Translations under genes and position numbers: made by a program
Shown: positions 1 to 64,000 of the stretch, one piece after another
Layout of the letters: each line of letters begins with the position of its first letter
Numbering within the stretch: position 1 is the first letter of the stretch
Assembly (NCBI GenBank): GCA_021831785.1
Contig: JAKBMB010000006.1
Coordinates: forward strand, 124,001 to 188,000
Reading direction: 5' to 3'
Origin: Deltaproteobacteria bacterium
GTDB lineage: Bacteria; Desulfobacterota; Binatia; Binatales; Binataceae
DNA length: 64,000 bases
The notes under the pieces: model-generated
What the model saw: only the letters and a program-made list of their open reading frames with translations
The model's database searches: none
Told to the model about the DNA's origin: nothing

Positions 1-926
1 CCGAGGTACTCGAGGATTTCCTGATTGAAGATCGCGCGCGGATGATCGCCGTCAACCACCGCGCCGATTCCCAGTTCCGCCTGGCCCGGAGCTCCAAGCT
101 TTCGCACCACGATTACGTCGAGGGGGGCGCCTAATGCGTCGGCAACCTCTTTGGCGACAGGTAAACCACCGCGCGGGATGCCCAGCACGACCACGTTGGC
201 GCCGGCGTAAGACATCAGGCGCCGCGCCAGCATCCGGCCGGCCGCCTCGCGACTTGGAAACGCCGTGGACGCTTGTGTGATAGGGTCGGTGGTCTCCCGC
301 GCTTTTAGGTGGCGATTGAACCAGTTGGCGGCGAGCTCGGCCACTTGCTCCAATGTGCCCGGTTCTTCGAACAGATGCGTTGCTCCGGGCACGATGCTGA
401 GCGACTTCTCGCAGCGCAAAACGCGGTAAGCCTTCTCGTTGAGCTCGATCACGCCGTAATCATTGCCGCCGACGATAAGCAGAGTAGGCGCTTTCACATC
501 GGAAAGATGACGGAATGCGAGGTCCGGCCGGCCCCCGCGTGACACGACGGCGCGAATCGTCTGATCCTGTGCTGCGGCAACCAGCGCCGCGGCGGCTCCG
601 GTGCTGGCACCGAAATATCCTAGCGGACGATCCTTGGTTTCGCTTCCGCCTCTCAACCAGCGCGTCGCATCAGCCAAGCGATGCGCGAGGAAGTCGATGT
701 CAAACACATTGTCGCGGTCCGCAGCCTCGTCTTCTGTCAGGAGATCGAACAGCAGCGTACCGATACCGGCATTGCGCAACGCCTCGGCCACGAACTGATT
801 GCGCGGACTCAGCCGGCTACTGCCGCTGCCATGGGCGAACACGGCCACTCCCGCGGCATCTTTGGGAATGACCAACTCGCCTTCCAGCAGCACGGAGTCC
901 GAAGGTATAAAGACGTATTTTTTCAT
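1..926 (-). CDS. alpha/beta hydrolase-phosphoribosyltransferase fusion, C-terminus missing
   Basis: Reading from an ATG at 926 toward the left edge gives 308 residues with no stop, so the C-terminus lies outside the window. Residues about 1-215 look like a dienelactone-hydrolase-type alpha/beta hydrolase: an oxyanion-region HGSGSS near 32-37, a nucleophile elbow GASTG with Ser108, and a late GATHLF that can supply the catalytic His. From about 225 a second domain begins, with GIPRGGLPVAKEVADALG and VIVVRKLG, the start of a phosphoribosyltransferase fold. Such fusions are known in bacteria but have no agreed substrate. The start has a clean MKKYVFIP. It is divergent from the decayed genes to its right. 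Confidence 0.8.
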   Translation of the reverse strand, partial: MKKYVFIPSDSVLLEGELVIPKDAAGVAVFAHGSGSSRLSPRNQFVAEALRNAGIGTLLFDLLTEDEAADRDNVFDIDFLAHRLADATRWLRGGSETKDRPLGYFGASTGAAAALVAAAQDQTIRAVVSRGGRPDLAFRHLSDVKAPTLLIVGGNDYGVIELNEKAYRVLRCEKSLSIVPGATHLFEEPGTLEQVAELAANWFNRHLKARETTDPITQASTAFPSREAAGRMLARRLMSYAGANVVVLGIPRGGLPVAKEVADALGAPLDVIVVRKLGAPGQAELGIGAVVDGDHPRAIFNQEILEYL

Positions 927-1437
927 AGAATTTCGGCTACCTACTCAAGTTTCAGGTAAGCATCAGATGTGCCAGCCGTTCGAACCGAGCGCCGCCGGAG
1001 ATCCTGAACCGGTTGGAGCTCGCTGACGAAGTGTAGTCGACGCGATGACGGAAGACGGATGCAAAAGGCGCGGCGAGAAATCGACAGCGATCGCGCAGCG
1101 AACGGTGCGGCTCCGGCTTCGCGCGATTGCCAAGGACACTGATCCGGCGTTGTGGCGATTTTCACCGTACCGATATGCCTTGGGCGAAGCACGCCTTGGT
1201 GTTTCCGGTGCTATGGCGGATAACCGGCGCAACACGGCTGAGCTTAATTGCGCGCGACCGGGTGGGGGTTACGTTCACCAGCCGAGCGTCGAATCCAGCA
1301 AAAGGCTGCCGCCGTTAGACGCGATTTCTGAACAAGTGGCGCGGTTGGAACCATCGACCGTGGAGTTCGCGCGACCGCGGCGATCGTATAGCCGTTGCGT
1401 TGGTTCTTCGCTCAGGTTGCGCGGCGCCACAAGGAAC
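927..1437. other. no convincing gene
   Basis: About 510 bases upstream of the hydrolase fusion. Frames open on both strands here have arginine-rich, low-complexity translations that match no family I know. I see no tRNA, repeat or clear promoter. It may be decayed coding sequence, since the next 550 bases hold two broken genes. Confidence 0.5.
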
Positions 1438-1573
1438 ATGGCAAAATTAAAAGAGACCCGGCGACTATTACGTCTGCGGCCAGGGTGGCTATACGATGGC
1501 CAACTTGGCCGCCGGCAAGCGCCTTGGCGCCAAGTACGAAGAAGTTAAGCAGTGCGAGCGACGCGGGTACTGA
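1438..1573 (+). pseudogene. decayed small cysteine-containing ORF
   Basis: An ATG at 1438 preceded by AAGGA reads MAKLKE. A different frame then continues PGDYYVCGQGGYTMANLAAG and ends in EEVKQCERRGY before a stop at 1571-1573. Removing one base near 1456 would join both parts into a protein of about 44 residues with two cysteines. The two halves read like natural protein and the intervening frame does not, so I call it frameshifted. I do not recognise the family. Confidence 0.35.
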
Positions 1574-1579
1574 AGCTCG

Positions 1580-1984
1580 GTGGGGGTCGCGCTTGCTGGG
1601 TTCCTCGCCGTCGTGCAAACGTTTCGCATCGATAGGAGTAATCCGCCTGCTGAAGCGGACGTGAACGCGCCGGCTCCGGTCAGGAAAGTGATGAAACGCT
1701 CGGGCTATGGGGGCCATTCCGACGAAACGCTCTGGCTCCGGCATTGCGACGTCGCGCCGGCGTCGTGGATGGTGGCCCATGAGCTTCGTCAGGTGCGGGC
1801 CAACTGAACTTGCCGGCCCCGGGGCAACTACAACCCGCCACAGCGGCTGAAGAAGCTCAAGGAAATTGATGAGGAGGTCGGCGACAGTGACATGCCGCCC
1901 TTATACTACGTCTATCCGATGCACATAGATGCTCGGCTGTCAGATGCGGCTCGTCAAGCGCTCAATGAGCGGACCGCATCGTAG
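1580..1984 (+). pseudogene. haem-binding domain protein (PF14376-like), broken
   Basis: The first part reads as an N-terminal hydrophobic segment, then DRSNPPAEADVNAPAPVRKV and VAPASWMVAHE, the layout of small periplasmic proteins of the Haem_bd family. A stop interrupts at 1805-1807. The family's C-terminal part then follows (NYNPPQRLKKLKEIDEEV, DMPPLYYVYPMHIDARLSD) to a stop at 1982-1984. Family members carry a CYDCHSNE-type haem motif. Here the equivalent is GYGGHSDE, so both haem-attaching cysteines are gone. Broken frame plus lost ligands indicate a pseudogene. Confidence 0.65.
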
Positions 1985-2165
1985 TCAGAGCCCCGCAAAC
2001 AAGCTGCGGCGCAATACACCTCGCGGTAAAAGAACACGGCAGCATCGGAGGCGGATGTCCGCGACAACAGTGAATCTTTTGAAGGCAGCGGTGCGATGAA
2101 CGTGGGCTTGCGCAGTTCCTCGACGGCCTTGATTTGGCCAGGTGGCCCGCCTTAACCTGTCTTTG

Positions 2166-3179
2166 CTACTTTGTCGCGAAGATGAGGGGTGAAGGCGCGG
2201 GCGCGCGGAGGGTTGCAACCTTCTTGAAACCCGCCTCGGCAAGCCAGCGGCGGTATTCGGCCATCGTGAATACGTCGCCGCTCTCCGTATGTAGGAGCAT
2301 GTTGAGGCTGAACAGCAGCGGCATCGCAGGACCGGTGCGGTTATCAGTTGGAATAAGATCGGCAATGAGCAGCACCCCCCTTTCGTCCAGCGCGGAAAAG
2401 GCCTTGGCGATGAGCTGCTTGCCCCATTGCTCACCCTCGGAGTGGATGATGTGGCCGAGAATCACCAGGTCGTAGGAGGTCTGCGGGAATTCAGTCGCGC
2501 GCAGGTTACCCTCCAAATAGCCGAAGCGGTCGGCAACGCCAAAGCGTTGCGCGTACGAGCGCGCAATTGCGATCACCTCGGGAAAGTCCAGCACCGTAAC
2601 GCGCGCGGAGGGAAGCGCTTTGGCGAAAGCGATCGACCAGGCAGCCGAGCCCGCCGCTACGTCGAGGATGCGCCCGATCCGCCGGAGCGCGGCCTTGGGC
2701 AACGTGGACACCGCGGCGCTGGCGGCGGCGAAGCTCCATGGGAAGATGTGTCGAACCAAGGTCGGGAAGAACTCGCGCGCGCGGCTTTCATCGTCGACCT
2801 TAATCAGCGATCTGCCGCTCTTTATCACTTCCCCAAGCCGCCACCAGTCATCAGACATGCGCCGAGCGAACTGGGCGATTCCCTCGACATAGAACTCCCC
2901 ACCCGGCACCAGGTAGCGCTCGGCGACGGGCTCAAGCTCGTACTCTACGGCGCCCTTTTTGAGATAGCCCATGCCCACTAGCGCATCGAGCAGCCGCCGC
3001 AACGCAGGCTCTGAAACGCCAAGCGAAGCGGCGATCTGTTCGCACGCGCCACGACCCTCAGCGAACTGCCGAAACAGGCCGAGTTCGACCGCCGCCACCA
3101 ACGTCGGGGCACGCCAGGCAGCCCAGAGGTCTTCCATGATTTGGGTGGGTGGAGGCGAATCCATGTTCTTATGCGGCAT
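2166..3179 (-). CDS. O-methyltransferase, SAM-dependent, with dimerisation domain
   Basis: A 337-residue protein of the caffeate/acetylserotonin O-methyltransferase type. Residues about 10-95 form a winged-helix dimerisation region (WAAWRAPTLVAAVELGLF, LGVSEPALRRLLDALVGMGYL). The SAM-binding motif I is RILDVAAGSAAWSIAFAKALP near 170, followed by VTVLDFPEV. The substrate is unknown. The start at 3179 (MPHKNM) was chosen because the family homology begins just after it; upstream codons in frame overlap the preceding cytochrome gene and look unnatural. An ATG at 3164 is an alternative. It lies 11 bases after the cytochrome c stop, probably one transcript. Confidence 0.75.
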   Translation of the reverse strand: MPHKNMDSPPPTQIMEDLWAAWRAPTLVAAVELGLFRQFAEGRGACEQIAASLGVSEPALRRLLDALVGMGYLKKGAVEYELEPVAERYLVPGGEFYVEGIAQFARRMSDDWWRLGEVIKSGRSLIKVDDESRAREFFPTLVRHIFPWSFAAASAAVSTLPKAALRRIGRILDVAAGSAAWSIAFAKALPSARVTVLDFPEVIAIARSYAQRFGVADRFGYLEGNLRATEFPQTSYDLVILGHIIHSEGEQWGKQLIAKAFSALDERGVLLIADLIPTDNRTGPAMPLLFSLNMLLHTESGDVFTMAEYRRWLAEAGFKKVATLRAPAPSPLIFATK

Positions 3180-3190
3180 AGCAGTCAATG

Positions 3191-3646
3191 CTATTCTGCG
3201 GCCCCGTTGGCTGGAGCAGCGCACGGCTCCGATGAAGCGGGCCTCAGAGACCGCAGATACGCTACCACGGCGTCGGCATCGTCGCGAGACAGTCGGTAGC
3301 GCGGCATCGGAGGTTTGGCATATGTACCGCTTGGCATAAGGCCGGTTTCGAGAAACCTGACGGCCTGTGCTTTCGTCCAGAAATGCATTCCTGCTATCGC
3401 AGGTGCGCATTGGGCAAAGCCTGCGCGGTCACTCGGACCGAAGCGCAGAGTCGCACCTTGGAGCGGGCGCGCCTGGTCGGGTTCGCCCCCCGAGCTGCGC
3501 GGAGTATGGCAATCGCCACACATCGCCACGCGCTCGACAAGGTACTCGCCACGCGCCAGCAGTTCCTTATCCGTCTGGTGTGCGCTCGCGCAAACTGCCG
3601 CGGATAACCACGCGCTTACGGCGAACATCGCCACTGTCTCCTTCAA
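3191..3646 (-). CDS. small c-type cytochrome, periplasmic
   Basis: A 151-residue protein with an N-terminal signal peptide (hydrophobic residues 6-20, ASA-H cleavage region) and one haem-attachment motif CGDCH (Cys43, Cys46, His47). A likely Met ligand lies in PPMPRYRLS, followed by the class I C-terminal helix DADAVVAYLRSL. It resembles the cytochrome c subunits that sit with alcohol or aldehyde dehydrogenases, but no dehydrogenase is next to it. The only partner is the methyltransferase downstream. The redox partner cannot be read from the sequence. Confidence 0.75.
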   Translation of the reverse strand: MKETVAMFAVSAWLSAAVCASAHQTDKELLARGEYLVERVAMCGDCHTPRSSGGEPDQARPLQGATLRFGPSDRAGFAQCAPAIAGMHFWTKAQAVRFLETGLMPSGTYAKPPMPRYRLSRDDADAVVAYLRSLRPASSEPCAAPANGAAE

Positions 3647-4090
3647 AATTATCCGACCTTGTTGACCCGCTCTCTCAATCTACCACTGGAGACCGCCTTT
3701 GCTGTTGCGAGCGCGCGTTGCGCGAGCCGCATATTAGGTAGCGGCAGCATCCGTGCGAAGACAATACGTTAGCGTGTTGTACGCAATGTCTTCTAGCGGA
3801 CCCTGGAAAGCTGTTTGACGCCGGTCGTGAATCACCTGAAACTTTAAGTGGAAATTTCCATTTTGGTCACTGGGACCAAAGCGAGCATAGCACAGACCTC
3901 CCGTCATACAAGGTTTGAGAGCAGGCTTGGAGCCGATTCTCCGGTTGGGAAACCCCGACTGCTCCCGCGATGGCCGGTCCCGCCCCGCCACCTCCAGGCG
4001 CGGGCGCTTTTCGGCTGATTTCCGAACACACACACCTTTCCATCTCCCCTGTCTCTTGTCGTTAGATCGGACGGCCGCCAGCGCCTTTGG
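3647..4090. other. gene-free stretch between the cytochrome and the IS remnant
   Basis: No coding sequence I can defend. It is less GC-rich than its surroundings and holds two adjacent dyads at 3849-3880, listed separately. The left part may carry the promoter of the minus-strand cytochrome gene, and the right part should contain the left end of the IS1380 element. I could not identify its terminal inverted repeat. Confidence 0.5.
3849..3880. promoter_or_regulatory. two adjacent dyads, possible operator
   Basis: Positions 3849-3860 are a perfect 12-base palindrome (TGGAAATTTCCA). Two bases later, TTTGGTC at 3862-3868 is repeated inverted as GACCAAA at 3874-3880 with a five-base spacer. They lie about 200 bases upstream of the minus-strand cytochrome c start. 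Side-by-side dyads of this kind can bind dimeric regulators, but no regulator gene is near, so the role is a guess. Confidence 0.3.
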
Positions 4091-5175
4091 CTATCCCGCC
4101 GGCACCGGCAAGGCCGCGATCTTCTCCAGCATGTGGGCGAACAGCCGCCGCGTCAGGTGGCTTTCCGCCAACAGCAACCCCTAGTAGCGGGCATGCTTGA
4201 GCAGACGACTGCCGGTCTTTATCAGTCGCTGCTGCAAGCTGGTCAGCGACCAGGTCGCGGCCCGCGTCGGCAGCGCCAGCCGCCCGTCGCGCCCGCTTTC
4301 AGCTCGCCGCCTGATAAAGAAAGCTGTGGTAGCGCACCACCGGCTTGTAGCTCGGCTTTCCCATTAGCCGGGTCAGCAATTTCCTGATGTTGCGCTCCAG
4401 GTTATCATTGGCAATAAGGCGGATGGCGTACCTCACCTCCCGTTCTTCCAGCGCGTCGTATAGCTCCGGCTTGGCAAACGCCGCGTCGTCCCCGGAAGGC
4501 CACCTCGATGCCCAGCGCTTTAAGCTGCTCGGTGTCGGCCGGCAGCAGCTCATTGCAGCCCTCGGCGCTGTGGACGTTGCCGGGCCGCAGCTTGGCGGCC
4601 AGGCAATCGCCCTCGCGGTTGAACGGCAGCAGCGGATGACAGCAGGTGGACTCGAAGGGCCCGTTGTAGGCGCTCTGCTCTTGCGCGCCGTAAACCGGCA
4701 TCTCGGTTGAGTCCATGTCCAGCGCCACCCGTCGAGGTGAAGCGATAGCCTCCGCTCCGGCGAGCAACTCCTGATTGAGCGCAGCCAGACCGGCAAGGTT
4801 TTCTGCTTGCGCCAGCACTTCCGTCTCGAACGACCGCAAGCGCGAAGTCAACGCTGCTCCGCGCTCCCAAATCTTCCTGGCACTGATGCGCCGGAAGGCC
4901 GGGTTTTGGGACAGCCGTTCAGCGTCGTTGACGTCCTCATAGCCCGTCAGCCGGCTGTATACCGACTGCCGCACGAGGTCGATTAGAGGCAACTGGGCGT
5001 TCTTTCTCCGCCCGTCCGCGAGCTGCCGTTCGATCAGCTCGCCGAAGCCCAACCGCTCATCCAATTCCCGCGCCAGCAGCAAGCCGCCGTCGCAAGTGAC
5101 CTGCGCGCCCTGGAACTCGACCCGCAGGGAGCGGTTGAACGAAAGCTGAAAAAGCCGCTTTCGCTTCTCACTCAC
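4091..5175 (-). mobile_element. IS1380-type transposase, frameshifted and internally deleted
   Basis: From the ATG at 5175 the frame reads a typical IS1380 N-terminus (FQGAQVTCDGGLLLARELDE, LPLIDLVRQSVYSRLTGYED, ALDMDSTEMPVYGAQEQSAY). Near 4490 it shifts frame and continues as DDAAFAKPELYDALEEREVR to YHSFLYQAAS and a stop. About 80 residues of the family's middle are then absent. The C-terminal end reappears in a third frame (WSLTSLQQRLIKTGSRLLKH, LFAHMLEKIAALPVPAG) with a stop at 4091-4093. The transposase is inactive. Terminal inverted repeats were not identified. Confidence 0.8.
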
Positions 5176-5605
5176 CGCCCGTCATCCTCCGCGCCACCCC
5201 AATCGCATCCAAACCCGCATCTGTCAGGGCGTTTCGCGCATTTTATCAAATTGGTAGTTCACTGGGAAAACGGAAATCCAGGTTAACGGCAAAAAGAGGC
5301 TTATCCCAGCCCCAGGCGACGAGAGCACGCAGCCCTCAGCAAGCGTGACCGAGACGCCCGGCGCCCCAGATTCCGGCCGCCTTGGTCTGTAATTCTCATT
5401 TACCAACGGCGCAAAAAACGGACGATTGGCGCCAAAAGGTACAACCGCTGCGTATCCAAATCGCACACTCAATCGTCTTCAAACATAACTGTCAATCGGC
5501 CGTTTTCCTCAGAGAGAGCACCTTTGGCGCGTGTTACCAAGGCTGAACCGCTTGATCCACTTTTGGATATGTCTCTTTTGGACGTGTTGCTTAGCACCTA
5601 TCAGT
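5176..5605. other. intergenic stretch, no gene seen
   Basis: About 430 bases between the transposase remnant and the padB promoter. The first part probably includes the right end of the IS element. No frame gives a recognisable protein. The last 150 bases are comparatively AT-rich and lead into the -24/-12 element at 5606. Confidence 0.45.
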
Positions 5606-5620
5606 TGGCACGTTTATCGC
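5606..5620 (+). promoter_or_regulatory. sigma-54-like -24/-12 promoter of the pad operon
   Basis: TGGCACGTTTATCGC matches the sigma-54 consensus TGGCAC-N5-TTGC with one mismatch (TCGC). The spacing between the -24 GG and the -12 GC is exactly right. The predicted transcript start is near 5632, about 35 bases before the ATG at 5667. An inverted repeat (ACGGCG / CGCCGT, 5636-5652) lies in the leader. The identical 15-mer recurs at 15127 before the benzoyl-CoA reductase operon. No enhancer site was identified. Confidence 0.55.
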
Positions 5621-5666
5621 TTGCGAACGGGATAAACGGCGTTGCGCGCCGTAGAGGCTATTTCAA

Positions 5667-8459
5667 ATGACGAGTGCCAAGGCGAACCGGGCTAAGACCG
5701 TTTCCACTTACTGCTATAATTGCGTTGCGGGCCCTGATTTGCTCACGGTGAAGGTTGTTGACGGGATAGCACGGGAAATCGAACCTAACTACGAAGCTCT
5801 GCGCATCGAGCCGGTATGTGCCAAGCCGTGCGTCAAGGCGTACGGCCTCATCCAGAAGCTCTATAACCCGCACCGCATCACGATGCCGATGAAGCGGACC
5901 AATCCGCGCAAGGGCATCAATGAAAGCCCCGGTTTTATTCCGATATCATGGGATGAAGCGCTCGACACGATCGCGGCGCGGCTCAAGGAAATCAGGAGCC
6001 GCGGCGTGGTTGACGAGAGCGGGCTTCCGCGCGTGGCCGTGAGCTTCGGCAATGGCGGCACGCCGGCCTTTTACATGGGAAGTTTTCCGGCTTTCCTGTC
6101 CGCGTGGGGGCCGCTGGACTTCAGTTTCGGCTCGGGGCAGGGGGTAAAGTGCGTCCACTCCGAGCATCTTTACGGCGAGTACTGGCATCGCGCCTTCACG
6201 GTGACGGCCGACACTCCGCTGGTCAACTATGTCCTGTCCTTCGGCGGCAACCATGAAGTGACCGGAGGGGCGGCCGCCGTTCAGCGCCACGCCGACGCGC
6301 GCGCCCGCGGCGTCAAGCGCGTGCAGATCGAGCCGCATCTGTCGGTAACCGGCGCATGCTCGGCCCGCTGGATCCCGATCAAGCCCAAGACCGACGCTGC
6401 CTTCATGCTCGCGCTGCTGCACGTGATGGTGCATGAGAATCCGCGCGAGCGCCTCGACGTCCCGTTCTTGCGCGACCGCACCGCGTCTCCCTACCTGATC
6501 GGGCCCAACGGCTTTCTGCTGCGCGACCCCGTGAGCAGGAAGCCGCTGATGTGGGACGAGGCGGCGAGGCGCGCCGTGCTGTTTGACGCCCCGGGCGTCA
6601 AACCCGCCTTGGAAGGGACCTTCAGGGTAGCGCACGCGATCGAGGTCGGCGCCGACAATGAGCTTTTCGAACATCACGACGTTGACGGCGCGACCGAATT
6701 CCAGAAGCTGGTCGACCACCTGCGCCCTTACAGCCCGCAATGGGCCGAGAAGGTGTGCGAGGTGCCCGCCGCCGCCATCCGCGAAGTGGCCAACGAGTAT
6801 CTCGACGAGTCCCGCGTTGGCCGGACCATCGAAATTAACGGCGTAACGCTCCCGTTCCGGCCGGTGGCGGTGGTCCTCGGCAAGACCGTGAACAACGGGT
6901 GGGGCGGGTACGAATCCGTCTGGGGACGCACGATGCTGGCGCTTTTGGTCGGCGCGCTCGAGGTCCCGGGCGGCACGCTGGGCACCACCGTGCGCTTGAA
7001 CCGGCCGCAGGACAACCGTCTCAAGAGCGTCAAGCCGGGGCCCGACGGGTTCATGCTCAACGTGCTGAACCCGACCGATCGCGAGAACTGGGTTTCCAAG
7101 CCGACCGGCCGCAACGCCCATCGCTCGCTGGTGCCGCTGGTCGGCAACGGCGGATGGAGTCAAGCGCTCGGACCCAGCCATCTCGCATGGCTGTTCCAGA
7201 ACGATGCGCCCAAGGAATGGCCCAAGCCCACGCTGCCCGAGCTGTGGTTCGTCTATCGCACCAACCCCGCGATCTCGTTCTGGGACTCGAAACACCTGTC
7301 GGAGACAATGAGCCGGATGCCGTTCGTGGTCTGCTTCGCATACACGCGCGACGAGACCAACCACATGGCCGACATCCTGCTTCCGGACGCGACCGACCTC
7401 GAGGCGCTTCAGCTTATCCGGTTCGGCGGAACCAAGTTCATCGAGCACTTTGCCGAGCACGAAGGCATGGTGCTGCGCCAGCCCGCGGTAGCGCCGCGCG
7501 GCGAGTCGCGCGACATGAGCTGGATCGCGACCGAGCTTGCCCGACGCGCCGGCCTGCTCGAAGCTTACGTCGGCGGAATCAACAAGGGCGCCGGGATGCC
7601 GGCCCCGCTCGCGGGCAAGACTTACGACTTTTCCCTTGATCCCGGAAAAGAGCCCACGGTCGAGCAGATCTGGGACGCGGCGTGCAAAGCCGCAACCGCC
7701 GTCCTCACCGATGGCAAGGAGATTAAGGACCTTGCCTGGTTCAAGGAACACGGCTTCTACATGAAGCCCTTCAAGCGCGTGGATTGGTACCTATACCCCA
7801 CCGTGGTGGCGCAGGGCCTGCGCTTCGAGCTCCCCTACCAGGAGCGGCTGATGCGCGCGGGGCTCGAGCTGGGGCGCCGGCTGCACGAGAGCGGCATCAA
7901 ATGGTGGGACGAGCAGCTCAAGGAGTACATGGCACTGCCCGCGTGGCATGACCTGCCGGGACACTGGGAGAAAGCGCTAATCCGTTCCGGGGCGAATCCG
8001 CAGGAATACCCGTTCTGGCTCATCACCACCAAGAGCATGCAGTACACTGCCGGCAACAACGCCGGAATCCAGCTCATGCACGAAGTTTCGCAGAACGTGC
8101 GCGGGCACGGCGGACTGGTGCTGAACGCCGCAACCGCGCGGTCGTTGGGAATCGAGCACGACGATTGGGTTGAGATCAGCTCGCCCGATGCCTCCACCCG
8201 CGGCCGCGCCATCCTGGTCCAGGGCATTCGGCCCGACACGATGCTCATCGTTGGCCAGTTCGATCACTGGGTTACTCCCTACGCCAAAGACCTCCACGCG
8301 CCGAGCCTCAATACGGTCGCCCCGATACTGCTTGAGTTGACCGACGCCACCGGCTCGGGCGCCGACCTGGTGCGGGTAAAGGTGCGAAAGCTCCCCAACG
8401 CGGCGAACGCCGGCGCGCCCAAGCATAGCGGCGACGGCCGTGCGCCCGCGACGGCCTAG
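5667..8459 (+). CDS. padB: molybdenum oxidoreductase catalytic subunit, probable phenylacetyl-CoA:acceptor oxidoreductase
   Basis: A 930-residue member of the DMSO reductase (molybdo-bis-PGD) superfamily. The N-terminus carries an Fe-S region (Cys16, Cys19, Cys51, Cys55 with CVKAYG), then the family layout NPHRITMPMKR, ISWDEALDTIAARL, a pterin-binding middle (LPELWFVYRTNPAISF, DETNHMADILLPDATDLEAL) and a C-terminal domain (VSQNVRGHGGLVLNAATARS). With the ferredoxin and membrane-anchor genes downstream it has the padBCD order. In betaproteobacteria that enzyme oxidises phenylacetyl-CoA to phenylglyoxylate, passing electrons to quinone. The pathway context (iorAB next, benzoyl-CoA reductase downstream) supports this. 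Substrate assignment is inference; another Mo enzyme of the family remains possible. No twin-arginine signal is seen, so it is probably cytoplasmic. Confidence 0.7.
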   Translation: MTSAKANRAKTVSTYCYNCVAGPDLLTVKVVDGIAREIEPNYEALRIEPVCAKPCVKAYGLIQKLYNPHRITMPMKRTNPRKGINESPGFIPISWDEALDTIAARLKEIRSRGVVDESGLPRVAVSFGNGGTPAFYMGSFPAFLSAWGPLDFSFGSGQGVKCVHSEHLYGEYWHRAFTVTADTPLVNYVLSFGGNHEVTGGAAAVQRHADARARGVKRVQIEPHLSVTGACSARWIPIKPKTDAAFMLALLHVMVHENPRERLDVPFLRDRTASPYLIGPNGFLLRDPVSRKPLMWDEAARRAVLFDAPGVKPALEGTFRVAHAIEVGADNELFEHHDVDGATEFQKLVDHLRPYSPQWAEKVCEVPAAAIREVANEYLDESRVGRTIEINGVTLPFRPVAVVLGKTVNNGWGGYESVWGRTMLALLVGALEVPGGTLGTTVRLNRPQDNRLKSVKPGPDGFMLNVLNPTDRENWVSKPTGRNAHRSLVPLVGNGGWSQALGPSHLAWLFQNDAPKEWPKPTLPELWFVYRTNPAISFWDSKHLSETMSRMPFVVCFAYTRDETNHMADILLPDATDLEALQLIRFGGTKFIEHFAEHEGMVLRQPAVAPRGESRDMSWIATELARRAGLLEAYVGGINKGAGMPAPLAGKTYDFSLDPGKEPTVEQIWDAACKAATAVLTDGKEIKDLAWFKEHGFYMKPFKRVDWYLYPTVVAQGLRFELPYQERLMRAGLELGRRLHESGIKWWDEQLKEYMALPAWHDLPGHWEKALIRSGANPQEYPFWLITTKSMQYTAGNNAGIQLMHEVSQNVRGHGGLVLNAATARSLGIEHDDWVEISSPDASTRGRAILVQGIRPDTMLIVGQFDHWVTPYAKDLHAPSLNTVAPILLELTDATGSGADLVRVKVRKLPNAANAGAPKHSGDGRAPATA

Positions 8460-8509
8460 ACGCCCGCCCGACAATGGGTGCGGGCCGCGAGCGGACACCG
8501 AGGGTTGAG

Positions 8510-8638
8510 ATGAAAACCAGTCTTGCGCCAGATGCCGGCGCAGGCACGCGACAAAGCGCAAGGCCAGGATCGAGCCTCCGCGCGCGCCTGCCGGGGCCGG
8601 TCATCAAAGCGGCCCGGACCCGTGGAGGTAAGCGATGA
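8510..8638 (+). CDS. possible 42-residue ORF between padB and padC
   Basis: The ATG at 8510 follows GAGGGTTGAG, a plausible ribosome site, and the frame ends in a TGA overlapping the next gene's ATG (ATGA). The product would be basic, rich in Arg, Ala and Gly, with no recognisable domain. The layout suits translational coupling, but a random open frame is as likely in DNA this GC-rich. Confidence 0.2.
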   Translation: MKTSLAPDAGAGTRQSARPGSSLRARLPGPVIKAARTRGGKR

Positions 8639-9297
8639 GCCGGTACGTGATGGTCGCGGATTTGCGCCGCTGCGTCGGCTGCCAGACCTGTACCGCGGCC
8701 TGCAAAGTGGCCAATGCAACGCCGCCTGGGGTCCAATGGCGCCGAGTCGTTGACATTGAATCGGGCGAGTACCCAGAGGTCCGGCGCACATTTCTTCCGC
8801 TGAGCTGTCAACATTGCAGTAACCCTCCATGTGTGGAGGTATGCCCGACCGGAGCAAGCTGGCAGCGGCCGGACGGAATCGTGGCAATCGATTACGACCG
8901 CTGCATCGGATGCGCGTACTGCTTCATGGCCTGTCCGTACCAAGTCCGCTACAAGGTCGAGAAAGTGACTTACGCATACGACGGCATACCCATGGACAGC
9001 GAACTCGCCGCCCTAGACGGAAGACGCATCGGGGTGGTGAGCAAGTGCACTTTTTGCCAGGAGCGGGTCGACGCGGGCCGCGCGCAAGGAATGGTTCCGG
9101 GCAAGGACCCGCAGGCCACTCCCGTGTGTGTAAATTCGTGCATTGCCAATGCCCTTTCCTTCGGCGACATCGAAGATCCGGAAAGCGAGGTATCGCGACT
9201 GCTTAGGGAAAATGAGTCGTTTCGCTTGCACGAAGAACTGGGTACGGAACCCGGCTTCTATTACCTGGTGGAGAGGCGAGGAGTGAAAGCGCGATGA
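8635..9297 (+). CDS. padC: four-cluster ferredoxin subunit of the molybdenum enzyme
   Basis: A 220-residue NrfC/DmsB-type electron-transfer subunit with four Cys groups: CVGCQTCTAACKVANATPPG (residues 13-32), CQHCSNPPCVEVCP, CIGCAYCFMACPY, and CTFCQERV with the closing CVNSCIANAL. It should carry electrons from the Mo subunit to the membrane anchor. The start is fixed by GGAGG six bases upstream of the ATG at 8635. Its stop overlaps the next ATG, so padC and padD are translationally coupled. The padC name follows the operon order and is inferred. Confidence 0.8.
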   Translation: MSRYVMVADLRRCVGCQTCTAACKVANATPPGVQWRRVVDIESGEYPEVRRTFLPLSCQHCSNPPCVEVCPTGASWQRPDGIVAIDYDRCIGCAYCFMACPYQVRYKVEKVTYAYDGIPMDSELAALDGRRIGVVSKCTFCQERVDAGRAQGMVPGKDPQATPVCVNSCIANALSFGDIEDPESEVSRLLRENESFRLHEELGTEPGFYYLVERRGVKAR

Positions 9298-10169
9298 GGG
9301 GCGCGGAGCCGCAGCGGCAGACTTATTGGACTTGGAAGGCCGCAGGTAATTTTATCGGCGGCGGAACCGGTGGCGGACTGCTCTTCCTGACCGGCGTAGC
9401 CGCGCCGCGAGAAGCTTTCTGGCTGTTCATCGCAGGTCTGGTGGCCCATGGGTTTGTGGCGGCCGGGTTATTGAGCGTGTTTTTTCAGCTTGGCCGCCCG
9501 TTTCGCGCGCCCAGGGTCATCTTTCGCCCCCAGACGTCGTGGATGACGCGGGAAACGTTGTCGGACGCCGTGGTATTTTCGATCTGGCTGAGCGCGATAT
9601 GGTTTGGATTGCCGAGCCTGGGTCGAATAATGGGGTTGCTCGCGCTGGTTCCGCTTTACTGCCACGCTCGAATGCTGAAGGCGGCCAAGGGGATTCCGGC
9701 ATGGCGCGAACCGGCGATTGTGCCCTTGATTTTCAGCACGGGCCTCACGGAGGGAGCGGCGGTCTTTATCGTTCTCGCCGTGATATTTGGGCATACGGAG
9801 CGATGGGCGATAGCGGCGCTGGCGGTGCTCGTGACAGCGCGCTTGCTTATATGGGGCGTCTACCGATCGCGGCTCGTGACGCCGGGCGCTGCGCCCCGCG
9901 GGACCGCTGAATTTCTGGAGAAAATCAACCTCGGGCTGATACTTGTGGGTCACGTGGCGCCCTTAACACTGCTCGTGATCACTCACTTCGCGCCGGTGCT
10001 CGGTTACGGGCCCGCCGTGGGGGGCGCGTTGCTGAGTCTTCTCAGCGGATGGTATCTGAAACACGTCCTGGTAACGCGTGCGGGCTACACCCAGGGCCTG
10101 GCGCTTCCACGTCTGCCCGCGCGAACGCCGGGATTCGGCGGGTCCGCGGCGCGACCGGGCTGGACCTGA
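9294..10169 (+). CDS. padD: membrane anchor subunit, DmsC/NrfD-like
   Basis: A 291-residue integral membrane protein with about eight hydrophobic segments (for example GGLLFLTGVAAP, EAFWLFIAGLVAHGFVAAGL, IVPLIFSTGLTEGAAVFIVL, INLGLILVGHVAPLTLLVIT). It matches anchor subunits that take electrons from a ferredoxin-like subunit to quinone and needs no haem ligands. The ATG at 9294 overlaps the stop of the preceding gene. Its place after the Mo and Fe-S subunits gives the assignment; the fold-level call is firmer than the name. Confidence 0.7.
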   Translation: MRGAEPQRQTYWTWKAAGNFIGGGTGGGLLFLTGVAAPREAFWLFIAGLVAHGFVAAGLLSVFFQLGRPFRAPRVIFRPQTSWMTRETLSDAVVFSIWLSAIWFGLPSLGRIMGLLALVPLYCHARMLKAAKGIPAWREPAIVPLIFSTGLTEGAAVFIVLAVIFGHTERWAIAALAVLVTARLLIWGVYRSRLVTPGAAPRGTAEFLEKINLGLILVGHVAPLTLLVITHFAPVLGYGPAVGGALLSLLSGWYLKHVLVTRAGYTQGLALPRLPARTPGFGGSAARPGWT

Positions 10170-10187
10170 GACGGGGGCGATCGGAGT

Positions 10188-12356
10188 ATGTGGCTTCTTC
10201 CCACGCCGTTGCGCGCCGGCGCCAGGGGCCGCGAGCGGTCGTTTGCAAGCGAGGTGCGCCGGCTTAAGCTCGGCGCGGGCCAGACGTTTCACGGCGAGAC
10301 CGTGCTCGCCGTGGCCAAGGCGCTGCTGCAGTCGGGCGTGGGCTATCTCGGAGGCTATGAAGGTGCGCCGGTCTCGCACCTGATGGACATCCTGTCGGAC
10401 GCTTACGAACCGCTGCTCAAGCCGCTGGGCATCCATTACGAGTCCTCCGCGAGCGAGGCCGCGGCCGCGGCGCTGCTCGGCGCGTCGATCCAGTATCCGC
10501 TGCGCGGCGCCGTCACCTGGAAATCAATCGTCGGGACCAACGTCGCTTCGGACGCGCTGTCGAATCTGGCTGCGGCCGGCGTCACCGGCGGCGCGCTGAT
10601 AATCGTCGGCGAGGACTACGGCGAGGGCGCGAGCGTTATCCAGGAGCGGACTCATGCGATCGCGCTCAAGTCCTCGATACCGCTGATCGATCCGCGCTAT
10701 CACATGCCCAAGGTGGTGGACTTGGTCGAGCGCGCGTTCGAGCTCTCCGAAGCCTCCCATCTGCCGGTGTTCATGACTCTGCGCATCCGGGCGGCCCATA
10801 TGACCGGGACCTTCGAATGCAAGGACAACCGCGCGCCCGCCTTCGGTCCCGACAATCCCATGCTCAAGCCTCATTACGACTTCGGCCGTATTCCGTTGCC
10901 GCCCTCGATCTACGAGCAGGAGCAGGCGAAGTTCGCCGAGCGGCTTCCCGCTGCGCGGGGGTTCATCGTCGAGCATAAGCTTAACGAGCACTTTCCCGCC
11001 ATCGCCGGGTCCAGGCTCGGGATCGTCACGCAGGGCGGCGTATACGGCGCGCTGATGCGCGCGATGCATCGGCTGGGTCTGGCCGACGCCTTCGGCAAAA
11101 CCGATATTTCCATCCTGGTGCTCAACGTGGTTTTTCCGCTGGTGCCGGAGGAGATCGGCGCCTTTCTAAGGGACAAGGACGACGTCCTGGTGGTGGAGGA
11201 GGGCAATCCGCCATACGTCGAGCGTGAGGTCGCCGCAATCGCCCAGCGCGAGGGGCTGCGATGCCGGGTGCGGGGCAAAGACGCGCTGCCGATGGCGGGT
11301 GAATACACCACCGCAGTGATGCGTGGCGGGCTTGCGCGCTGGCTTACCCAGGTCGCGCCGGGTCCCGTCGCCGAGCGGGTCGCGGCCCACCAGGGCGCGA
11401 TCGAAGAGCAGGCCGCGCTCGGACGCAAGGCGATGGGTCATCGCGTGCCGCCGCGTCCGCCCGGGTTTTGCACAGGATGCCCCGAGCGGCCCGTTTTTAC
11501 CGCGCTCAGGCTTTTGCAGGACGAAATCGGACCGCTGCACCTCTCCCTGGATATCGGATGCAGCACGTTTGCGACACTGCCGCCGTTCAATATGGGCAAT
11601 ACCGTGCTCGGCTACGGGATGAGCCTGGCCAGCGGCGGGGCAGTCGGTCCCGCCATGGGCAGACCCACGGTTGCGGTGATGGGCGATGGCGGGTTTTGGC
11701 ACAACGGGGTCCTGACCGGCGCGGCCAACGCCCGTTGGAACCGCCAGGACGCGGTCCTGATCGTGCTCGAGAACGGCTACGCCTCTGCCACCGGGCAGCA
11801 GCCCGTGTTTTCCACCGGCAGCAACGCATGGGGCGAGGCGGTCAAGCTTTCGATCGAGGCAACGCTGCGCGCGATGGGTGTACGATGGATCAGGCGGGTC
11901 GATTCTTATGACGTCGACCGCACGCTCGACGTGCTGCGCGCGGCGGTGAGCCGGCGCGGGCGCGAGCTGCGCGTTATCATCTCGGACCAGGAATGCATGA
12001 TCGCCCGCCAGCGGCGCGAAAAGCGGCTCAAGGCCGAGACCGAGCGCGCCGGCAAGCCCGCTTTTCACGCCCGCTTCGGCGTGGACCAGGAAGTGTGCGT
12101 CGGCGACCATGCCTGCATGCGCCTGAGCGGATGTCCGTCGCTTACCATCAAGCCGTCGGCGGACCCCTTGAAGGCTGCGCCCACGGCATACGTCGAAGAG
12201 GATTGCGTAGCGTGCGGGCTCTGCGGAGCGAACGCGCACGCCGCTGGACTCTGCCCTTCTTTCTACAAGGCCACCAGGTGGACTAACCCGACCCCATGGC
12301 AATTGCTTAAGTACCGCATCGCGAGCGGCCTGATCTCGCTGATGGGCGCGTCGTGA
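10188..12356 (+). CDS. iorA: indolepyruvate ferredoxin oxidoreductase, alpha subunit
   Basis: A 722-residue thiamine diphosphate enzyme subunit. The N-terminal pyrimidine-binding half contains GAGQTFHGETVLAVAKAL and GVGYLGGYEGAPVSHLMDIL. The pyrophosphate-binding half carries VAVMGDGGFWHNGVLTGAAN and ENGYASATGQQ near residues 495-545. From about 635 a ferredoxin domain has CVGDHACMRLSGCPSL and CVACGLCG with a later CPSF. The family converts arylpyruvates to arylacetyl-CoA with reduction of ferredoxin in the cytoplasm. Here it would supply phenylacetyl-CoA-type substrates to the enzyme encoded just upstream. The next gene starts inside its stop codon. Confidence 0.85.
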   Translation: MWLLPTPLRAGARGRERSFASEVRRLKLGAGQTFHGETVLAVAKALLQSGVGYLGGYEGAPVSHLMDILSDAYEPLLKPLGIHYESSASEAAAAALLGASIQYPLRGAVTWKSIVGTNVASDALSNLAAAGVTGGALIIVGEDYGEGASVIQERTHAIALKSSIPLIDPRYHMPKVVDLVERAFELSEASHLPVFMTLRIRAAHMTGTFECKDNRAPAFGPDNPMLKPHYDFGRIPLPPSIYEQEQAKFAERLPAARGFIVEHKLNEHFPAIAGSRLGIVTQGGVYGALMRAMHRLGLADAFGKTDISILVLNVVFPLVPEEIGAFLRDKDDVLVVEEGNPPYVEREVAAIAQREGLRCRVRGKDALPMAGEYTTAVMRGGLARWLTQVAPGPVAERVAAHQGAIEEQAALGRKAMGHRVPPRPPGFCTGCPERPVFTALRLLQDEIGPLHLSLDIGCSTFATLPPFNMGNTVLGYGMSLASGGAVGPAMGRPTVAVMGDGGFWHNGVLTGAANARWNRQDAVLIVLENGYASATGQQPVFSTGSNAWGEAVKLSIEATLRAMGVRWIRRVDSYDVDRTLDVLRAAVSRRGRELRVIISDQECMIARQRREKRLKAETERAGKPAFHARFGVDQEVCVGDHACMRLSGCPSLTIKPSADPLKAAPTAYVEEDCVACGLCGANAHAAGLCPSFYKATRWTNPTPWQLLKYRIASGLISLMGAS

Positions 12357-13798
12357 GCACGGATCGGCCGATTTGCATACTAATCGGGGCCCTCGGCGGT
12401 CAGGGCGGAGGGTTACTCACCGACTGGCTGGTCGAGGCCGCCGCAGCAGCCGGCTATCCTGCCCAGTCCACTTCGATCCCCGGGGTTGCGCAGCGCACTG
12501 GAGCGACCACTTACTACTTCGAGCTCTACCCCGAGCGCGATCCGCCGGTGCCGCCGGTGTTCTCGCTTTTCCCCGACGCGGACGGCCTTGACCTGATGGC
12601 CGCGCTCGAGCCGACCGAGGCGGGCAGAGCGCTCGGCCGCGGTCTAATTACCCCGAAGACGGTCGTCATCACTTGCGCTAATCGCGTGTACTCCACCGCG
12701 GAGAAGACGCAGGCCGGCGATGGGCGGGCTGATCTCGGCGGAATAATGGAAGCCCTGGCCTCTCGCGCGCGCAAAGTGATCTACTTTGCCAACCCGCCGG
12801 GCGGCGCGTCATCCGTGAACGCGATGATGCTGGGCGCGATCTGTAAAGCCGGTGTGCTGCCTCTGGGCGCGGCCGAGTTTCACTGCGCGATCGAGCAACG
12901 CGCCGTCGCGGTCGAGGCAAATCTGGCCGCCTTCGAGCGCGGGCTGCTGCTCGCCGGAGCGAATCAGGCGCCGGTTCCGCAGAAGCAGCCGGCCGTCTTC
13001 GCGCCCTCACCGCCGGGGTTCTCCGACAGGATGGGCGAGCTTCCCGAAACGCTTCGGCCGCTGGTCGGCCATGCGCTCGCGCGCATGATCGACTACCAGG
13101 ATCGCGCCTACGCCGAGCTCTACCTGGCACGTCTGGAGCGCGTGCTTGACTGCGAGCGGGCGGCCGGCGGCGGCGCCCCCGTCTACACGCTGAGCCAAAT
13201 CGTCGCCAGCCGGCTCGCGGCATGGATGAGTTACGAGGACGTGCCCCGGGTGGCGCAACTCAAGACCCGAGCGGGCAGGATGGCACGAATCCGCTCCGAG
13301 GTCGGCGCGAGCCCGGGCGACCCTATCGAGGTCGTGGACTATCTCAAGCCCTCGCGCGAGGAGTTCCAAGACGTGCTCCCGGCCTGGCTCAACTGGATTG
13401 TGCCGAAGACCGCGAAGCTCAACCGCGGCGTGCCGATGCACGTGAGCGCGACTTCGCCGTTTGGCTTCGCGACGCTCAAGATGCTGGCCGCGATGCGCCG
13501 GGTGCGGCGGACGACCAGCCGCTTCACCCATGAGCAGGCGGCTATCGAGAGCTGGCTTGGCGCCATAATCGACTCGGCGCAAAAGGACTATGAGCTCGCC
13601 TGTCGAGTCGCGGAGCTGGCCATATGGGCGCGCGGCTATGGCAAGATACGCGCCCGCGGTTTGCTCGAAATAGACCGGCTGACTAGAGACTGGCCGCAGC
13701 GGCGCGACCGCGACGCCGCCGGCCTCAAGGCCGAAGTGGAGTGCTCATTGTTCGTCGCCCGCAACGACCCTGACGCTGCCTGCAGACCAACGGCTTGA
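12353..13798 (+). CDS. iorB: indolepyruvate ferredoxin oxidoreductase, beta subunit
   Basis: The GTG start at 12353 overlaps the iorA stop (GTGA), a coupled pair. The 481-residue protein begins ILIGALGGQGGGLLTDWLVE, the gamma-type domain of 2-oxoacid oxidoreductases, with SIPGVAQRTGATTYYFEL following. It carries the long C-terminal extension (from about residue 220) typical of the large IorB form found in proteobacterial aromatic-degradation clusters, not the short archaeal form. It completes the arylpyruvate-oxidising enzyme with IorA. Confidence 0.85.
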   Translation: MSTDRPICILIGALGGQGGGLLTDWLVEAAAAAGYPAQSTSIPGVAQRTGATTYYFELYPERDPPVPPVFSLFPDADGLDLMAALEPTEAGRALGRGLITPKTVVITCANRVYSTAEKTQAGDGRADLGGIMEALASRARKVIYFANPPGGASSVNAMMLGAICKAGVLPLGAAEFHCAIEQRAVAVEANLAAFERGLLLAGANQAPVPQKQPAVFAPSPPGFSDRMGELPETLRPLVGHALARMIDYQDRAYAELYLARLERVLDCERAAGGGAPVYTLSQIVASRLAAWMSYEDVPRVAQLKTRAGRMARIRSEVGASPGDPIEVVDYLKPSREEFQDVLPAWLNWIVPKTAKLNRGVPMHVSATSPFGFATLKMLAAMRRVRRTTSRFTHEQAAIESWLGAIIDSAQKDYELACRVAELAIWARGYGKIRARGLLEIDRLTRDWPQRRDRDAAGLKAEVECSLFVARNDPDAACRPTA

Positions 13799-13815
13799 GG
13801 TGACAATGGCTCTAA

Positions 13816-14082
13816 CTTCCTCGGGTCGAGGCGCTGGGCAAGCCCAAGTCCGCCGTCTGGAACGTCGAGAGGGAAAAGAGTCGCGCTTGGCGCGCGTTTA
13901 ACACGATGACCGCGGCGCGCGCCGCGGTCCGCACTTTGGTCGAGGGCGCCGAGGACACCTGTTGCGAGCGCGATTCCGCCGCGCCCAGGCAGCCGCTCGC
14001 CAAGAGCACGCCTTGGATGCCGGACTTGATCGAAAGCCCGATGCCGAACGGGGGAGGTGACCATGGTACAGGCACCGCTTAA
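13816..14082 (+). pseudogene. remnant of 6-oxocyclohex-1-ene-1-carbonyl-CoA hydrolase C-terminus
   Basis: An open frame without a usable start reads KPKSAVWNVEREKSRAWRAF, NTMTAARAAVRTLVEGAED, then PRQPLAKSTPWMPDLIESPM, before running into the dch start. This resembles the C-terminal end of Oah/BamA, the ring-opening hydrolase of the benzoyl-CoA pathway (a WLALNMMTEARAGFRA-like core and a final WxxELIExxMP). The position fits: oah commonly sits beside dch. The catalytic N-terminal part is absent and the match is from memory, so treat it as a good lead. Confidence 0.45.
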
Positions 14083-14833
14083 GACGTGGACCGAGCGTGA
14101 CGGTCGTCTGCTGCGCCTTCGCCTGGACCGGCCCAAGGCTAACCTGCTGGACGCCGCCATGATAGCGGCGCTCAGCGAGGCGCTCTTGGGCCATCTTGGC
14201 GAGCCGCACCTCGCCGCGGTCGTGCTCGATGCCGAGGGGCCGCACTTCAGCTTCGGCGCGAGCGTCGAGGAGCATATGCCGGTGCAGTGTGCCGCGATGC
14301 TGTCGTCGCTGCACCGACTGCTGCTCCGGATGCTGGAGGCGCCGGTGCCGATCCTGGCCGCGGTGCGCGGCCAGTGCCTCGGCGGCGGGCTTGAGCTGGT
14401 TTCAGCAGCGACCCTCATCTTTGCGGCGCCCGATGCCAAGTTCGGACAACCGGAGATAAGGCTCGGGGTCATCGCGCCGGCCGCCTCATGCTTGCTGCCT
14501 GAACGCGTCGGACCGGCGCGAGCCGAGGACCTTCTGTTCTCAGGCCGGTCGATCGACGCCGCTGAGGCCCGGCATATCGGCCTGGTGCATTCGGTCTCGG
14601 ACGATCCCGAAGCAGCGGCGCTCGCTTACTTCGACGGCCAATTCGCGCAGCTCAGCGCAAGCTCGCTGCGGTTCGCGCTGAAGGCGGCACGGATAGGGAT
14701 GGTCGAGCGCGTGCGTGCGAAGCTCGGCGCGGTCGAGAAGATGTACCTTGAGGCGCTGATGGCCACGCGCGACGCGCTGGAAGGGTTAAACGCGTTCACG
14801 GAAAAGCGCCGCCCGCGATGGGAAGACCGGTAA
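14063..14833 (+). CDS. dch: cyclohexa-1,5-diene-1-carbonyl-CoA hydratase
   Basis: A 256-residue crotonase-superfamily protein. It adds water to the dienoyl-CoA produced by benzoyl-CoA reductase. Diagnostic features are HFSFGASVEEHMP (oxyanion-hole region), GQCLGGGLELVSAATLIFAA, KFGQPEIRLGVIAPAASCLL and the C-terminal SSLRFALKAARIGMVERVRA with YLEALMATRDALEGLNAFTE, which as I recall mark Dch among crotonases. The ATG at 14063 is chosen because AGGTGA precedes it closely; a GTG at 14057 lies inside that ribosome site. It follows iorB in the pad operon and precedes the reductase operon. Confidence 0.8.
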   Translation: MVQAPLKTWTERDGRLLRLRLDRPKANLLDAAMIAALSEALLGHLGEPHLAAVVLDAEGPHFSFGASVEEHMPVQCAAMLSSLHRLLLRMLEAPVPILAAVRGQCLGGGLELVSAATLIFAAPDAKFGQPEIRLGVIAPAASCLLPERVGPARAEDLLFSGRSIDAAEARHIGLVHSVSDDPEAAALAYFDGQFAQLSASSLRFALKAARIGMVERVRAKLGAVEKMYLEALMATRDALEGLNAFTEKRRPRWEDR

Positions 14834-15126
14834 AGCAATAGCTGAGACCGGCGGACTCGAACTCCCAAAAGCTCAGTCGCACGCCACCCGGGGCCAAGTC
14901 CCTGCGACGGCGTTTTTAGATCGAGGTTGGCCGATGCGCAATGTGACGGCCGCGAGCAGGCGAGGAGCGTTTGCCGACTTGGGCCCGTCGCAGCTTTGCT
15001 CGAGTGAGTCGTAGGGAAACATGGAACGTTGCAGTTGTCGCCAAAGGAACCGGCGCGAAATGCGCCGGATCGGTGCCAAGCACGTATTTTTCACGGCCAC
15101 AAGTTAATTTTCGGCGTCGGAGACGC
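14834..15126. other. intergenic stretch before the reductase operon
   Basis: About 290 bases with no gene. A segment near 14850-14870 read on the minus strand looks superficially like a tRNA T-arm (GTTCGAGTCC) but cannot fold as one. The stretch ends at the -24/-12 element. An enhancer site for a sigma-54 activator would be expected in this region; I could not recognise one. Confidence 0.45.
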
Positions 15127-15141
15127 TGGCACGTTTATCGC
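15127..15141 (+). promoter_or_regulatory. sigma-54-like promoter of the benzoyl-CoA reductase operon
   Basis: The same 15 bases as at 5606 (TGGCACGTTTATCGC): -24 TGGCAC, five-base spacer, -12 TCGC, with the GG-to-GC distance of sigma-54 promoters. The predicted transcript start is near 15153, about 33 bases before the padR-type gene at 15186. Exact recurrence upstream of two functionally linked operons raises confidence over either site alone. Confidence 0.55.
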
Positions 15142-15151
15142 ATCCAAGATC

Positions 15152-15171
15152 ATATGACAAGACTGACATAT
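15152..15171. promoter_or_regulatory. imperfect dyad at the predicted transcript start, likely PadR operator
   Basis: The 20 bases have ATATG and CA mirrored as TG and CATAT around a four-base centre, with one mismatched pair. PadR proteins bind dyads of this general ATGT-N8-ACAT kind. It sits exactly over the start site predicted from the -12 element and just upstream of a PadR-family gene, which suggests autoregulated repression of the whole operon. The call is inferred from position and symmetry. Confidence 0.4.
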
Positions 15172-15185
15172 TCGAAACTAAGCAT

Positions 15186-15797
15186 ATGCTTCGATTCGCC
15201 ATACTAGAGCTCTTGGAACGTAAGCCGCTCAGCGGATACGAACTCAAGCGCCGATTCCAGGGCTCGATCGTCTTTTTCTGGAGGGCGAATCACAGCCAGA
15301 TTTACCGCGAGCTGAAACTCATGGAGAAGGACGGCCTGGTGGTCGGGAGCAAGGTCCCGCACGATTGGCGTCCGACCAAGACCGTCTATGCCGTCACCTC
15401 CAAGGGCCGCGAAGCACTGGTCGAGTGGCTGCGCGAGAAGCCCAAGCTGCGGGGCGTCAAGGACGAGATGATGCTCAAGTGCTTCGCCTTTCACCTGGTC
15501 CCGCCGGAGGAAGCCGAAGCCCAGCTCGCCCATCATCAGAAGCTTCATCAGCAGCGCCTCGAAGAATACCTCAAGATAAAGAAGCAGCTTGAGGATAGGC
15601 ACGGGCAACTGCTCGAGACGCGCGATTCGATTCTGTTCTGGAACGCGCTCTGCCTGTATCAGGCGATGGACCACGAACGGATGTACGTCGAGTGGTGCCG
15701 ATGGGCGATAGCTCGCCACAAAGAATTTAGCGCCGGCAACCGCCCCGCGGCCCGCGATGGGAGAGAGAATGACTCTCATGGAAAGCTGGCAGGGTAA
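15186..15797 (+). CDS. PadR-family transcriptional regulator
   Basis: A 203-residue protein. The N-terminal winged helix (residues 1-85) has [38 protein letters not shown] and [16 protein letters not shown], the standard PadR pattern. The C-terminal part (about 105-180) is a helical dimerisation region of the vir-type ([20 protein letters not shown]). As the first gene of the benzoyl-CoA reductase operon, overlapping the next start, it probably senses an aromatic acid or its CoA ester and represses its own operon. The ligand is unknown. Confidence 0.85.
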
Positions 15798-16929
15798 GTC
15801 GCTGGACGCGGCTCTGGCCGCGTGCCGGGAGTTAGTAGAAGACGCCGATTTTCCTACCGTGCGCCGCTGGCGCGAGGCGGGCGGCAAGGTGTTGGGGCAC
15901 TTCCAGGTGTACTTTCCCGAGGAAATTGCCCACGCCGCGGGGATGCTGCCGTTCAAGCTGCGGGGCGCGCCGATCAATCGAAACAAGGCGGATTCCCGCT
16001 TTGGTTCGTATCTGTGCTCGGTGATCCGCAGTTCGCTCGAGATTGCGCTCAGCGAGCGGGTCAAGTTCGACATGTTCGTGACCCATCCGATCTGCGACGC
16101 GGCGCGCAACCTGGCCGGCATCTGGGGCCGCAACTTTCCCTACCAGGCGCAGATCCTGTACCTGCCGCAGAACGCCAACTCCACTTACACCTCGCGCTAC
16201 CTGCGCGACGAGTATGACCGTGTCCGCGGCGACATCGAGGCGGTCTGCGGCAACCAAGTTACCGACGGGGCGCTGCGCGATTCTATCCGGCTCTTCAACC
16301 GCAACCGCCAGCTTCTGCGTGAACTCTACGCGATAAAGCGCGAGACCCCGTGGCTGCTGCCGGTAGACGAGGCCTACGTGCTGGTGGCGCTGGGCGGAAT
16401 CCTGCCGCGTGAGGAGCACAACCAGGTGTTAGAGGCGCTGCTCCCTCAGATCCGCGCGCGCCGCGCCAAAAAGCAGGACAAGGTACGGGTGGTGTTCGAA
16501 GGCGGGTTCTGCGAACAGCCGCCGCTCGACCTGCTGCGGCTCATCGCGCAGTCCTGCTACGTGGTGGACGACGACCTGCTAATCGGACTTCGCTGGATCG
16601 AGAAGGACGTGCCGATCGCGGGCGATCCGCTGTTCAATCTAGCGGACGCCTACGTCAACGCATCTTCTTATAGCCCGGTGCAACACGATTTGCGCAAGCC
16701 CAAAGAGAAGATGCTGCTCGAGCGCATGCGCAACTCGGCGGCTGAAGCGGCGATCATTGCGGCGGCCAAGATGTGCGAGCCCGGACTCGACGAGCAGGTG
16801 GCGTACACGCGCGCGTTGGACGAAGCCAAGATGCCTTACATCGTGAGCGAGTTCGAGGAAGCCATGACCAGTTTTGACAGCCTGCAGACTCAACTCGAAA
16901 CCTTCGTCGAGAACATCCTCTTCGAATAG
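15769..16929 (+). CDS. bcrC: benzoyl-CoA reductase, gamma (BcrC/BzdN-like) subunit
   Basis: A 386-residue member of the HgdB/BcrBC family. With BcrB it forms the active-site module that accepts single electrons and reduces benzoyl-CoA to the 1,5-dienoyl-CoA. Candidate cluster and structural cysteines are in [40 protein letters not shown] and [15 protein letters not shown]. The ATG at 15769 directly follows GGGAGAGAGA; an ATG at 15757 is possible but sits inside that ribosome site. The gene overlaps the end of the PadR regulator by 29 bases. The order C-B-A-D matches known class I reductase operons. Confidence 0.85.
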
Positions 16930-16957
16930 GGCGCTGCGCGTGGCGGCTTAGGAACAA

Positions 16958-18283
16958 ATGCAAAACGGGGACAAATCGATGACCACCGGAGACGAGGCTT
17001 CCAAAGTAATCGGGCGCGGCGCACGCGAAGGCGCCCGCCTGTTCCGCGAATGGTTCGAGGCGCTGACCGGCGCGCCCGGCCGAGGCGAGCAGACCGCCTA
17101 TGTGTTCGTGATGGGGAGCCTGGCCGAACTGCTGCGCACCTTCGGGTTCCATCTTTCGTTCCCCGAGATCAATTCGCTGCAGACCGCCGTTCGCCGCGTC
17201 GCTCAAGACTATCTCAACGTCGCCGAGGACTACGGCTACTCCCCCGACATCTGCGGCTACGTCAAGGCCGACGTGGGCGTGCAGCTTCGCGGCGGCGAAC
17301 ATCCGATGGGCCGCATTCCGAAGCCCACGCTGGCGGTGCTCACCAACGCGTGCAACACCTATCTCAAGTGGGCCGAGATCTGGGAGCGCATGTATCACAT
17401 GCCGACCTTCACTCTCGACATCCCCGGCTCGCGCAGCGCAAGCTACCGGCACACGCCTGGAGGACGAGACTTCGAGCGCGATTGCAAGTACGTCGAGCAC
17501 CAGGTCCGCGAGCTGATCAGCCTGTGCGAAGAGATCTCCGGCAAGAGCTTCGACATCGACGCTCTGCGCGAGCGGCTCGACCACACCAACCAGATGGCGG
17601 CGGCCTACAGCGAGGTCTTGCGCGTCAATCGCAGCCGCCCGGCGCCGTTCAACGCGCTTAACGAAGGCACCATCTACCTTGGCGTGTGCAACGCGCTGCG
17701 CGGCGATCCCAGAGGGTCCCAGTACTTCAAAGATCTGGCGCAGGAGATGGCCTACAAGGCGGCGCACCGTATCGGCACCTTGCCCGAGGAGAAGTACCGG
17801 CTGACTTTCGTCGGCGTGCCCTGTTATCCGATCTTTCGACGCTTTTACGAACTTTTCGCGACCTGGGGCGGCGTGTTCGTGACCTCGACCTATCTACAGT
17901 TTGCAGCCGGCGGACTCGACGTGGGCTTTGAGTACGACCTCAGACGCCCCATCGAGGGCCTGGCTGAAGGGCTGTTGCTCGGCGTGAGCTACGCGATGGA
18001 CGCGATGTTCTTTCGCGAACGTGAGCTGGTCGAATGGGTCAAGGCTTACCACACCGACGGCATCGTCTATCACCCGATCAAGAGCTGCCGGACCGTTTCG
18101 ACCGGGCTGGCCGACAAGCGGCGCGCGATTAGCGAGATGAGCGATGTGATGTCGCTGGTGATCGAATCGGATTTGGTGGACAAGCGCGTGGTGTCCGAAG
18201 CGCAGATGAAAAACCGTATCGACGCATTTTTCGAAGGCCTGGCGTCGCGAAAGCTGCGGACCGGAGCGGGCGCCGCTGCCTGA
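16958..18283 (+). CDS. bcrB: benzoyl-CoA reductase, beta (BcrB/BzdO-like) subunit
   Basis: A 441-residue paralogue of the preceding subunit and its partner in the substrate-reducing module. Family features include LLRTFGFHLSFPEINSLQTA, ICGYVKADVG with its Cys, a middle GVPCYPIFRRFYELFATWGG and the late HPIKSCRTVSTGLADKRRAI. AGGA lies four bases upstream of the ATG at 16958, but a second ATG at 16979 is possible. Spacing of 28 bases on the left and 42 on the right keeps it within the operon. Confidence 0.85.
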   Translation: MQNGDKSMTTGDEASKVIGRGAREGARLFREWFEALTGAPGRGEQTAYVFVMGSLAELLRTFGFHLSFPEINSLQTAVRRVAQDYLNVAEDYGYSPDICGYVKADVGVQLRGGEHPMGRIPKPTLAVLTNACNTYLKWAEIWERMYHMPTFTLDIPGSRSASYRHTPGGRDFERDCKYVEHQVRELISLCEEISGKSFDIDALRERLDHTNQMAAAYSEVLRVNRSRPAPFNALNEGTIYLGVCNALRGDPRGSQYFKDLAQEMAYKAAHRIGTLPEEKYRLTFVGVPCYPIFRRFYELFATWGGVFVTSTYLQFAAGGLDVGFEYDLRRPIEGLAEGLLLGVSYAMDAMFFRERELVEWVKAYHTDGIVYHPIKSCRTVSTGLADKRRAISEMSDVMSLVIESDLVDKRVVSEAQMKNRIDAFFEGLASRKLRTGAGAAA

Positions 18284-18325
18284 GCCGAGGCGAGTCGGAC
18301 GCGATCCTAGCGGAGGAGAGAATTC

Positions 18326-19144
18326 ATGGCTTACGCAGCAGGAGTTGACGTCGGGTCCACCCAGACCAAGGCGGTGGTGGTTGACGAGACCGGCGCCATC
18401 GTCGGCAAGTCCCTGATCGATACCGGGGCCAACGTGGTGACCGCTGCCGAGCAGTCCTTCCTCATGGCGCTCAACGACGGGCATATTTCCGAGGAGGAAG
18501 TCGGCTACGTGGTCGGCACGGGCTATGGCCGCTATCGCGTCACTTTCGGCGACACTCAGATCACCGAGATTAGCTGCCACGCGCGCGGCGCGGTCAGAAT
18601 GTTCCCGCGCACCCAGACCGTGCTCGACATGGGCGGACAGGATACCAAGGCGATCCGGGTTCGGCCCAACGGCGAGGTGTTGGATTTCTACATGAACGAC
18701 AAGTGCGCCGCGGGCACCGGGCGCTTTCTCGGCGCGGCCGCCTTCGCGTTGGGCATCCCCTTGAAGGACCTGGGCGAGACGGCGCTGCGCGGCGATAAGC
18801 CGGTCGCCATCAGCACCACCTGCACCGTGTTCGCGGAATCGGAAGTGCTGTCGTGGCTCGGCAAGGGCAAGAAGGTTGAGGACATCTTGCTCGGCGTGCA
18901 TCGCTCGATCGGGCAGCGCTCGGTCTCGCTGCTGCGCCGCGTCGGGGTTATCGAGGAGATCACTTTCACCGGCGGGGTGGCCAAGAACCGCGCAATGGTG
19001 GAGGTCTTGAACGAAATGCTCGGGGCGCGGATCAATGTCAGCGGCGACTCGCACTTCATGGGAGCGCTGGGAGCCGCGCTGTTCGCGCTTGACCGAGTGC
19101 TTAATGCCCGCAATCCGGTGTCCAAGGAGGAGAGCGCCGCATGA
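18326..19144 (+). CDS. bcrA: benzoyl-CoA reductase ATPase subunit, alpha-like
   Basis: A 272-residue ASKHA-fold ATPase that couples ATP hydrolysis to electron transfer from ferredoxin to the active-site module. Nucleotide and switch motifs: [18 protein letters not shown] at the N-terminus, [12 protein letters not shown] in the middle, and [15 protein letters not shown] at the end. The cysteines that bridge the shared [4Fe-4S] cluster should be those in [14 protein letters not shown] and [12 protein letters not shown]. The strong ribosome site GGAGGAGA precedes the ATG. It is short, like the Azoarcus BzdP form, not the longer Thauera BcrA. Alpha versus delta is assigned by gene order only. Confidence 0.8.
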
Positions 19145-19962
19145 TGCGTTACACGGCCGGAATCGATGTGGGTTCGACTTACACCAAGGCGGTCGTCCTG
19201 AATGCCGCAGGCCAGATCGCCGGGCGCGCGATGGAGACCACCGGCTTTCGCCTGGCGGAAGCCGCGGCCAAGGTTTATGGGGAGGCGCTTCAGCAGGCAG
19301 GCATTACCGCAAGCGACGTCGCCTACGTGGTCAGCACCGGTTACGGACGCTATCAGGTGCCGTTTCGCGACGTGCAGGTCACCGACCTTACCGCCCAAGC
19401 GCGTGGCGCAACCTATTTCTACCTCAAGACCAGGACGGTGCTCGATGTTGGAGGGCAGACGATGAAGGCCATCCGCCTCGATGAGAACGGCAAGGTGCGT
19501 TCGTTTCGGGTCAACGACAAGTGCGCGGCGGGCACCGGCGCCTTCGTCGAGAAGACGGCGCGCTACATGGGCTACACCATCGAACGCATCGGGCCGCTGG
19601 TCTCGACCTCGGAAAAGCCGGTGGCAATCTCCAGCGTATGCGCGGTCTTCGCCGAGTCCGAGGTCATCAACCATGTCTCCGAGGGGCAGACCCCGGCCGA
19701 CATCCTCAACGGCGCGATCACCTCGCTCGGCGAGCGCTCGCTGCAACTGATGAAGCGCGTACAGATGGAGCCCGAGTTCACGCTGGTCGGCGGCATCTTG
19801 CGCTTCGGCGCGATGGCGGAGGTGATCAGCGCTCACCTGAAGAAGCCGGTCAACGTTCCGCCGGACGATCTCGCGCAGTACAGCGCCGCGCTGGGCGCCG
19901 CGGTCCTGGCGCGCCGTCGCCTCGATAAGCTCGGCCGTATGCCCGAGAGCCGCGCGGTCTGA
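19141..19962 (+). CDS. bcrD: benzoyl-CoA reductase ATPase subunit, delta-like
   Basis: A 273-residue ATPase paralogous to its neighbour: [60 protein letters not shown] and [20 protein letters not shown]. The conserved Cys in CAAGTG and in CAVFAESE should hold one half of the inter-subunit [4Fe-4S] cluster. It overlaps the preceding stop by four bases and has its own GGAGG upstream. With the three genes before it, the complete ATP-dependent reductase is present. No dedicated ferredoxin gene follows, unlike several known clusters. Confidence 0.8.
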
Positions 19963-20046
19963 GTGTTCAGAACTTGGGTGATGAGCGCCGTCGCCGGGGC
20001 AATTTAGGAAGCGAGTGTCGAAGAGCCGAAGCTCAGGGCGGGCGGT

Positions 20047-20343
20047 ATGACTCAGCGTGGAGACGAGAAGCTTTGTGCGCAGGGATGGACGCGGCGGTTT
20101 GTCGGCGCGCCGCCGCGTCTTAAGGAAGTGGTCGATCTGTACCAATCGCTGGGTTACGAAGTACGCTTGGAAGTGCAGGAGCCCGAGGAACTCGAAGACC
20201 GGTGCAAGAGCTGCGCGCTCGTGCTCCAGATGTTTCGGATCGTGTACACGCGTTCGCCGCCGGCGGCGCCGCCCGCAGCCGATGCGTCGCGGGCAGCTTC
20301 CCTTGGCCAGCGCTTTGATGATGACGGCAGCGGTGAGTCATGA
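20047..20343 (+). CDS. small CxxC protein of unknown function
   Basis: A 98-residue protein: PRLKEVVDLYQSLGYEVRLE (residues 23-42), then RCKSCALVLQMFRIVYTR with Cys53 and Cys56, and a disordered Pro/Ala-rich tail. The single CxxC may bind metal, perhaps as a homodimer or with Cys10. I do not recognise the family. Its stop overlaps the ATG of the hemerythrin gene (ATGA), so the two are made together, 84 bases after the reductase operon. An oxygen- or redox-protection role for the reductase is a guess from context. Confidence 0.6.
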   Translation: MTQRGDEKLCAQGWTRRFVGAPPRLKEVVDLYQSLGYEVRLEVQEPEELEDRCKSCALVLQMFRIVYTRSPPAAPPAADASRAASLGQRFDDDGSGES

Positions 20344-20792
20344 AGATCACTAACGCATTGAGGAAGGAACACGCGGTGTTCACCGCGATGTTCGACGAAC
20401 TCGACCGGATGCTCGCGCGCGGCGCCGATCTCGCCGCACTCAAGGCGAAGGTCGCGGTGCTGGCCGCGGGCCTGTTGCCGCACGCCAGAATTGAAGACGA
20501 CATCCTGTTCCCCGCGCTGCCGAGCCTGGGCGGCGAGTCGGGGCCGATCGCGACGATGAAGCTCGAGCACGAAGAGCTCGAGAGCGGTCTTTCGCGGATC
20601 GCCGAAGAGCCCGACGACGCGAAGGCGCGGGAGGTGCTGGAGCGCGTGTTGGTCGTTGGGCGCCAGCACTTCGCCAAAGAGGACGAAGTACTGTTCCCCA
20701 TGGCGGAACAGATCCTTGACGACGGCGCGCTGGGCGAGCTCGGAGCGAGTTTCGCGGAGCGCAGACGTTCCGAGCCCCTGGCGGTATTATGA
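20340..20792 (+). CDS. hemerythrin-domain protein
   Basis: A 150-residue four-helix protein with the His/Glu/Asp pattern of a di-iron hemerythrin: LRKEHAVFTAMFDELDRM, LPHARIEDDILFPAL, KLEHEELESGL and GRQHFAKEDEVLFPMAEQIL. Such cytoplasmic proteins bind O2 or NO, or sense iron and oxygen. Its coupling to the small CxxC protein and its position straight after the oxygen-sensitive benzoyl-CoA reductase suggest oxygen scavenging or sensing; this is inference. The domain assignment itself is firm. Confidence 0.85.
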   Translation: MKITNALRKEHAVFTAMFDELDRMLARGADLAALKAKVAVLAAGLLPHARIEDDILFPALPSLGGESGPIATMKLEHEELESGLSRIAEEPDDAKAREVLERVLVVGRQHFAKEDEVLFPMAEQILDDGALGELGASFAERRRSEPLAVL

Positions 20793-20813
20793 GAGTTGGT
20801 GAATTTTTCCGCA

Positions 20814-20934
20814 GTGGGGCGGGCCGCCGTGCCCGCCCGGCCGCCGGTGATTCATTGCTCGCGCGGGCGTGGCGCCCGCGCATCATGGCGGGCATTCTTT
20901 GGCTTCGCTCAGAACAGGCTCCGGCCCGCCCCAC
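20814..20934. repeat. inverted-repeat-bounded, GC-rich intergenic element
   Basis: GTGGGGCGGGCC at 20814-20825 is repeated exactly inverted at 20923-20934. The interior is dominated by CG-rich sub-dyads such as GCGCGGGCGTGGCGCCCGCGC. It fills the left part of a 390-base gene-free gap before the CoA ligase. It looks like a dispersed, non-autonomous intergenic repeat or a large hairpin, but copy number cannot be judged from this window. Confidence 0.4.
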
Positions 20935-21182
20935 TAGAGACCTATCGGGCGCAGCCTACGGCGGCATGCCGTAGCTTGCCAAAAATTCATTGTCGGATCC
21001 CCGCCGCGCCGGCGGCCAAGCGCTCAGTGTTAGCGCGGAGCTTGCGATGGCCGGATGATAGCGTCATGGGGAAGGCGGTTCGCATTGCGCCCTTGCCTCG
21101 AAGCGCGGCGCGGTGTAGCTTTTTCTCATCGCGCGAGCCGCTAGTTTGGGTCCGGCTTCTTCGCAAGCGCCGAGGGAGAAAC

Positions 21183-22802
21183 ATGAATGGGCAGCCCGCA
21201 AACGCGCCCCGTTTGCACCCTGAGGCCGAGCGCCTGGCCGATGCGACCATCCTGCCGCGTGAGTACAACGCGGTTACCCACTTCATCGACCGCCACGTAA
21301 TCGAGGGACGCGCGGCAAAAATCGCTTACCAGGACGAGCGCGGGTCTCACGCCTATGGCGAGCTGGCTGAGCGGGTAAACCGCGCGGGAAATGTTCTCAA
21401 ACAGCTCGGGATCGAGATGGAGCAGCGGGTCGCGTTGTGCCTGCCCGACGGCATCGACTTTCCCGCCGTTTTTTGGGGAGCGATCAAGATCGGCGCCGTA
21501 GCGGTGCCCGTAAATCCGCTGTTTAAACCTGCCGAGGCTGATTTCGTTCTGCGCGACTGCCGGGCGCGAGCGCTTGTGACGTCGGCGCCGCATTTGGCAG
21601 AGCTGGAATCGGTGCTTACCAATCAGCCCCACTTAAGGGCGGTGCTGGTGGTGGGAGACGAGAAGGCTCAGGCGCGACACGGCCGCGCAGCGCTTAGCTT
21701 TGATAAATTAGCCTGCGAAGTTAATGCCGAGCTCGAGCCCGCGCCGACGCTGGCCGATGATGCGGCCTTTTTGCTGTACACCTCGGGCTCGACCGGGCAA
21801 CCCAAAGGCGTGGTCCATCTGCATCGCAATCTGATTGCCACCGCAGTGCTGTCCGGGGAGGAGGTCCTGGGGATTTCCGAGGCCGACGTTATCTTCTCGG
21901 CAGCCAAGCTTTTTTTCGCTTACGGGCTGGGCAACGGAATGACCTTTCCCCTCCACGCGGGCGCGAGCGCCGTGTTGACCGCCGAACGCGCGACGGCCGA
22001 TACGGTGATGCGCGTGATATCTCGGCGGCAACCGACGCTTTTTTTTGGGGTTCCCACGCTTTACGCGAAGGTCCTTGCGCTCAGCGAATCGAATCGGGCC
22101 TGGCGCCCGGAGCATCTGCGCCTTTGCGCCTGCGCCGGCGAAGCGCTGCCCGAGGAGCTCGGCCGTCGCTGGCGCGAGCGCTTCGGCGTTGACGTCCTCG
22201 ACGGCATCGGCGCCACCGAGACCTTGCACAATTTTATCTCGAACCGGCCTGGAGAGGTGCGTTACGGGGCGACCGGCAAGCCGGTTCCGGGTTACGAGGT
22301 GCGGCTTTTGGACGAACGTGGCCGCGAGGCTGGGCAGGGTGAAGTGGGCGAACTATGGTGTCGCGGCCCTTCGATAGGCTCGGGCTACTGGAACAATCGC
22401 GCGGCAACGGTGACGGCGTTTGTTGGCCCCTGGTTTCGCACCCACGACCGCTTCATACGCGATGCCGAGGGCTTCTACCGGCACGTGGGACGCGCCGACG
22501 ATATGCTTAAAGTGAGCGGCATGTGGGTCTCTCCGGCGGAGGTTGAGGCCGTCTTGACCGCTCATCCCGAGGTGCAAGAAGCGGCCGTAATTGGCGCGCT
22601 TGACGCTGACGGCTTGGTAAAGCCTAAGGCGTTCGTGGTGGTAAAGCCGGGCCTTACGCCTAGGCCGGGACTTGAGACAACGCTCGCGAATCTGGTCAAG
22701 TCCAAGCTTGCGGCCTACAAGTATCCGCGCTGGGTTTCGTTCCGCGACGAATTGCCGCGCACGGCCACGGGCAAGCTCCAACGCTTTAAGCTACGCTCCT
22801 AG
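21183..22802 (+). CDS. aryl-CoA ligase (benzoate or 4-hydroxybenzoate-CoA ligase family)
   Basis: A 539-residue adenylate-forming enzyme that activates an aromatic acid with ATP and CoA. The phosphate-binding loop is LLYTSGSTGQPKGVVHLHRN near residues 196-215. The benzoate-CoA ligase hallmarks FFGVPTLYAKVLAL and LCACAGEALPEELGRRW follow, then DGIGATETLHNFISNRPGEV and the C-terminal GRADDMLKVSGMWVSPAEVE with catalytic Lys in PRTATGKLQRFKL. GAGGGAGA sits just before the ATG at 21183; the frame is open further upstream but runs through the repeat. Adjacent 4-hydroxybenzoyl-CoA reductase genes favour 4-hydroxybenzoate as substrate. Confidence 0.8.
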   Translation: MNGQPANAPRLHPEAERLADATILPREYNAVTHFIDRHVIEGRAAKIAYQDERGSHAYGELAERVNRAGNVLKQLGIEMEQRVALCLPDGIDFPAVFWGAIKIGAVAVPVNPLFKPAEADFVLRDCRARALVTSAPHLAELESVLTNQPHLRAVLVVGDEKAQARHGRAALSFDKLACEVNAELEPAPTLADDAAFLLYTSGSTGQPKGVVHLHRNLIATAVLSGEEVLGISEADVIFSAAKLFFAYGLGNGMTFPLHAGASAVLTAERATADTVMRVISRRQPTLFFGVPTLYAKVLALSESNRAWRPEHLRLCACAGEALPEELGRRWRERFGVDVLDGIGATETLHNFISNRPGEVRYGATGKPVPGYEVRLLDERGREAGQGEVGELWCRGPSIGSGYWNNRAATVTAFVGPWFRTHDRFIRDAEGFYRHVGRADDMLKVSGMWVSPAEVEAVLTAHPEVQEAAVIGALDADGLVKPKAFVVVKPGLTPRPGLETTLANLVKSKLAAYKYPRWVSFRDELPRTATGKLQRFKLRS

Positions 22803-22819
22803 TCGGCGAGCGACGAGTT

Positions 22820-23299
22820 ATGAAGCACCTCATCACATTGCGCGTCAACCGTCAGACGTACGAACTTGCGCTGGCGGCCAACAAGACCCTGCTCGAGGTG
22901 CTGCGTGAGGACCTGGAGCTGAGCGGCACCAAGCATGGATGCGAACTGGGCGAGTGCGGCGCCTGTACCGTGCTGATCGACGGCAACCCGTTCCTGAGCT
23001 GCCTTACGCTTCCGATCGAGCTGCAGGGCAAGGAAATCACCACGGTTGAAGGGGTCGCGGCAGACGCGGAGCCCCATGCGCTGCAGACCGCGTTTGCCGA
23101 GCTCGGCGCCTCGCAGTGCGGCTATTGTACGCCTGGGATGATGCTCGCCGCTAAAGCTCTGCTCGAGCGCAATCCGCGGCCGAACCGTGAAGAGATTAAA
23201 GACGCGCTGGCGGGGAATATATGCCGCTGCACGGGGTACCTCAAGATCATCGAGGCGGTCGAACTTGCGGCGCGCCGCATCAGCGAACCGCCGGCGTAG
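22820..23299 (+). CDS. hcrC: 4-hydroxybenzoyl-CoA reductase, [2Fe-2S] gamma subunit
   Basis: A 159-residue xanthine-oxidase-family Fe-S subunit with two [2Fe-2S] sites: the plant-type CELGECGACTVLIDGNPFLSC and the helical-domain CGYCTPGM with GNICRCTGYLKIIEA. It passes electrons between the FAD subunit and the Mo subunit. It starts 17 bases after the ligase gene. The family alone cannot give the substrate; the assignment rests on the FAD subunit at 26143, which carries the reductase-specific Fe-S insertion. Confidence 0.8.
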   Translation: MKHLITLRVNRQTYELALAANKTLLEVLREDLELSGTKHGCELGECGACTVLIDGNPFLSCLTLPIELQGKEITTVEGVAADAEPHALQTAFAELGASQCGYCTPGMMLAAKALLERNPRPNREEIKDALAGNICRCTGYLKIIEAVELAARRISEPPA

Positions 23300-23469
23300 C
23301 GCTTGTGCCGCAACTCACTGCTGACGTCGATGGGCGACACGGACGATACGCACATGGATGCGCAATGCGCCGGTCACAGGATGCGCAAGTCGCAAAGCCG
23401 CGAAAGGCATCCTGGAACCGGCGTAGCTTAAAGGAAACGCGCCCGGCGTTCGGCGCAAGCTAAGCTCCA

Positions 23470-25974
23470 ATGGATCAGCATCACGGCGGCTTCAGGTTCG
23501 TCGGCAAGGCGTGGACCAAAGTTGACGGACCCGCTAAGGGCCGCGGAGAAACACGCTACGCAGACGACCTTAGGCTGCCGCGGATGCTTTACGGGAAGCT
23601 TCTGCGCGCCACTTGTCCGCATGCGATGATACGGCGGATTGACGTATCGCCCGCGCTTGCGATACCCGGCGTGGTTGCAGCCATCACGGCCGCCGATCTT
23701 CCGGCCGTCAGGTACGGCATCATGCCCAGCAGCCAGGATGAGGAGGCGCTGTGCAGCCGCAAGGTTCGCTACGTGGGAGATCCGGTCGCCGCTGTCGCGG
23801 CGCTGGACGAAGAAACCACGGAGGCCGCCTGCAAGGCGATCGCCGTCGAGTACGAACCGCTCAAGCCGGTGATGTCGATTGAGGAGGCGGTCGCCGAGAC
23901 CTCGGTCCGCATTCAAGAATACGGCGACGGCCCGCTGTCCAATGTCCACAAGAACGTCTCGCTCGAGTTCGGGGACCTGGAGCGCGGCTTTGCCGAGGCG
24001 GAGCATATTCGCGAAGACTTGTTCTTCTTCCAGGGCAATACGCATCTGCCGATGGAAGAGCACTGCGCCGTCGCGCACTACGACGCCGCGGGGCGGCTCA
24101 CGCTGTGGAGCTCGACGCAAACGCCCCATTACGTTCATCGCGCGCTTGCTAAGGCGCTGGGCCTGCCCGAAAGTCGCGTGCGTGTGATCGCCGCTCCGGT
24201 AGGCGGCGCCTTCGGCGGCAAATGCGATCCGTTTAGCCACGAGGTGTGCGCTGCGCGGCTTGCGATCATCACCGGCCGCCCGGTCAAAATTACCTTAACC
24301 CGCGAGGAGGTTTTCCTTGCCCATCGCGGGCGGCACCCGGCGCTGATACGGCTCAAGATCGGCGTGCGGCGAGACGGAAGCATCACCGCCTGTCATTTCA
24401 AGGTCTACCTGGACGGCGGGGCTTACGGTTCCTACGGCATCGCATCGACCTATTACACCGGCGCGCTGCAACCCATCACCTACAAGCTTCCGGCATATAA
24501 GTTCGAGGCAGCCAGATTTTGGACCAACAAGCCGCCGTGCGGCCCTAAACGCGGCCACGGCACGCCGCAGCCCCGCTTCGCGATCGAGGCGCAACTCGAC
24601 AAACTGGCCGAAGACCTCGGTCTAGACCCGGTCGCGATTCGTCTCAAGAATGCAACCGCTCCGTTTACCAAGACCGTCAACCATCTGCGGATCACGAGCA
24701 ACGGACTTAGAGAATGTATTGAGCGCGTGGCCGCGGCCAGCGGCTTTACGCAAAAGCACAAGCGGCTTGGCCCGGGCCGCGGGGTGGGGCTTGCCGCGAG
24801 CGCGTACATGTGCGGGGCGGGGCTTCCCATTTATTGGAACGACATGCCGCACAGCGCCGTGCAGTTGCACGTCGACCGGAGCGGCGCCGTCGCGCTCCAC
24901 TGTGGCGCGATTGATATCGGCCAGGGCAGCGACTCGGTCCTCGCAGGTCTGACGGCCGAGGTGCTAGGCATCGACCCGCAGGAGATCCGCTTGGTCACGG
25001 CCGATACCGATCTGACACCGGTTGACCTGGGGTCGTACAGCAGCCGCGTCACGTTCATGGCCGGTAATGCCGCTGTCCAGGCGGCGCGGCGGATGCGCGA
25101 ACTGTTGGTAAACGCGGTGGCCAGACACCTGGAGGTGCGACGGGACCATCTCGTGGTGGGCGATCATCGGCTCTACGACCGCGAAAATCCCGTGCACGGC
25201 ATCTCGTTCACCGAGGCGATCGCATTGGCAGAGACCGACTTCGGTGTGCTCACGACAGTCGGCTCGTACTGGCCGCCGAAGCTTGCCGGCCCATACAAAG
25301 GCTCCGGCGTGGGAATCTCGCCGGCTTATTCGTTTTCGGCCTGCGTGGCGGAAACCGCGGTGGACCTGGAGACCGGGGTGGTGCGGGTAGAGCGGATTTG
25401 GATCGCGCACGATATCGGCCGCGCCGTGAACCAAACACTCACGGTGGGCCAGGTCGAGGGCGGGGTCTATATGGCGCTCGGCGAAGTGCTGATGGAAGAG
25501 CAGGTTTTTCGCAAGGGCTTGCATAAGATTCCTTCGATGTTGGAATACAAGAGCCCCACGGTACTCGAGATGCCGCCGATTGAAACCATTTTGGTCGAAA
25601 GCGAAGACCCCGAGGGACCGTTCGGCGCCAAGGAAGTCGGCCAGGGACCTCTGCTGCCGGTCATACCCGCGGTGGTGAATGCAGTCTATGACGCCACCGG
25701 CGTGAGATTCGACGAGATCCCGCTCTCGCCTGACAAAGTATTGGCCGGGTTGGAGCTTAAGCGGCGCGTGGCCTCGCCGCGCGTGGGTCCCCAGCGCGCC
25801 CCTGAGTTCGCGTTTAGGAAGCCGCTTCGGGTCGACCCACCGCCGCGATGGGGTCAGCCAAGGCCTACGGCTGCGAACGATAATGACGGCGCGAGCGCGG
25901 CCCTAGTTGAAAATGTTCACACCGGCACGGTGCCCAACGTCCAGCGTCCGCCGAGCGGCCTGCCATTAAAATGA
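23470..25974 (+). CDS. hcrA: 4-hydroxybenzoyl-CoA reductase, molybdenum alpha subunit
   Basis: An 834-residue xanthine-oxidase-family subunit carrying the molybdopterin cytosine dinucleotide site. Visible parts: DGPAKGRGETRYADDL (N-terminal domain), VIAAPVGGAFGGKCDPFSHE, the active-site stretch KPPCGPKRGHGTPQPRFAIE, and the C-terminal GPFGAKEVGQGPLLPVIPAV with the expected catalytic Glu in GAKEVGQG. The enzyme removes the para-hydroxyl of 4-hydroxybenzoyl-CoA to give benzoyl-CoA, using ferredoxin. It has a roughly 70-residue Pro/Arg-rich C-terminal tail beyond the family's usual end (about 770 residues). The gap of 170 bases before it holds no gene. Confidence 0.75.
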   Translation: MDQHHGGFRFVGKAWTKVDGPAKGRGETRYADDLRLPRMLYGKLLRATCPHAMIRRIDVSPALAIPGVVAAITAADLPAVRYGIMPSSQDEEALCSRKVRYVGDPVAAVAALDEETTEAACKAIAVEYEPLKPVMSIEEAVAETSVRIQEYGDGPLSNVHKNVSLEFGDLERGFAEAEHIREDLFFFQGNTHLPMEEHCAVAHYDAAGRLTLWSSTQTPHYVHRALAKALGLPESRVRVIAAPVGGAFGGKCDPFSHEVCAARLAIITGRPVKITLTREEVFLAHRGRHPALIRLKIGVRRDGSITACHFKVYLDGGAYGSYGIASTYYTGALQPITYKLPAYKFEAARFWTNKPPCGPKRGHGTPQPRFAIEAQLDKLAEDLGLDPVAIRLKNATAPFTKTVNHLRITSNGLRECIERVAAASGFTQKHKRLGPGRGVGLAASAYMCGAGLPIYWNDMPHSAVQLHVDRSGAVALHCGAIDIGQGSDSVLAGLTAEVLGIDPQEIRLVTADTDLTPVDLGSYSSRVTFMAGNAAVQAARRMRELLVNAVARHLEVRRDHLVVGDHRLYDRENPVHGISFTEAIALAETDFGVLTTVGSYWPPKLAGPYKGSGVGISPAYSFSACVAETAVDLETGVVRVERIWIAHDIGRAVNQTLTVGQVEGGVYMALGEVLMEEQVFRKGLHKIPSMLEYKSPTVLEMPPIETILVESEDPEGPFGAKEVGQGPLLPVIPAVVNAVYDATGVRFDEIPLSPDKVLAGLELKRRVASPRVGPQRAPEFAFRKPLRVDPPPRWGQPRPTAANDNDGASAALVENVHTGTVPNVQRPPSGLPLK

Positions 25975-26142
25975 ACGAGAATGCGAGCCGCTGCAATCCG
26001 CGCGAAATCTCGCCGACATCGCGCGAAGAAGTAAGTTCCTAGGAAGTGCGTTCTTGGTATGATCAGGGAACGACAAGGTAGCCGGCCAAGACCTTTATTG
26101 ACCGTTCGCGGCGAACTCGGACGAGGCGCGAGGAATTAGATT

Positions 26143-27168
26143 ATGCTGCGCCTGCCACGGTTCGAGTATGCGGCGCCGCACAGCGTTACGCAGGCGGTGG
26201 CGTACTTGCGCGATGGGGCCGGCGAGGCCGTGCTGGTCGCCGGCGGAACCGACCTTTATCCGAACATGAAGCGGGGACTGGTGGAGCCCCGGCTTTTGAT
26301 TGGATTATCTGCGATTCCCGAGCTCAAAGGGCTCACGCAGGGCGCAAGCGGCGAGCTTGTTATCGGCGCCTGCGCCACCTTAAGCGAAGTTGCGCGCGAC
26401 GCGCGAGTGCGCGCGGGTTACCGGGCGTTGGCATTGGCGGCCCACAGCGTCAGCACGCCCACGCTGCGCAACATGGGGACGCTAGGCGGCAATCTATGCC
26501 TCGACACGCGCTGCAACTACTTCAACCAAAGCTACCAGTGGCGCCAATCGATCGGCTTCTGCATGAAAAAGGACGGCGACATATGCCTGGTGGCGCCAAG
26601 CAGCCCGCGCTGCTGGGCTATCTCATCGTGCGACACCGCGCCGGCGTTGATCGCGCTCGGCGCGAGCGCTCGCCTTGCGGGGCCGCGCGGTGAGCGGGTA
26701 ATCCCGGTTGAATCGCTTTACCGCGACGACGGGATTGACTACCTGACCAAACAAGCCGACGAGATTTTGGTCCAAATCGTCGTGCCGCCTAGACCGGATT
26801 GGTGCTCGACCTACTGGAAATTGCGTCGTCGAGGAAGTTTCGACTTTCCTATTCTGGGCGTTGCGGCGGCGCTGCAAAGCGACTCAAACGGCTTTGTGCG
26901 TGAAGCGAGGATCGTATTGGGAGCGGTCGCGGCCCATCCGCTAACGCTGCCCGACGCGGCAGAGCTTCTGGTAGGAAAAGCGCTGTCCGAGGAGGTGATT
27001 GCTGGCGCCGCCGAGCTGGCGTATAGAGTTGCGAAACCGGCCGACAACAGCGATCTCACCCTTGGTTATCGCAAGCGCATGGTGCGGGTGTATCTGGAGC
27101 GGGCCCTAAGAGAGCTTGCCGCGCTTGACCGGGACAGCGCTCTTCGCGACGAAACCGGCGCAGCTTGA
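26143..27168 (+). CDS. hcrB: 4-hydroxybenzoyl-CoA reductase, FAD beta subunit with [4Fe-4S] insertion
   Basis: A 341-residue FAD-binding subunit (VAGGTDLYPNMKRG, TLRNMGTLGGNLCLDTRCNY). Ordinary members of the family lack the segment CNYFNQSYQWRQSIGFC-MKK and the following CLVAPSSPRC. Cys124, 140, 148 and 157 here have spacings 16, 8 and 9, which as I recall are those of the extra [4Fe-4S] cluster in Thauera HcrB. That cluster lets the enzyme run as a low-potential reductase, so this gene fixes the complex as a 4-hydroxybenzoyl-CoA reductase type. It lies 168 bases after hcrA and may have its own promoter. Confidence 0.9.
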   Translation: MLRLPRFEYAAPHSVTQAVAYLRDGAGEAVLVAGGTDLYPNMKRGLVEPRLLIGLSAIPELKGLTQGASGELVIGACATLSEVARDARVRAGYRALALAAHSVSTPTLRNMGTLGGNLCLDTRCNYFNQSYQWRQSIGFCMKKDGDICLVAPSSPRCWAISSCDTAPALIALGASARLAGPRGERVIPVESLYRDDGIDYLTKQADEILVQIVVPPRPDWCSTYWKLRRRGSFDFPILGVAAALQSDSNGFVREARIVLGAVAAHPLTLPDAAELLVGKALSEEVIAGAAELAYRVAKPADNSDLTLGYRKRMVRVYLERALRELAALDRDSALRDETGAA

Positions 27169-27384
27169 ATCGCACTTCGCGCCTCGCATGCTTAGGGAAT
27201 GGTTTTAATTCGGCTTGGAACGTCGAGCGCGCATGGCCGTCATGAATGGGCTAAGGGAGGTGTTCGCCGCTCTCTGAGACGAGAAGACCTGGCGGGCCGG
27301 ATCGTCGTATTTGCGCAGCCACAGCGGTTTTTGTGTGCGAGAGACGGCGCGTAGACCGGGGACATAATCGAGCGGAGGTGATCT

Positions 27385-27780
27385 ATGCGAGACGTACCAA
27401 TAGGCGCGAGGGGAACTTACACGTTTACCGTCGATAAAGAGCATCTGGCCAGCAGGGGCGTGCCGACACTTCCCGACGTTCTTGCGACGGGACAGATGAT
27501 AGGCGCGATGGAGATTGCGGCGATCGACGCGGTCAAGCCGTTTCTTGATGCGGACGAAACCTCAGTGGGAATCTCAGTTAACGTGAAGCACCTCGCGCCC
27601 ACGCCTCTCGGCAATGTGGTACGGGCGGAGGCGGAAGTGATCGCGACCGAGGGCCGGCGCCTTGAGTTTAAAGTTCGCGCGGCGGACGAGCACGAGGAAA
27701 TCGGCGCCGGAACGCACGGGCGCGCCGTAATCAAACCGGATAAGTTCAAAGACAGGATCGAGGCCAAGGCTAAGAAATAA
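27385..27780 (+). CDS. hotdog-fold acyl-CoA thioesterase, FlK-like
   Basis: A 131-residue hotdog protein like fluoroacetyl-CoA thioesterase and other small acyl-CoA thioesterases: HLASRGVPTLPDVLATGQMI, GAMEIAAIDAVKPFLDADET, VGISVNVKHLAPTPLGNVVR and EIGAGTHGRAVI. The Glu in the central helix region and the His in VKHLAPT and GTHGR fit the family. Beside aryl-CoA genes it could release aromatic acids from trapped CoA esters and recover CoA. It has a GGAGG before the ATG and closes the plus-strand aromatic block. Confidence 0.75.
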   Translation: MRDVPIGARGTYTFTVDKEHLASRGVPTLPDVLATGQMIGAMEIAAIDAVKPFLDADETSVGISVNVKHLAPTPLGNVVRAEAEVIATEGRRLEFKVRAADEHEEIGAGTHGRAVIKPDKFKDRIEAKAKK

Positions 27781-27986
27781 GCTGTCGAATCGAACAGGCG
27801 GCGGGCCTCAGAACGCTGTCGCGCTCGCGCGTTTTGCGCGGCAGCACCGTGGTCAAGCAGTTGGCGCTGGCGATGCCTTACCAGCCTTTCAGGGCGAGAT
27901 TGCCCCCGGTCCCTGAACGCGGAGAGCAGCAGCGAGAACCCGCATATACGTCACATGCCTCCATTCGCCTTACGTGGGGAACAGGG

Positions 27987-29246
27987 TTAGCTCGCCATGA
28001 GCTTCGACATCACCTTCAGACCGAGGTCCATCGCCTCCCAGGCGAAGCCGGCGTGGAAGGGCTCGCCGCGACCGAAACGCCACGGGGCGTATATTCCCAG
28101 GACTTTCTTCCCGAGCCGCCATAACGGCGACACTCCCACCCGGTAATCCTCCGGATGGTCGCCGGCCACCTGGACCGGTTTCATCGGGTCGCCCGTGTAA
28201 CTGAGCGGCACCTGGGCAAAGGTTGCGCGGTTCAATTCTTCCATCACGCACATGCTCATCGGCTCGAACTTGAGCTTCGGTCTGACACCTGTGATTTCAG
28301 CCGCGATGTGCTCGCCGGCCGCGTCGCCTTGAAGCAGGGCCAAAAAGGCCTGCTTGATGGGGAAATCGGCGGCGTCGCCCACCGCGAAGATCGCCGATTG
28401 ACCGCTGACGCGCCGGCTGTCGGGATCGACCTTGATAAAGCCGCGGTCGTCGCTCTCAAGCGCGCCATAGTTTTGCTCGGCGATATATGGGGGAAAAGCG
28501 GCCAAGACGTCGAACTCGCGCGCCTGGCCGTTTTGATATCTCGCGACCCCCGCTTCGATCGCGGTCGCGACGAAGCCTTTGAAGCCGTGGATGCCGCGTT
28601 CCTCGAACTCGCCCGCGACCACCGTGTCCAGCCGCGGCCCGAATGCTTGGATGAAGCTGTCTTCGTAAGTCGTCCAGGTTATGTCGATCCGGTCGCGAAC
28701 GCCGTGCCGGCGCAGCCACGTGTCGCTCATCAGGCACATCTCGTAGAGCGGTCCGGAGCAGCGGTTGTTAGGGGGGATAAGGAAGAGCAACTTGCGCGAC
28801 GCGCCGGCCCGGGCGTCCTCGACAAGCTTCTGGAACGCCTGACCCAAGCGCAGCATCTCCGCGGGTGTCCAGACCGTGACCGCGTGCTCGGCAAGGCCCG
28901 GAATCTCGCCCGGCCGCATGTCGGCGCCGGTGGCGACAACGAGATAATCATAACCTATCTCTCGCCCGGTGAGCTGCACCTTACGGCCGTGCGGGTCGAT
29001 GCTCGTGGCGGTGTGCTGTATGAACTCGATGTTCTTACGTTTGACTGCGCCCGACAGCGGCACCTTGAAGTCTTCCGGGTCTTCGCCAAATGGCACATAG
29101 ATCGTGTTCGGCTTGAACAGAAAATAGTCGCGGTTCGAAACCAGCGTCAAAGCGACCCGATCTCCCAGCCGATAGCGCAGGTAGAATGTCGCTTCGAGGC
29201 CGCCGAACCCTCCACCGAGCACTACGATGTGCGGTCGTGCGGTCAT
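27987..29246 (-). CDS. sulfide:quinone oxidoreductase-like flavoprotein
   Basis: A 419-residue FAD/NAD(P)-binding oxidoreductase of the SQR / type II NADH dehydrogenase group. The FAD site is IVVLGGGFGGLEATFYL, a second dinucleotide motif is replaced by FLIPPNNRCSGPLYEMCLM, and the flavin-proximal SAIFAVGDAADFPIKQAFLA is clear. Cys in NNRCSGP lies where SQRs have a redox cysteine, but the full cysteine set is not evident. The ATG at 29246 overlaps the hypB stop (ATGA), making it the last gene of the hydrogenase operon. It may link that hydrogenase or sulfur compounds to quinone; the substrate is open. Confidence 0.65.
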   Translation of the reverse strand: MTARPHIVVLGGGFGGLEATFYLRYRLGDRVALTLVSNRDYFLFKPNTIYVPFGEDPEDFKVPLSGAVKRKNIEFIQHTATSIDPHGRKVQLTGREIGYDYLVVATGADMRPGEIPGLAEHAVTVWTPAEMLRLGQAFQKLVEDARAGASRKLLFLIPPNNRCSGPLYEMCLMSDTWLRRHGVRDRIDITWTTYEDSFIQAFGPRLDTVVAGEFEERGIHGFKGFVATAIEAGVARYQNGQAREFDVLAAFPPYIAEQNYGALESDDRGFIKVDPDSRRVSGQSAIFAVGDAADFPIKQAFLALLQGDAAGEHIAAEITGVRPKLKFEPMSMCVMEELNRATFAQVPLSYTGDPMKPVQVAGDHPEDYRVGVSPLWRLGKKVLGIYAPWRFGRGEPFHAGFAWEAMDLGLKVMSKLMAS

Positions 29247-29968
29247 GTTTGTTGTTCTCCTTGCGGACTTGGTACGGCTGACGACGCCGCCAGCCTGTCC
29301 GTAATCCAATCGATCCAATCAGAAATACCCTCGCCGGTCCGGGCCGAGATGGGGATTATCCTCGGCTCGGGCATGACGTGAGAAAGCGATTCCTCGAAGG
29401 CGGCCACGCTCAGACCCGACAGATGGGGCAGCAAGTCGATCTTGGTGAGCAGCACAAGATCGGCCGCGCGGAAAATCGGCGGGTACTTGAGCGGCTTGTC
29501 TTCGCCCTCGGTGACCGAAAGCGCAACGACGTTGGCCGCCTGGCCCAGATCGTATATCGCCGGGCACACCAGGTTGCCGACGTTCTCGATCACGAAGATG
29601 TCCAAGGCGGCCGACCGAAAGCTGTCGAGCGCGCGATGCACCATCGCGGCGTCCAAATGACAGGCGGAGCCGGTGGTAATCGTCAGCGCGGGAACGCCTG
29701 CCTGGCGCAATCGGCGGGCGTCGCGGTCGGTCGCAAGATCGCCGCTCACCGCCCCCAGGCGCGCGCGGCCCTTAAGCGCCGAGGAGGTGGCTTCCACAAT
29801 CGCGGTCTTCCCCGCCCCGGGCGAGCCCATCAGGTTAAGGGCGAGGATGCCGCGCCGAGCGAAATGGCCGCGGTTATGGAGCGCCATGCAGTCGTTGGCG
29901 GCCAGGACTTTGTCGTGAATATCGAGCGCGGCGACGCCGGTGTCGCCGCAGCCGCAACTCTGACACAT
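29243..29968 (-). CDS. hypB: hydrogenase nickel incorporation GTPase HypB
   Basis: A 241-residue SIMIBI GTPase that loads nickel into hydrogenase large subunits. The N-terminal metal motif is CQSCGCG (residues 2-8). The P-loop is NLMGSPGAGKTAIVEAT, with SVTEGEDKPLKYPPIFRAAD and LTKIDLLPHL as G-motifs and ENVGNLVCPAIYDLG at the metal-binding switch. There is no long His-rich stretch, so it is not the nickel-storing form. Start chosen at MCQSCGC, whose ATG overlaps the hypA stop. It is cotranscribed with hypA and the flavoprotein. Confidence 0.95.
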   Translation of the reverse strand: MCQSCGCGDTGVAALDIHDKVLAANDCMALHNRGHFARRGILALNLMGSPGAGKTAIVEATSSALKGRARLGAVSGDLATDRDARRLRQAGVPALTITTGSACHLDAAMVHRALDSFRSAALDIFVIENVGNLVCPAIYDLGQAANVVALSVTEGEDKPLKYPPIFRAADLVLLTKIDLLPHLSGLSVAAFEESLSHVMPEPRIIPISARTGEGISDWIDWITDRLAASSAVPSPQGEQQT

Positions 29969-30309
29969 CAAGGCACCTCCATCTCGATACGCTCGAGCAT
30001 GATCTCGTCGCCTTGGATAAGGCGCGCCGGCGCTCCGCACCGCGGGCAGAGAAGCACAGCCCCGCGTTCGACCGTCGTCCGGCACGCCCGGCAGGCCCAT
30101 TGCTCCTCCACGCGGTCGATGTTCAATTCGGCGCGCTCACATAGCGTGCGGACGCGGAAAAATTCGTAGGCGCAAGCGAGCAACTCGGGCTCGACACCGG
30201 AGACCGCTCCGACCCTAACGCGCACCCGCAGCACGGCCGAAGCCCCGTGGGCGCGGGCCTCCTGCTCCACCCGCGCGAGCAATGCCTGGACGATCGAATA
30301 CTCGTGCAT
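29968..30309 (-). CDS. hypA: hydrogenase nickel chaperone HypA
   Basis: A 113-residue protein starting MHEYSIVQALLARVEQEARA, where His2 is the conserved nickel ligand. The zinc site is formed by CRAC and CPRCG in the C-terminal half. HypA delivers nickel with HypB. The start at MHEYS is dictated by the family; codons upstream in frame overlap the enoyl-CoA hydratase end. It sits 10 bases after that gene and shares its stop with the hypB start. This is the intact copy; a truncated second one lies at 46291. Confidence 0.95.
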   Translation of the reverse strand: MHEYSIVQALLARVEQEARAHGASAVLRVRVRVGAVSGVEPELLACAYEFFRVRTLCERAELNIDRVEEQWACRACRTTVERGAVLLCPRCGAPARLIQGDEIMLERIEMEVP

Positions 30310-30319
30310 CGCAGCCTTT

Positions 30320-31156
30320 CTACCTACCTTTGAAGCCAGGCGCCTGGCGGGCAAAGAAGGCCGTGATGCCCTCGGCAAAGTCGGCGCTTTCGGCGCTGCG
30401 AGCCAGGCTTTCCAACTCGCGGTCCAGGTGGTGGTCCAAGCGATCGACGCCTGCGGCCTGGTTTATCAGCGCCTTGGCCGCCGCGTAAGCGTGGGTCGGT
30501 CCGGCGGCTAGCCGGCGCGCCATTGCCATCGTTTCCTCCTCGAACCGCGCGGCCGGATAAACCGCATTCACCAGGCCCATCTCCAGCGCCCGTTTGGCGT
30601 CGAGCCGCGGATTGAGCAGCACCAGTTCCATCGCGCGTCTGAGTCCCACCAAGCGCGGCAGAAAGAACGTCGAGCTTTCCGCTCCCGTGAGCCCGGTCTT
30701 CGAGTACGCCCATTCAAAGCTCGCGCGCTCGGAGGCAACTACCAGGTCGCATGCCATCGCGAGGCCAAAGCCACCCGCCGCCGCAATCCCGTCGACCGCC
30801 GCAATGAAGGGCTTTGGCGCGCGCTTGATCTCCGAGATGGTGCTGTGGAGATACTCGAGAATCTGCCTGAAGGGCTCGCTGAACTCGCCGCCGGCGCTGT
30901 TTGCGCCCGCGGGCTTCAGATAGGACAGGTCCTCGGCGTCGCCGCCGGCCCTGACGTACTTGAGATCGGCCCCGCTGCAGAACACCCCGTTTATCCCGCG
31001 CAATATCACTGCCCGAATCGCGCGGTCGCGCGCGTAGCCGAGGCCCGCTTTGCGCAAGTCGCGCGCGGTTGCGACATCGAGCGAATTGAAATGCTCGCCG
31101 CGAGCGATGGCGATGATTCCGACCGGCCCGTCGCGCTCAGCGTGAATGTGATTCAT
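30320..31156 (-). CDS. enoyl-CoA hydratase/isomerase inside the hyp operon
   Basis: A 278-residue crotonase-superfamily protein: VFCSGADLKYVRAGG (oxyanion hole), KPFIAAVDGIAAAGGFGLAM, FEWAYSKTGLTGAESSTFFL and the C-terminal ADFAEGITAFFARQAPGFKG, which resembles PaaG-type isomerases. The acid at TGAES could serve in catalysis. It is unusual to find it between hypE and hypA, with 28 bases on one side and 10 on the other, so it should be transcribed with them. A role in aromatic or beta-oxidation of CoA esters is likely; the exact substrate is unknown. Confidence 0.75.
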   Translation of the reverse strand: MNHIHAERDGPVGIIAIARGEHFNSLDVATARDLRKAGLGYARDRAIRAVILRGINGVFCSGADLKYVRAGGDAEDLSYLKPAGANSAGGEFSEPFRQILEYLHSTISEIKRAPKPFIAAVDGIAAAGGFGLAMACDLVVASERASFEWAYSKTGLTGAESSTFFLPRLVGLRRAMELVLLNPRLDAKRALEMGLVNAVYPAARFEEETMAMARRLAAGPTHAYAAAKALINQAAGVDRLDHHLDRELESLARSAESADFAEGITAFFARQAPGFKGR

Positions 31157-31184
31157 GGCCTCGTCCCATCCGGCAAATCGCCGG

Positions 31185-32225
31185 TCAACAGATTCGCGGC
31201 AGCGGCTCTCCTTCCGGTTCGTTGAGGAGACGGCGGCCGAAGCCGGTATCGAGGATCACGATGCCGGGCCGCTCGGCGAGGCAGGTTCCGATGATGGCCG
31301 CGTCGGCGCCGAGCGGATGCCTTCGCAGCGCCGCGACCACCGCCTCGGCGGCCGCGGCGCGCACGCCGAGCACCGCTTTGCCCTCGTTGGCCGCGTGCAG
31401 CGGGTCGATGCCCAGCAACTCGCTTGCGGCGCGCACTTCCTGCCGGATGGGGATCGCGGCTTGGTCGATCACAATGCCCACGCCGCTTTTGTCCGCCATT
31501 TCGTGCAACGCGCTGGCCAATCCGCCGCGGGTCGGATCCTTCATTGCGGTCACCGCGTCGGGCGTGCATTCGAGCGCAGCGCGCACCAGGGAGTTAAGCG
31601 GGGCGACATCGGAGAGTAATTGCGTCTCGAGCCCCAGGTCGTGCCGGCAGGCCATCACCGCGAGCCCGTGATCGCCGATAGTGCCGGTAACCACGATCCG
31701 GTCGCCCGGCTTAAGTCCTCGGTCAGTGACGACTTGGCGGACCAAGGCTACCCCCGCGGTATTGATGACGATCCCGTCGAGTTCCCCGCGGCCCATCACC
31801 TTGGTGTCGCCGGTGACGACCGAGGCGGCGGCCTGCCGGCACGCGGCGCGCATCGATTCCTGGATGCGCTCGAGGCCGCGGCGCGGGAAACCCTCCTCGA
31901 GGACAACCGCGCAAGTGAGCCCCAGCGGCTCGGTCGCTCCCATCATCGCCAGGTCGTTCACCGTCCCCGCGATCGCAAGCCGCCCGATGTCGCCGCCTGG
32001 AAAGAAGGGCGGCTGAATTACGTAGGAGTCGGTCGTGATGACCAGCCATCGGTCGCCAAGCTTTAGCGCCGCCCCGTCGTCCATGGCCGCGGGCCCGATC
32101 CCTTCGAAGGGTACTGAGTCGGCGTCCGTAAGGAAAACCTGGCGAATGAGGTCGCGCATGGCGCGTCCGCCCGCGCCGTGCTTGAGCGCGATCCTGCCGT
32201 CCCTGGCCATTGCGCTGCCGCTCAT
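31185..32225 (-). CDS. hypE: hydrogenase maturation factor HypE
   Basis: A 346-residue PurM/AIRS-fold protein that dehydrates a carbamoylated C-terminal cysteine to the thiocyanate used for the CN ligands of the NiFe centre. It shows KHGAGGRAMRDLIRQVF near the N-terminus, FFPGGDIGRLAIAGTVNDLA, SVVTGDTKVM and MKDPTRGGLASALHEMA. The chain ends in PRIC, the essential terminal Cys motif. The start overlaps the hypD stop by four bases. Confidence 0.95.
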   Translation of the reverse strand: MSGSAMARDGRIALKHGAGGRAMRDLIRQVFLTDADSVPFEGIGPAAMDDGAALKLGDRWLVITTDSYVIQPPFFPGGDIGRLAIAGTVNDLAMMGATEPLGLTCAVVLEEGFPRRGLERIQESMRAACRQAAASVVTGDTKVMGRGELDGIVINTAGVALVRQVVTDRGLKPGDRIVVTGTIGDHGLAVMACRHDLGLETQLLSDVAPLNSLVRAALECTPDAVTAMKDPTRGGLASALHEMADKSGVGIVIDQAAIPIRQEVRAASELLGIDPLHAANEGKAVLGVRAAAAEAVVAALRRHPLGADAAIIGTCLAERPGIVILDTGFGRRLLNEPEGEPLPRIC

Positions 32226-33361
32226 TCGCGCGCTCCAAGGTCGAGATGGCCGCCGTACTCGTGCCAGATTCGGCAGGTGCCCTCACTGCTCACCATGCAG
32301 GCGCCCACGGGATTCTCCGGAACGCATTGGCGGCCGAACAGCGGACAGGCATTGGGGCTTGCGACGCCGGCCATAATTTCGCCGCAGATGCAGCTCTGGG
32401 CGAGGCTTGGCGGTGCGAGGTCCCAAAGCCGTTCGAGGTCGATCCGAAAGCGTTTGCGCGCGTCGAGGTGCGCGTATTCGTCGCGCAGGCGCAGATTGCC
32501 GTTGGGAACATGAGCGATGCCGCGCCAACGTCCACCGGTGGGCTTGAACACACGCCACAGCAGGCGCTGCGCGTTGCGGTTGCCCTCGCGCGTGACGCAG
32601 CGCGGATACATGTTGGCGACCTCGGCGCGCCGGTCCCGAATCAATTCGACCAGCCGAACCAGCCCGGCCAGGATATCCAGCGGCTCGAATCCCGCCACGA
32701 CCACGGGCATCTCGTGGCGCTGGACAAACCGCTCAAAGATGCCCCATCCCGTGACGGTCGCGGCGTGGCCCGCGGCGAGGAATCCCTCGACGCGTGTCTC
32801 GGGCATCTCGGCCACGATTTCCATCACCGGCGGGATGTACTTGTGCGCCGACAGGACCGAGAAGTTCACCGGCGGACCGGCCTCGATCACCGCCGCGGTC
32901 GCGATCGCGGTGGTCTCGAAGCCGCTGGCGAAGAACACGCACTGCTCATCGGACTCGCGAGCGATTCGGACCGCCTGGGCCACGCTGTAGACGACGTCCA
33001 CGCTCGCGCCCTCGGCTTTGGCGTCAGCGAGCGATTTCGCGCTGCCCGCCACCCTCAGCATGTCGCCGTAGGTGAGGATGCGCGGTCCCTGCTGGGCCAG
33101 CGCCACCGCCTCATCGACCTCCGGCATATCGGTCACGCACACCGGGCATCCCGGTCCCATGATCACATCGAGCTCGCGCGGGAAGACGGCGCGCAGGCCG
33201 TATTTGGCGATCGCCTGCTCGTGGCTCCCGCACACGTGCATCACTGAGACGGGCGCCCGCCCGATTTCGCGCACCAGCCGCGTCAACAGCGCGGTCATCA
33301 ACCGCGCCGTGGCCGGGTCCCGGAAGCGCAAGGCGCCGGCGAGTAGGTCCTGATCAGCCAC
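32222..33361 (-). CDS. hypD: hydrogenase maturation factor HypD
   Basis: A 379-residue [4Fe-4S] protein that assembles the Fe(CN)2CO unit with HypC. The active-site cysteines lie in VMHVCGSHEQAI and MGPGCPVCVTD. The cluster cysteines lie in SCICGEIMAG, CPLFGRQCVPENPVGACMVS and the late GTCRIW. I choose the GTG at 33361 because it gives an eight-base overlap with hypC and homology starts just after; an ATG at 33400 would extend it by 13 residues into hypC. Confidence 0.95.
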   Translation of the reverse strand: MADQDLLAGALRFRDPATARLMTALLTRLVREIGRAPVSVMHVCGSHEQAIAKYGLRAVFPRELDVIMGPGCPVCVTDMPEVDEAVALAQQGPRILTYGDMLRVAGSAKSLADAKAEGASVDVVYSVAQAVRIARESDEQCVFFASGFETTAIATAAVIEAGPPVNFSVLSAHKYIPPVMEIVAEMPETRVEGFLAAGHAATVTGWGIFERFVQRHEMPVVVAGFEPLDILAGLVRLVELIRDRRAEVANMYPRCVTREGNRNAQRLLWRVFKPTGGRWRGIAHVPNGNLRLRDEYAHLDARKRFRIDLERLWDLAPPSLAQSCICGEIMAGVASPNACPLFGRQCVPENPVGACMVSSEGTCRIWHEYGGHLDLGARE

Positions 33362-33644
33362 GTTTTCTGCCCTCGGCGGCCTCAATCTCACTGCGCACAT
33401 CGGCCGCCATCAGGTCGTCTTCCTCGCCGGCCTTAAGCAACTCCTCATACAAGGCCAGCGTCTGATCGACCTCGCCCGGCGGGATGCGGCGAATCGCGAA
33501 GCCGACGTGGTTCATGATGTAGTCGCCGGGTGCGACCGGCTCGTCGACCACATCGAGTCTGACCTCCCTGCATACGCCGAAGAAATCGACCGTTGCCAGC
33601 GATCCTTCGACCGACACTACCTTACCTGGAACGCCGAGACACAT
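33354..33644 (-). CDS. hypC: hydrogenase chaperone HypC
   Basis: A 96-residue HypC/HupF-family protein beginning MCLGVPGKVVSVEGSLATVD. Cys2 binds the iron centre during its assembly on HypD and then the large-subunit precursor. DYIMNHVGFAIRRI is the usual second signature. It has a C-terminal acidic extension of about 20 residues. It lies five bases after hypF. Confidence 0.95.
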   Translation of the reverse strand: MCLGVPGKVVSVEGSLATVDFFGVCREVRLDVVDEPVAPGDYIMNHVGFAIRRIPPGEVDQTLALYEELLKAGEEDDLMAADVRSEIEAAEGRKRG

Positions 33645-33649
33645 CGCGG

Positions 33650-35968
33650 TCAGCCTCCGGGCGACCGGCGCGTCTGCGCGGCCGCCACCATCGCCTGTCC
33701 AAGCGCGATGCCGCCGTCACCGGGCGGCACCTGCCCGTGCGTGTAAAGCTCGAAATCGGCGCCGAGCAGGCTCTGCACGCCGTGGGTGAGCAGCTCGTTC
33801 TGGAAGCATCCGCCGGTCAAGACCACCGGCAACCGCCCCCGAAGCTCGGCAGCGGCCTGAACGACCGCCGCGGTTGCCTCCGCCAGCGTGCGGTGAAAAC
33901 GCGCCGCGATGACGGCGGGCTCGCGCCCGGCGAGTAGGTCGGCCACCGTTTCCCGCACTGCTACCCGCAAGTCGATTTGCCATGGCGCGCAGGTTCGGTC
34001 AATGGCGTAGCCATAGCGCCCGCGCTCCTCGCCGCTTGGCGCGAACTCAAGCATCGTTGCTATCTGCCCTTCGTAGTGGGACTCGGGCCTGGCGAAAGCC
34101 ATGGCGCCAATCGCGTCGAAGTAGCGGCCGACGCCGTGCGCGAGCGGGCTGTTAAAGCGACCGGCGATCATGCGGCGCACGACCGTGACCGACTGCGGCG
34201 GGAGCTGGCGAAATAGCGCCAGCCTCTCCAGGGGCGCTCGGTCGTCAAACGCGTCGACAAGAGCGGCGAGTGCCACGCGCCATACCTGGCGAATCGCCGT
34301 ATCGCCGCCCGGGAGCGCGAGCGGGCGAAAGGTCGCGATCCGCTCGAAGCTTTCATAATTGGCGAGCAGCAGCTCGCCACCCCATGCCGCGCCGTCAAGG
34401 CCATAGCCGGTGCCATCATACGCCAGGCCCAGCACCGGCCCTTCGAGCCCGTGCTCCGCCATGGCGCTGGCGACATGCGCATGATGGTGCTGGACGCCGA
34501 CACGCAAGACGCCGCGCCGCGCCATCGCGTAGCGCGTCGAGAGGTAGTCAGGATGCAGGTCATGGGCCACGACTTCCGGCTGCACGCCGAGGAAGTGTTC
34601 CATCCGCGCAATTTGCTCCGCGAGCGACAGGTAGGCTTCCGCGTTGTCAAGGTCCCCCACATGAGGGCCGAGATAGGCCTCCTCCCCCACGCCCAGGCAA
34701 AACGTGTTCTTAAGCTGCGCGCCGCAAGCCAGCACGGGATGGGGAAAGGCGGGCTTGACCCCAAGCGGCCGCGGGACGTACCCGCGCGAGCGTCTCAACA
34801 CGACCGGACGGCCGACAAGCGACCGCGCAATCGAGTCCTCGCACCGCGTGACAATCTCGCGGTCGTGCATCAAAAAGGCGTCGGCGATGCCGCTCAGCCG
34901 CCGGCGCGCCTCCTCGTTGCGATAAGCGATGGGTTCCTCGCTTAAATTGCCCGAGGTCATCACGAGCGGCCTTGCGCATTCGGCCATAAGCAGGTGGTGC
35001 AGGGCGGTATAGGGAAACATCAGCCCGACCATCGGACAGTCCGGCGCGACCCCGTCGGCGAGGCCGGAGGCGACGCGCCGGCGCGCAAGTACTATCGGAC
35101 GCGCCGCCGATATCAGCAAGTTGCGCTGGCAGCGGTCAAGGACGCCAAGACGCTCGGCGCCCACAAGGTCCCCGATCATGACGGCAAACGGCTTGCGTTC
35201 GCGCCGTTTGCGTCGGCGAAGCCTTGTCACGGCGAAATCGGACGTCGCGTCGCAGGCTAGATGGAATCCGCCCAGTCCCTTGATAGCGACGATTAAGCCC
35301 GCATCGATGGCCCGCGCGGCGCTCCCAATGGCATCGCCGCGCGGCTCGTTGCCGACGGCATCAAGGAATCGAAGCTTCGGACCGCACGCCGGGCAGGCGT
35401 TGGCTTCGGCGTGAAAGCGCCGGTCCGCGACCGTTTCGTATTCGGCCCGGCACTGCGCGCACAGATTAAACGGCGCCATGCTGGTCGTCCAGCGGTCGTA
35501 CGGTACGGCGCGCGCGATAGTGAGCCGAGGTCCGCAGTTGGTGCAGTTGATGAAGGCATAATGATAGCGGCGGTTGCGCGGATCCAACACCTCGGCGAGG
35601 CATTCGGGGCAGGTCGCGATGTCGGGCGGAATCGAGGCGCGTCGCGTGGCCGTGGCCTGGCTCGGAGCGATTTCAAACGCCGCGGGAGCCGGTCCTGAAA
35701 CCGGCTCCCATTCAAGCGCTGTTATCCGCGCCGCCGGCGGAGGCTCCGCCTCGAGCCGCGCGAGGAAGCCCTTAAGGGCGGGAGCGGAGCCGAATGCTTC
35801 GATGGTGACCCCGCAGGCGTCGTTGCGCACGGAGCCTGCGATCCCATGTTCGTGGGCGAGGCGGAAAACCCAGGGACGGAAACCCACGCCCTGCACGGTT
35901 CCCCGGATGCGGATCTCGCGTCCGGCATCGGCGGTCCCGCGCAGGCGATCTCGATCACGCGAGCTCAT
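33650..35968 (-). CDS. hypF: carbamoyltransferase HypF
   Basis: A 772-residue protein with all HypF domains: acylphosphatase (residues about 18-105, RIRGTVQGVGFRPWVFRLA), two zinc fingers (CPECLAEV with CTNCGPRL, and CAQCRAEY with CPACGPKL), a YrdC-like domain, and the Kae1-like C-terminal domain with the HHHAHVASAMAEHGL metal site and VLTGGCFQNELLT. It moves a carbamoyl group from carbamoyl phosphate to HypE. The gene order F-C-D-E, all in tight contact, shows one transcript. Confidence 0.95.
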   Translation of the reverse strand: MSSRDRDRLRGTADAGREIRIRGTVQGVGFRPWVFRLAHEHGIAGSVRNDACGVTIEAFGSAPALKGFLARLEAEPPPAARITALEWEPVSGPAPAAFEIAPSQATATRRASIPPDIATCPECLAEVLDPRNRRYHYAFINCTNCGPRLTIARAVPYDRWTTSMAPFNLCAQCRAEYETVADRRFHAEANACPACGPKLRFLDAVGNEPRGDAIGSAARAIDAGLIVAIKGLGGFHLACDATSDFAVTRLRRRKRRERKPFAVMIGDLVGAERLGVLDRCQRNLLISAARPIVLARRRVASGLADGVAPDCPMVGLMFPYTALHHLLMAECARPLVMTSGNLSEEPIAYRNEEARRRLSGIADAFLMHDREIVTRCEDSIARSLVGRPVVLRRSRGYVPRPLGVKPAFPHPVLACGAQLKNTFCLGVGEEAYLGPHVGDLDNAEAYLSLAEQIARMEHFLGVQPEVVAHDLHPDYLSTRYAMARRGVLRVGVQHHHAHVASAMAEHGLEGPVLGLAYDGTGYGLDGAAWGGELLLANYESFERIATFRPLALPGGDTAIRQVWRVALAALVDAFDDRAPLERLALFRQLPPQSVTVVRRMIAGRFNSPLAHGVGRYFDAIGAMAFARPESHYEGQIATMLEFAPSGEERGRYGYAIDRTCAPWQIDLRVAVRETVADLLAGREPAVIAARFHRTLAEATAAVVQAAAELRGRLPVVLTGGCFQNELLTHGVQSLLGADFELYTHGQVPPGDGGIALGQAMVAAAQTRRSPGG

Positions 35969-35971
35969 AAG

Positions 35972-36373
35972 CTACTTCCGTCCAACCGAAAGGACGTACG
36001 CCGCCAAGTCCCACGTCTGCTCTTCGGTCAGGGTTGTCCACGCCGGCATGGCCGTTCCCGCTACGCCCTGGCGAATGGCGAAAAAGACGCGCCGCGGCGA
36101 AGTCGCCGCGCGCCAGTCCGGATTGGTAAAGTCTCGCGGCGCAGGCTCGATCCCTTCGCTGCGCATTCCATGACCATCGGCCCGCGTCCCGTGACAGATC
36201 GCGCAGCGCTCGAGGAACAAAGCGCGGCCTCGTCGGCGCGCCGCCGCCGAGGCCAGCAGACCCTCGGGCATGCACAGGGCGCGGTAATGGCGCGGCAGAT
36301 CAGCATCCCGGCCTCGACATCCCGAAAGCAGCACCCACGCCGCCAAAGCGGCCCACGCGAGGCGCCTTTTCAT
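35972..36373 (-). CDS. lipoprotein c-type cytochrome in the hydrogenase operon
   Basis: A 133-residue protein with a lipoprotein signal (WVLLSGC, lipid Cys19) and a single haem motif CAICH (Cys57, Cys60, His61). A distal Met is likely in AGTAMPAWTTLTEEQ, before the closing helix TWDLAAYVLSVGRK. It should be anchored on the periplasmic side and could accept electrons from the membrane hydrogenase. The start at MKRRLAW gives the proper signal peptide. It overlaps the end of the protease gene by about 74 bases and precedes hypF by three. Confidence 0.75.
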   Translation of the reverse strand: MKRRLAWAALAAWVLLSGCRGRDADLPRHYRALCMPEGLLASAAARRRGRALFLERCAICHGTRADGHGMRSEGIEPAPRDFTNPDWRAATSPRRVFFAIRQGVAGTAMPAWTTLTEEQTWDLAAYVLSVGRK

Positions 36374-36869
36374 GTTTCGGCCTCTGGGAAAATTCGTGTC
36401 CGAGAGCGCCCGCTTCAGCCGCAATTCGCCGCGTCAGCGCGCGCAGCCGCCGCTCGATCTGGGGTGACAAGCCCACGCCTAGATCGATGCTTTTCGGGAC
36501 CAGCCCGACAAGCACCAATTTGGCGGGCGACCATCCCAAAAGCGCCGCTCCGTCCAAAAGGTCGGCGACTCCCACTTGGTGCGGTGACAGCCGCGTGCGA
36601 GCGGCCGAGCGCACCTCATCGTCCTCCAGGCGCACGAGCGAGCCGGGCCGGCATCCGGGGCGCCGCACCGCGTCGACCATCAAGACACGCTCCGCGTCCA
36701 TCACCAGCGGCAGAAGAGAGAGACCGAGCGTGCCGCCGTCAACGACCTCGACGCCGGCGGGAGTTACGTAGCTCTGCTTCAGGAGATCGACCGCCAACAC
36801 GCCGAGCCCATCATCGCCGCAAAGGACGTTGCCAAGCCCAAGAATTAGAAGCTCAACGTACTCAGCCAT
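36300..36869 (-). CDS. hyaD: hydrogenase maturation protease, HyaD/HupD type
   Basis: A 189-residue nickel-dependent endopeptidase that trims the large-subunit C-terminus. Conserved sites are LILGLGNVLCGDDGLGVLAV, with Asp (GDDG) as a nickel ligand, VLMVDAVRRPGCRPGSL with the second acidic ligand, and the SPHQVG His. The C-terminal 40 residues are Arg/Gly-rich and overlap the cytochrome c gene in another frame. The start at MAEYVEL matches the family. It serves HyaB, whose cleavable tail is visible. Confidence 0.9.
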   Translation of the reverse strand: MAEYVELLILGLGNVLCGDDGLGVLAVDLLKQSYVTPAGVEVVDGGTLGLSLLPLVMDAERVLMVDAVRRPGCRPGSLVRLEDDEVRSAARTRLSPHQVGVADLLDGAALLGWSPAKLVLVGLVPKSIDLGVGLSPQIERRLRALTRRIAAEAGALGHEFSQRPKHEKAPRVGRFGGVGAAFGMSRPGC

Positions 36870-37011
36870 TGCGCGCCTCCGCGAGCGTCTCGGGACCGAC
36901 GAACTTACTCTCCGGGAAGACCGATTCCACGTCTCCATGCGGCGTACCAACTTTTGAGCGGCCGTCATCTATCCACGTCTTTGCCCCAGGCCGGATTACC
37001 AAGCTCGGCAC
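36862..37011 (-). CDS. possible 49-residue ORF between the cytochrome b and protease genes
   Basis: A GTG at 37011 opens a frame reading VPSLVIRPGAKTWIDDGRSK and ending FVGPETLAEARNG, with its TGA overlapping the protease ATG by eight bases. The composition looks natural and it fills an otherwise empty 158-base gap in a packed operon. No ribosome site is convincing and I know no homologue, so it may be chance. Confidence 0.28.
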   Translation of the reverse strand: MPSLVIRPGAKTWIDDGRSKVGTPHGDVESVFPESKFVGPETLAEARNG

Positions 37012-37027
37012 TAGGGGCGCCGTCGGC

Positions 37028-37747
37028 TCAGCGGCCGTCAGCAGCCTGGACCAACTCGCGCCGGACGAGCTTGCGCCCGGTGAACATCGAGTCGATAAGA
37101 TGGTTGCGCTCGACCGTGGAGACCATGATCCTGGTGCATACATGATACGGTATGAAAGCGAGTATCAGCCACATGCAAACGTGATGGATCCAGCGCACCG
37201 TCTCCAGGCCCCCGAAATACGGAACCAGGAGGGCGAACGGACGCATGACTGAATCGTACGCGGCGCTAACTCCGTAAAGCGCAAGGCCGGTAGTAGCGAT
37301 CAACGCTTCCAGCAGGAAGAGAAGCACATAGGTCACGCCGGTCAGCGCGTCCACGCCTACTACTTCCGGCGGCCAGCGGCGCAGGAAGAGATAAAATTTC
37401 AGCGTCTCAAGAAGGTTACGCAGCCGTTCTCTACAGACCGGGACGAATTGGTCCCAGCGCGCATACTCGTTGCCGACGAACATCCAGGCAATCCGAGCGA
37501 GCAACGCAAGGTCGAATACGATAGCCGTATACCAGTGAATCACTCTCACCCACCCGGTCACAAAGTGGTTGGTTGCGGAGCCGGCGACGGCGACAAAGGG
37601 ATGGCTGATGTAAAGGCCGGTGATGACCAGAATCGTGACCGACAGTACAATCAGCCAGTGGGTGACGCGAACCGGAAGCTCCCACACATAAACCTGAACC
37701 GCCTGCGCCTGTGCGCCAACGGCTGCGGCGCTGCTCTGGTTGCTCAT
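37028..37747 (-). CDS. hyaC: Ni/Fe-hydrogenase b-type cytochrome subunit
   Basis: A 239-residue di-haem cytochrome b with four membrane segments, for example THWLIVLSVTILVITGLYIS, AIVFDLALLARIAWMF, VTYVLLFLLEALIATTGLAL and IHHVCMWLILAFIPYHVCTR. Histidines in VTHW, VIHW, IHH and PYH can ligate the two haems. It anchors the uptake hydrogenase and passes electrons to quinone. Its ATG overlaps the hyaB stop by four bases. Confidence 0.9.
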   Translation of the reverse strand: MSNQSSAAAVGAQAQAVQVYVWELPVRVTHWLIVLSVTILVITGLYISHPFVAVAGSATNHFVTGWVRVIHWYTAIVFDLALLARIAWMFVGNEYARWDQFVPVCRERLRNLLETLKFYLFLRRWPPEVVGVDALTGVTYVLLFLLEALIATTGLALYGVSAAYDSVMRPFALLVPYFGGLETVRWIHHVCMWLILAFIPYHVCTRIMVSTVERNHLIDSMFTGRKLVRRELVQAADGR

Positions 37748-39450
37748 ACGACTCTCACTCGCGCGAGTTCGCGCCCCTCAAGGTCGAGCACGTGCACCCC
37801 GCAAGCGATGCAGGGGTCGAAGGAATGCACGGTGCGCAGGATTTCGAGCGGCTGGTCCGGCTTGGCCAGCGGCGTGCCGACCAGCGCCTCTTCGTAGGGG
37901 CCGCGCCGCGCGGCGGCGTCCCGCGGCCCGGCGTTCCAGGTGCTGGGCACGACGCACTGGTAATTGACGATCGCGCCGCCGCGGATGTGGACCCAGTGCC
38001 CAAGCGCGCCGCGCGGCGCCTCGTGAAAGCCCGCGCCCCAGCATTCCGCCGGCCAGCTCGCCGGTTCCCATTTGGAGTGGTCATGGATGCGCAGGTCGCG
38101 GCGGGCCATGTTCTCGGCCAGTCCGTCAACCCAGTCCTGCATCTTCTCGGCGATGAGCTGGGTCTCGATTCCGCGCGCTGCCACTCGTCCCAGCGTCGAA
38201 AACAGCGCCGGCGGACCGACTCCGAGCGAGGCCAGCGTCCGGTCGACCAATTGCTTGACCCGCTGATGGCCGGATGCATAGGCGACCAGCATCCGCGCCA
38301 GCGGCCCCACCTCCATCGGCTCGCTGTCGTAGCGGGGTGATTTGAGCCAGCTATACTTGGCTTCGGTGAACAGGCGCTCGTAGGGAGGGTTGGGGCCGGT
38401 GTAGTTGGGATGCGTCTCGCCCTTGAACGGGTGCAGCCCTTTATCGTCGCCCCCATCGTAGTCGTACCAGGAATGCTTGACGTATTCGGAGATCTTTTCC
38501 TGGTCCATCGGTTCCACGCGGCTCAAATCGCGCTTCCTGATGACGCCGGGTGGAATGTAAAGCTTGGGCGTCGGACCGTCATCCTCGGGGTACTCCCCAT
38601 AAGCGAGGTAGTTGCCGACGCCCGAACCAATCCCCGTCCAGTCCTTGTAGAACGACGCGATCGCGAGCAGGTCCGGAATATACACGCGCGTCACGAAGTC
38701 GCGCGCGCTCGCCACAAGTTCGCTCAACTGCGCGATCGTGCCGAGATTGAGCGCGTTTTGGGAGTCGGGATCGATCGGAGTCGCCGCGCCGCCCACCAGG
38801 AAGCTCTGCAAATGGGGATTCTTGCCGCCCAGGACGGCGTGAATCCGGATGAAGCGGCGCTGAAAGTCGAGCGCCTCGAGATAATGCGCCACCGCCATCA
38901 AATTCGCCTCCGGCGGAAGGCGGTAGGCGGGATGGCCCCAGTAGGCGTTGGCGAAGGGCCCGAGCTGCCCGCGGCTTACGAAGCCCTTGAGCCGCTCGCG
39001 CACGCCGGCGAAATACGCGCGGCTCGAAAGCGGCCAGTCGGAAATTGACTGGGCCAGCGCGGCGGTCTTAGCCGGGTCGGCAGAGAGAGCGGAGACGATG
39101 TCGACCCAGTCGAGCGCGTGCAAATGGTAAAAATGAATGACGTGGTCGTGGACACATTGCGACCCGATTATTAGGTTGCGCAAGAGCCGCGCGTTCGGCG
39201 GCGGGGCCGCGCCGATCGCGTGCTCGACGGCGCGAATCGACGCGATGGCGTGAACGGTGGTGCACACGCCGCAGATGCGCTGGGTGAAAACCCAGGCATC
39301 GCGCGGGTCGCGTCCCTTCAGGATGATCTCGATCCCGCGGAACATGGTCGCCGACGACCACGCGTCGCGCACCATCCCGCCTTCGGCTTGGGCCTCGATG
39401 CGCAGGTGGCCCTCGATCCGAGTCACCGGGTCAACCACGACGCGTGTCAT
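37744..39450 (-). CDS. hyaB: [NiFe] uptake hydrogenase large subunit, group 1
   Basis: A 568-residue catalytic subunit. The NiFe ligands are in the L1 motif RICGVCTTVHAIASI (Cys60, Cys63) and the L2 motif DPCIACGVH (Cys547, Cys550). After His553 comes a 15-residue tail (VLDLEGRELARVRVV) that the protease should remove. The N-terminal VVDPVTRIEGHLRIEA is standard. The start at 39450 (MTRVVVD) lies one base after the small-subunit stop. It oxidises H2 at the outer face of the membrane. Confidence 0.95.
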   Translation of the reverse strand: MTRVVVDPVTRIEGHLRIEAQAEGGMVRDAWSSATMFRGIEIILKGRDPRDAWVFTQRICGVCTTVHAIASIRAVEHAIGAAPPPNARLLRNLIIGSQCVHDHVIHFYHLHALDWVDIVSALSADPAKTAALAQSISDWPLSSRAYFAGVRERLKGFVSRGQLGPFANAYWGHPAYRLPPEANLMAVAHYLEALDFQRRFIRIHAVLGGKNPHLQSFLVGGAATPIDPDSQNALNLGTIAQLSELVASARDFVTRVYIPDLLAIASFYKDWTGIGSGVGNYLAYGEYPEDDGPTPKLYIPPGVIRKRDLSRVEPMDQEKISEYVKHSWYDYDGGDDKGLHPFKGETHPNYTGPNPPYERLFTEAKYSWLKSPRYDSEPMEVGPLARMLVAYASGHQRVKQLVDRTLASLGVGPPALFSTLGRVAARGIETQLIAEKMQDWVDGLAENMARRDLRIHDHSKWEPASWPAECWGAGFHEAPRGALGHWVHIRGGAIVNYQCVVPSTWNAGPRDAAARRGPYEEALVGTPLAKPDQPLEILRTVHSFDPCIACGVHVLDLEGRELARVRVV

Positions 39451-39451
39451 G

Positions 39452-40552
39452 TCAATCCTCCTCGGTCGTCTTGTCCTGCGGCCTTGGGCCGGACCTGCGT
39501 CTGGCGGTCTGCGCGATGCCATGCGCAACGAACGCGGCCGTCACGCCGACGGTGCCCCAGAGGCCGGCCTTGTCGACGTCCGAGGCGACGCCGAAACCGG
39601 GGATGCCGGAGAGATGGCGGTAGAACGGGGTCATCCGGTCCCAGAAGTTCGGTTCGGCGCACCCCAAGCACGGATGGCCGCAGCCGATCGGCCAGTTGGT
39701 GCCTTCGTTCCACTGCACCGCCGGGCAGTTCTGCGACGTAACCGGTCCCTTGCATCCCATCTTGTAGAGGCAGTAGCCGTGCCGATGTCCTTCGTCACCC
39801 CACGCTTCGACGTACTGCCCGGCGTCGAAGTGGGCCCTGCGTTCGCAGTTGTCATGGATCAGCTTGCCGTAGGCGAACAGCGGCCGGCGATATTGGTCAA
39901 GTGGAGGCCATTGCTTAAGCGTCAGGTAATAGACGAGCAGCGCCGTAATGTTCTCGGCATTGGCCGGACAGGCCGAAAGATTGATCAGGTTGCTTAGTCC
40001 TGGCACCGCGTCGCCCACCGCGACGGCGCCCGTAGGGTTCGGGCTGGCGGCGGGAATGCCTCCAAAGCAGGCGCAGGTGCCGACCGCCACCGTCGCCATC
40101 GCCTTGCCGCACACCTCGCGCGCGATCTCAATCGCCGACTTTCCTCCAATCGTGCAGTAGACGCCACCCGCTCCGGTTGGAATCGAACCTTCGACCACCG
40201 CAATGAAGCGGCCCGCCTGCTCCTGAACAGTCTTGGCGAGCGTTTGCTCGGCCTGATGGCCGGCCGCCGCCATGATCGTCTCATGGTAATTAATCGAGAG
40301 CGTTTCGAGGATGATCTCGGCTACCGTCGGCCGGCTCGCTCGCAAAAAGGACTCGGTGTTGCCGGCACAGTCCTGGAACTCGAGCCATACGAGCGTAGGC
40401 TTGTCCGTCCTCTCCATCGCCTCGGCGATCGCCCCAAGGGCCGTCCCGGGCAGCGCCAGCACGGCAGCCATCTTCGTGCAGAAGCCCAGGAATTCACGCC
40501 GCGATACCCCGCGCTCCTCAAGCTCCCGAGCCAGCCAACTTTCGCAAGCCAT
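39452..40552 (-). CDS. hyaA: [NiFe] uptake hydrogenase small subunit, group 1, Tat-exported
   Basis: A 366-residue Fe-S subunit. It has a twin-arginine signal (SRREFLGFC, residues 17-25), then LVWLEFQDCAGNTESFLRAS, where most relatives have a CxxC proximal-cluster motif; here Cys62 is kept but position 65 is Asn. Further ligands lie in GVYCTIGG and VGTCACFGG, and the medial and distal set lies between HDNCERRAHFD and HPCLGCAEPNFW. A C-terminal membrane helix (LWGTVGVTAAFVAHGIA) anchors it. I choose the ATG at 40552, since GGGAGG lies just upstream and the Tat motif follows properly; an in-frame ATG at 40669 lies upstream of the predicted promoter. Confidence 0.9.
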   Translation of the reverse strand: MACESWLARELEERGVSRREFLGFCTKMAAVLALPGTALGAIAEAMERTDKPTLVWLEFQDCAGNTESFLRASRPTVAEIILETLSINYHETIMAAAGHQAEQTLAKTVQEQAGRFIAVVEGSIPTGAGGVYCTIGGKSAIEIAREVCGKAMATVAVGTCACFGGIPAASPNPTGAVAVGDAVPGLSNLINLSACPANAENITALLVYYLTLKQWPPLDQYRRPLFAYGKLIHDNCERRAHFDAGQYVEAWGDEGHRHGYCLYKMGCKGPVTSQNCPAVQWNEGTNWPIGCGHPCLGCAEPNFWDRMTPFYRHLSGIPGFGVASDVDKAGLWGTVGVTAAFVAHGIAQTARRRSGPRPQDKTTEED

Positions 40553-40583
40553 GCGTAGCGCCCTCCCTTTTTCCCGTCTGCGA

Positions 40584-40598
40584 GCACAAAGCGTGCCG
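40584..40598 (-). promoter_or_regulatory. sigma-54-like promoter of the uptake hydrogenase operon
   Basis: On the minus strand the bases read CGGCACGCTTTGTGC: -24 GGCAC and -12 GTGC with the exact sigma-54 spacing and two mismatches to TGGCAC-N5-TTGC. The predicted start is near 40572, giving a leader of about 20 bases with a good ribosome site before the ATG at 40552. Uptake hydrogenase operons are classical sigma-54 targets, which supports the call. Confidence 0.45.
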
Positions 40599-41230
40599 TC
40601 CTGCGAACTCGATGCAAGATGGCTCACGCGGGCGCTTACACCAGAGGTTTCCCATTCGAGGACATCCAAAGTGCGTCATCCTTGAAAGACCTAAGCCTAT
40701 CCTTATCCTAGTGGGCAAAAATGATTCTCATACGAGCATCATCACGAACCGGAACGCAGCGCCCGAGCTTGCGGCCGCGCCGGCCGCACCGTTTCGCCCG
40801 TGGGGCGGAAGGGTCCATGTAAAGCGACAAACGGGAAAAGCGGCAAAACGTGCCCAAAAGGACCAGCATCTGTATCCGAACTATCCAGCCGAATTTGCCT
40901 GCGCAGAAGCCTTCGGAATAGGGCTTTCATGCCCGGCGGAAGTCAATACGTCTCAATGACAGTTCGTGTCCGCGGCGAGGGCCGAACGGACATTCCGGTC
41001 GGCCGGAAAACTTAGCGCGCCTCCCGGCGCAGGAGACCGGTAAAGATTTTGCGAAAGTGCGGACACCTTGACAGCGCCTGCGTTTCAAAGCCACCGCTAG
41101 TCGCCTTTGCGCAGGAGCCGGACGCATGTGCGGGAATCCGGACTGAGAGGCTTGGCCGCGCATGGCTGACAGGCGCAAAACTCTTCAGCGAGAGGCCCGC
41201 GGCCGGTTCGAAAGCGCGTGATTCCAGGCC
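40599..41230. other. divergent control region between the two hydrogenase operons
   Basis: About 630 bases without a gene I can support; open frames here are Arg-rich and match nothing. It should hold the activator-binding sites for the two divergent -24/-12 elements at 40584 and 41231. I found no clear enhancer dyad. Confidence 0.4.
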
Positions 41231-41245
41231 GGGCAGTGCGTTTGC
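41231..41245 (+). promoter_or_regulatory. weak sigma-54-like element before the group 3b hydrogenase operon
   Basis: GGGCAGTGCGTTTGC keeps the -24 GG and CA and a perfect -12 TTGC at the right distance, with two mismatches in the -24 box. It lies 38 bases before the hydB ATG, a suitable distance. Weaker than the other candidates; I list it because the divergent operon has one too. Confidence 0.3.
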
Positions 41246-41282
41246 CTACCGGAGAACGGCGCGACTATATTGAAAGGTGACG

Positions 41283-42428
41283 ATGCTTCCAGGAGAAACC
41301 GCGATAGTTGCGGCGGCTGCTCTGAGCGACCTGCTTCATGAGATCTCCCGACTCGGTTATACGCTGGTCGGCCCGACGGTCCGCGACGGCGCAATCGTCT
41401 ACCGCGAGATTCACAGCGCCGAGGATCTGCCCGCCGGATGGACCGACGTGCAGCAGCCGGGAAGCTATCGGCTCGCGCGCCGCGCCGACAGCGCGTTGTT
41501 CGGCTTCGCGGTCGGTCCTCACTCATGGAAACAGTTTCTCCATCAGCCGGCCGTGACGCTGTGGCACGCGCAGTTGGCTGACCAGGGGGCTGTCACGTTC
41601 GCCGCCGAGCCGCCCGAACGAAAAAGGCTCGCGCTAATCGGAGTACGCTCCTGCGAGCTGTACGCGATCGCGACGCAGGACAAAGTGCTGATCGGTGCCA
41701 CCTATTCGGACCCCCATTACGCGGCCCGGCGCGCTGGCCTCTTTGTGGTCGCGGTCAACTGCACGGTCGCTGGCGGCACCTGCTTTTGCGTCTCGATGAA
41801 GACCGGGCCGAAGGTCGAAACGGGCTATGATCTTGCGCTGACCGAGCTGATCGACGATGCCCGTCACGAGCTTTTCATCGAGGCCGGCAGCGAGCGGGGC
41901 GCCGAAGTGCTGGAGCGGGTGCCGCGCCGGCCGGCTGACGGCAGGGCGCGCGAGGCGGCGGAAAAAGCGGTGCGCGCGACCGCGGAAATGATGGGACGCC
42001 AGCTCGAGACCGAGGGGCTCCGCGAACTGCTCTACGCCAATCTCGAAAACTCGCGCTGGGACGAGGTCGCGACGCGATGCCTGGCGTGCGCCAACTGCAC
42101 GATGGTATGCCCGACGTGCTTCTGCACGACCATCGAAGACCATACTGACCTCGGCGCGCGCCGCGCGGAGCGAGTGCAGCGATGGGACTCGTGCTTCACC
42201 ACCGACTTTTCGCATCTGAACGCCGGCAGCGTCCGTTCTTCAATCAAGTCGCGCTACCGGCAGTGGCTGACCCACAAGCTCGCGTCCTGGATCGATCAGT
42301 TCGGGACGTCGGGATGCGTTGGATGCGGCCGATGTATCACTTGGTGCCCGGTCGGAATCGACCTGACCGAGGAGGCCGCGGCGATCCGCCGCACTGACCT
42401 ACGCTCGCAGACCGGCCGGGAGGCGTGA
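41283..42428 (+). CDS. hydB: group 3b hydrogenase beta subunit, Fe-S (HydB-like)
   Basis: A 381-residue protein of the HydB / anaerobic sulfite reductase A type. An N-terminal region has LIGVRSCELYAIATQDKVLI and VAVNCTVAGGTCFCVSM. The C-terminal dicluster ferredoxin domain has CLACANCTMVCPTCFC and GCVGCGRCITWCPVGIDL. In cytosolic bidirectional hydrogenases it carries electrons between the NAD(P)-binding subunit and the hydrogenase module. The ATG at 41283 follows AAGGTG; an in-frame GTG at 41277 lies within that site. First gene of a tight six-gene operon. Confidence 0.85.
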   Translation: MLPGETAIVAAAALSDLLHEISRLGYTLVGPTVRDGAIVYREIHSAEDLPAGWTDVQQPGSYRLARRADSALFGFAVGPHSWKQFLHQPAVTLWHAQLADQGAVTFAAEPPERKRLALIGVRSCELYAIATQDKVLIGATYSDPHYAARRAGLFVVAVNCTVAGGTCFCVSMKTGPKVETGYDLALTELIDDARHELFIEAGSERGAEVLERVPRRPADGRAREAAEKAVRATAEMMGRQLETEGLRELLYANLENSRWDEVATRCLACANCTMVCPTCFCTTIEDHTDLGARRAERVQRWDSCFTTDFSHLNAGSVRSSIKSRYRQWLTHKLASWIDQFGTSGCVGCGRCITWCPVGIDLTEEAAAIRRTDLRSQTGREA

Positions 42429-42429
42429 C

Positions 42430-42891
42430 TTGGAAACCATCGAACGGCTTCTGCGCGAGCATCCGTTTCTCCAAGGACTCGACGATCGGCAGTTCGCGCT
42501 CCTGGCCGGATGCGCGAAGAAAGCGCGCTTTGCTGCCGGCGAGTACATCTTTCGGGAAGGTCAGGAAGCCAACGCCTCATACCTCGTGCGCACGGGGCGC
42601 GTGTCGCTCGAGGTTAATGTGGCCGGGCGCGGTCCTGTCCAGCTCCACACGGTTGAAGAGGGCGAGGTGCTCGGATGGTCGTGGCTCTATCCCCCTTACC
42701 GTTGGCAGTTCGACGCGCGCGTGGTCGAGCCGCTGTGGGCCATCTTTCTCGATGGCGCATGCCTGCGCAGTAAGTGCGAATCCGATCATGATCTCGGTTA
42801 TGAGCTAGTCAAGCGCTTGCTCCGCCAGGTGCATCAGCGGCTCGAAAGAGCCCGTTTCCAACTGCTCGATATCTACCGGGCAGGCTCGTAG
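42430..42891 (+). CDS. cyclic-nucleotide-binding domain protein without DNA-binding domain
   Basis: A 153-residue protein that is almost only a CRP-like cNMP-binding domain: HPFLQGLDDRQFALLAGCAK, AGEYIFREGQEANASYLVRT, VSLEVNVAGRGPVQLHTVEE and GEVLGWSWLYPPYRWQFDAR. The chain ends after the long C-helix and has no helix-turn-helix. It starts with TTG one base after the hydB stop. Genes like this recur in group 3b hydrogenase operons, which suggests an allosteric or assembly role for the hydrogenase; that role is inferred. Confidence 0.75.
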   Translation: METIERLLREHPFLQGLDDRQFALLAGCAKKARFAAGEYIFREGQEANASYLVRTGRVSLEVNVAGRGPVQLHTVEEGEVLGWSWLYPPYRWQFDARVVEPLWAIFLDGACLRSKCESDHDLGYELVKRLLRQVHQRLERARFQLLDIYRAGS

Positions 42892-42909
42892 GAACGCGGC
42901 GCGGCTGCG

Positions 42910-43770
42910 ATGGAGACGCGGGCCTCGGATCCGAACGGAGCCGCGTCCCCGGCTCCGACACTACCCCGCGCCACGCCCGTCCGCAGGGTAATCCGCGAGA
43001 GCGCCGACACGGTCACGCTCGAGCTCGACAATTCCGTCGGCCGGTCCTTCGCCCCCGGCCAGTTCAACATGCTCTATCTTTTCGGAGTTGGCGAGGTAGC
43101 GGTCTCGATAAGCGGCGGCCCCGTCGAATCGCAGGTCCTGGCGCATACGGTACGCGCCGCCGGGGCGGTCACCAGGCTGTTGGTCAACGTGAAGCGCGGC
43201 GCGACGATTGGCGTGCGTGGCCCGTACGGCAGCGCGTGGCCGATCGAGGGGGCCGCGCGCGAGCGCCTCGACCTGCTGGTAGTGGCCGGCGGGATCGGGA
43301 TCGCGCCGCTTCGTCCGGTCATCTACCACGCGCTTCGTGAGCGCCATCGCTTCGGCCGGTTGATCGTGCTTTTCGGCGCGCGCCGCCCCGACGATCTGAT
43401 TTACGCTCGCGAGTTCAACCGCTGGCGCGCGTATCCGGGCGTGGAGCTGCGCACGATAGTCGATCACGGAAGCTCGAACTGGCGCGGGCCGGTCGGAATT
43501 ATCACCGATCTGCTCGCGACCACGGACTTCGACCACGACGATACGCTCGCGATGGTCTGCGGACCGGAGGTGATGATGCGCTTTGTCCGGCACGCGCTGG
43601 TCGGCCGCGGCCTGCCGCCCGAGCGCATCTACCTGTCGCTCGAACGCAACATGAAATGTGCGATCGGCCATTGCGGGCATTGTCAATTACTCCCGTTTTT
43701 CGTCTGCAAGGACGGTCCGATCTTTGCGCTGCCGAAAGTCGCGCCGTTGCTTGACATGAGGGAGCTGTAG
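42910..43770 (+). CDS. hydG: group 3b hydrogenase gamma subunit, FAD/NAD(P)-binding (HydG-like)
   Basis: A 286-residue ferredoxin-NADP reductase-type subunit. The FAD part has [20 protein letters not shown], the NAD(P) part has [20 protein letters not shown] and [16 protein letters not shown]-terminal [2Fe-2S] site is formed by [20 protein letters not shown]. It exchanges electrons with NAD(P)H in the cytoplasm. It lies 18 bases after the cNMP-binding gene. Confidence 0.9.
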
Positions 43771-43775
43771 CAAAG

Positions 43776-44564
43776 ATGGCTGCGGCGCGGCGCAAACGCC
43801 TGGCGGTATGGAAATTTGCCTCGTGCGACGGATGCCAGTTGAGCCTGCTCGATTGCGAGGACGAGCTGCTCGCGCTCGCGGAGCAGGTCGAGATTGCGCG
43901 GTTCCTGGAAGCCAGCCGCGCGACGATTAGCGGGCCGTACGACCTTTCGCTTGTCGAGGGTTCGATAACCACGGCCCGCGACGCCGAGTTGATCCGCGAG
44001 GTGCGCCGCGTTTCGCGAGCGTTGGTGACGATCGGAGCGTGCGCCACGGCGGGTGGAATTCAGGCGCTGCGCAACTTCAAGGACGTCAGGGAGTTCGCGT
44101 CGATCGTATATGCAACACCCGCGTATATCGCAACGCTGGCAACCTCGACGCCGATCGCCGCGCACGTGCCGGTCGACTTCGAGCTGCGCGGATGTCCGAT
44201 CAATAAGCGGCAGCTACTCGAAGTGATAACCGCGTTCATCAACGGCCGGCGGCCCGACACTCCCGGTCATGCGGTATGCATCGAATGCAAGCAGCGCGGC
44301 ACGATATGCGTGATGGTCGCGCGCGGCGTGCCTTGCCTGGGACCGATCACTCACGCCGGATGTGGCGCGATCTGCCCGTCGTTTGCGCGTGGATGCTACG
44401 GGTGTTACGGGCCCGCCGACGCGCTGAATATCGAATCGCTCGGCCAGGCATGGCTCCGGGCGGGGGTGCCTCGCGGTGACGTGATGCGGGTGCTGCGCAG
44501 TTTCAACGCCGGCGCCGAGCCGTTCAGCAAGGCCGCGCTCGACTATGAAGACGATCAAAGTTGA
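43776..44564 (+). CDS. hydD: group 3b [NiFe] hydrogenase small subunit (HydD-like)
   Basis: A 262-residue small subunit without a Tat signal, hence cytoplasmic. The proximal cluster motif is intact: [15 protein letters not shown] (Cys17, Cys20), with [13 protein letters not shown] and a Cys in [10 protein letters not shown]. The C-terminal half has [20 protein letters not shown] and [15 protein letters not shown] for further clusters. Its end overlaps the large-subunit gene by 20 bases. Confidence 0.9.
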
Positions 44565-45828
44565 TTATCTCGCGCGAGTTGAAGGCGATGGCGCGCTGCG
44601 GATTCGCTTTCGCGGCGACCACGTGCGCGACGTTGAGCTGCGGATCTTCGAGCCGCCGCGCTTTTTCGAGGCGTTCCTGCGCGGCCGCTCGTTTGGCGAG
44701 GTCCCCGACATCACTGCGCGCATCTGCGGCATCTGTCCGGTCGCCTACCAGATGAGCAGTTGCCGCGCGCTGGAAGACGCGCTCGAGGTCAGGGTCACGC
44801 CCCACATTGATCAACTCAGGCGGCTCCTTTATTGCGGCGAATGGGTCGAAAGCCACGCCCTCCATATGTTTCTGCTGCACGCGCCCGACTTCCTCGGCTA
44901 CCCAGACGCGATGGCGATGGCGCGCGACCATCGCGAGATAGTGGTGCGCGGGCTCCAGATCAAGAAGGCCGGTAACGCGATCGTCAGCGCCGTGGGCGGC
45001 CGCGAGGTCCATCCGGTAAACGTCAAAGTCGGCGGCTTCTATCGGACCCCCGCCCGCGAGGAAATGGAGAAGCTCGCCGCGCAGTTGGAGGCGGCGCGCG
45101 ACGCCGCGCTGGAGGCGCTCGAGCGGATGGCGCGCTTTGATTTTCCCGACTTCAACCGTGACTATGAATTCGTTGCGCTGCGCGGCGCGGAGGACTATCC
45201 GTTTATCGGCAACCGTATCGTTTCCAATCGCGGGCTCGACATCGAAGCGGCCGAATACGATCAGGCCTTCGTCGAGCAGCAGGTTCCTCATTCGCACGCG
45301 CTTCATTCTACCGTGCGCGGACGCGGCGCTTACCTGTGCGGTCCGATGGCGCGCTTCAACCTGAATTTTGAGCGCCTGCGGCCGCTTGCTCAAGACGCCG
45401 CGCGCCGCGCCCGTATCCCGTTGCCGTGCCGCAATCCGTTCATGAGCCTCCTGGTGCGCGCGGTCGAGACGGTTCACGCCCTGGACGAGGCGCTTCGCCT
45501 GCTCGGCGTTATCGATTGGAGCGCCGAATCTTCGGTCGCTGTTCGACCGCGCGCTTGCGCCGGCTACGGCGCAAGCGAGGCGCCGCGCGGCCTGCTCTAC
45601 CATCGCTACCACCTCGATGACTCGGGGCGCGTCCTCGACGCCAAGATCGTTCCGCCGACCTCGCAGAACCAGCTTTCGATTGAGCACGACCTGCGCGAGC
45701 TGGCCGCGCAGATGGTCCGGCTCACTCATGACGAAGCTACCGTGCTCGCCGAACGGGCGATTCGCAACTACGACCCGTGTATCTCGTGCGCCACGCACTT
45801 CCTCGATCTCGCGATCGAGCGCGAGTGA
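44545..45828 (+). CDS. hydA: group 3b [NiFe] hydrogenase large subunit (HydA-like)
   Basis: A 427-residue catalytic subunit. L1 is [16 protein letters not shown] (Cys61, Cys64) and L2 is DPCISCATH (Cys412, Cys415), followed by a nine-residue tail FLDLAIERE that needs proteolytic removal. The N-terminal [17 protein letters not shown] is typical for group 3. With HydB, HydG and HydD it forms an NAD(P)-linked bidirectional hydrogenase, which in some organisms also reduces elemental sulfur. The stop overlaps the protease start by one base. Confidence 0.92.
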
Positions 45829-46298
45829 TGACCGCCAAGGCGCGCATAATCGGTATCGGGCAAGCCGTCGCCGGCGACGACGCCGCGGGCATCGCCGTAC
45901 TGCGCTACCTGCGCGACCGGGCCCCGTCTGAAGTGGAGCTTGTCGAGGCCGCCGAGCCGAGCGCGATCATTCCCCTGCTGATCGACGGCGCGAAGCGGGT
46001 GGTGCTGGTTGACGCAGTGTTAGGCGCCGGCGCTCCAGGACGCGTGGTAACCATCGATCCAAGCGGCGCAAAGATGCGCGGACGGCCCCTCTCCAGCCAC
46101 GGCGTGGGCGTGCTTGAGGCGGTTGAACTGGCGCGTGTTCTCGCACCCGAGAGCATCGCGCCGCGAATCGTGATCGTCGGTGTCACGATCGAGCGCCCGG
46201 CCGCTTACGGCGAGCGGCTTTCCGCCGCGGTTGAAGCGGTCGTGCCGAGAGCCGCTGACAAGGCGCTCCGCTTCGCGCGCAGGCGGGCTGATGCATGA
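45828..46298 (+). CDS. hydrogenase maturation protease for the group 3b enzyme
   Basis: A 156-residue HycI/HyaD-family endopeptidase: ARIIGIGQAVAGDDAAGIAV with the Asp pair of the nickel-sensing site, KRVVLVDAVLGAGAPGRVV, and LSSHGVGVLEAVELARVL with the conserved His. The ATG at 45828 shares its first base with the hydA stop; a longer frame exists but reads backward into hydA. It should cleave HydA after His418, while the protease at 36300 serves HyaB. Confidence 0.88.
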   Translation: MTAKARIIGIGQAVAGDDAAGIAVLRYLRDRAPSEVELVEAAEPSAIIPLLIDGAKRVVLVDAVLGAGAPGRVVTIDPSGAKMRGRPLSSHGVGVLEAVELARVLAPESIAPRIVIVGVTIERPAAYGERLSAAVEAVVPRAADKALRFARRRADA

Positions 46299-46464
46299 GG
46301 CGTCGCTTGCCCGCCAATTGCCTACCGTCGTGCTTGAACGCGTCGCGGCCGTAACTGCGCGAGGAGTGAATGCGAATCTATCCCGGCGCTTTCCGTTACT
46401 CCTTGCCCTCATTGGAGCGGCCTCTCTCTTCAGGTTTATTCGCCACCGAGAATCCACATTGTAG
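46291..46464 (+). pseudogene. truncated hypA copy
   Basis: From an ATG at 46291, inside the protease stop, the frame reads MHEASLARQLPTVVLERVAA, which matches the start of HypA proteins including the nickel-binding MHE. After about 22 residues it loses all similarity; there is no zinc motif, and it ends in RFIRHREST at 46464. The original operon probably ended with its own hypA. The intact hypA at 29968 could supply the function. Confidence 0.55.
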
Positions 46465-46531
46465 GGTTCAGATTAGGATCCAGAACGTGCCTTTTGCCGC
46501 AGATGGGGCATCTTGAGGCCGATCTGGGCAT
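46436..46531 (-). CDS. possible 31-residue CPICG zinc-ribbon protein
   Basis: On the minus strand an ATG at 46531 preceded by TTGGAGAAACG opens MPRSASRCPICGKRHVLDPN, ending LNPTMWILGGE before TAA. The CxxC with a following basic patch looks like one half of a zinc ribbon. It overlaps the tail of the hypA remnant on the other strand. The ribosome site is good and the sequence non-random, but the size makes it uncertain. Confidence 0.35.
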   Translation of the reverse strand: MPRSASRCPICGKRHVLDPNLNPTMWILGGE

Positions 46532-46675
46532 CGTTTCTCCAACGTGAAGTCAGCGTGGCTTGTGGAGCGGGAAAATTCTCTAAGACGAGCGTGCACGTCT
46601 TGGCAGATGCGGCTGATTAAGCCGAAGTCATGGGGACGCGAGGTCGGGCGCGGCCGCTTCGACCACCGGAGCGGT

Positions 46676-46690
46676 TGGCACGTATTGTGC
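46676..46690 (+). promoter_or_regulatory. sigma-54-like promoter of the 2-oxoacid oxidoreductase operon
   Basis: TGGCACGTATTGTGC has a perfect -24 TGGCAC and a -12 GTGC with the exact spacing and one mismatch. It shares TGGCACGT with the elements at 5606 and 15127. The predicted start is near 46702, about 130 bases before the ATG at 46830, a longer leader than the others. The leader contains the direct repeat at 46713. Confidence 0.5.
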
Positions 46691-46712
46691 TGTAGATGCT
46701 TAATGCGGGCTG

Positions 46713-46730
46713 TTATCGGTTATTATCGGT
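46713..46730 (+). repeat. tandem TTATCGGT direct repeat in the leader
   Basis: TTATCGGT occurs at 46713-46720 and again at 46723-46730, one helical turn apart. Same-face direct repeats can bind an activator or repressor. It lies just after the predicted transcript start of the oxidoreductase operon. Function unknown. Confidence 0.3.
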
Positions 46731-46829
46731 GAGCCGGCGAGTGAAGCGCAGCGCGCATGAAAATGGGACGCTTAGGCGCGAAACGCGGGGTTGGCGAACG
46801 GCTGGCGCAGAAAGGTTGTGGTCTGGGCA

Positions 46830-47756
46830 ATGAGCAATAATAAACAATTCGTTGAGATTCGATGGCATGGGCGCGGCGGACAGGGGGTTGTGACCGGCGC
46901 GACGACGCTCGCCCAGGCGGTTTTGGAAGAAGGAAAACACGTGCAAGCGTTCCCCGAGTTTGGACCTGAGCGTTCAGGTGCGCCGATTAAGGCTTACAAT
47001 CGGATTAGTGATGCTCCGATCACGATTCATTCGGAACCGCGCAGCCCGGATATCGTCGTGGTGATGGATCCTACCCTGCTCTGGGTCGAAGATGTCGCCG
47101 AAGGAGCCAAAAGAGATACCGTATTCGTCATCAACAGCGCGCAAACCCCGGACATATTGGCGGCACAGGTTTGCTCCGAAAGGGGGCAAACAGTATTTGC
47201 GGTCGATGCGAGCAGAATCGCGCTTGAGGAGACCGGCAAAAACGTCCCCAACACAGCCCTTCTCGGCGCTTTGACTAGAGCAACTGATCTTGTTGGGCCG
47301 ACAAACTTGCTCAAGCATGTCCGCCTGGAGTTGGAGAAAAAGGTATCTCCGGAACATCTGGACGGAAACTTAAGGGCGGTCCGGCGTGGGTGGTGCGAGG
47401 TGCGGGAAGCCGAGGCGTCAGCGCCAAGGGGTGCGCAGCATAGCCTGCTTGCTGCCAAACCCGGCTGGAAGGACATCCCGATTGGCGCGGTAGTGAGCCA
47501 AGCGGGCAACGCGCGCGATTACCGCACCGGTGCTTGGCGCACGATGCGTCCGGTGCTCGACTCAAGTAAGTGCAATGATTGCTTGCTGTGCTGGCTATTC
47601 TGCCCCGACAGCGCGGTCCTGGTCGAGCACGGCAGGATGGTGGGCTTCGACCTCGAGCATTGCAAGGGATGCGGCGTCTGCGCCGAGGTGTGCCCGCCGA
47701 AGATAAAGGCGATCACGATGGTCCCGGAAATTCGCGAAGTGGAGATGCATTCATGA
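46830..47756 (+). CDS. 2-oxoacid:ferredoxin oxidoreductase, fused gamma-delta subunit
   Basis: A 308-residue fusion. Residues 1-190 are the gamma domain (EIRWHGRGGQGVVTGATTLA, AFPEFGPERSGAPIKAYNRI, NTALLGALTRATDLV). From about 240 a two-cluster ferredoxin delta domain follows (CNDCLLCWLFCPDSAVLV, CKGCGVCAEVCPPKIKAI). It belongs to the pyruvate-oxidoreductase family; phenylglyoxylate oxidoreductase (PadE/PadF) is built from the same parts. The start at MSNNKQF is chosen because family homology begins there. The next gene overlaps its stop. Confidence 0.85.
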   Translation: MSNNKQFVEIRWHGRGGQGVVTGATTLAQAVLEEGKHVQAFPEFGPERSGAPIKAYNRISDAPITIHSEPRSPDIVVVMDPTLLWVEDVAEGAKRDTVFVINSAQTPDILAAQVCSERGQTVFAVDASRIALEETGKNVPNTALLGALTRATDLVGPTNLLKHVRLELEKKVSPEHLDGNLRAVRRGWCEVREAEASAPRGAQHSLLAAKPGWKDIPIGAVVSQAGNARDYRTGAWRTMRPVLDSSKCNDCLLCWLFCPDSAVLVEHGRMVGFDLEHCKGCGVCAEVCPPKIKAITMVPEIREVEMHS

Positions 47757-48934
47757 GCCTAGTAGCCGCGCGCACCGGGAACCAGGCGGTGGCGATCGCG
47801 ATGCGTCAGGTCGAACCCGACGTTTGCGCCGCCTACCCGATTACTCCGTCCACGATAATCATGGAGACCTACGCGCAGTTCGCAGCGGACGCTGAGGTGC
47901 GGACCGAGCTCATTCTGGTCGAAAGCGAGCACTCGGCGATGAGCGCATGCGTCGGCGGGGCCTGCGCGGGAGCGCGCGTCATGACGGCTACATCGGCGCA
48001 GGGACTCGCCCTGATGCACGAGGTGCTGTACATCGCCTCCGGACTGCGCCTGCCGATTGTGATGGCGGTAGCAAATCGGGCGCTCTCCGCCCCGATCAAC
48101 ATCCACGGCGACCACAGCGACGCTATGGGCTCGCGCGATGCGGGATGGATTCAGCTCTACGCGCAGGACGTACAAGAGGTCTATGACACCGTCCTGCAAG
48201 CGGTTCGCATCGCCGAACATCCGTCGGTGCGCCTGCCGGTGATGGTTTGTTTTGACGGCTTCACGATAAGCCACGGTGTCGGAGAGCTCAGGCTCCCGGA
48301 TGACAAAGCCGTGAAAGCCTTTGTCGGCGCGTACCGGCCGGAACGCTACCTGCTCGACATCGAGCATCCGGAGACCTTCGGGGCGCTGGTTTTGCCCGAC
48401 TACTATATCGAAATAAAGCGCCAGCAGAGGGAAGCGATGATGCAGGCGCTTGAGGTCATACCGGACATCGATCGCGAGTTCGGCGGGCGCTTCGGACGTT
48501 CTTATGGAATGCTGGAGGCGTACCAGCTTGATGACGCGGAGGTCGCGGCGGTCGTGCTCGGCGCCACCGCCGGCACGTTGAAAGCGGTGGTCGATAGGCT
48601 GCGCAGTAAAGGCGTCAAGGCCGGCCTGCTGCGGATACGCGCGTTTCGCCCATTTCCGGCCGCGCAGGTCGTGCGCAGCTTGTCGCGGCTTAAGGCCATC
48701 GCGGTGCTCGATCGCGCCGATTCTCCAGGCGCCATGAGCGGGCCGCTCTTCGAGGATGTGCGCGCGGCGCTCTACGACGCCGCGCTTTTGCCGCGCGTCG
48801 CCGGCCTGGTCTACGGTTTAGGCGGGCGCGAGATGGACGAGCGCCAGGCCGAGGCCGTCTATGAGACTCTCCTTGGCACGGAGCGCCAGGCCCAGCCGAG
48901 TGCTTCGGCAGATTACGTGGGCCTGCGCTCGTGA
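47753..48934 (+). CDS. 2-oxoacid:ferredoxin oxidoreductase, alpha subunit
   Basis: A 393-residue subunit with the thiamine pyrimidine-binding and domain II pattern of pyruvate oxidoreductases: CAAYPITPSTIIMETYAQFA, VESEHSAMSACVGGACAGAR, TATSAQGLALMHEVLYIASG, ANRALSAPINIHGDHSDAMG and the domain II end AVLDRADSPGAMSGPLFEDV. The ATG overlaps the preceding stop by three bases. Substrate cannot be read directly: pyruvate, phenylglyoxylate and 2-oxoisovalerate enzymes share these motifs. Confidence 0.85.
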   Translation: MSLVAARTGNQAVAIAMRQVEPDVCAAYPITPSTIIMETYAQFAADAEVRTELILVESEHSAMSACVGGACAGARVMTATSAQGLALMHEVLYIASGLRLPIVMAVANRALSAPINIHGDHSDAMGSRDAGWIQLYAQDVQEVYDTVLQAVRIAEHPSVRLPVMVCFDGFTISHGVGELRLPDDKAVKAFVGAYRPERYLLDIEHPETFGALVLPDYYIEIKRQQREAMMQALEVIPDIDREFGGRFGRSYGMLEAYQLDDAEVAAVVLGATAGTLKAVVDRLRSKGVKAGLLRIRAFRPFPAAQVVRSLSRLKAIAVLDRADSPGAMSGPLFEDVRAALYDAALLPRVAGLVYGLGGREMDERQAEAVYETLLGTERQAQPSASADYVGLRS

Positions 48935-48955
48935 GATAGTTGAGGCTTCTGCCAT

Positions 48956-49915
48956 ATGACTCGCGAGCAACCGAACATAACCCCGGTGCCGTTTAAGAAG
49001 CTGGCCGAACAGGCAGCGCTGCTGACCGGCGGCCATCGTCTGTGCGCCGGATGCGCCGAGTCGATAATTGTGCGTCAGGTACTGATGGCGTCGCGTTACC
49101 CGGTGGTTGTGGTGCTGGGCACCGGATGCCTCGAGGTTGCCACCACTGTTTACCCCTCGACGGCGTGGGAAGTTCCGGTGCTCCACTGCGCATTCGAGAA
49201 CGCGGCGGCCACCGCAAGCGGTGTTCAAGCGGCTTATCGAGCGCTAAGGGCTAGCAATCGACTCCCCCTGCCTGAATTGCGCGTGATCGTCTTTGCCGGC
49301 GATGGCGGCACCTACGACATCGGCCTGCAATCGCTCTCCGGCGCTTTGGAGCGGGGCACTCGCTTCACCTATGTTTGCCTCAATAATGAAGGCTACATGA
49401 ATACCGGAATCCAGCGCTCGAGCGCCACGCCGTTTGGCGCCGAAACGACGACGACTCCGGCCGGCGAGCGAACCACGGGTAAAATCGAGTGGCGCAAGAA
49501 TCTTACCGACATCATCGTGGCGCACGACATCCCGTACATCGCCCAGAGCGCGCCCAGCGCGTATCGTCCCCACGACCTCAAAACCAAGGCCGCCAAAGCA
49601 TTCGAGGTGGACGGCCCTTCGTTCATCAACGTTCTCTCGGCCTGCACGAGAGGTTGGCGTTACGAGCCCGCACAGACGATAGCGGTTACCGAGCTCGCGG
49701 TCGAGACTTGCTACTGGCCGCTGTTCGAGGTGATCGGCGGCAAGTGGCGGCTCAACTATAAGCCGCATCATAAGCGGCCGATACGGGATTGGCTCGCGGT
49801 ACAAGGCCGTTTCCAACACCTTTTGCAAAAACCCGAGCTGATCGACGAGATTCAGCAACGCATCGACCGCGAGTGGGAAGCTTTGCTCCAGCGTTGCGGC
49901 GAAAGCAGCCGCTAA
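48956..49915 (+). CDS. 2-oxoacid:ferredoxin oxidoreductase, beta subunit
   Basis: A 319-residue thiamine diphosphate-binding subunit: GGHRLCAGCAESIIVRQVLM with the CxxC of its cluster, TGCLEVATTVYPSTAWEVPV, VFAGDGGTYDIGLQSLSGAL as the diphosphate motif, and NNEGYMNTGIQRSSATPFGA, followed by a late CTRGWRYEP Cys. The complete gamma-delta-alpha-beta set makes a ferredoxin-reducing enzyme. In this genome it could form benzoyl-CoA from phenylglyoxylate and feed reduced ferredoxin to the ring reductase, or be a plain pyruvate oxidoreductase. Confidence 0.85.
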   Translation: MTREQPNITPVPFKKLAEQAALLTGGHRLCAGCAESIIVRQVLMASRYPVVVVLGTGCLEVATTVYPSTAWEVPVLHCAFENAAATASGVQAAYRALRASNRLPLPELRVIVFAGDGGTYDIGLQSLSGALERGTRFTYVCLNNEGYMNTGIQRSSATPFGAETTTTPAGERTTGKIEWRKNLTDIIVAHDIPYIAQSAPSAYRPHDLKTKAAKAFEVDGPSFINVLSACTRGWRYEPAQTIAVTELAVETCYWPLFEVIGGKWRLNYKPHHKRPIRDWLAVQGRFQHLLQKPELIDEIQQRIDREWEALLQRCGESSR

Positions 49916-50082
49916 GCGCCGCACTGTCCCGCGTCTTTCGCCAGGACAACCCCGGGAGCCAAGGGCCGCGGCCCACCTCCGCGCGTAGCTCTGTAGGCTC
50001 GGTTGGCCAACGCTTACCCGCGGCAAAAAAGCGACCGCTGCGTGCGAAGCCATGCTGAAAAAGAGCGGCGCGAAGCGCCGGG

Positions 50083-50400
<318 letters not shown>

Positions 50401-50503
50401 TCACCTCTCTAGCCGTGGTGTGCCCACGTGCAGCACAAGCCCGCGCTGTTCTGCCCGGTGAGCGGATTCGGTGCTATCGCGGCAAGTTTCAATGGCAGCG
50501 GCT

Positions 50504-50761
50504 TTATCTATACGCTTCGCGGCGGTGAGCGACGCGGACGACCAATACGACCAGCAACTTGTCCCGGACCTCGTACACGATCCGATAGTCGCCGACGCGG
50601 ATGCGCCACAATTCGATGCCGCCATAGAGTTTCTTAGCACCTGAGGGCCGCGGGTTGCCTGCGAGCGCGTCGATCCGCGGCCGGAGCCTGAGTTGAATCT
50701 CACGCGCGAGCCTGCGGAACTCGCGCGTCACGCCCGGCGAGAACTCGACCGTGTAGGGCAT
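50504..50761 (-). CDS. RelE/ParE-family toxin
   Basis: An 85-residue protein with the full toxin fold pattern: PYTVEFSPGVTREFRRLARE, LRPRIDALAGNPRPSGAKKL and LWRIRVGDYRIVYEV, ending VLVVRVAHRREAYR. RelE-type members cut mRNA at the ribosome, ParE-type ones poison gyrase; the basic residues and terminal Tyr here favour the RelE type. It starts four bases after the antitoxin gene. Confidence 0.85.
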   Translation of the reverse strand: MPYTVEFSPGVTREFRRLAREIQLRLRPRIDALAGNPRPSGAKKLYGGIELWRIRVGDYRIVYEVRDKLLVVLVVRVAHRREAYR

Positions 50762-50765
50762 CGCG

Positions 50766-51050
50766 CTATGAGTCGAGCCTCAGTTCCTTTTTTAACCGCG
50801 TCCACGGAATCGTCCCCTTGCGTTTAACTTCGCGCAGCGCCGCGCGGGCGGCCTTCAAGTCCTCGCGATCCTCGATCTCTTCGAGCAGCGCGACGTCTTC
50901 CATCGGCACCATCGCCGCCAGCGCCTTGCTGCGCCGGGTCAGGATGACGCGATCTTTGGCGTAGGCGACGCGGTTGATAACCTCGGCCAGATGCTCGCGC
51001 GCGTGGGCCGCGCTGATCGCGCCAGCGGCTGCAGATGGTTTTGTTCTCAT
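50766..51050 (-). CDS. Phd/YefM-family antitoxin
   Basis: A 94-residue protein: ISAAHAREHLAEVINRVAYA, DRVILTRRSKALAAMVPMED, then an acidic-helical C-terminus (VALLEEIEDREDLKAARAAL) that should wrap the toxin. The N-terminal part binds DNA and autoregulates the pair. It lies directly upstream of the toxin in the usual antitoxin-first order, within a patch of broken mobile genes. Confidence 0.85.
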   Translation of the reverse strand: MRTKPSAAAGAISAAHAREHLAEVINRVAYAKDRVILTRRSKALAAMVPMEDVALLEEIEDREDLKAARAALREVKRKGTIPWTRLKKELRLDS

Positions 51051-51132
51051 GTCGGAAATCTCCAGCGTAGGATTCGTCCAAATTGTACGCTTTGGACATC
51101 CTCAGCGCCATCGCGCATTCCCGCACGCCATC

Positions 51133-51378
51133 TCAGCCAGCATCGGCCGCTCTCGGCGCCTCGCGCTCGTTGATTATCACGCCGCCTTTGGCGGCGGCGA
51201 TTAGCTTACGGAAGGAATCCTGCACGCGGAGCAGGCGCGGGTCGGGCGTGCCGCAGTTATATACGACGTACAGCCGGTAACGCTCGCGCAGATCGCGAGA
51301 GCGGCCCCCCTCGCTCTCGATGGGTTCCGTATCGCCGACAACGGCGCGCAGAGAGCCGCGCGTTCCGACCCAAGGGAG
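51133..51378 (-). pseudogene. fragment resembling the DUF3883 domain
   Basis: A startless minus-strand frame reads RERYRLYVVYNCGTPDPRLL and RVQDSFRKLIAAAKGGVII, then EREAPRAADAG and a stop at 51133-51135. This recalls the end of DUF3883 domains, often C-terminal in SNF2-type helicase or restriction-like proteins. A stop lies just before it on the left of the frame, near the neighbouring gene's end. The rest of the protein is absent. Confidence 0.45.
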
Positions 51379-52146
51379 CTATCTTAGGTGCTCACGGAGG
51401 AAGGCCACTGCGTCGCGCCAAAACTCGAACGCCGCTGCCTCGCGGTAGTTCGGCCGGTAGTCGGCAAAAAACGCATGGCCCGCGTTTTCGAATACCTTCA
51501 CCGTGAAGTTCTTGCCGGCCTTTTCAAGCCGCGCGCGCAGCTCGGCCGCGTCAGCCGGCGAAGGATTCCGATCTTCAGCGCCGAAGACCGCCAGCAGTGG
51601 GCACGAAAGGCGGCCGGTCATTTCCATCACTGGTGTGGGTCGCCCGGCGGTGGTTTTTTCGGTCGGCGTGGCAGAGGCTAAAAAGCCTCCCCAACAATCG
51701 ACCGCGGCGTCGAGTTTGTCGCTGTTGCACGCCAACAACAGCGCCTCGCGGCCACCGAAGCAAAAGCCGATGCACCCCACCTTGCCCGAGGCGCCTGGCT
51801 GGGCACGCAAAAAAGTCGCCGCGGCCTCGAGGTCGCGGACCACCTGCGCGTCGCTAACACTGAAAGCGACGGCCCGCGCCTTGTCCATCTGGCTTAGGTC
51901 TACCTTGCCCGCGCGCGAAAACAGGTTCGGAGCGAGCGCTATAAAACCGGCGTGGGCAAAACGCCGCGTGACATCGCGTATATGGTCATTGACGCCGAAA
52001 ATCTCGTGCACAACGATCAGGCCCGCGTAGCTGCCCGGCGGGCGAGGGCGGGCGAGGTAGCCCTCCAACGAGTCCCCATCGCTTACGAAGCTCACCTCGC
52101 GCGCTTCGAGCGCCTCAGGCTTGCTGACTTCGCCGGGTAAAGCCAT
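51379..52146 (-). CDS. dienelactone hydrolase family protein
   Basis: A 255-residue alpha/beta hydrolase. The nucleophile elbow is GFCFGG with Cys129, the acid is in VFGAEDRNPSPAD and the His is in ENAGHAFFADYR. That Cys-Asp-His triad is typical for carboxymethylenebutenolidase. An oxyanion Glu lies in VVHEIFGVNDHI. It may hydrolyse dienelactones or other small esters in the cytoplasm. It is not obviously linked to neighbouring genes. Confidence 0.85.
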   Translation of the reverse strand: MALPGEVSKPEALEAREVSFVSDGDSLEGYLARPRPPGSYAGLIVVHEIFGVNDHIRDVTRRFAHAGFIALAPNLFSRAGKVDLSQMDKARAVAFSVSDAQVVRDLEAAATFLRAQPGASGKVGCIGFCFGGREALLLACNSDKLDAAVDCWGGFLASATPTEKTTAGRPTPVMEMTGRLSCPLLAVFGAEDRNPSPADAAELRARLEKAGKNFTVKVFENAGHAFFADYRPNYREAAAFEFWRDAVAFLREHLR

Positions 52147-52271
52147 CGTTGGGACCTCTGCCCTGTTTGGTTACGCTTAAGCCCGGGTTCTCCGGGTCGC
52201 GCCGGCTAGGCCCTAATCCCGTCCGCTGCCTGCCCGCGCTCATTCTTTCCCCATCCTACACACTCGGGCAT

Positions 52272-52306
52272 TTTAGCCGCGCGCGCCTCAGGCGCGCGCG
52301 GCTAAA
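52272..52306. terminator. 35-base GC-rich palindrome after grxD
   Basis: TTTAGCCGCGCGCGCCT at 52272-52288 is mirrored exactly at 52290-52306 around a single base. It begins about 10 bases downstream of the glutaredoxin stop, where a transcription terminator would be. On that strand it is not followed by a run of T, so it is not a textbook intrinsic terminator. It could be a 3' stabilising hairpin or a dispersed palindromic repeat. Confidence 0.4.
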
Positions 52307-52315
52307 GGCGAAGCC

Positions 52316-52639
52316 CTAGTGCGCCGCGTTGACCTTGACTAAATCCTTAAGCTCTCCGCTTTCATAAAGCTCGCGCACTATGTCGCATCCGCCGATAAAC
52401 TTGCCGTCGATATACACCTGAGGAATCGTCGGCCAGTTGCTGAATTCCTTTATTCCTTCACGCAGCTCGGGATCAGCCAAAACGTCGAAGGTGGTGAACG
52501 GCACGTCCAACTGCTGTAAGACTTGCACGGTCGCGGCCGAAAACCCGCACATCGGGAAGTTGCGCGTGCCCTTCATGAAAAGCACGATCCTATCGGTGGC
52601 GACCACCTGTTTGATACGGTCCAAAACGTCGTTGTCCAT
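52316..52639 (-). CDS. grxD: monothiol glutaredoxin, Grx4 type
   Basis: A 107-residue CGFS glutaredoxin: VLFMKGTRNFPMCGFSAATV with the single active-site Cys, WPTIPQVYIDGKFIGGCDIV for glutathione binding. Such proteins hold a [2Fe-2S] cluster between two subunits or with BolA and pass it on. The bolA gene directly upstream (14 bases) supports this partnership. The ATG at 52639 gives the normal length; the frame is open upstream but overlaps bolA. Confidence 0.93.
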   Translation of the reverse strand: MDNDVLDRIKQVVATDRIVLFMKGTRNFPMCGFSAATVQVLQQLDVPFTTFDVLADPELREGIKEFSNWPTIPQVYIDGKFIGGCDIVRELYESGELKDLVKVNAAH

Positions 52640-52653
52640 AGTTAAAAGCCTCT

Positions 52654-52902
52654 CTACCGAGGGAGATTGTCGTACTGCGAGGGCGTAAGCGTCTTCAGCG
52701 CAAGGGCGTGCACCGCCTGGCGCATCGCGTCTCCCACCGCCCGATAAACCATCTGGTGGCGCTCGACCAGCGAACGTCCCTCGAACTTCTCGGACACTAC
52801 CAGGGCGTCGAAATGGTCGCCACCTCCGGTGAAATCCTTGACCTCTACGCGTGCGCCTGGAAAGGCGGCCGCGATCTTGGCTTGGAGCTCGTTTACATCC
52901 AT
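52654..52902 (-). CDS. bolA: BolA-family protein
   Basis: An 82-residue BolA protein: MDVNELQAKIAAAFPGARVE, DHFDALVVSEKFEGRSLVER and HQMVYRAVGDAMRQAVHALA. His in HFDALVV-adjacent and ERHQMVY positions fit the ligands BolA offers to a shared [2Fe-2S] cluster with the monothiol glutaredoxin. It is first in a two-gene operon with grxD. The 213 bases upstream hold no gene. Confidence 0.92.
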   Translation of the reverse strand: MDVNELQAKIAAAFPGARVEVKDFTGGGDHFDALVVSEKFEGRSLVERHQMVYRAVGDAMRQAVHALALKTLTPSQYDNLPR

Positions 52903-53115
52903 AGATTAAGTTTTTACTCGCCGGCGCGGCCGTGGTCCATAAGGGCATACGCTCTTCGTGCGACCGCCGGGCGGCGCGGCTGATAAACTCGACGGCGTCG
53001 CTGCATGCAGCACGGCGAGGTTTGGCGCTGAGCACGCCGCCGGCGATGGGGTTGACTCGATGCCGTCTTTTGCCGGACAAGTCATATGCAAACAGCGCGG
53101 GGAAAACGCGCTCCG

Positions 53116-54360
53116 CTAGCGCTGCGCTTGCCGTGACGCGGCCGCGCGTCTGGCCTCCGCCGGCGTAAGGATCAGCCGCGGGCCCTCGACTTCACGCCGC
53201 GCTATATCAGCCGCTGCGGCGCTCAAACCCGACTGAATCCATCGCTGAAACAACGGTGCGTGCCGAACGTCCGCGTCCCGCGCCAACATGCCGGCCGCTG
53301 CCGCGGCCCATTGCGCCGGCTGCCTGCGTCCCGCCCGCAAGAGGTAGTAGGCCGTATCCTCCAAATGCCGTCTGACCAGGATTTTACGCTCGTCCTCAAG
53401 CATATGCTTAAGCGCGTGGTCTACGATTAGCGCCAGCCGCTCCTGCTGCTGCGCGGGGCTCAAGACGAGTGGACTCTGCCGCATCTGCTCGATCTCGTTC
53501 GCAAAGGGCCAAAGCTCGGCTTTTGGCGGCGTGAAAGCCGCCATCACCGGCTCGTCTAAAAGCGCCGGCGACGGCGTTACATCAAGCGCCCCGGCGAGTT
53601 CTTCATAGACGGGATGGTCGATCTCAACAGGCACGGAGGCGGTGATTAGCTCGGCCCGCAGTTGGAGAAAATTCCCCACTGCGGCACGTTCGGTCTCGGC
53701 GGTCCGACGGTAAGCTTCGCACAGGATGAAATCGGCCAGCTTTGGGTCTGCTTCAACCAGGCGCAGCCCCGACTCTCGCTCGACGGCCGCGCGCTCCTCA
53801 CGCAATTGACGGCGCGACAGACGGCTTGACATAACCGCGAGCAGGCCCCTGCTCTCGGAAACCACCCCCCAGAGCCGATGGACTCCGCCCTGCGGCAGAT
53901 CTTTGAGCAGCCACACCAGGCGGGTAGCGGCGGCATCAAACGCCGAAAGCAATGCCGTAAGCGCCGTATCTTCGCGCGCCGCGGCGGGCCGCGAGGTTTT
54001 CACGCCGGTGGTCAAAGGCGCTCCGGCCGCCTCGGGGAACTCGGGCACGGACGGCCGCGCGCCCGAGGCCGGCGCCGTATGCGGGACGCCACGCTGGCGC
54101 AGCTTGAACAGAGCGCGCTTGGCCACGCGCCTAACGGCGCCGTGCGTTCCCGCGGCTATCTCGGCGAGCAACTGCGCGGCGCTATCCGAAGGTATCTGCG
54201 CGAGCATTTGAGCCAGCGCCAATTCCGAGGCTTCTCCCTTCTCGCGCATCTCGCGCAGCCGCGCGACCGCGGTCTCCGGAGCCGCCGCGAGGTCAGCTCC
54301 CTGCTGCTTAAGCCCAGAGGCGAGGTCAAGCAATTCTTTGTCGGGACCTATCGAGGACAC
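53116..54360 (-). CDS. conserved-looking hypothetical protein
   Basis: A 414-residue soluble protein that I do not recognise. It is Ala/Leu/Arg-rich and helical. The N-terminal 100 residues (QLLAEIAAGTHGAVRRVAKR and ALFKLRQRG) recall a HEAT-like repeat. A Pro/Ala linker follows, then a larger helical part with LVWLLKDLPQGGVHRLWGVV and SRLSRRQLREERAAVERESG, and HMLEDERKILVRRHLEDTAY. There is no signal peptide, membrane helix or metal motif. It stands alone on its strand upstream of bolA. Confidence 0.65.
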   Translation of the reverse strand: MSSIGPDKELLDLASGLKQQGADLAAAPETAVARLREMREKGEASELALAQMLAQIPSDSAAQLLAEIAAGTHGAVRRVAKRALFKLRQRGVPHTAPASGARPSVPEFPEAAGAPLTTGVKTSRPAAAREDTALTALLSAFDAAATRLVWLLKDLPQGGVHRLWGVVSESRGLLAVMSSRLSRRQLREERAAVERESGLRLVEADPKLADFILCEAYRRTAETERAAVGNFLQLRAELITASVPVEIDHPVYEELAGALDVTPSPALLDEPVMAAFTPPKAELWPFANEIEQMRQSPLVLSPAQQQERLALIVDHALKHMLEDERKILVRRHLEDTAYYLLRAGRRQPAQWAAAAAGMLARDADVRHAPLFQRWIQSGLSAAAADIARREVEGPRLILTPAEARRAAASRQAQR

Positions 54361-54662
54361 CTACCTCTCACACGCTTGCACGCCGGCAAACGCCCTGCAC
54401 TTCGTTTACGGAAGTTGCCAAGTAAAGTTGGCCGCGCCGGCCCTCGAGCACGAATCGCCGGCGTCGATGACCCTGTGCGAGCCACCGCCGTTTTTTCAAA
54501 CGCCTCACCCGCGCCCGTCATCGCCGGCACGAGGCTCGCGCGCGCCGCTCGCGTCTGACAATTTTCGGCTTTTTCGCCGCGCGCCGCAATGACAGGACAA
54601 CGCCGCGACCGGCGACCCGCATCGAAACTGCGCCGGAGCGCGCGCCGCAGGGGGCCGGTCAG
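54361..54662. other. gene-free stretch
   Basis: About 300 bases between the hypothetical protein and the dehydrogenase, both on the minus strand. No recognisable coding sequence, RNA or repeat. It must contain the promoter of the hypothetical protein and the 3' region of the dehydrogenase gene. Confidence 0.4.
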
Positions 54663-55670
54663 CTAGTAGCCCAGCGCGAGATCAACCTGATTGAGCAGAG
54701 GGGCGCCGCCTACGAACCGCCGCAGATTCTCGGCGAAAAGCTCGCACGCGCGGTCGAGATAGCCGCGAAACGAGCCCGCGACGTGCGGCGTCAGAATGGC
54801 ATGTTCGAGGTCCCACAACGGACTTTCCGCCTCCAGCGGTTCGCGCTCGAAGACGTCAAGGCCGGCCCCGCCCAGGCGCTTTTCCTGTAGCGCGCCAATC
54901 ATCGCCTCTTGATCAATCACCTCGCCGCGCCCGACATTGACCAGGTAGGCGTCGGGCTTGATCGCCTCGAACTCGCGCGCGCCGATAAAGCACCGCGTGG
55001 GCGGCGTCAGGGGCAGCGTCACGACAATGAAATCGCTCTGTGCCAGAAGCTCTGCGCGCTGTTCAGGGCCGAAAAATCGATCCGGTATGAAACCGTGCGG
55101 ATCTCCGGTCCCCGGCAAAAACCATCCGGGGTCGGCGTGCTGCACGGGGTCGCGCTTGAGGGCGAGGACCTTCATCCCGAAGGCCTGCGACAGGCGCGCG
55201 ACCTCGCGGCCCAGCGAGCCGTAACCGACGATTCCGATGGTCGCGCCGCGCAGTTCGCGAACATTGTCCATGAAGGGCTGGCGCTTAAGCCACGTGCGGC
55301 TTAGCTGCGCGCGTGTGGTGAGGTGAAAGCGGTGAACGTAGGTGAGAATCGAGCCTAACGCGTACTGTGCAATAGCGCTGCAGTGGATGCCGCTGCTCGT
55401 AGTGATGACGATGGAGCGAAAGTTGGCGGGTTTTCTCAGCACTTGGTCGGCGCCGGCGGTCAGCAGATGAATCCATCTCAGGCGCGCCGTCAGCTCTGCA
55501 ACCGAGTCAGGGACGCGAAAAGCCGTCAAGACCTCGCATCCGCCGCGCAGCAGCGCGGCCATCTCTTCGACCGACTCGCATTGCCTGTCGATCACTTCGG
55601 CGCCGGGTGCGGCGGCGAGCAAGAGTTTGCGCTGCGCGGGCGTCAGCCTCGTGGTTGAAACGATTCTCAT
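54663..55670 (-). CDS. D-2-hydroxyacid dehydrogenase
   Basis: A 335-residue NAD(P)-dependent dehydrogenase of the D-isomer-specific family. The cofactor motif is TIGIVGYGSLGREVARLSQA near 145-165. The catalytic residues lie in LVNVGRGEVID (Arg), VFEREPL (Glu) and ILTPHVAGS (His). The N-terminal segment RLRWIHLLTAGADQVL is typical of the glyoxylate/hydroxypyruvate branch. The substrate is probably a small 2-ketoacid but cannot be fixed. It stands alone. Confidence 0.88.
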   Translation of the reverse strand: MRIVSTTRLTPAQRKLLLAAAPGAEVIDRQCESVEEMAALLRGGCEVLTAFRVPDSVAELTARLRWIHLLTAGADQVLRKPANFRSIVITTSSGIHCSAIAQYALGSILTYVHRFHLTTRAQLSRTWLKRQPFMDNVRELRGATIGIVGYGSLGREVARLSQAFGMKVLALKRDPVQHADPGWFLPGTGDPHGFIPDRFFGPEQRAELLAQSDFIVVTLPLTPPTRCFIGAREFEAIKPDAYLVNVGRGEVIDQEAMIGALQEKRLGGAGLDVFEREPLEAESPLWDLEHAILTPHVAGSFRGYLDRACELFAENLRRFVGGAPLLNQVDLALGY

Positions 55671-56076
55671 GTCCGCCTCCTGAGGTCATTGATGTGCGAC
55701 GACACGCCCTTTGCCTGCACAGCCGAGCATCGCTGCGCGCGCCTTGTCGGGCGCAAGGCCTATGCTTATACTGATTTGCGCGCACTTCGCTGGCAAGATT
55801 GAGCATGCGCGCGAGCGACGCCGGCGAACGCGGCTCTAGTCCTTGGTGCTGACATTTTTGCGAAGCAGGGTGAGCTCTTCACTTGACCTCGAAATGCTCG
55901 GGTCAGATGGGCGCAGCCCATCTATGTATCTATGAATGATTGGCGCGCTTGGCCGGTCCGCGTAAGACTCCTCTCGGCTGAACTTGTCGACGGGTTTCCG
56001 CAGCGCTAGTCCAATTCAGGATCGCGCCCTTTGGGTTTCGAGGTGCGCTGCGGAGCGCCGCGGTGCGTGAGAAGAA
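55671..56076. other. intergenic region upstream of mfd
   Basis: About 400 bases between the divergent dehydrogenase and mfd genes, with no gene I can support. One stem-loop stands out: AGATGGGC and GCCCATCT at 55905-55923 with a three-base loop. It should hold two divergent promoters; none is clear by eye. Confidence 0.4.
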
Positions 56077-59000
56077 TTGCGCAGAAGTATTAGAGAAGCG
56101 ATCGAGGAGCTTAAAGCCCGGCTAGAGCAGGCCGAGGCGCGGCGCTTTCCGGTAAGCGGCCTTAAGGGAGCAGCCTTTGCCTTGCTGATGCGCGAGGCCG
56201 TGGTGGGGCTCGAGCGCCCGATTCTCGCGGTGGCGCCCTCCGCACGCGAGGCCGAGGCTCTGGCCGGCGAGGTCGCCTTGTTCATGGGCGAGGCCATCGA
56301 CGCTGAGCCGCTTAAGCGCGGGCTGCATCTTTTGCCGGCGTGGGAGAGCGCCCCGCTGGCTGCGGTTTCTCCCTCGGTGAACACGCAAGCCGCGCAGTTC
56401 GTCGCGCTCTTGGCCCTGTTGCGCGCGCGCCGGCCGCTGGTGGTCACCTCGGTCGAGGCATTGATGACCAGGACGCTCGCGCGACGGAATTTCTCCGCCT
56501 CGCTGATGCGAATTTCGCCGGGCGAGCAAATCGATTTCGAGGGATTGATCGAAGCTCTGAGCGAGGCCGGATATCAGCGCGTTCCCCAGGTGGAGGAACT
56601 CGGCGATTTCAGCGTGCGCGGCGGAATCCTCGACGTCTTCTCGCCCGCCCATGCGCGGCCCTTTCGGCTCGAGCTCGACGGCGAAACGGTGGTTTCTCTG
56701 CGCTGCTTCGAGCTCGGCAGCCAGCGCTCGCTCGGGCCGATGCAGGAAGTCTTCGTAATCGCAGCACGCTATGTCGGCGCGAAGCCGCTCAAGGAGCGCA
56801 AGCTCCATGAGCGCGTCGGCGCGCGCGCGGCTGACATCGGCCTGCTCAAGAAGGAGCTCGGGGAAATAAACGAAGCCCTGGAGAACGGCCTGTTGTTCCC
56901 CGGCGCGGAGCTCCTGCTGCCGTACATTTATCCGGCCGGGCTGGATTCGCTTTTTGCCTACCTGCCCGAAAACACGCTGGTATGGATGCACGAATCCGGC
57001 CGCGTCTTAGCCGAAGCTCGGCGGTTTGCCGAGCGCGTCGCGCAAGAGGCCGAGCGCTGTCAGGGCTTGCCCGCCTTTTATCCTGAGCCGCGGCTGTTGT
57101 ACCTCTCGCTCGCCGAGCTGGAGCAAGCCCTAGAGCGTCTGCCGGCGGTCCAGGTCAACTCGCTGGTCACGATGGCGGCGCCGCGCGAGGGCTACGCGGT
57201 GCCGATCGAGGTCGAATGCAAACCGAGCCTTAAGCTCGTAGAGGCGGGCGATGACGCACGCAAGGTGCCGTCGTTCCCGCCGCTTATCGCCCAACTCAAG
57301 GACATCCAGCGCGCGCAGGGGCGCGCGGTGATGGTGGTCGAAGGGCAAAGCCAGGCGGCCCGCCTTCGTCGCCATCTCGAAGCTTACGAGATCGGAGTCA
57401 ACGCCGAGCTTAAGCGCTTCGGCGACCTCTTCGACCAACTCGACTACCGGCCGGCCATTTTGGGCGGTGAGATCGGCGCCGGCTGCGCGCTCGAGCTTGA
57501 CGGCATTTACATCTACGGCGAAGAAGACCTCTTCGGCGAGCCCCGCGTGCGCCGCCGCACCCGCCCGTCGGTAAAAGGGCTTCTCACCAGCCTGACGGAA
57601 CTCACGCCCGGCACTCCGGTGGTTCATCTGGACCACGGGATCGGACTCTACCGCGGGCTGACCCATCTGCGCGTAAGCGACACCGAGGGCGACTTTCTGA
57701 ATCTAGGGTACGCCGACAACGATACGCTCTACGTGCCGGTCGAGCGAATTAACCTGGTACAGCGCTACGTTGGCGGCGACGGCGGCGAGCCCAAGCTTGA
57801 CCGCCTGGGCAGCGGTTCGTGGGAAAAGGTCAAGCGGCGCACTAAGCAAGCGCTGCTGGCGATGGCGGCCGAACTGCTGGAGGTTCATGCCGCGCGCGAG
57901 GTCGAGGAAGGCTACGCCTTCGCGCCGCCGACGGGCAGCGACTACGAGGAGTTCGTGAGCGGCTTCGAGTTCGAGGAAACCCCCGACCAGCAGGCGGCGA
58001 TCGACGATGTCATAGGCGATCTGACCCAGCCCAAGCCGATGGACCGGCTGATCTGCGGGGATGCAGGGTTTGGCAAGACCGAGGTGGCGCTGCGCGCCGC
58101 GTTCGTGGTAGCGATGGAAGGTTTGCAGGTCGCGATGCTTGCCCCGACGACAGTGTTGGCTCAGCAGCATTTCAACAGCTTCGTCAAGCGCTTCAAAGGC
58201 TTTCCCGTGCGCGTGGGGATGCTTTCGCGCTTCGTCGGCCCCAAACCGAGCAGGGCGCTCATCGAGGACCTCAAAACCGGCCGCCTGGATCTCGTGATCG
58301 GGACTCATCGCTTGCTGCAAAGCGACGTTCAGTTCAAACGTTTGGGCCTGCTCATCGTCGATGAAGAACAGCGCTTCGGCGTCCGGCACAAGGAGCGAAT
58401 CAAGAAGCTGCGCAGGCTGGTCGATGTGCTGACGCTAGCCGCGACGCCGATCCCGCGCACGTTGCAGATGGCGATGGTCGGAATCCGCGACCTTTCGGTA
58501 ATCCAGACGCCTCCGATCGACCGCCAGGCCGTGCGAACCTTCGTCGCTCACTTCGACGACGGCCTCATCCGCGAAGTGGCGCTGCGCGAGCTCAACCGCG
58601 GCGGACAGGTGTTCTTCGTCCATAACCGAGTGGAGAATATACACTACGTCGCGCGCCATCTGCGGTCTTTGCTCCCCGAGGCGAAGATCGCCGTGGCGCA
58701 CGGACAGATGGCCGAGGACGAGCTCGAGCGGGTGATGAGCGAGTTTATCGAAAACAAGGTGAACTTTCTGGTTTGCTCGGCGATTATCGAATCCGGCCTC
58801 GATATTCCCAACGCCAACACCATAATTATCAACCGCGCCGACCATTTCGGCCTCTCCCAACTCTACCAACTGCGGGGCCGCGTCGGCCGTTCGCGTAACA
58901 AGGCGTACGCCTATCTGCTGATTCCGGGCGAACATCTTATTACCCGCGAAGCTAAGCGCAGAATCGAGTTGTTCTGCGAGCTCGAAGACCTGGGCAGCGG

Positions 59001-59652
59001 CTTCAAGATCGCCCTCCATGACCTGGAGCTGCGCGGAGCGGGTAATTTGCTCGGCAGTGAGCAGTCCGGAAGTATCGCGGCCGTTGGCTTCGAGTTATAT
59101 ACCGAGATGCTGGAGCAGGCAGTCAACGAACTGCGCGGCAAACCGGCCCGCGCCGAGGTCGAGCCCGAGCTCCAGCTCGGCGTGCCCGCTTACATACCGC
59201 AGGCGTTTGTTCCGGACGAAAACGAGCGCTTAGTAATCTACCGGCGCCTGGCGCGGGTCGACTCGGTCGAAGAGCTGGATGACATGCGCGCGGAGCTGCG
59301 CGATCGTTTCGGTCCGCTGCCCACACTGGTCGAAAACCTGCTCAGAATAATGAATCTGCGCCGTCGCCTGCGCGTGCTCATGATCGTGAGCGCGCACGCG
59401 CGACGGGGCACAATCGAGTTCAGGTTTCATCCGCAAGCGCCGATCGAGGGTGAACGACTGGTGGCCGTGGTCAACGCCAATCGGCGCCGGCTGCGCCTGA
59501 CGCCCGACTTAAGACTGAGCGTGCAGGTCGAAAATCGAAGCTATGAGGAACTGTTCGACGAGGTCGAAGCCGTGCTCGACGCCGTCGAGCGCGGCGCAGC
59601 GACGCGCGGCGCCGAAAAGGCGGTAAACGCGACGCGCAGCTACCTGAACTAG
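56077..59652 (+). CDS. mfd: transcription-repair coupling factor Mfd
   Basis: A 1191-residue Mfd. The N-terminal UvrB-like part includes [20 protein letters not shown] and [20 protein letters not shown]. The RNA polymerase-interacting domain has [20 protein letters not shown] near 515. The RecG-like translocase has the Walker [16 protein letters not shown] near 660 and [17 protein letters not shown] near 761, followed by [20 protein letters not shown] and the C-terminal inhibitory domain. It removes stalled polymerase and recruits UvrA, encoded 5.8 kb downstream. The start is an assumed TTG at 56077; no better codon is in frame close by. Confidence 0.95.
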
Positions 59653-59681
59653 CGCGCGCATATGCGGGAGGACACGCAGTG

Positions 59682-60779
59682 ATGAAATACCCGGCGCGGG
59701 GCCGCCGGACGCCGCGGCCGGCGGGCACGGCCGCAACGACGCTCGACGCGGGACGTGCGCCGAAGGACCCAAGCGCGGCGCGCGCATGCTGCGCTCGGCT
59801 CGCGCGAAGCTCATTGCGCGCGCTGCTGGCCGTCGCCGCGGCGACGCTGCTCGCTTTGGGCTGCGCAAAGCCGGCCGTGGCGCAGGAAGTGGTGGACCAA
59901 GTGGTCGCCAGCGTGGACGGCGACCCGATAACTGTGGACGACGTCAGAGAGTACGCGCGCAAACGGGGAGTTAATTTGGCGCCCGACGACATGGGCCGCT
60001 CCGAGGCCTTCCGCCAAGCGCTGCGCGGCACGATTGACGAGCGCTTGTTCGAGCAAGAGCTCAAGAGCGTAAGCGGCGAGGTCGATGATGCCATGGTTGA
60101 CCGCTATATCAAGAGCGTCAACGCGCAAAACCACGTCACCGACAAGGAGCTTCAAGACGCGCTGCGCGCCAACAAGGTGAGCTATGAGGAATTTCGCAAT
60201 CGCGCGCGCGAACAAGTCGAGCGAATGGTGCTAATCCAGCGCGAGGTTCGCGGCAAGATAACCATTCCCGACGACCAGATCCAAGCCTACTACAAGAGCC
60301 ATCAAGCCGAATTCCTGGTCAAGGACGAACGCTACCGGATCGCGCAGATCCTTATCGCAACCGACGACCATAGCTCGGCCCGGGAAATCGCCCGGGCTCG
60401 CAGCCGGGCCGTGTTGATACACAGGCGCCTATTGGAAGGCCAAAACTTTGCCGATCTCGCGCAGAAGTTCTCCGACGACGCCTCCAAAAGCAGCGGCGGC
60501 GACCTCGGCTGGTTCAAGCCGAGCGAGTTGCTCGATGAGGTAAGAGCGGCCGTCGTCGATCTCAAGGTCGGAGAAGTTTCCCCAGTAGTGCAGACCTCGC
60601 ACGGCTTCCACATCCTGAAACTGGAGGACCACGAAAAACCCGGGCTGAGGCCACTTCCCAAAGTTAAGGAAGAGATCGAAGACAAGCTGGTCATGCAGCG
60701 GCTGGAAACGGAGTTTAAGCGCTGGCTGCGTGACGACCTGGCCAAGAAACACGTTGTCGAATCCAATCTCTCAAAATAG
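59682..60779 (+). CDS. SurA/PpiC-like periplasmic peptidyl-prolyl isomerase, lipoprotein
   Basis: A 365-residue parvulin-type chaperone. A long basic N-terminus (about 45 residues) precedes a lipoprotein-like signal (LLAVAAATLLALGC). A SurA N-terminal domain follows (VDQVVASVDGDPITVDDVRE), then one parvulin domain (RYRIAQILIATDDHSSAREI, FADLAQKFSDDASKSSGGDL, VVQTSHGFHILKLEDHEKPG). It would help outer membrane proteins fold. SurA of enterobacteria has two parvulin domains; here there is one. GGGAGG precedes the start; GTG at 59679 is equally possible. It overlaps pdxA by 50 bases. Confidence 0.85.
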   Translation: MKYPARGRRTPRPAGTAATTLDAGRAPKDPSAARACCARLARSSLRALLAVAAATLLALGCAKPAVAQEVVDQVVASVDGDPITVDDVREYARKRGVNLAPDDMGRSEAFRQALRGTIDERLFEQELKSVSGEVDDAMVDRYIKSVNAQNHVTDKELQDALRANKVSYEEFRNRAREQVERMVLIQREVRGKITIPDDQIQAYYKSHQAEFLVKDERYRIAQILIATDDHSSAREIARARSRAVLIHRRLLEGQNFADLAQKFSDDASKSSGGDLGWFKPSELLDEVRAAVVDLKVGEVSPVVQTSHGFHILKLEDHEKPGLRPLPKVKEEIEDKLVMQRLETEFKRWLRDDLAKKHVVESNLSK

Positions 60780-61848
60780 CGCCAGGGTCAGCGAGGGAAA
60801 ATCCGCTGGGCGCGGCGCCGGCGCAGCGCCGCTGGTGGTCAGCATGGGCGACCCCGCCGGCATCGGCCCGGAGGTCATCCTCAAGGCCTGCGCGGTCTTG
60901 GCTGATGAGCAGGCTCCTGCTCGGCTTCTGGTGGTCGGCGACTTTGACGCCATGCGCGCGGCAGCGAAGAAATTGGGCGATGTGCCCGCGCCGTATCGTT
61001 GGCGCAAGGGCGAGCCGCTTTTTGCCCCGCGCCGCGGGCTCGCGGTCTTCGAGACGAGCAACCTTTCCGCTGCTGCCAGACGCCCCGGACGCCCCACCGT
61101 CGAGGGCGCGGAGGCCGCTTACCAATACATAGTGGCCGCGGCACGCATGGTGCTCAGGCAAGAGGCATGCGGCCTAGTAACCGCGCCGATCAGCAAGCAC
61201 TGGCTTAACCGCGCCGGCCATCAGTTTGCGGGTCATTCCGAGTTGTTGGCTGAACTATGCCGGGTGAAGCTATGGCGGATGATGTTCGCCGGCGAGCAGC
61301 TCAGGCTGGCGCTGGTCACCGTGCATATGGCGTTGGCCAAGGTCCCCGCGGCGCTTACGCGCGAGGGCGTGTTCCGAACGATCGTGCTTTTGGCCGACCA
61401 TCTGCGCCTGCGGCTCGGTATCGCAAAGCCGCGCCTGATCGTGCTCGGCTTAAATCCGCACGCCGGCGAGAACGGGCTCTTCGGCGACGAGGAGGCCCGG
61501 GTGATTGCGCCCGCGATAGAACGCGCGCGACGCGCCGGATTGGACGCGCGCGGACCGGTGGTGCCCGATACCGCGTTCGCGCGCCCGGGCGGAAGGTTCG
61601 AGTTCGACGGCGCCGTAGCGATGTATCACGACCAGGGCTTGCTCCCGTTAAAGACGCTGGAGTTCGATCGCGCCGTCAATGTCACCCTGGGCTTGCCCTT
61701 TGTGCGCACCTCGCCCGACCATGGGACCGCTTTCGATATCGCGGGCCGCAATCAAGCCAACCCGACGAGCATGAAGGCTGCGATTGAATACGCCTGGCGT
61801 GCCGCGGCCGCCCTTGGGCCCCAGAGGCGGCGCGCTGCCGGCGCTTAG
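60730..61848 (+). CDS. pdxA: 4-hydroxythreonine-4-phosphate dehydrogenase PdxA
   Basis: A 372-residue NAD-dependent, metal-binding enzyme of pyridoxal phosphate synthesis. Signatures: [40 protein letters not shown] with a metal-binding His, [40 protein letters not shown] and the metal site [19 protein letters not shown]. The indicated start overlaps the chaperone gene by 50 bases. The true start may be later, since homology begins only around residue 37. Confidence 0.93.
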
Positions 61849-61858
61849 GACGCGAGAT

Positions 61859-64000
61859 ATGGCTAACCGGATAACCCTCAGAGGCGCGCGCCAGCACAAC
61901 CTCAAAGACATCGATCTTGAGATCCCCCGCGACCGGCTGGTGGTGATCACCGGATTGTCCGGTTCCGGCAAGTCCTCGCTCGCCTTCGACACGATCTACG
62001 CCGAGGGTCAGCGGCGCTATGTGGAGTCGCTCTCGGCCTACGCGCGCCAATTTCTCGAACAGATGGAGAAACCCGACGTTGACTCCATCGAAGGTCTTTC
62101 GCCCGCGATTTCGATCGAGCAGAAGAGCGCTTCGAACAACCCTCGATCTACGGTCGGCACCATCACCGAAATCTACGACTACCTGCGCCTGTTGTTCGCG
62201 CGCGTCGGGCGTCCGTTCTGCTACAACTGCGGGCGCGAGATCACGACCCAGACCGTGCAGCAGATTGTCGACCGAATCATGACCTGGCCCGAGACCACGC
62301 GGGTTCAGATACTCGCGCCAATCGTGCGCGGGCGCAAGGGTGAATATCGCAAAGAGCTCAACGATTTGCGCCACGCCGGGTTCGTGCGGGCAAAAATCGA
62401 CGGCCAACTGCGCGATCTCGGCGATGAAATCGCGCTCAACAAGAACCGCCACCACACGATTGAGGTTGTGGTTGACCGGCTGGCGATTCGCGGCGGAATC
62501 GAAAAGCGGTTGGCGGATTCTTTGGAGGTCGCGTTCAGGCACGGCGGCGATCTGCTTAAAATCGAACGGCTGGGTGAGGACGCCGGCGAAGAAATCTACT
62601 TTAGTCAGCGCTTTGCGTGCGTGGAATGCGGCACGTCGTACCCGGAAATTACTCCGCGGATGTTCTCCTTTAACAGTCCGCACGGGGCCTGTCCGAATTG
62701 CTCCGGAATCGGCGCGGTGACCTATTTCGATCCGGATTTGGTCGTCGCCGACGGCGAGTTGAGCCTGTCGCAGGGCGCGCTCGCTCCGTGGACCGGCCAC
62801 GGCGTGCGCCTGGTGCTGGAGGCGCTGGCCGCGCATTACGGCTTCAGCCTCGACCAGAGTTGGAAGAGCCTGCCGCCCCGGGTCCGCAAGGCGATCCTCT
62901 ACGGCTCGGGGGATGAGGAGATCGAGCTCTATCGCGGGCGCGACGGCGGCCGACACGCCTATCGGCGGCCGTTCGAAGGCGTGCTGGCCTGGCTGGAACG
63001 GCGCCACCGCGAGAGCGAGTGGGGCAGCGTGCGGCACTCGCTCGAAGGGTACATGAGCAAGCGCCCCTGTCCGGTCTGCAACGGAAGCCGGCTTAAGAAG
63101 GAAAGTCTTTACGTTCGCTTCAACGGCCGATCGATTCATGAGGTCGTGGCGATGACGGTCGGCGAGGCGCTGGCGTTCTTTTCGGCGCCGGAGCTGAGCG
63201 CGCAGGAGGCGGAGATTGCGCGCCTGCTTCTGAAGGAGATAGGCGAGCGGCTGAGATTCATGACCGACGTCGGCCTCGACTATCTGACGCTTGATCGCGC
63301 CGCCGAGACGCTGGCCGGCGGTGAAGGCCAGCGCATCCGGCTGGCCACCCAGATCGGCTCAAGCCTGGTCGGCGTGCTCTACGTGCTGGACGAGCCTTCG
63401 ATCGGCCTTCATCCGCGCGACAATGCCCGCTTGCTGGGCACGCTCAAGCGCCTTCGCGACCTGGGGAACACCGTGCTGGTAGTGGAGCACGATCGCGAAA
63501 TGATGCTGCAGGCGGACCATCTGGTTGACATGGGCCCCGGCGCGGGGGCCGAGGGCGGCTATGTCGTCGCGCAAGGCTCGCCCGAGGAGGTGATGCGCAA
63601 CGCGGCCTCGCTCACCGGCCAGTACCTGTCAGGGGCGCTCGAAATTCCGGTTCCGGGCCGGCGCCGCGCGCCGGGCGCGCGATGGCTTACGATCAAAGGG
63701 GCGCGGCAGAACAATTTGCGCGAGCTTACGGCCGCCTTCCCGCTCGGCGTGATCACCTGCGTCACCGGGGTCTCGGGTTCCGGCAAATCCACCCTGATCC
63801 TCGACACGTTGTATAAGGCCCTGGCGCACAAGCTTAACGGCAGCCATGAGCGCGCCGGGGCTTTCGATCGCATCGAAGGCCTGGAGCATCTGGACAAGGT
63901 AATCAACGTCGACCAGGCGCCTATCGGACGCACCCCGCGCTCGAACCCGGCCACGTACACCGGCATGTTTACGCCGGTGCGGGAGCTCTTCGCGCGTCTG
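61859..64000 (+). CDS. uvrA: excinuclease ABC subunit UvrA, 3' part beyond window
   Basis: From the ATG at 61859 the frame runs open to the right edge: 714 of roughly 940 residues. First nucleotide-binding domain: [20 protein letters not shown] with Walker A. The first zinc finger pairs CYNCGREI with a later module ([16 protein letters not shown]). A further Cys pair is CPVCNGSRL. The ABC signature reads [20 protein letters not shown], where most UvrA proteins have LSGGE; it is followed by [16 protein letters not shown]. The second domain has [18 protein letters not shown]. It lies ten bases after pdxA. Confidence 0.97.

Follow-up and report, generated by a model that had tools for sequence, protein, structure and literature searches.

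The small subunit of the [NiFe] uptake hydrogenase analysed here carries an asparagine (Asn65) at the second proximal-cluster position, and this residue is a fixed signature of the subclade to which the protein belongs, alternating with Asp in the wider group. The replacement of Cys by Asn is the normal and already published state of an enzyme subgroup, with counterparts in two other subgroups. The enzyme is very probably of the group 1f type, with a substitution at position 65 that is subgroup-wide. Its gene lies in a window of 64,000 nucleotides (the whole stretch of DNA that was analysed, from contig JAKBMB010000006.1 of the Deltaproteobacteria bacterium assembly GCA_021831785.1), and by itself it represents one more group 1f-type sequence. 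The more general point comes from the survey of its relatives, in which the only residues found at the second proximal position are Cys, Asn, Asp and Glu.

Translation of the minus strand gives DCAGNTES for residues 61-68, with Cys62 retained and residue 65 being Asn, as the first-pass annotation had read it. The match to TIGR00391 (393.9 bits against a cut-off of 179.5) places the protein among the group 1 small subunits; it contains the Pfam domains NiFe_hyd_SSU_C and Oxidored_q6, and the closest solved structure is 1h2a_S (E 5e-97). A TTG at 40669 is a possible upstream start, but the start giving 366 residues is preferred since homology begins at residues 1-7 and the Tat signal RREFLGFC follows from it. 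A hydrophobic stretch is found near the C-terminus, at about residues 329-347. The remaining proximal ligands, Cys160 and Cys195, are both kept, and so are the distal set (His233, Cys236, Cys261 and Cys267) and the medial set (Cys276, Cys295 and Cys298, with Pro288 as the usual Pro at the fourth position). The source genome has a single match to the small subunit. Matches are found in 11 of the 41 genomes of the host family, and eight family genomes, the source genome included, match a close relative with at least 71% identity. Plasmid records, searched for a close relative with a name, contained nothing with at least 60% identity.

The protein belongs to an uptake hydrogenase of the ordinary [NiFe] type, anchored in the membrane and facing the periplasm, with the usual operon, which runs leftwards in the order small subunit, large subunit, cytochrome b, protease, cytochrome c, HypF, HypC, HypD and HypE-like protein (Table 1). 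The large subunit likely starts at an internal ATG (MTRVVVDPVTRIEG). The order from the small subunit to HypF is common to four near relatives (L001-L004); the order from the small subunit to the protease is kept in three further ones (L006-L008), and most of the longer order in L006. On the right, the operon is adjoined by a divergent group 3b-type hydrogenase gene set, comprising an Fe-S subunit, a small ORF, a flavin-reductase-like subunit, the small and large subunits and a protease-like ORF. The small subunit of this set retains both Cys, as had been noted at first pass.

Table 1. Positions in the window of the group 1 hydrogenase operon, of selected codons and of the adjoining group 3b-type genes.
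Feature	Positions	Strand	Evidence or remarks
[NiFe] hydrogenase small subunit (HyaA/HupS type)	39452-40552	minus	366 aa, no internal stops
Asn65 codon (AAC)	40358-40360	minus	Codes for the second proximal-cluster residue, which most group 1 enzymes have as Cys
Cys162 codon	40067-40069		In GTCACFGG
Cys291 codon	39680-39682		In WPIGCGHPC
Large subunit	37744-39450	minus	Pfam NiFeSe_Hases, E 7e-234; L1 RICGVCTTVH; L2 SFDPCIACGVH, then C-terminal extension
Ni/Fe-hydrogenase b-type cytochrome, quinone-side membrane partner	37028-37747	minus	TIGR02125, 153.8 bits (cut-off 121.5); Pfam Ni_hydr_CYTB
HyaD/HybD-type maturation protease	36300-36968	minus	TIGR00072, 132 bits (cut-off 47); Pfam HycI
Small c-type cytochrome	35972-36424	minus	Pfam Cytochrome_CBB3; conserved in the L001-L004 operons
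HypF	33650-35968	minus	Pfam HypF_C, zf-HYPF, Sua5_yciO_yrdC, Acylphosphatase
HypC	33354-33644	minus	Pfam HupF_HypC
Putative HypD	32222-33400	minus	Sequence and position; synteny with L006
HypE-like AIR synthase-related protein	31185-32225	minus	Pfam AIRS and AIRS_C; putative HypE by position
Group 3b-type hydrogenase gene set	41277-46298		Divergent from the group 1 operon
Group 3b-type small subunit	43776-44564		KFASCDGC

The substitution was followed among relatives in about 1,670 genomes, mainly of five phyla, from which 163 distinct small subunits were extracted. The eight nearest named-record loci (L001-L008), with 60-79% identity, all read DCAGN[T/S]ES; they come from metagenome-assembled genomes labelled Deltaproteobacteria, Acidobacteria, Myxococcales and Thermoflexales, and from Candidatus Oscillochloris fontis (L008, the same genome as L060). 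Position 65 was surveyed in 161 small subunits, with Asn in 57, Asp in 29 and Cys in 75. A tree of these 161 proteins was built without the position-65 column; it is a quick tree with some long branches, of which the starred ones alone are reliable. In this tree the window protein falls in a subclade of 22 rows (support 100), all of which have Asn, and the surrounding clade of 79 rows (support 99) holds 53 Asn, 23 Asp and 3 Cys. The whole tree needs eight residue changes at position 65, against a mean of 69 with shuffled labels. A reading of Asn65 as a singular change does not survive the all-Asn subclade and the earlier publication of the swap for group 1f. Several columns of the large subunit track Asn or Asp versus Cys, Ile227 and Leu233 among them, but they also run with the phylogeny, which leaves them without value as proof.

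One Asn row (L033) is nested within a supported Asp branch, so that Asn and Asp appear to be exchangeable. Furthermore, four acidobacterial proteins (L068-L071) read DCAGNTES and nevertheless fall outside the 79-row clade, in the neighbourhood of the group 1d branch with its six Cys. Together, these two placements imply that Asn arose more than once or was exchanged with Asp. Three members of the 79-row clade (L049, L103 and L110) have an ordinary Cys (DCAGC), which represents a loss or a regain inside the group; Asn or Asp is therefore not essential to it.

An extended set of 249 small subunits, for which 80 further loci, mostly group 1h and 2a relatives, were added, contains Cys in 99, Asn in 73, Asp in 70 and Glu in 5, plus one X and one gap; the sampling is weighted towards relatives of the window protein, and these counts are not natural frequencies. 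None of the 247 readable sequences has S, A, G, T, P or H at this position. Asn was found in 15 of 19 group 2a relatives, and the 46 group 1h relatives have either Asp (41) or Glu (5).

The substitution has been described before. A 2016 paper reports Asn or Asp in place of the proximal Cys for the group 1f enzymes of Roseiflexus, Geobacter and Frankia, and Asn for group 2a (PMC5364354), and the same position carries a Cys-to-Asn change in Nostoc and a Cys-to-Asp change in G. metalloreducens (PMC4070099). When Alteromonas HynS is engineered to carry Asn (C81N) or Asp (C81D), the enzyme stays active (PMC4070099). With regard to the host lineage, 22 group 1f sequences of Binatota had previously been classified by HydDB (PMC8262859).

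The group 1f name fits the window enzyme, and the label is carried over from these papers to a tree in which no row is formally labelled 1f. The 79-row clade, which holds Oscillochloris and a Desulfobacterota Asp branch, agrees with this assignment; the order of Candidatus Oscillochloris fontis is reported to have group 1f and/or 2a enzymes (PMC6776052). Asn65, the Tat signal, the C-terminal hydrophobic stretch and the b-type cytochrome are all group 1f traits. The likeness to group 1f, as known from Roseiflexus, Geobacter Hya, Binatota and Acidobacteria, extends to the residue at the second proximal position, the Tat signal, the cytochrome and the operon, and the window protein is not different in kind; its subclade has Ala194 and Cys291 besides.

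The other groups with which the enzyme could be compared fit less well. Group 2a (Huc of M. smegmatis and Nostoc HupSL) has Asn in the same column, and the solved HucS (7uur) reads CSGN there. Its members differ in lacking a Tat signal and a C-terminal anchor and in their medial and distal surroundings, and the identity to a group 2a protein is about 31%; membership in this group was therefore rejected. Group 1h also has a non-Cys oxygen-donor residue in this column, as the first-pass annotation had proposed and as the alignment with HofK of Cupriavidus necator (5aa5, CDGD) bears out. This group was rejected on account of its Asp or Glu in place of Asn, its lack of a Tat signal, an identity of about 30% and the position of the 1h rows on a distant branch. 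Group 1d (HoxK, E. coli Hyd-1) shares the character of a group 1 uptake enzyme with a cytochrome b, but its six Cys (ECTCC and one further on) hold a [4Fe-3S] cluster. The window protein, with DCAGN and GTCACFGG where group 1d has ECTCC and ..GCVQA, lacks one of the four standard Cys as well as both supernumerary ones, and does not belong to this group.

As to the role of Asn65, direct ligation to a proximal [4Fe-4S] cluster is the reading that we consider rather probable. In the proposed scheme, the enzyme oxidises H2, and the electrons travel along the three Fe-S clusters (proximal, medial and distal) and by way of cytochrome b into the quinone pool. The proximal cluster would be a [4Fe-4S] with Cys62, Cys160 and Cys195 as three of its ligands and Asn65, through its side-chain oxygen, as the fourth. 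This arrangement is modelled on the heterocyst HupS, a cyanobacterial group 2a protein for which a proximal [4Fe-4S] cluster with three Cys ligands and a single Asn ligand is reported (PMC6616624), and on the analogy with the 3Cys:1Asp cluster of group 1h. The restriction of the position to Cys, Asn, Asp and Glu argues for a metal-ligand role over an empty site, and a [4Fe-4S] cluster with Asn65 is favoured because only residues capable of binding iron through S or O are found there and because of the HupS report. The same restriction could alternatively stem from hydrogen bonding. The ligand, the cluster type and the physiological effect that we infer here would imply a shift in the potential or the stability of the proximal cluster, in either direction, and through it Asn65 may influence oxygen tolerance or hydrogen affinity.

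The main and serious rival is a proximal [3Fe-4S] cluster like that of Huc, in which Asn65 would not bind iron, the fourth iron would be absent and a high potential would suit low H2 and high O2. It draws on the Huc enzyme of M. smegmatis, which has three [3Fe-4S] clusters by cryo-EM and EPR, the proximal one being modelled as [3Fe-4S] at 1.52 A (PMC10017518); HucS has Asn in the same column, and Asn thus need not hold a fourth iron. Organisms carrying group 1f enzymes are also reported to oxidise atmospheric H2 (PMC7174314; PMC6776052), as would suit such a cluster. Against it, non-ligating residues such as Ala, Gly, Ser and Pro never occupy the position in the 247 sequences, the report on HupS of group 2a describes a [4Fe-4S] cluster, and the window protein is only about 31% identical to a Huc-type small subunit. 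The HupS and Huc reports disagree for the same residue and sequence does not decide between them; on balance, we hold the [3Fe-4S] reading to be possible, if on the unlikely side.

It is very unlikely that a [4Fe-4S] cluster has water or another residue as its fourth ligand, with Asn65 shaping the second sphere only. The extra Cys162, two residues after the proximal ligand Cys160, would be a candidate for such a role, but its presence in only one of the 22 subclade members excludes it as a general replacement ligand, and the restriction to Asn, Asp, Glu and Cys argues for direct contact. The CAC of the Cys162 stretch is the same as in HucS, a match that is probably due to chance. An artefact of sequencing or assembly can practically be dismissed, as can decay of the gene: the same residue recurs in dozens of independent genomes that span several phyla, the metagenome-assembled genomes of the nearest relatives among them, the ORF is intact, the operon is conserved, and nothing was found in favour. 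The first-pass annotation had judged an error improbable, and the 57 Asn among 161 small subunits uphold that judgement.

Its suggestion that Asn65 could give a distinct proximal cluster fares less evenly. An unusual cluster, here most probably the Asn-ligated [4Fe-4S], is plausible, but it is neither special to this gene nor previously unnoticed, with Asn or Asp in 76 of the 79 clade members and the swap in print (PMC5364354). The related question of a subgroup that carries Asn throughout and has an already described chemistry is answered largely in the affirmative: the substitution does run through the clade and is published, whereas the chemistry is described, in the open-licence papers searched, for the group 2a relatives only. 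Groups 1f, 1h and 2a, which are reported in atmospheric-H2 oxidisers, mostly lack Cys at this position, so that its role lends itself well to testing; of these three groups, 1f is the only one for which neither EPR nor other spectroscopy was found in the papers covered.

Within its subclade, the window protein shares two further residues. Ala194 is present in 22 of 22 members against 4 of the 57 other members of the 79-row clade, and Cys291 in 22 of 22 against none of the 57. Cys291 lies three residues after the medial-cluster Pro288 and might contact the medial cluster. This pair is the sole feature of the protein that we have not met in print, in a literature search directed at other points. 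That the subclade, with Asn65, Ala194 and Cys291, has a distinct Fe-S wire tuned for trace-level H2 uptake in air, as a convergent, membrane-anchored group 1 counterpart of Huc, seems improbable. If true, it would combine a proximal cluster that lacks part of its Cys set with an extra Cys near the medial ligands in sequence.

A last observation concerns a group 1h-like locus (L178), which encodes two small subunits a few kilobases apart on the minus strand (388-1452 and 4004-5173), one with CDGD (Asp) and the other with CDGE (Glu), and a PAS-type histidine kinase-like ORF lies between them.
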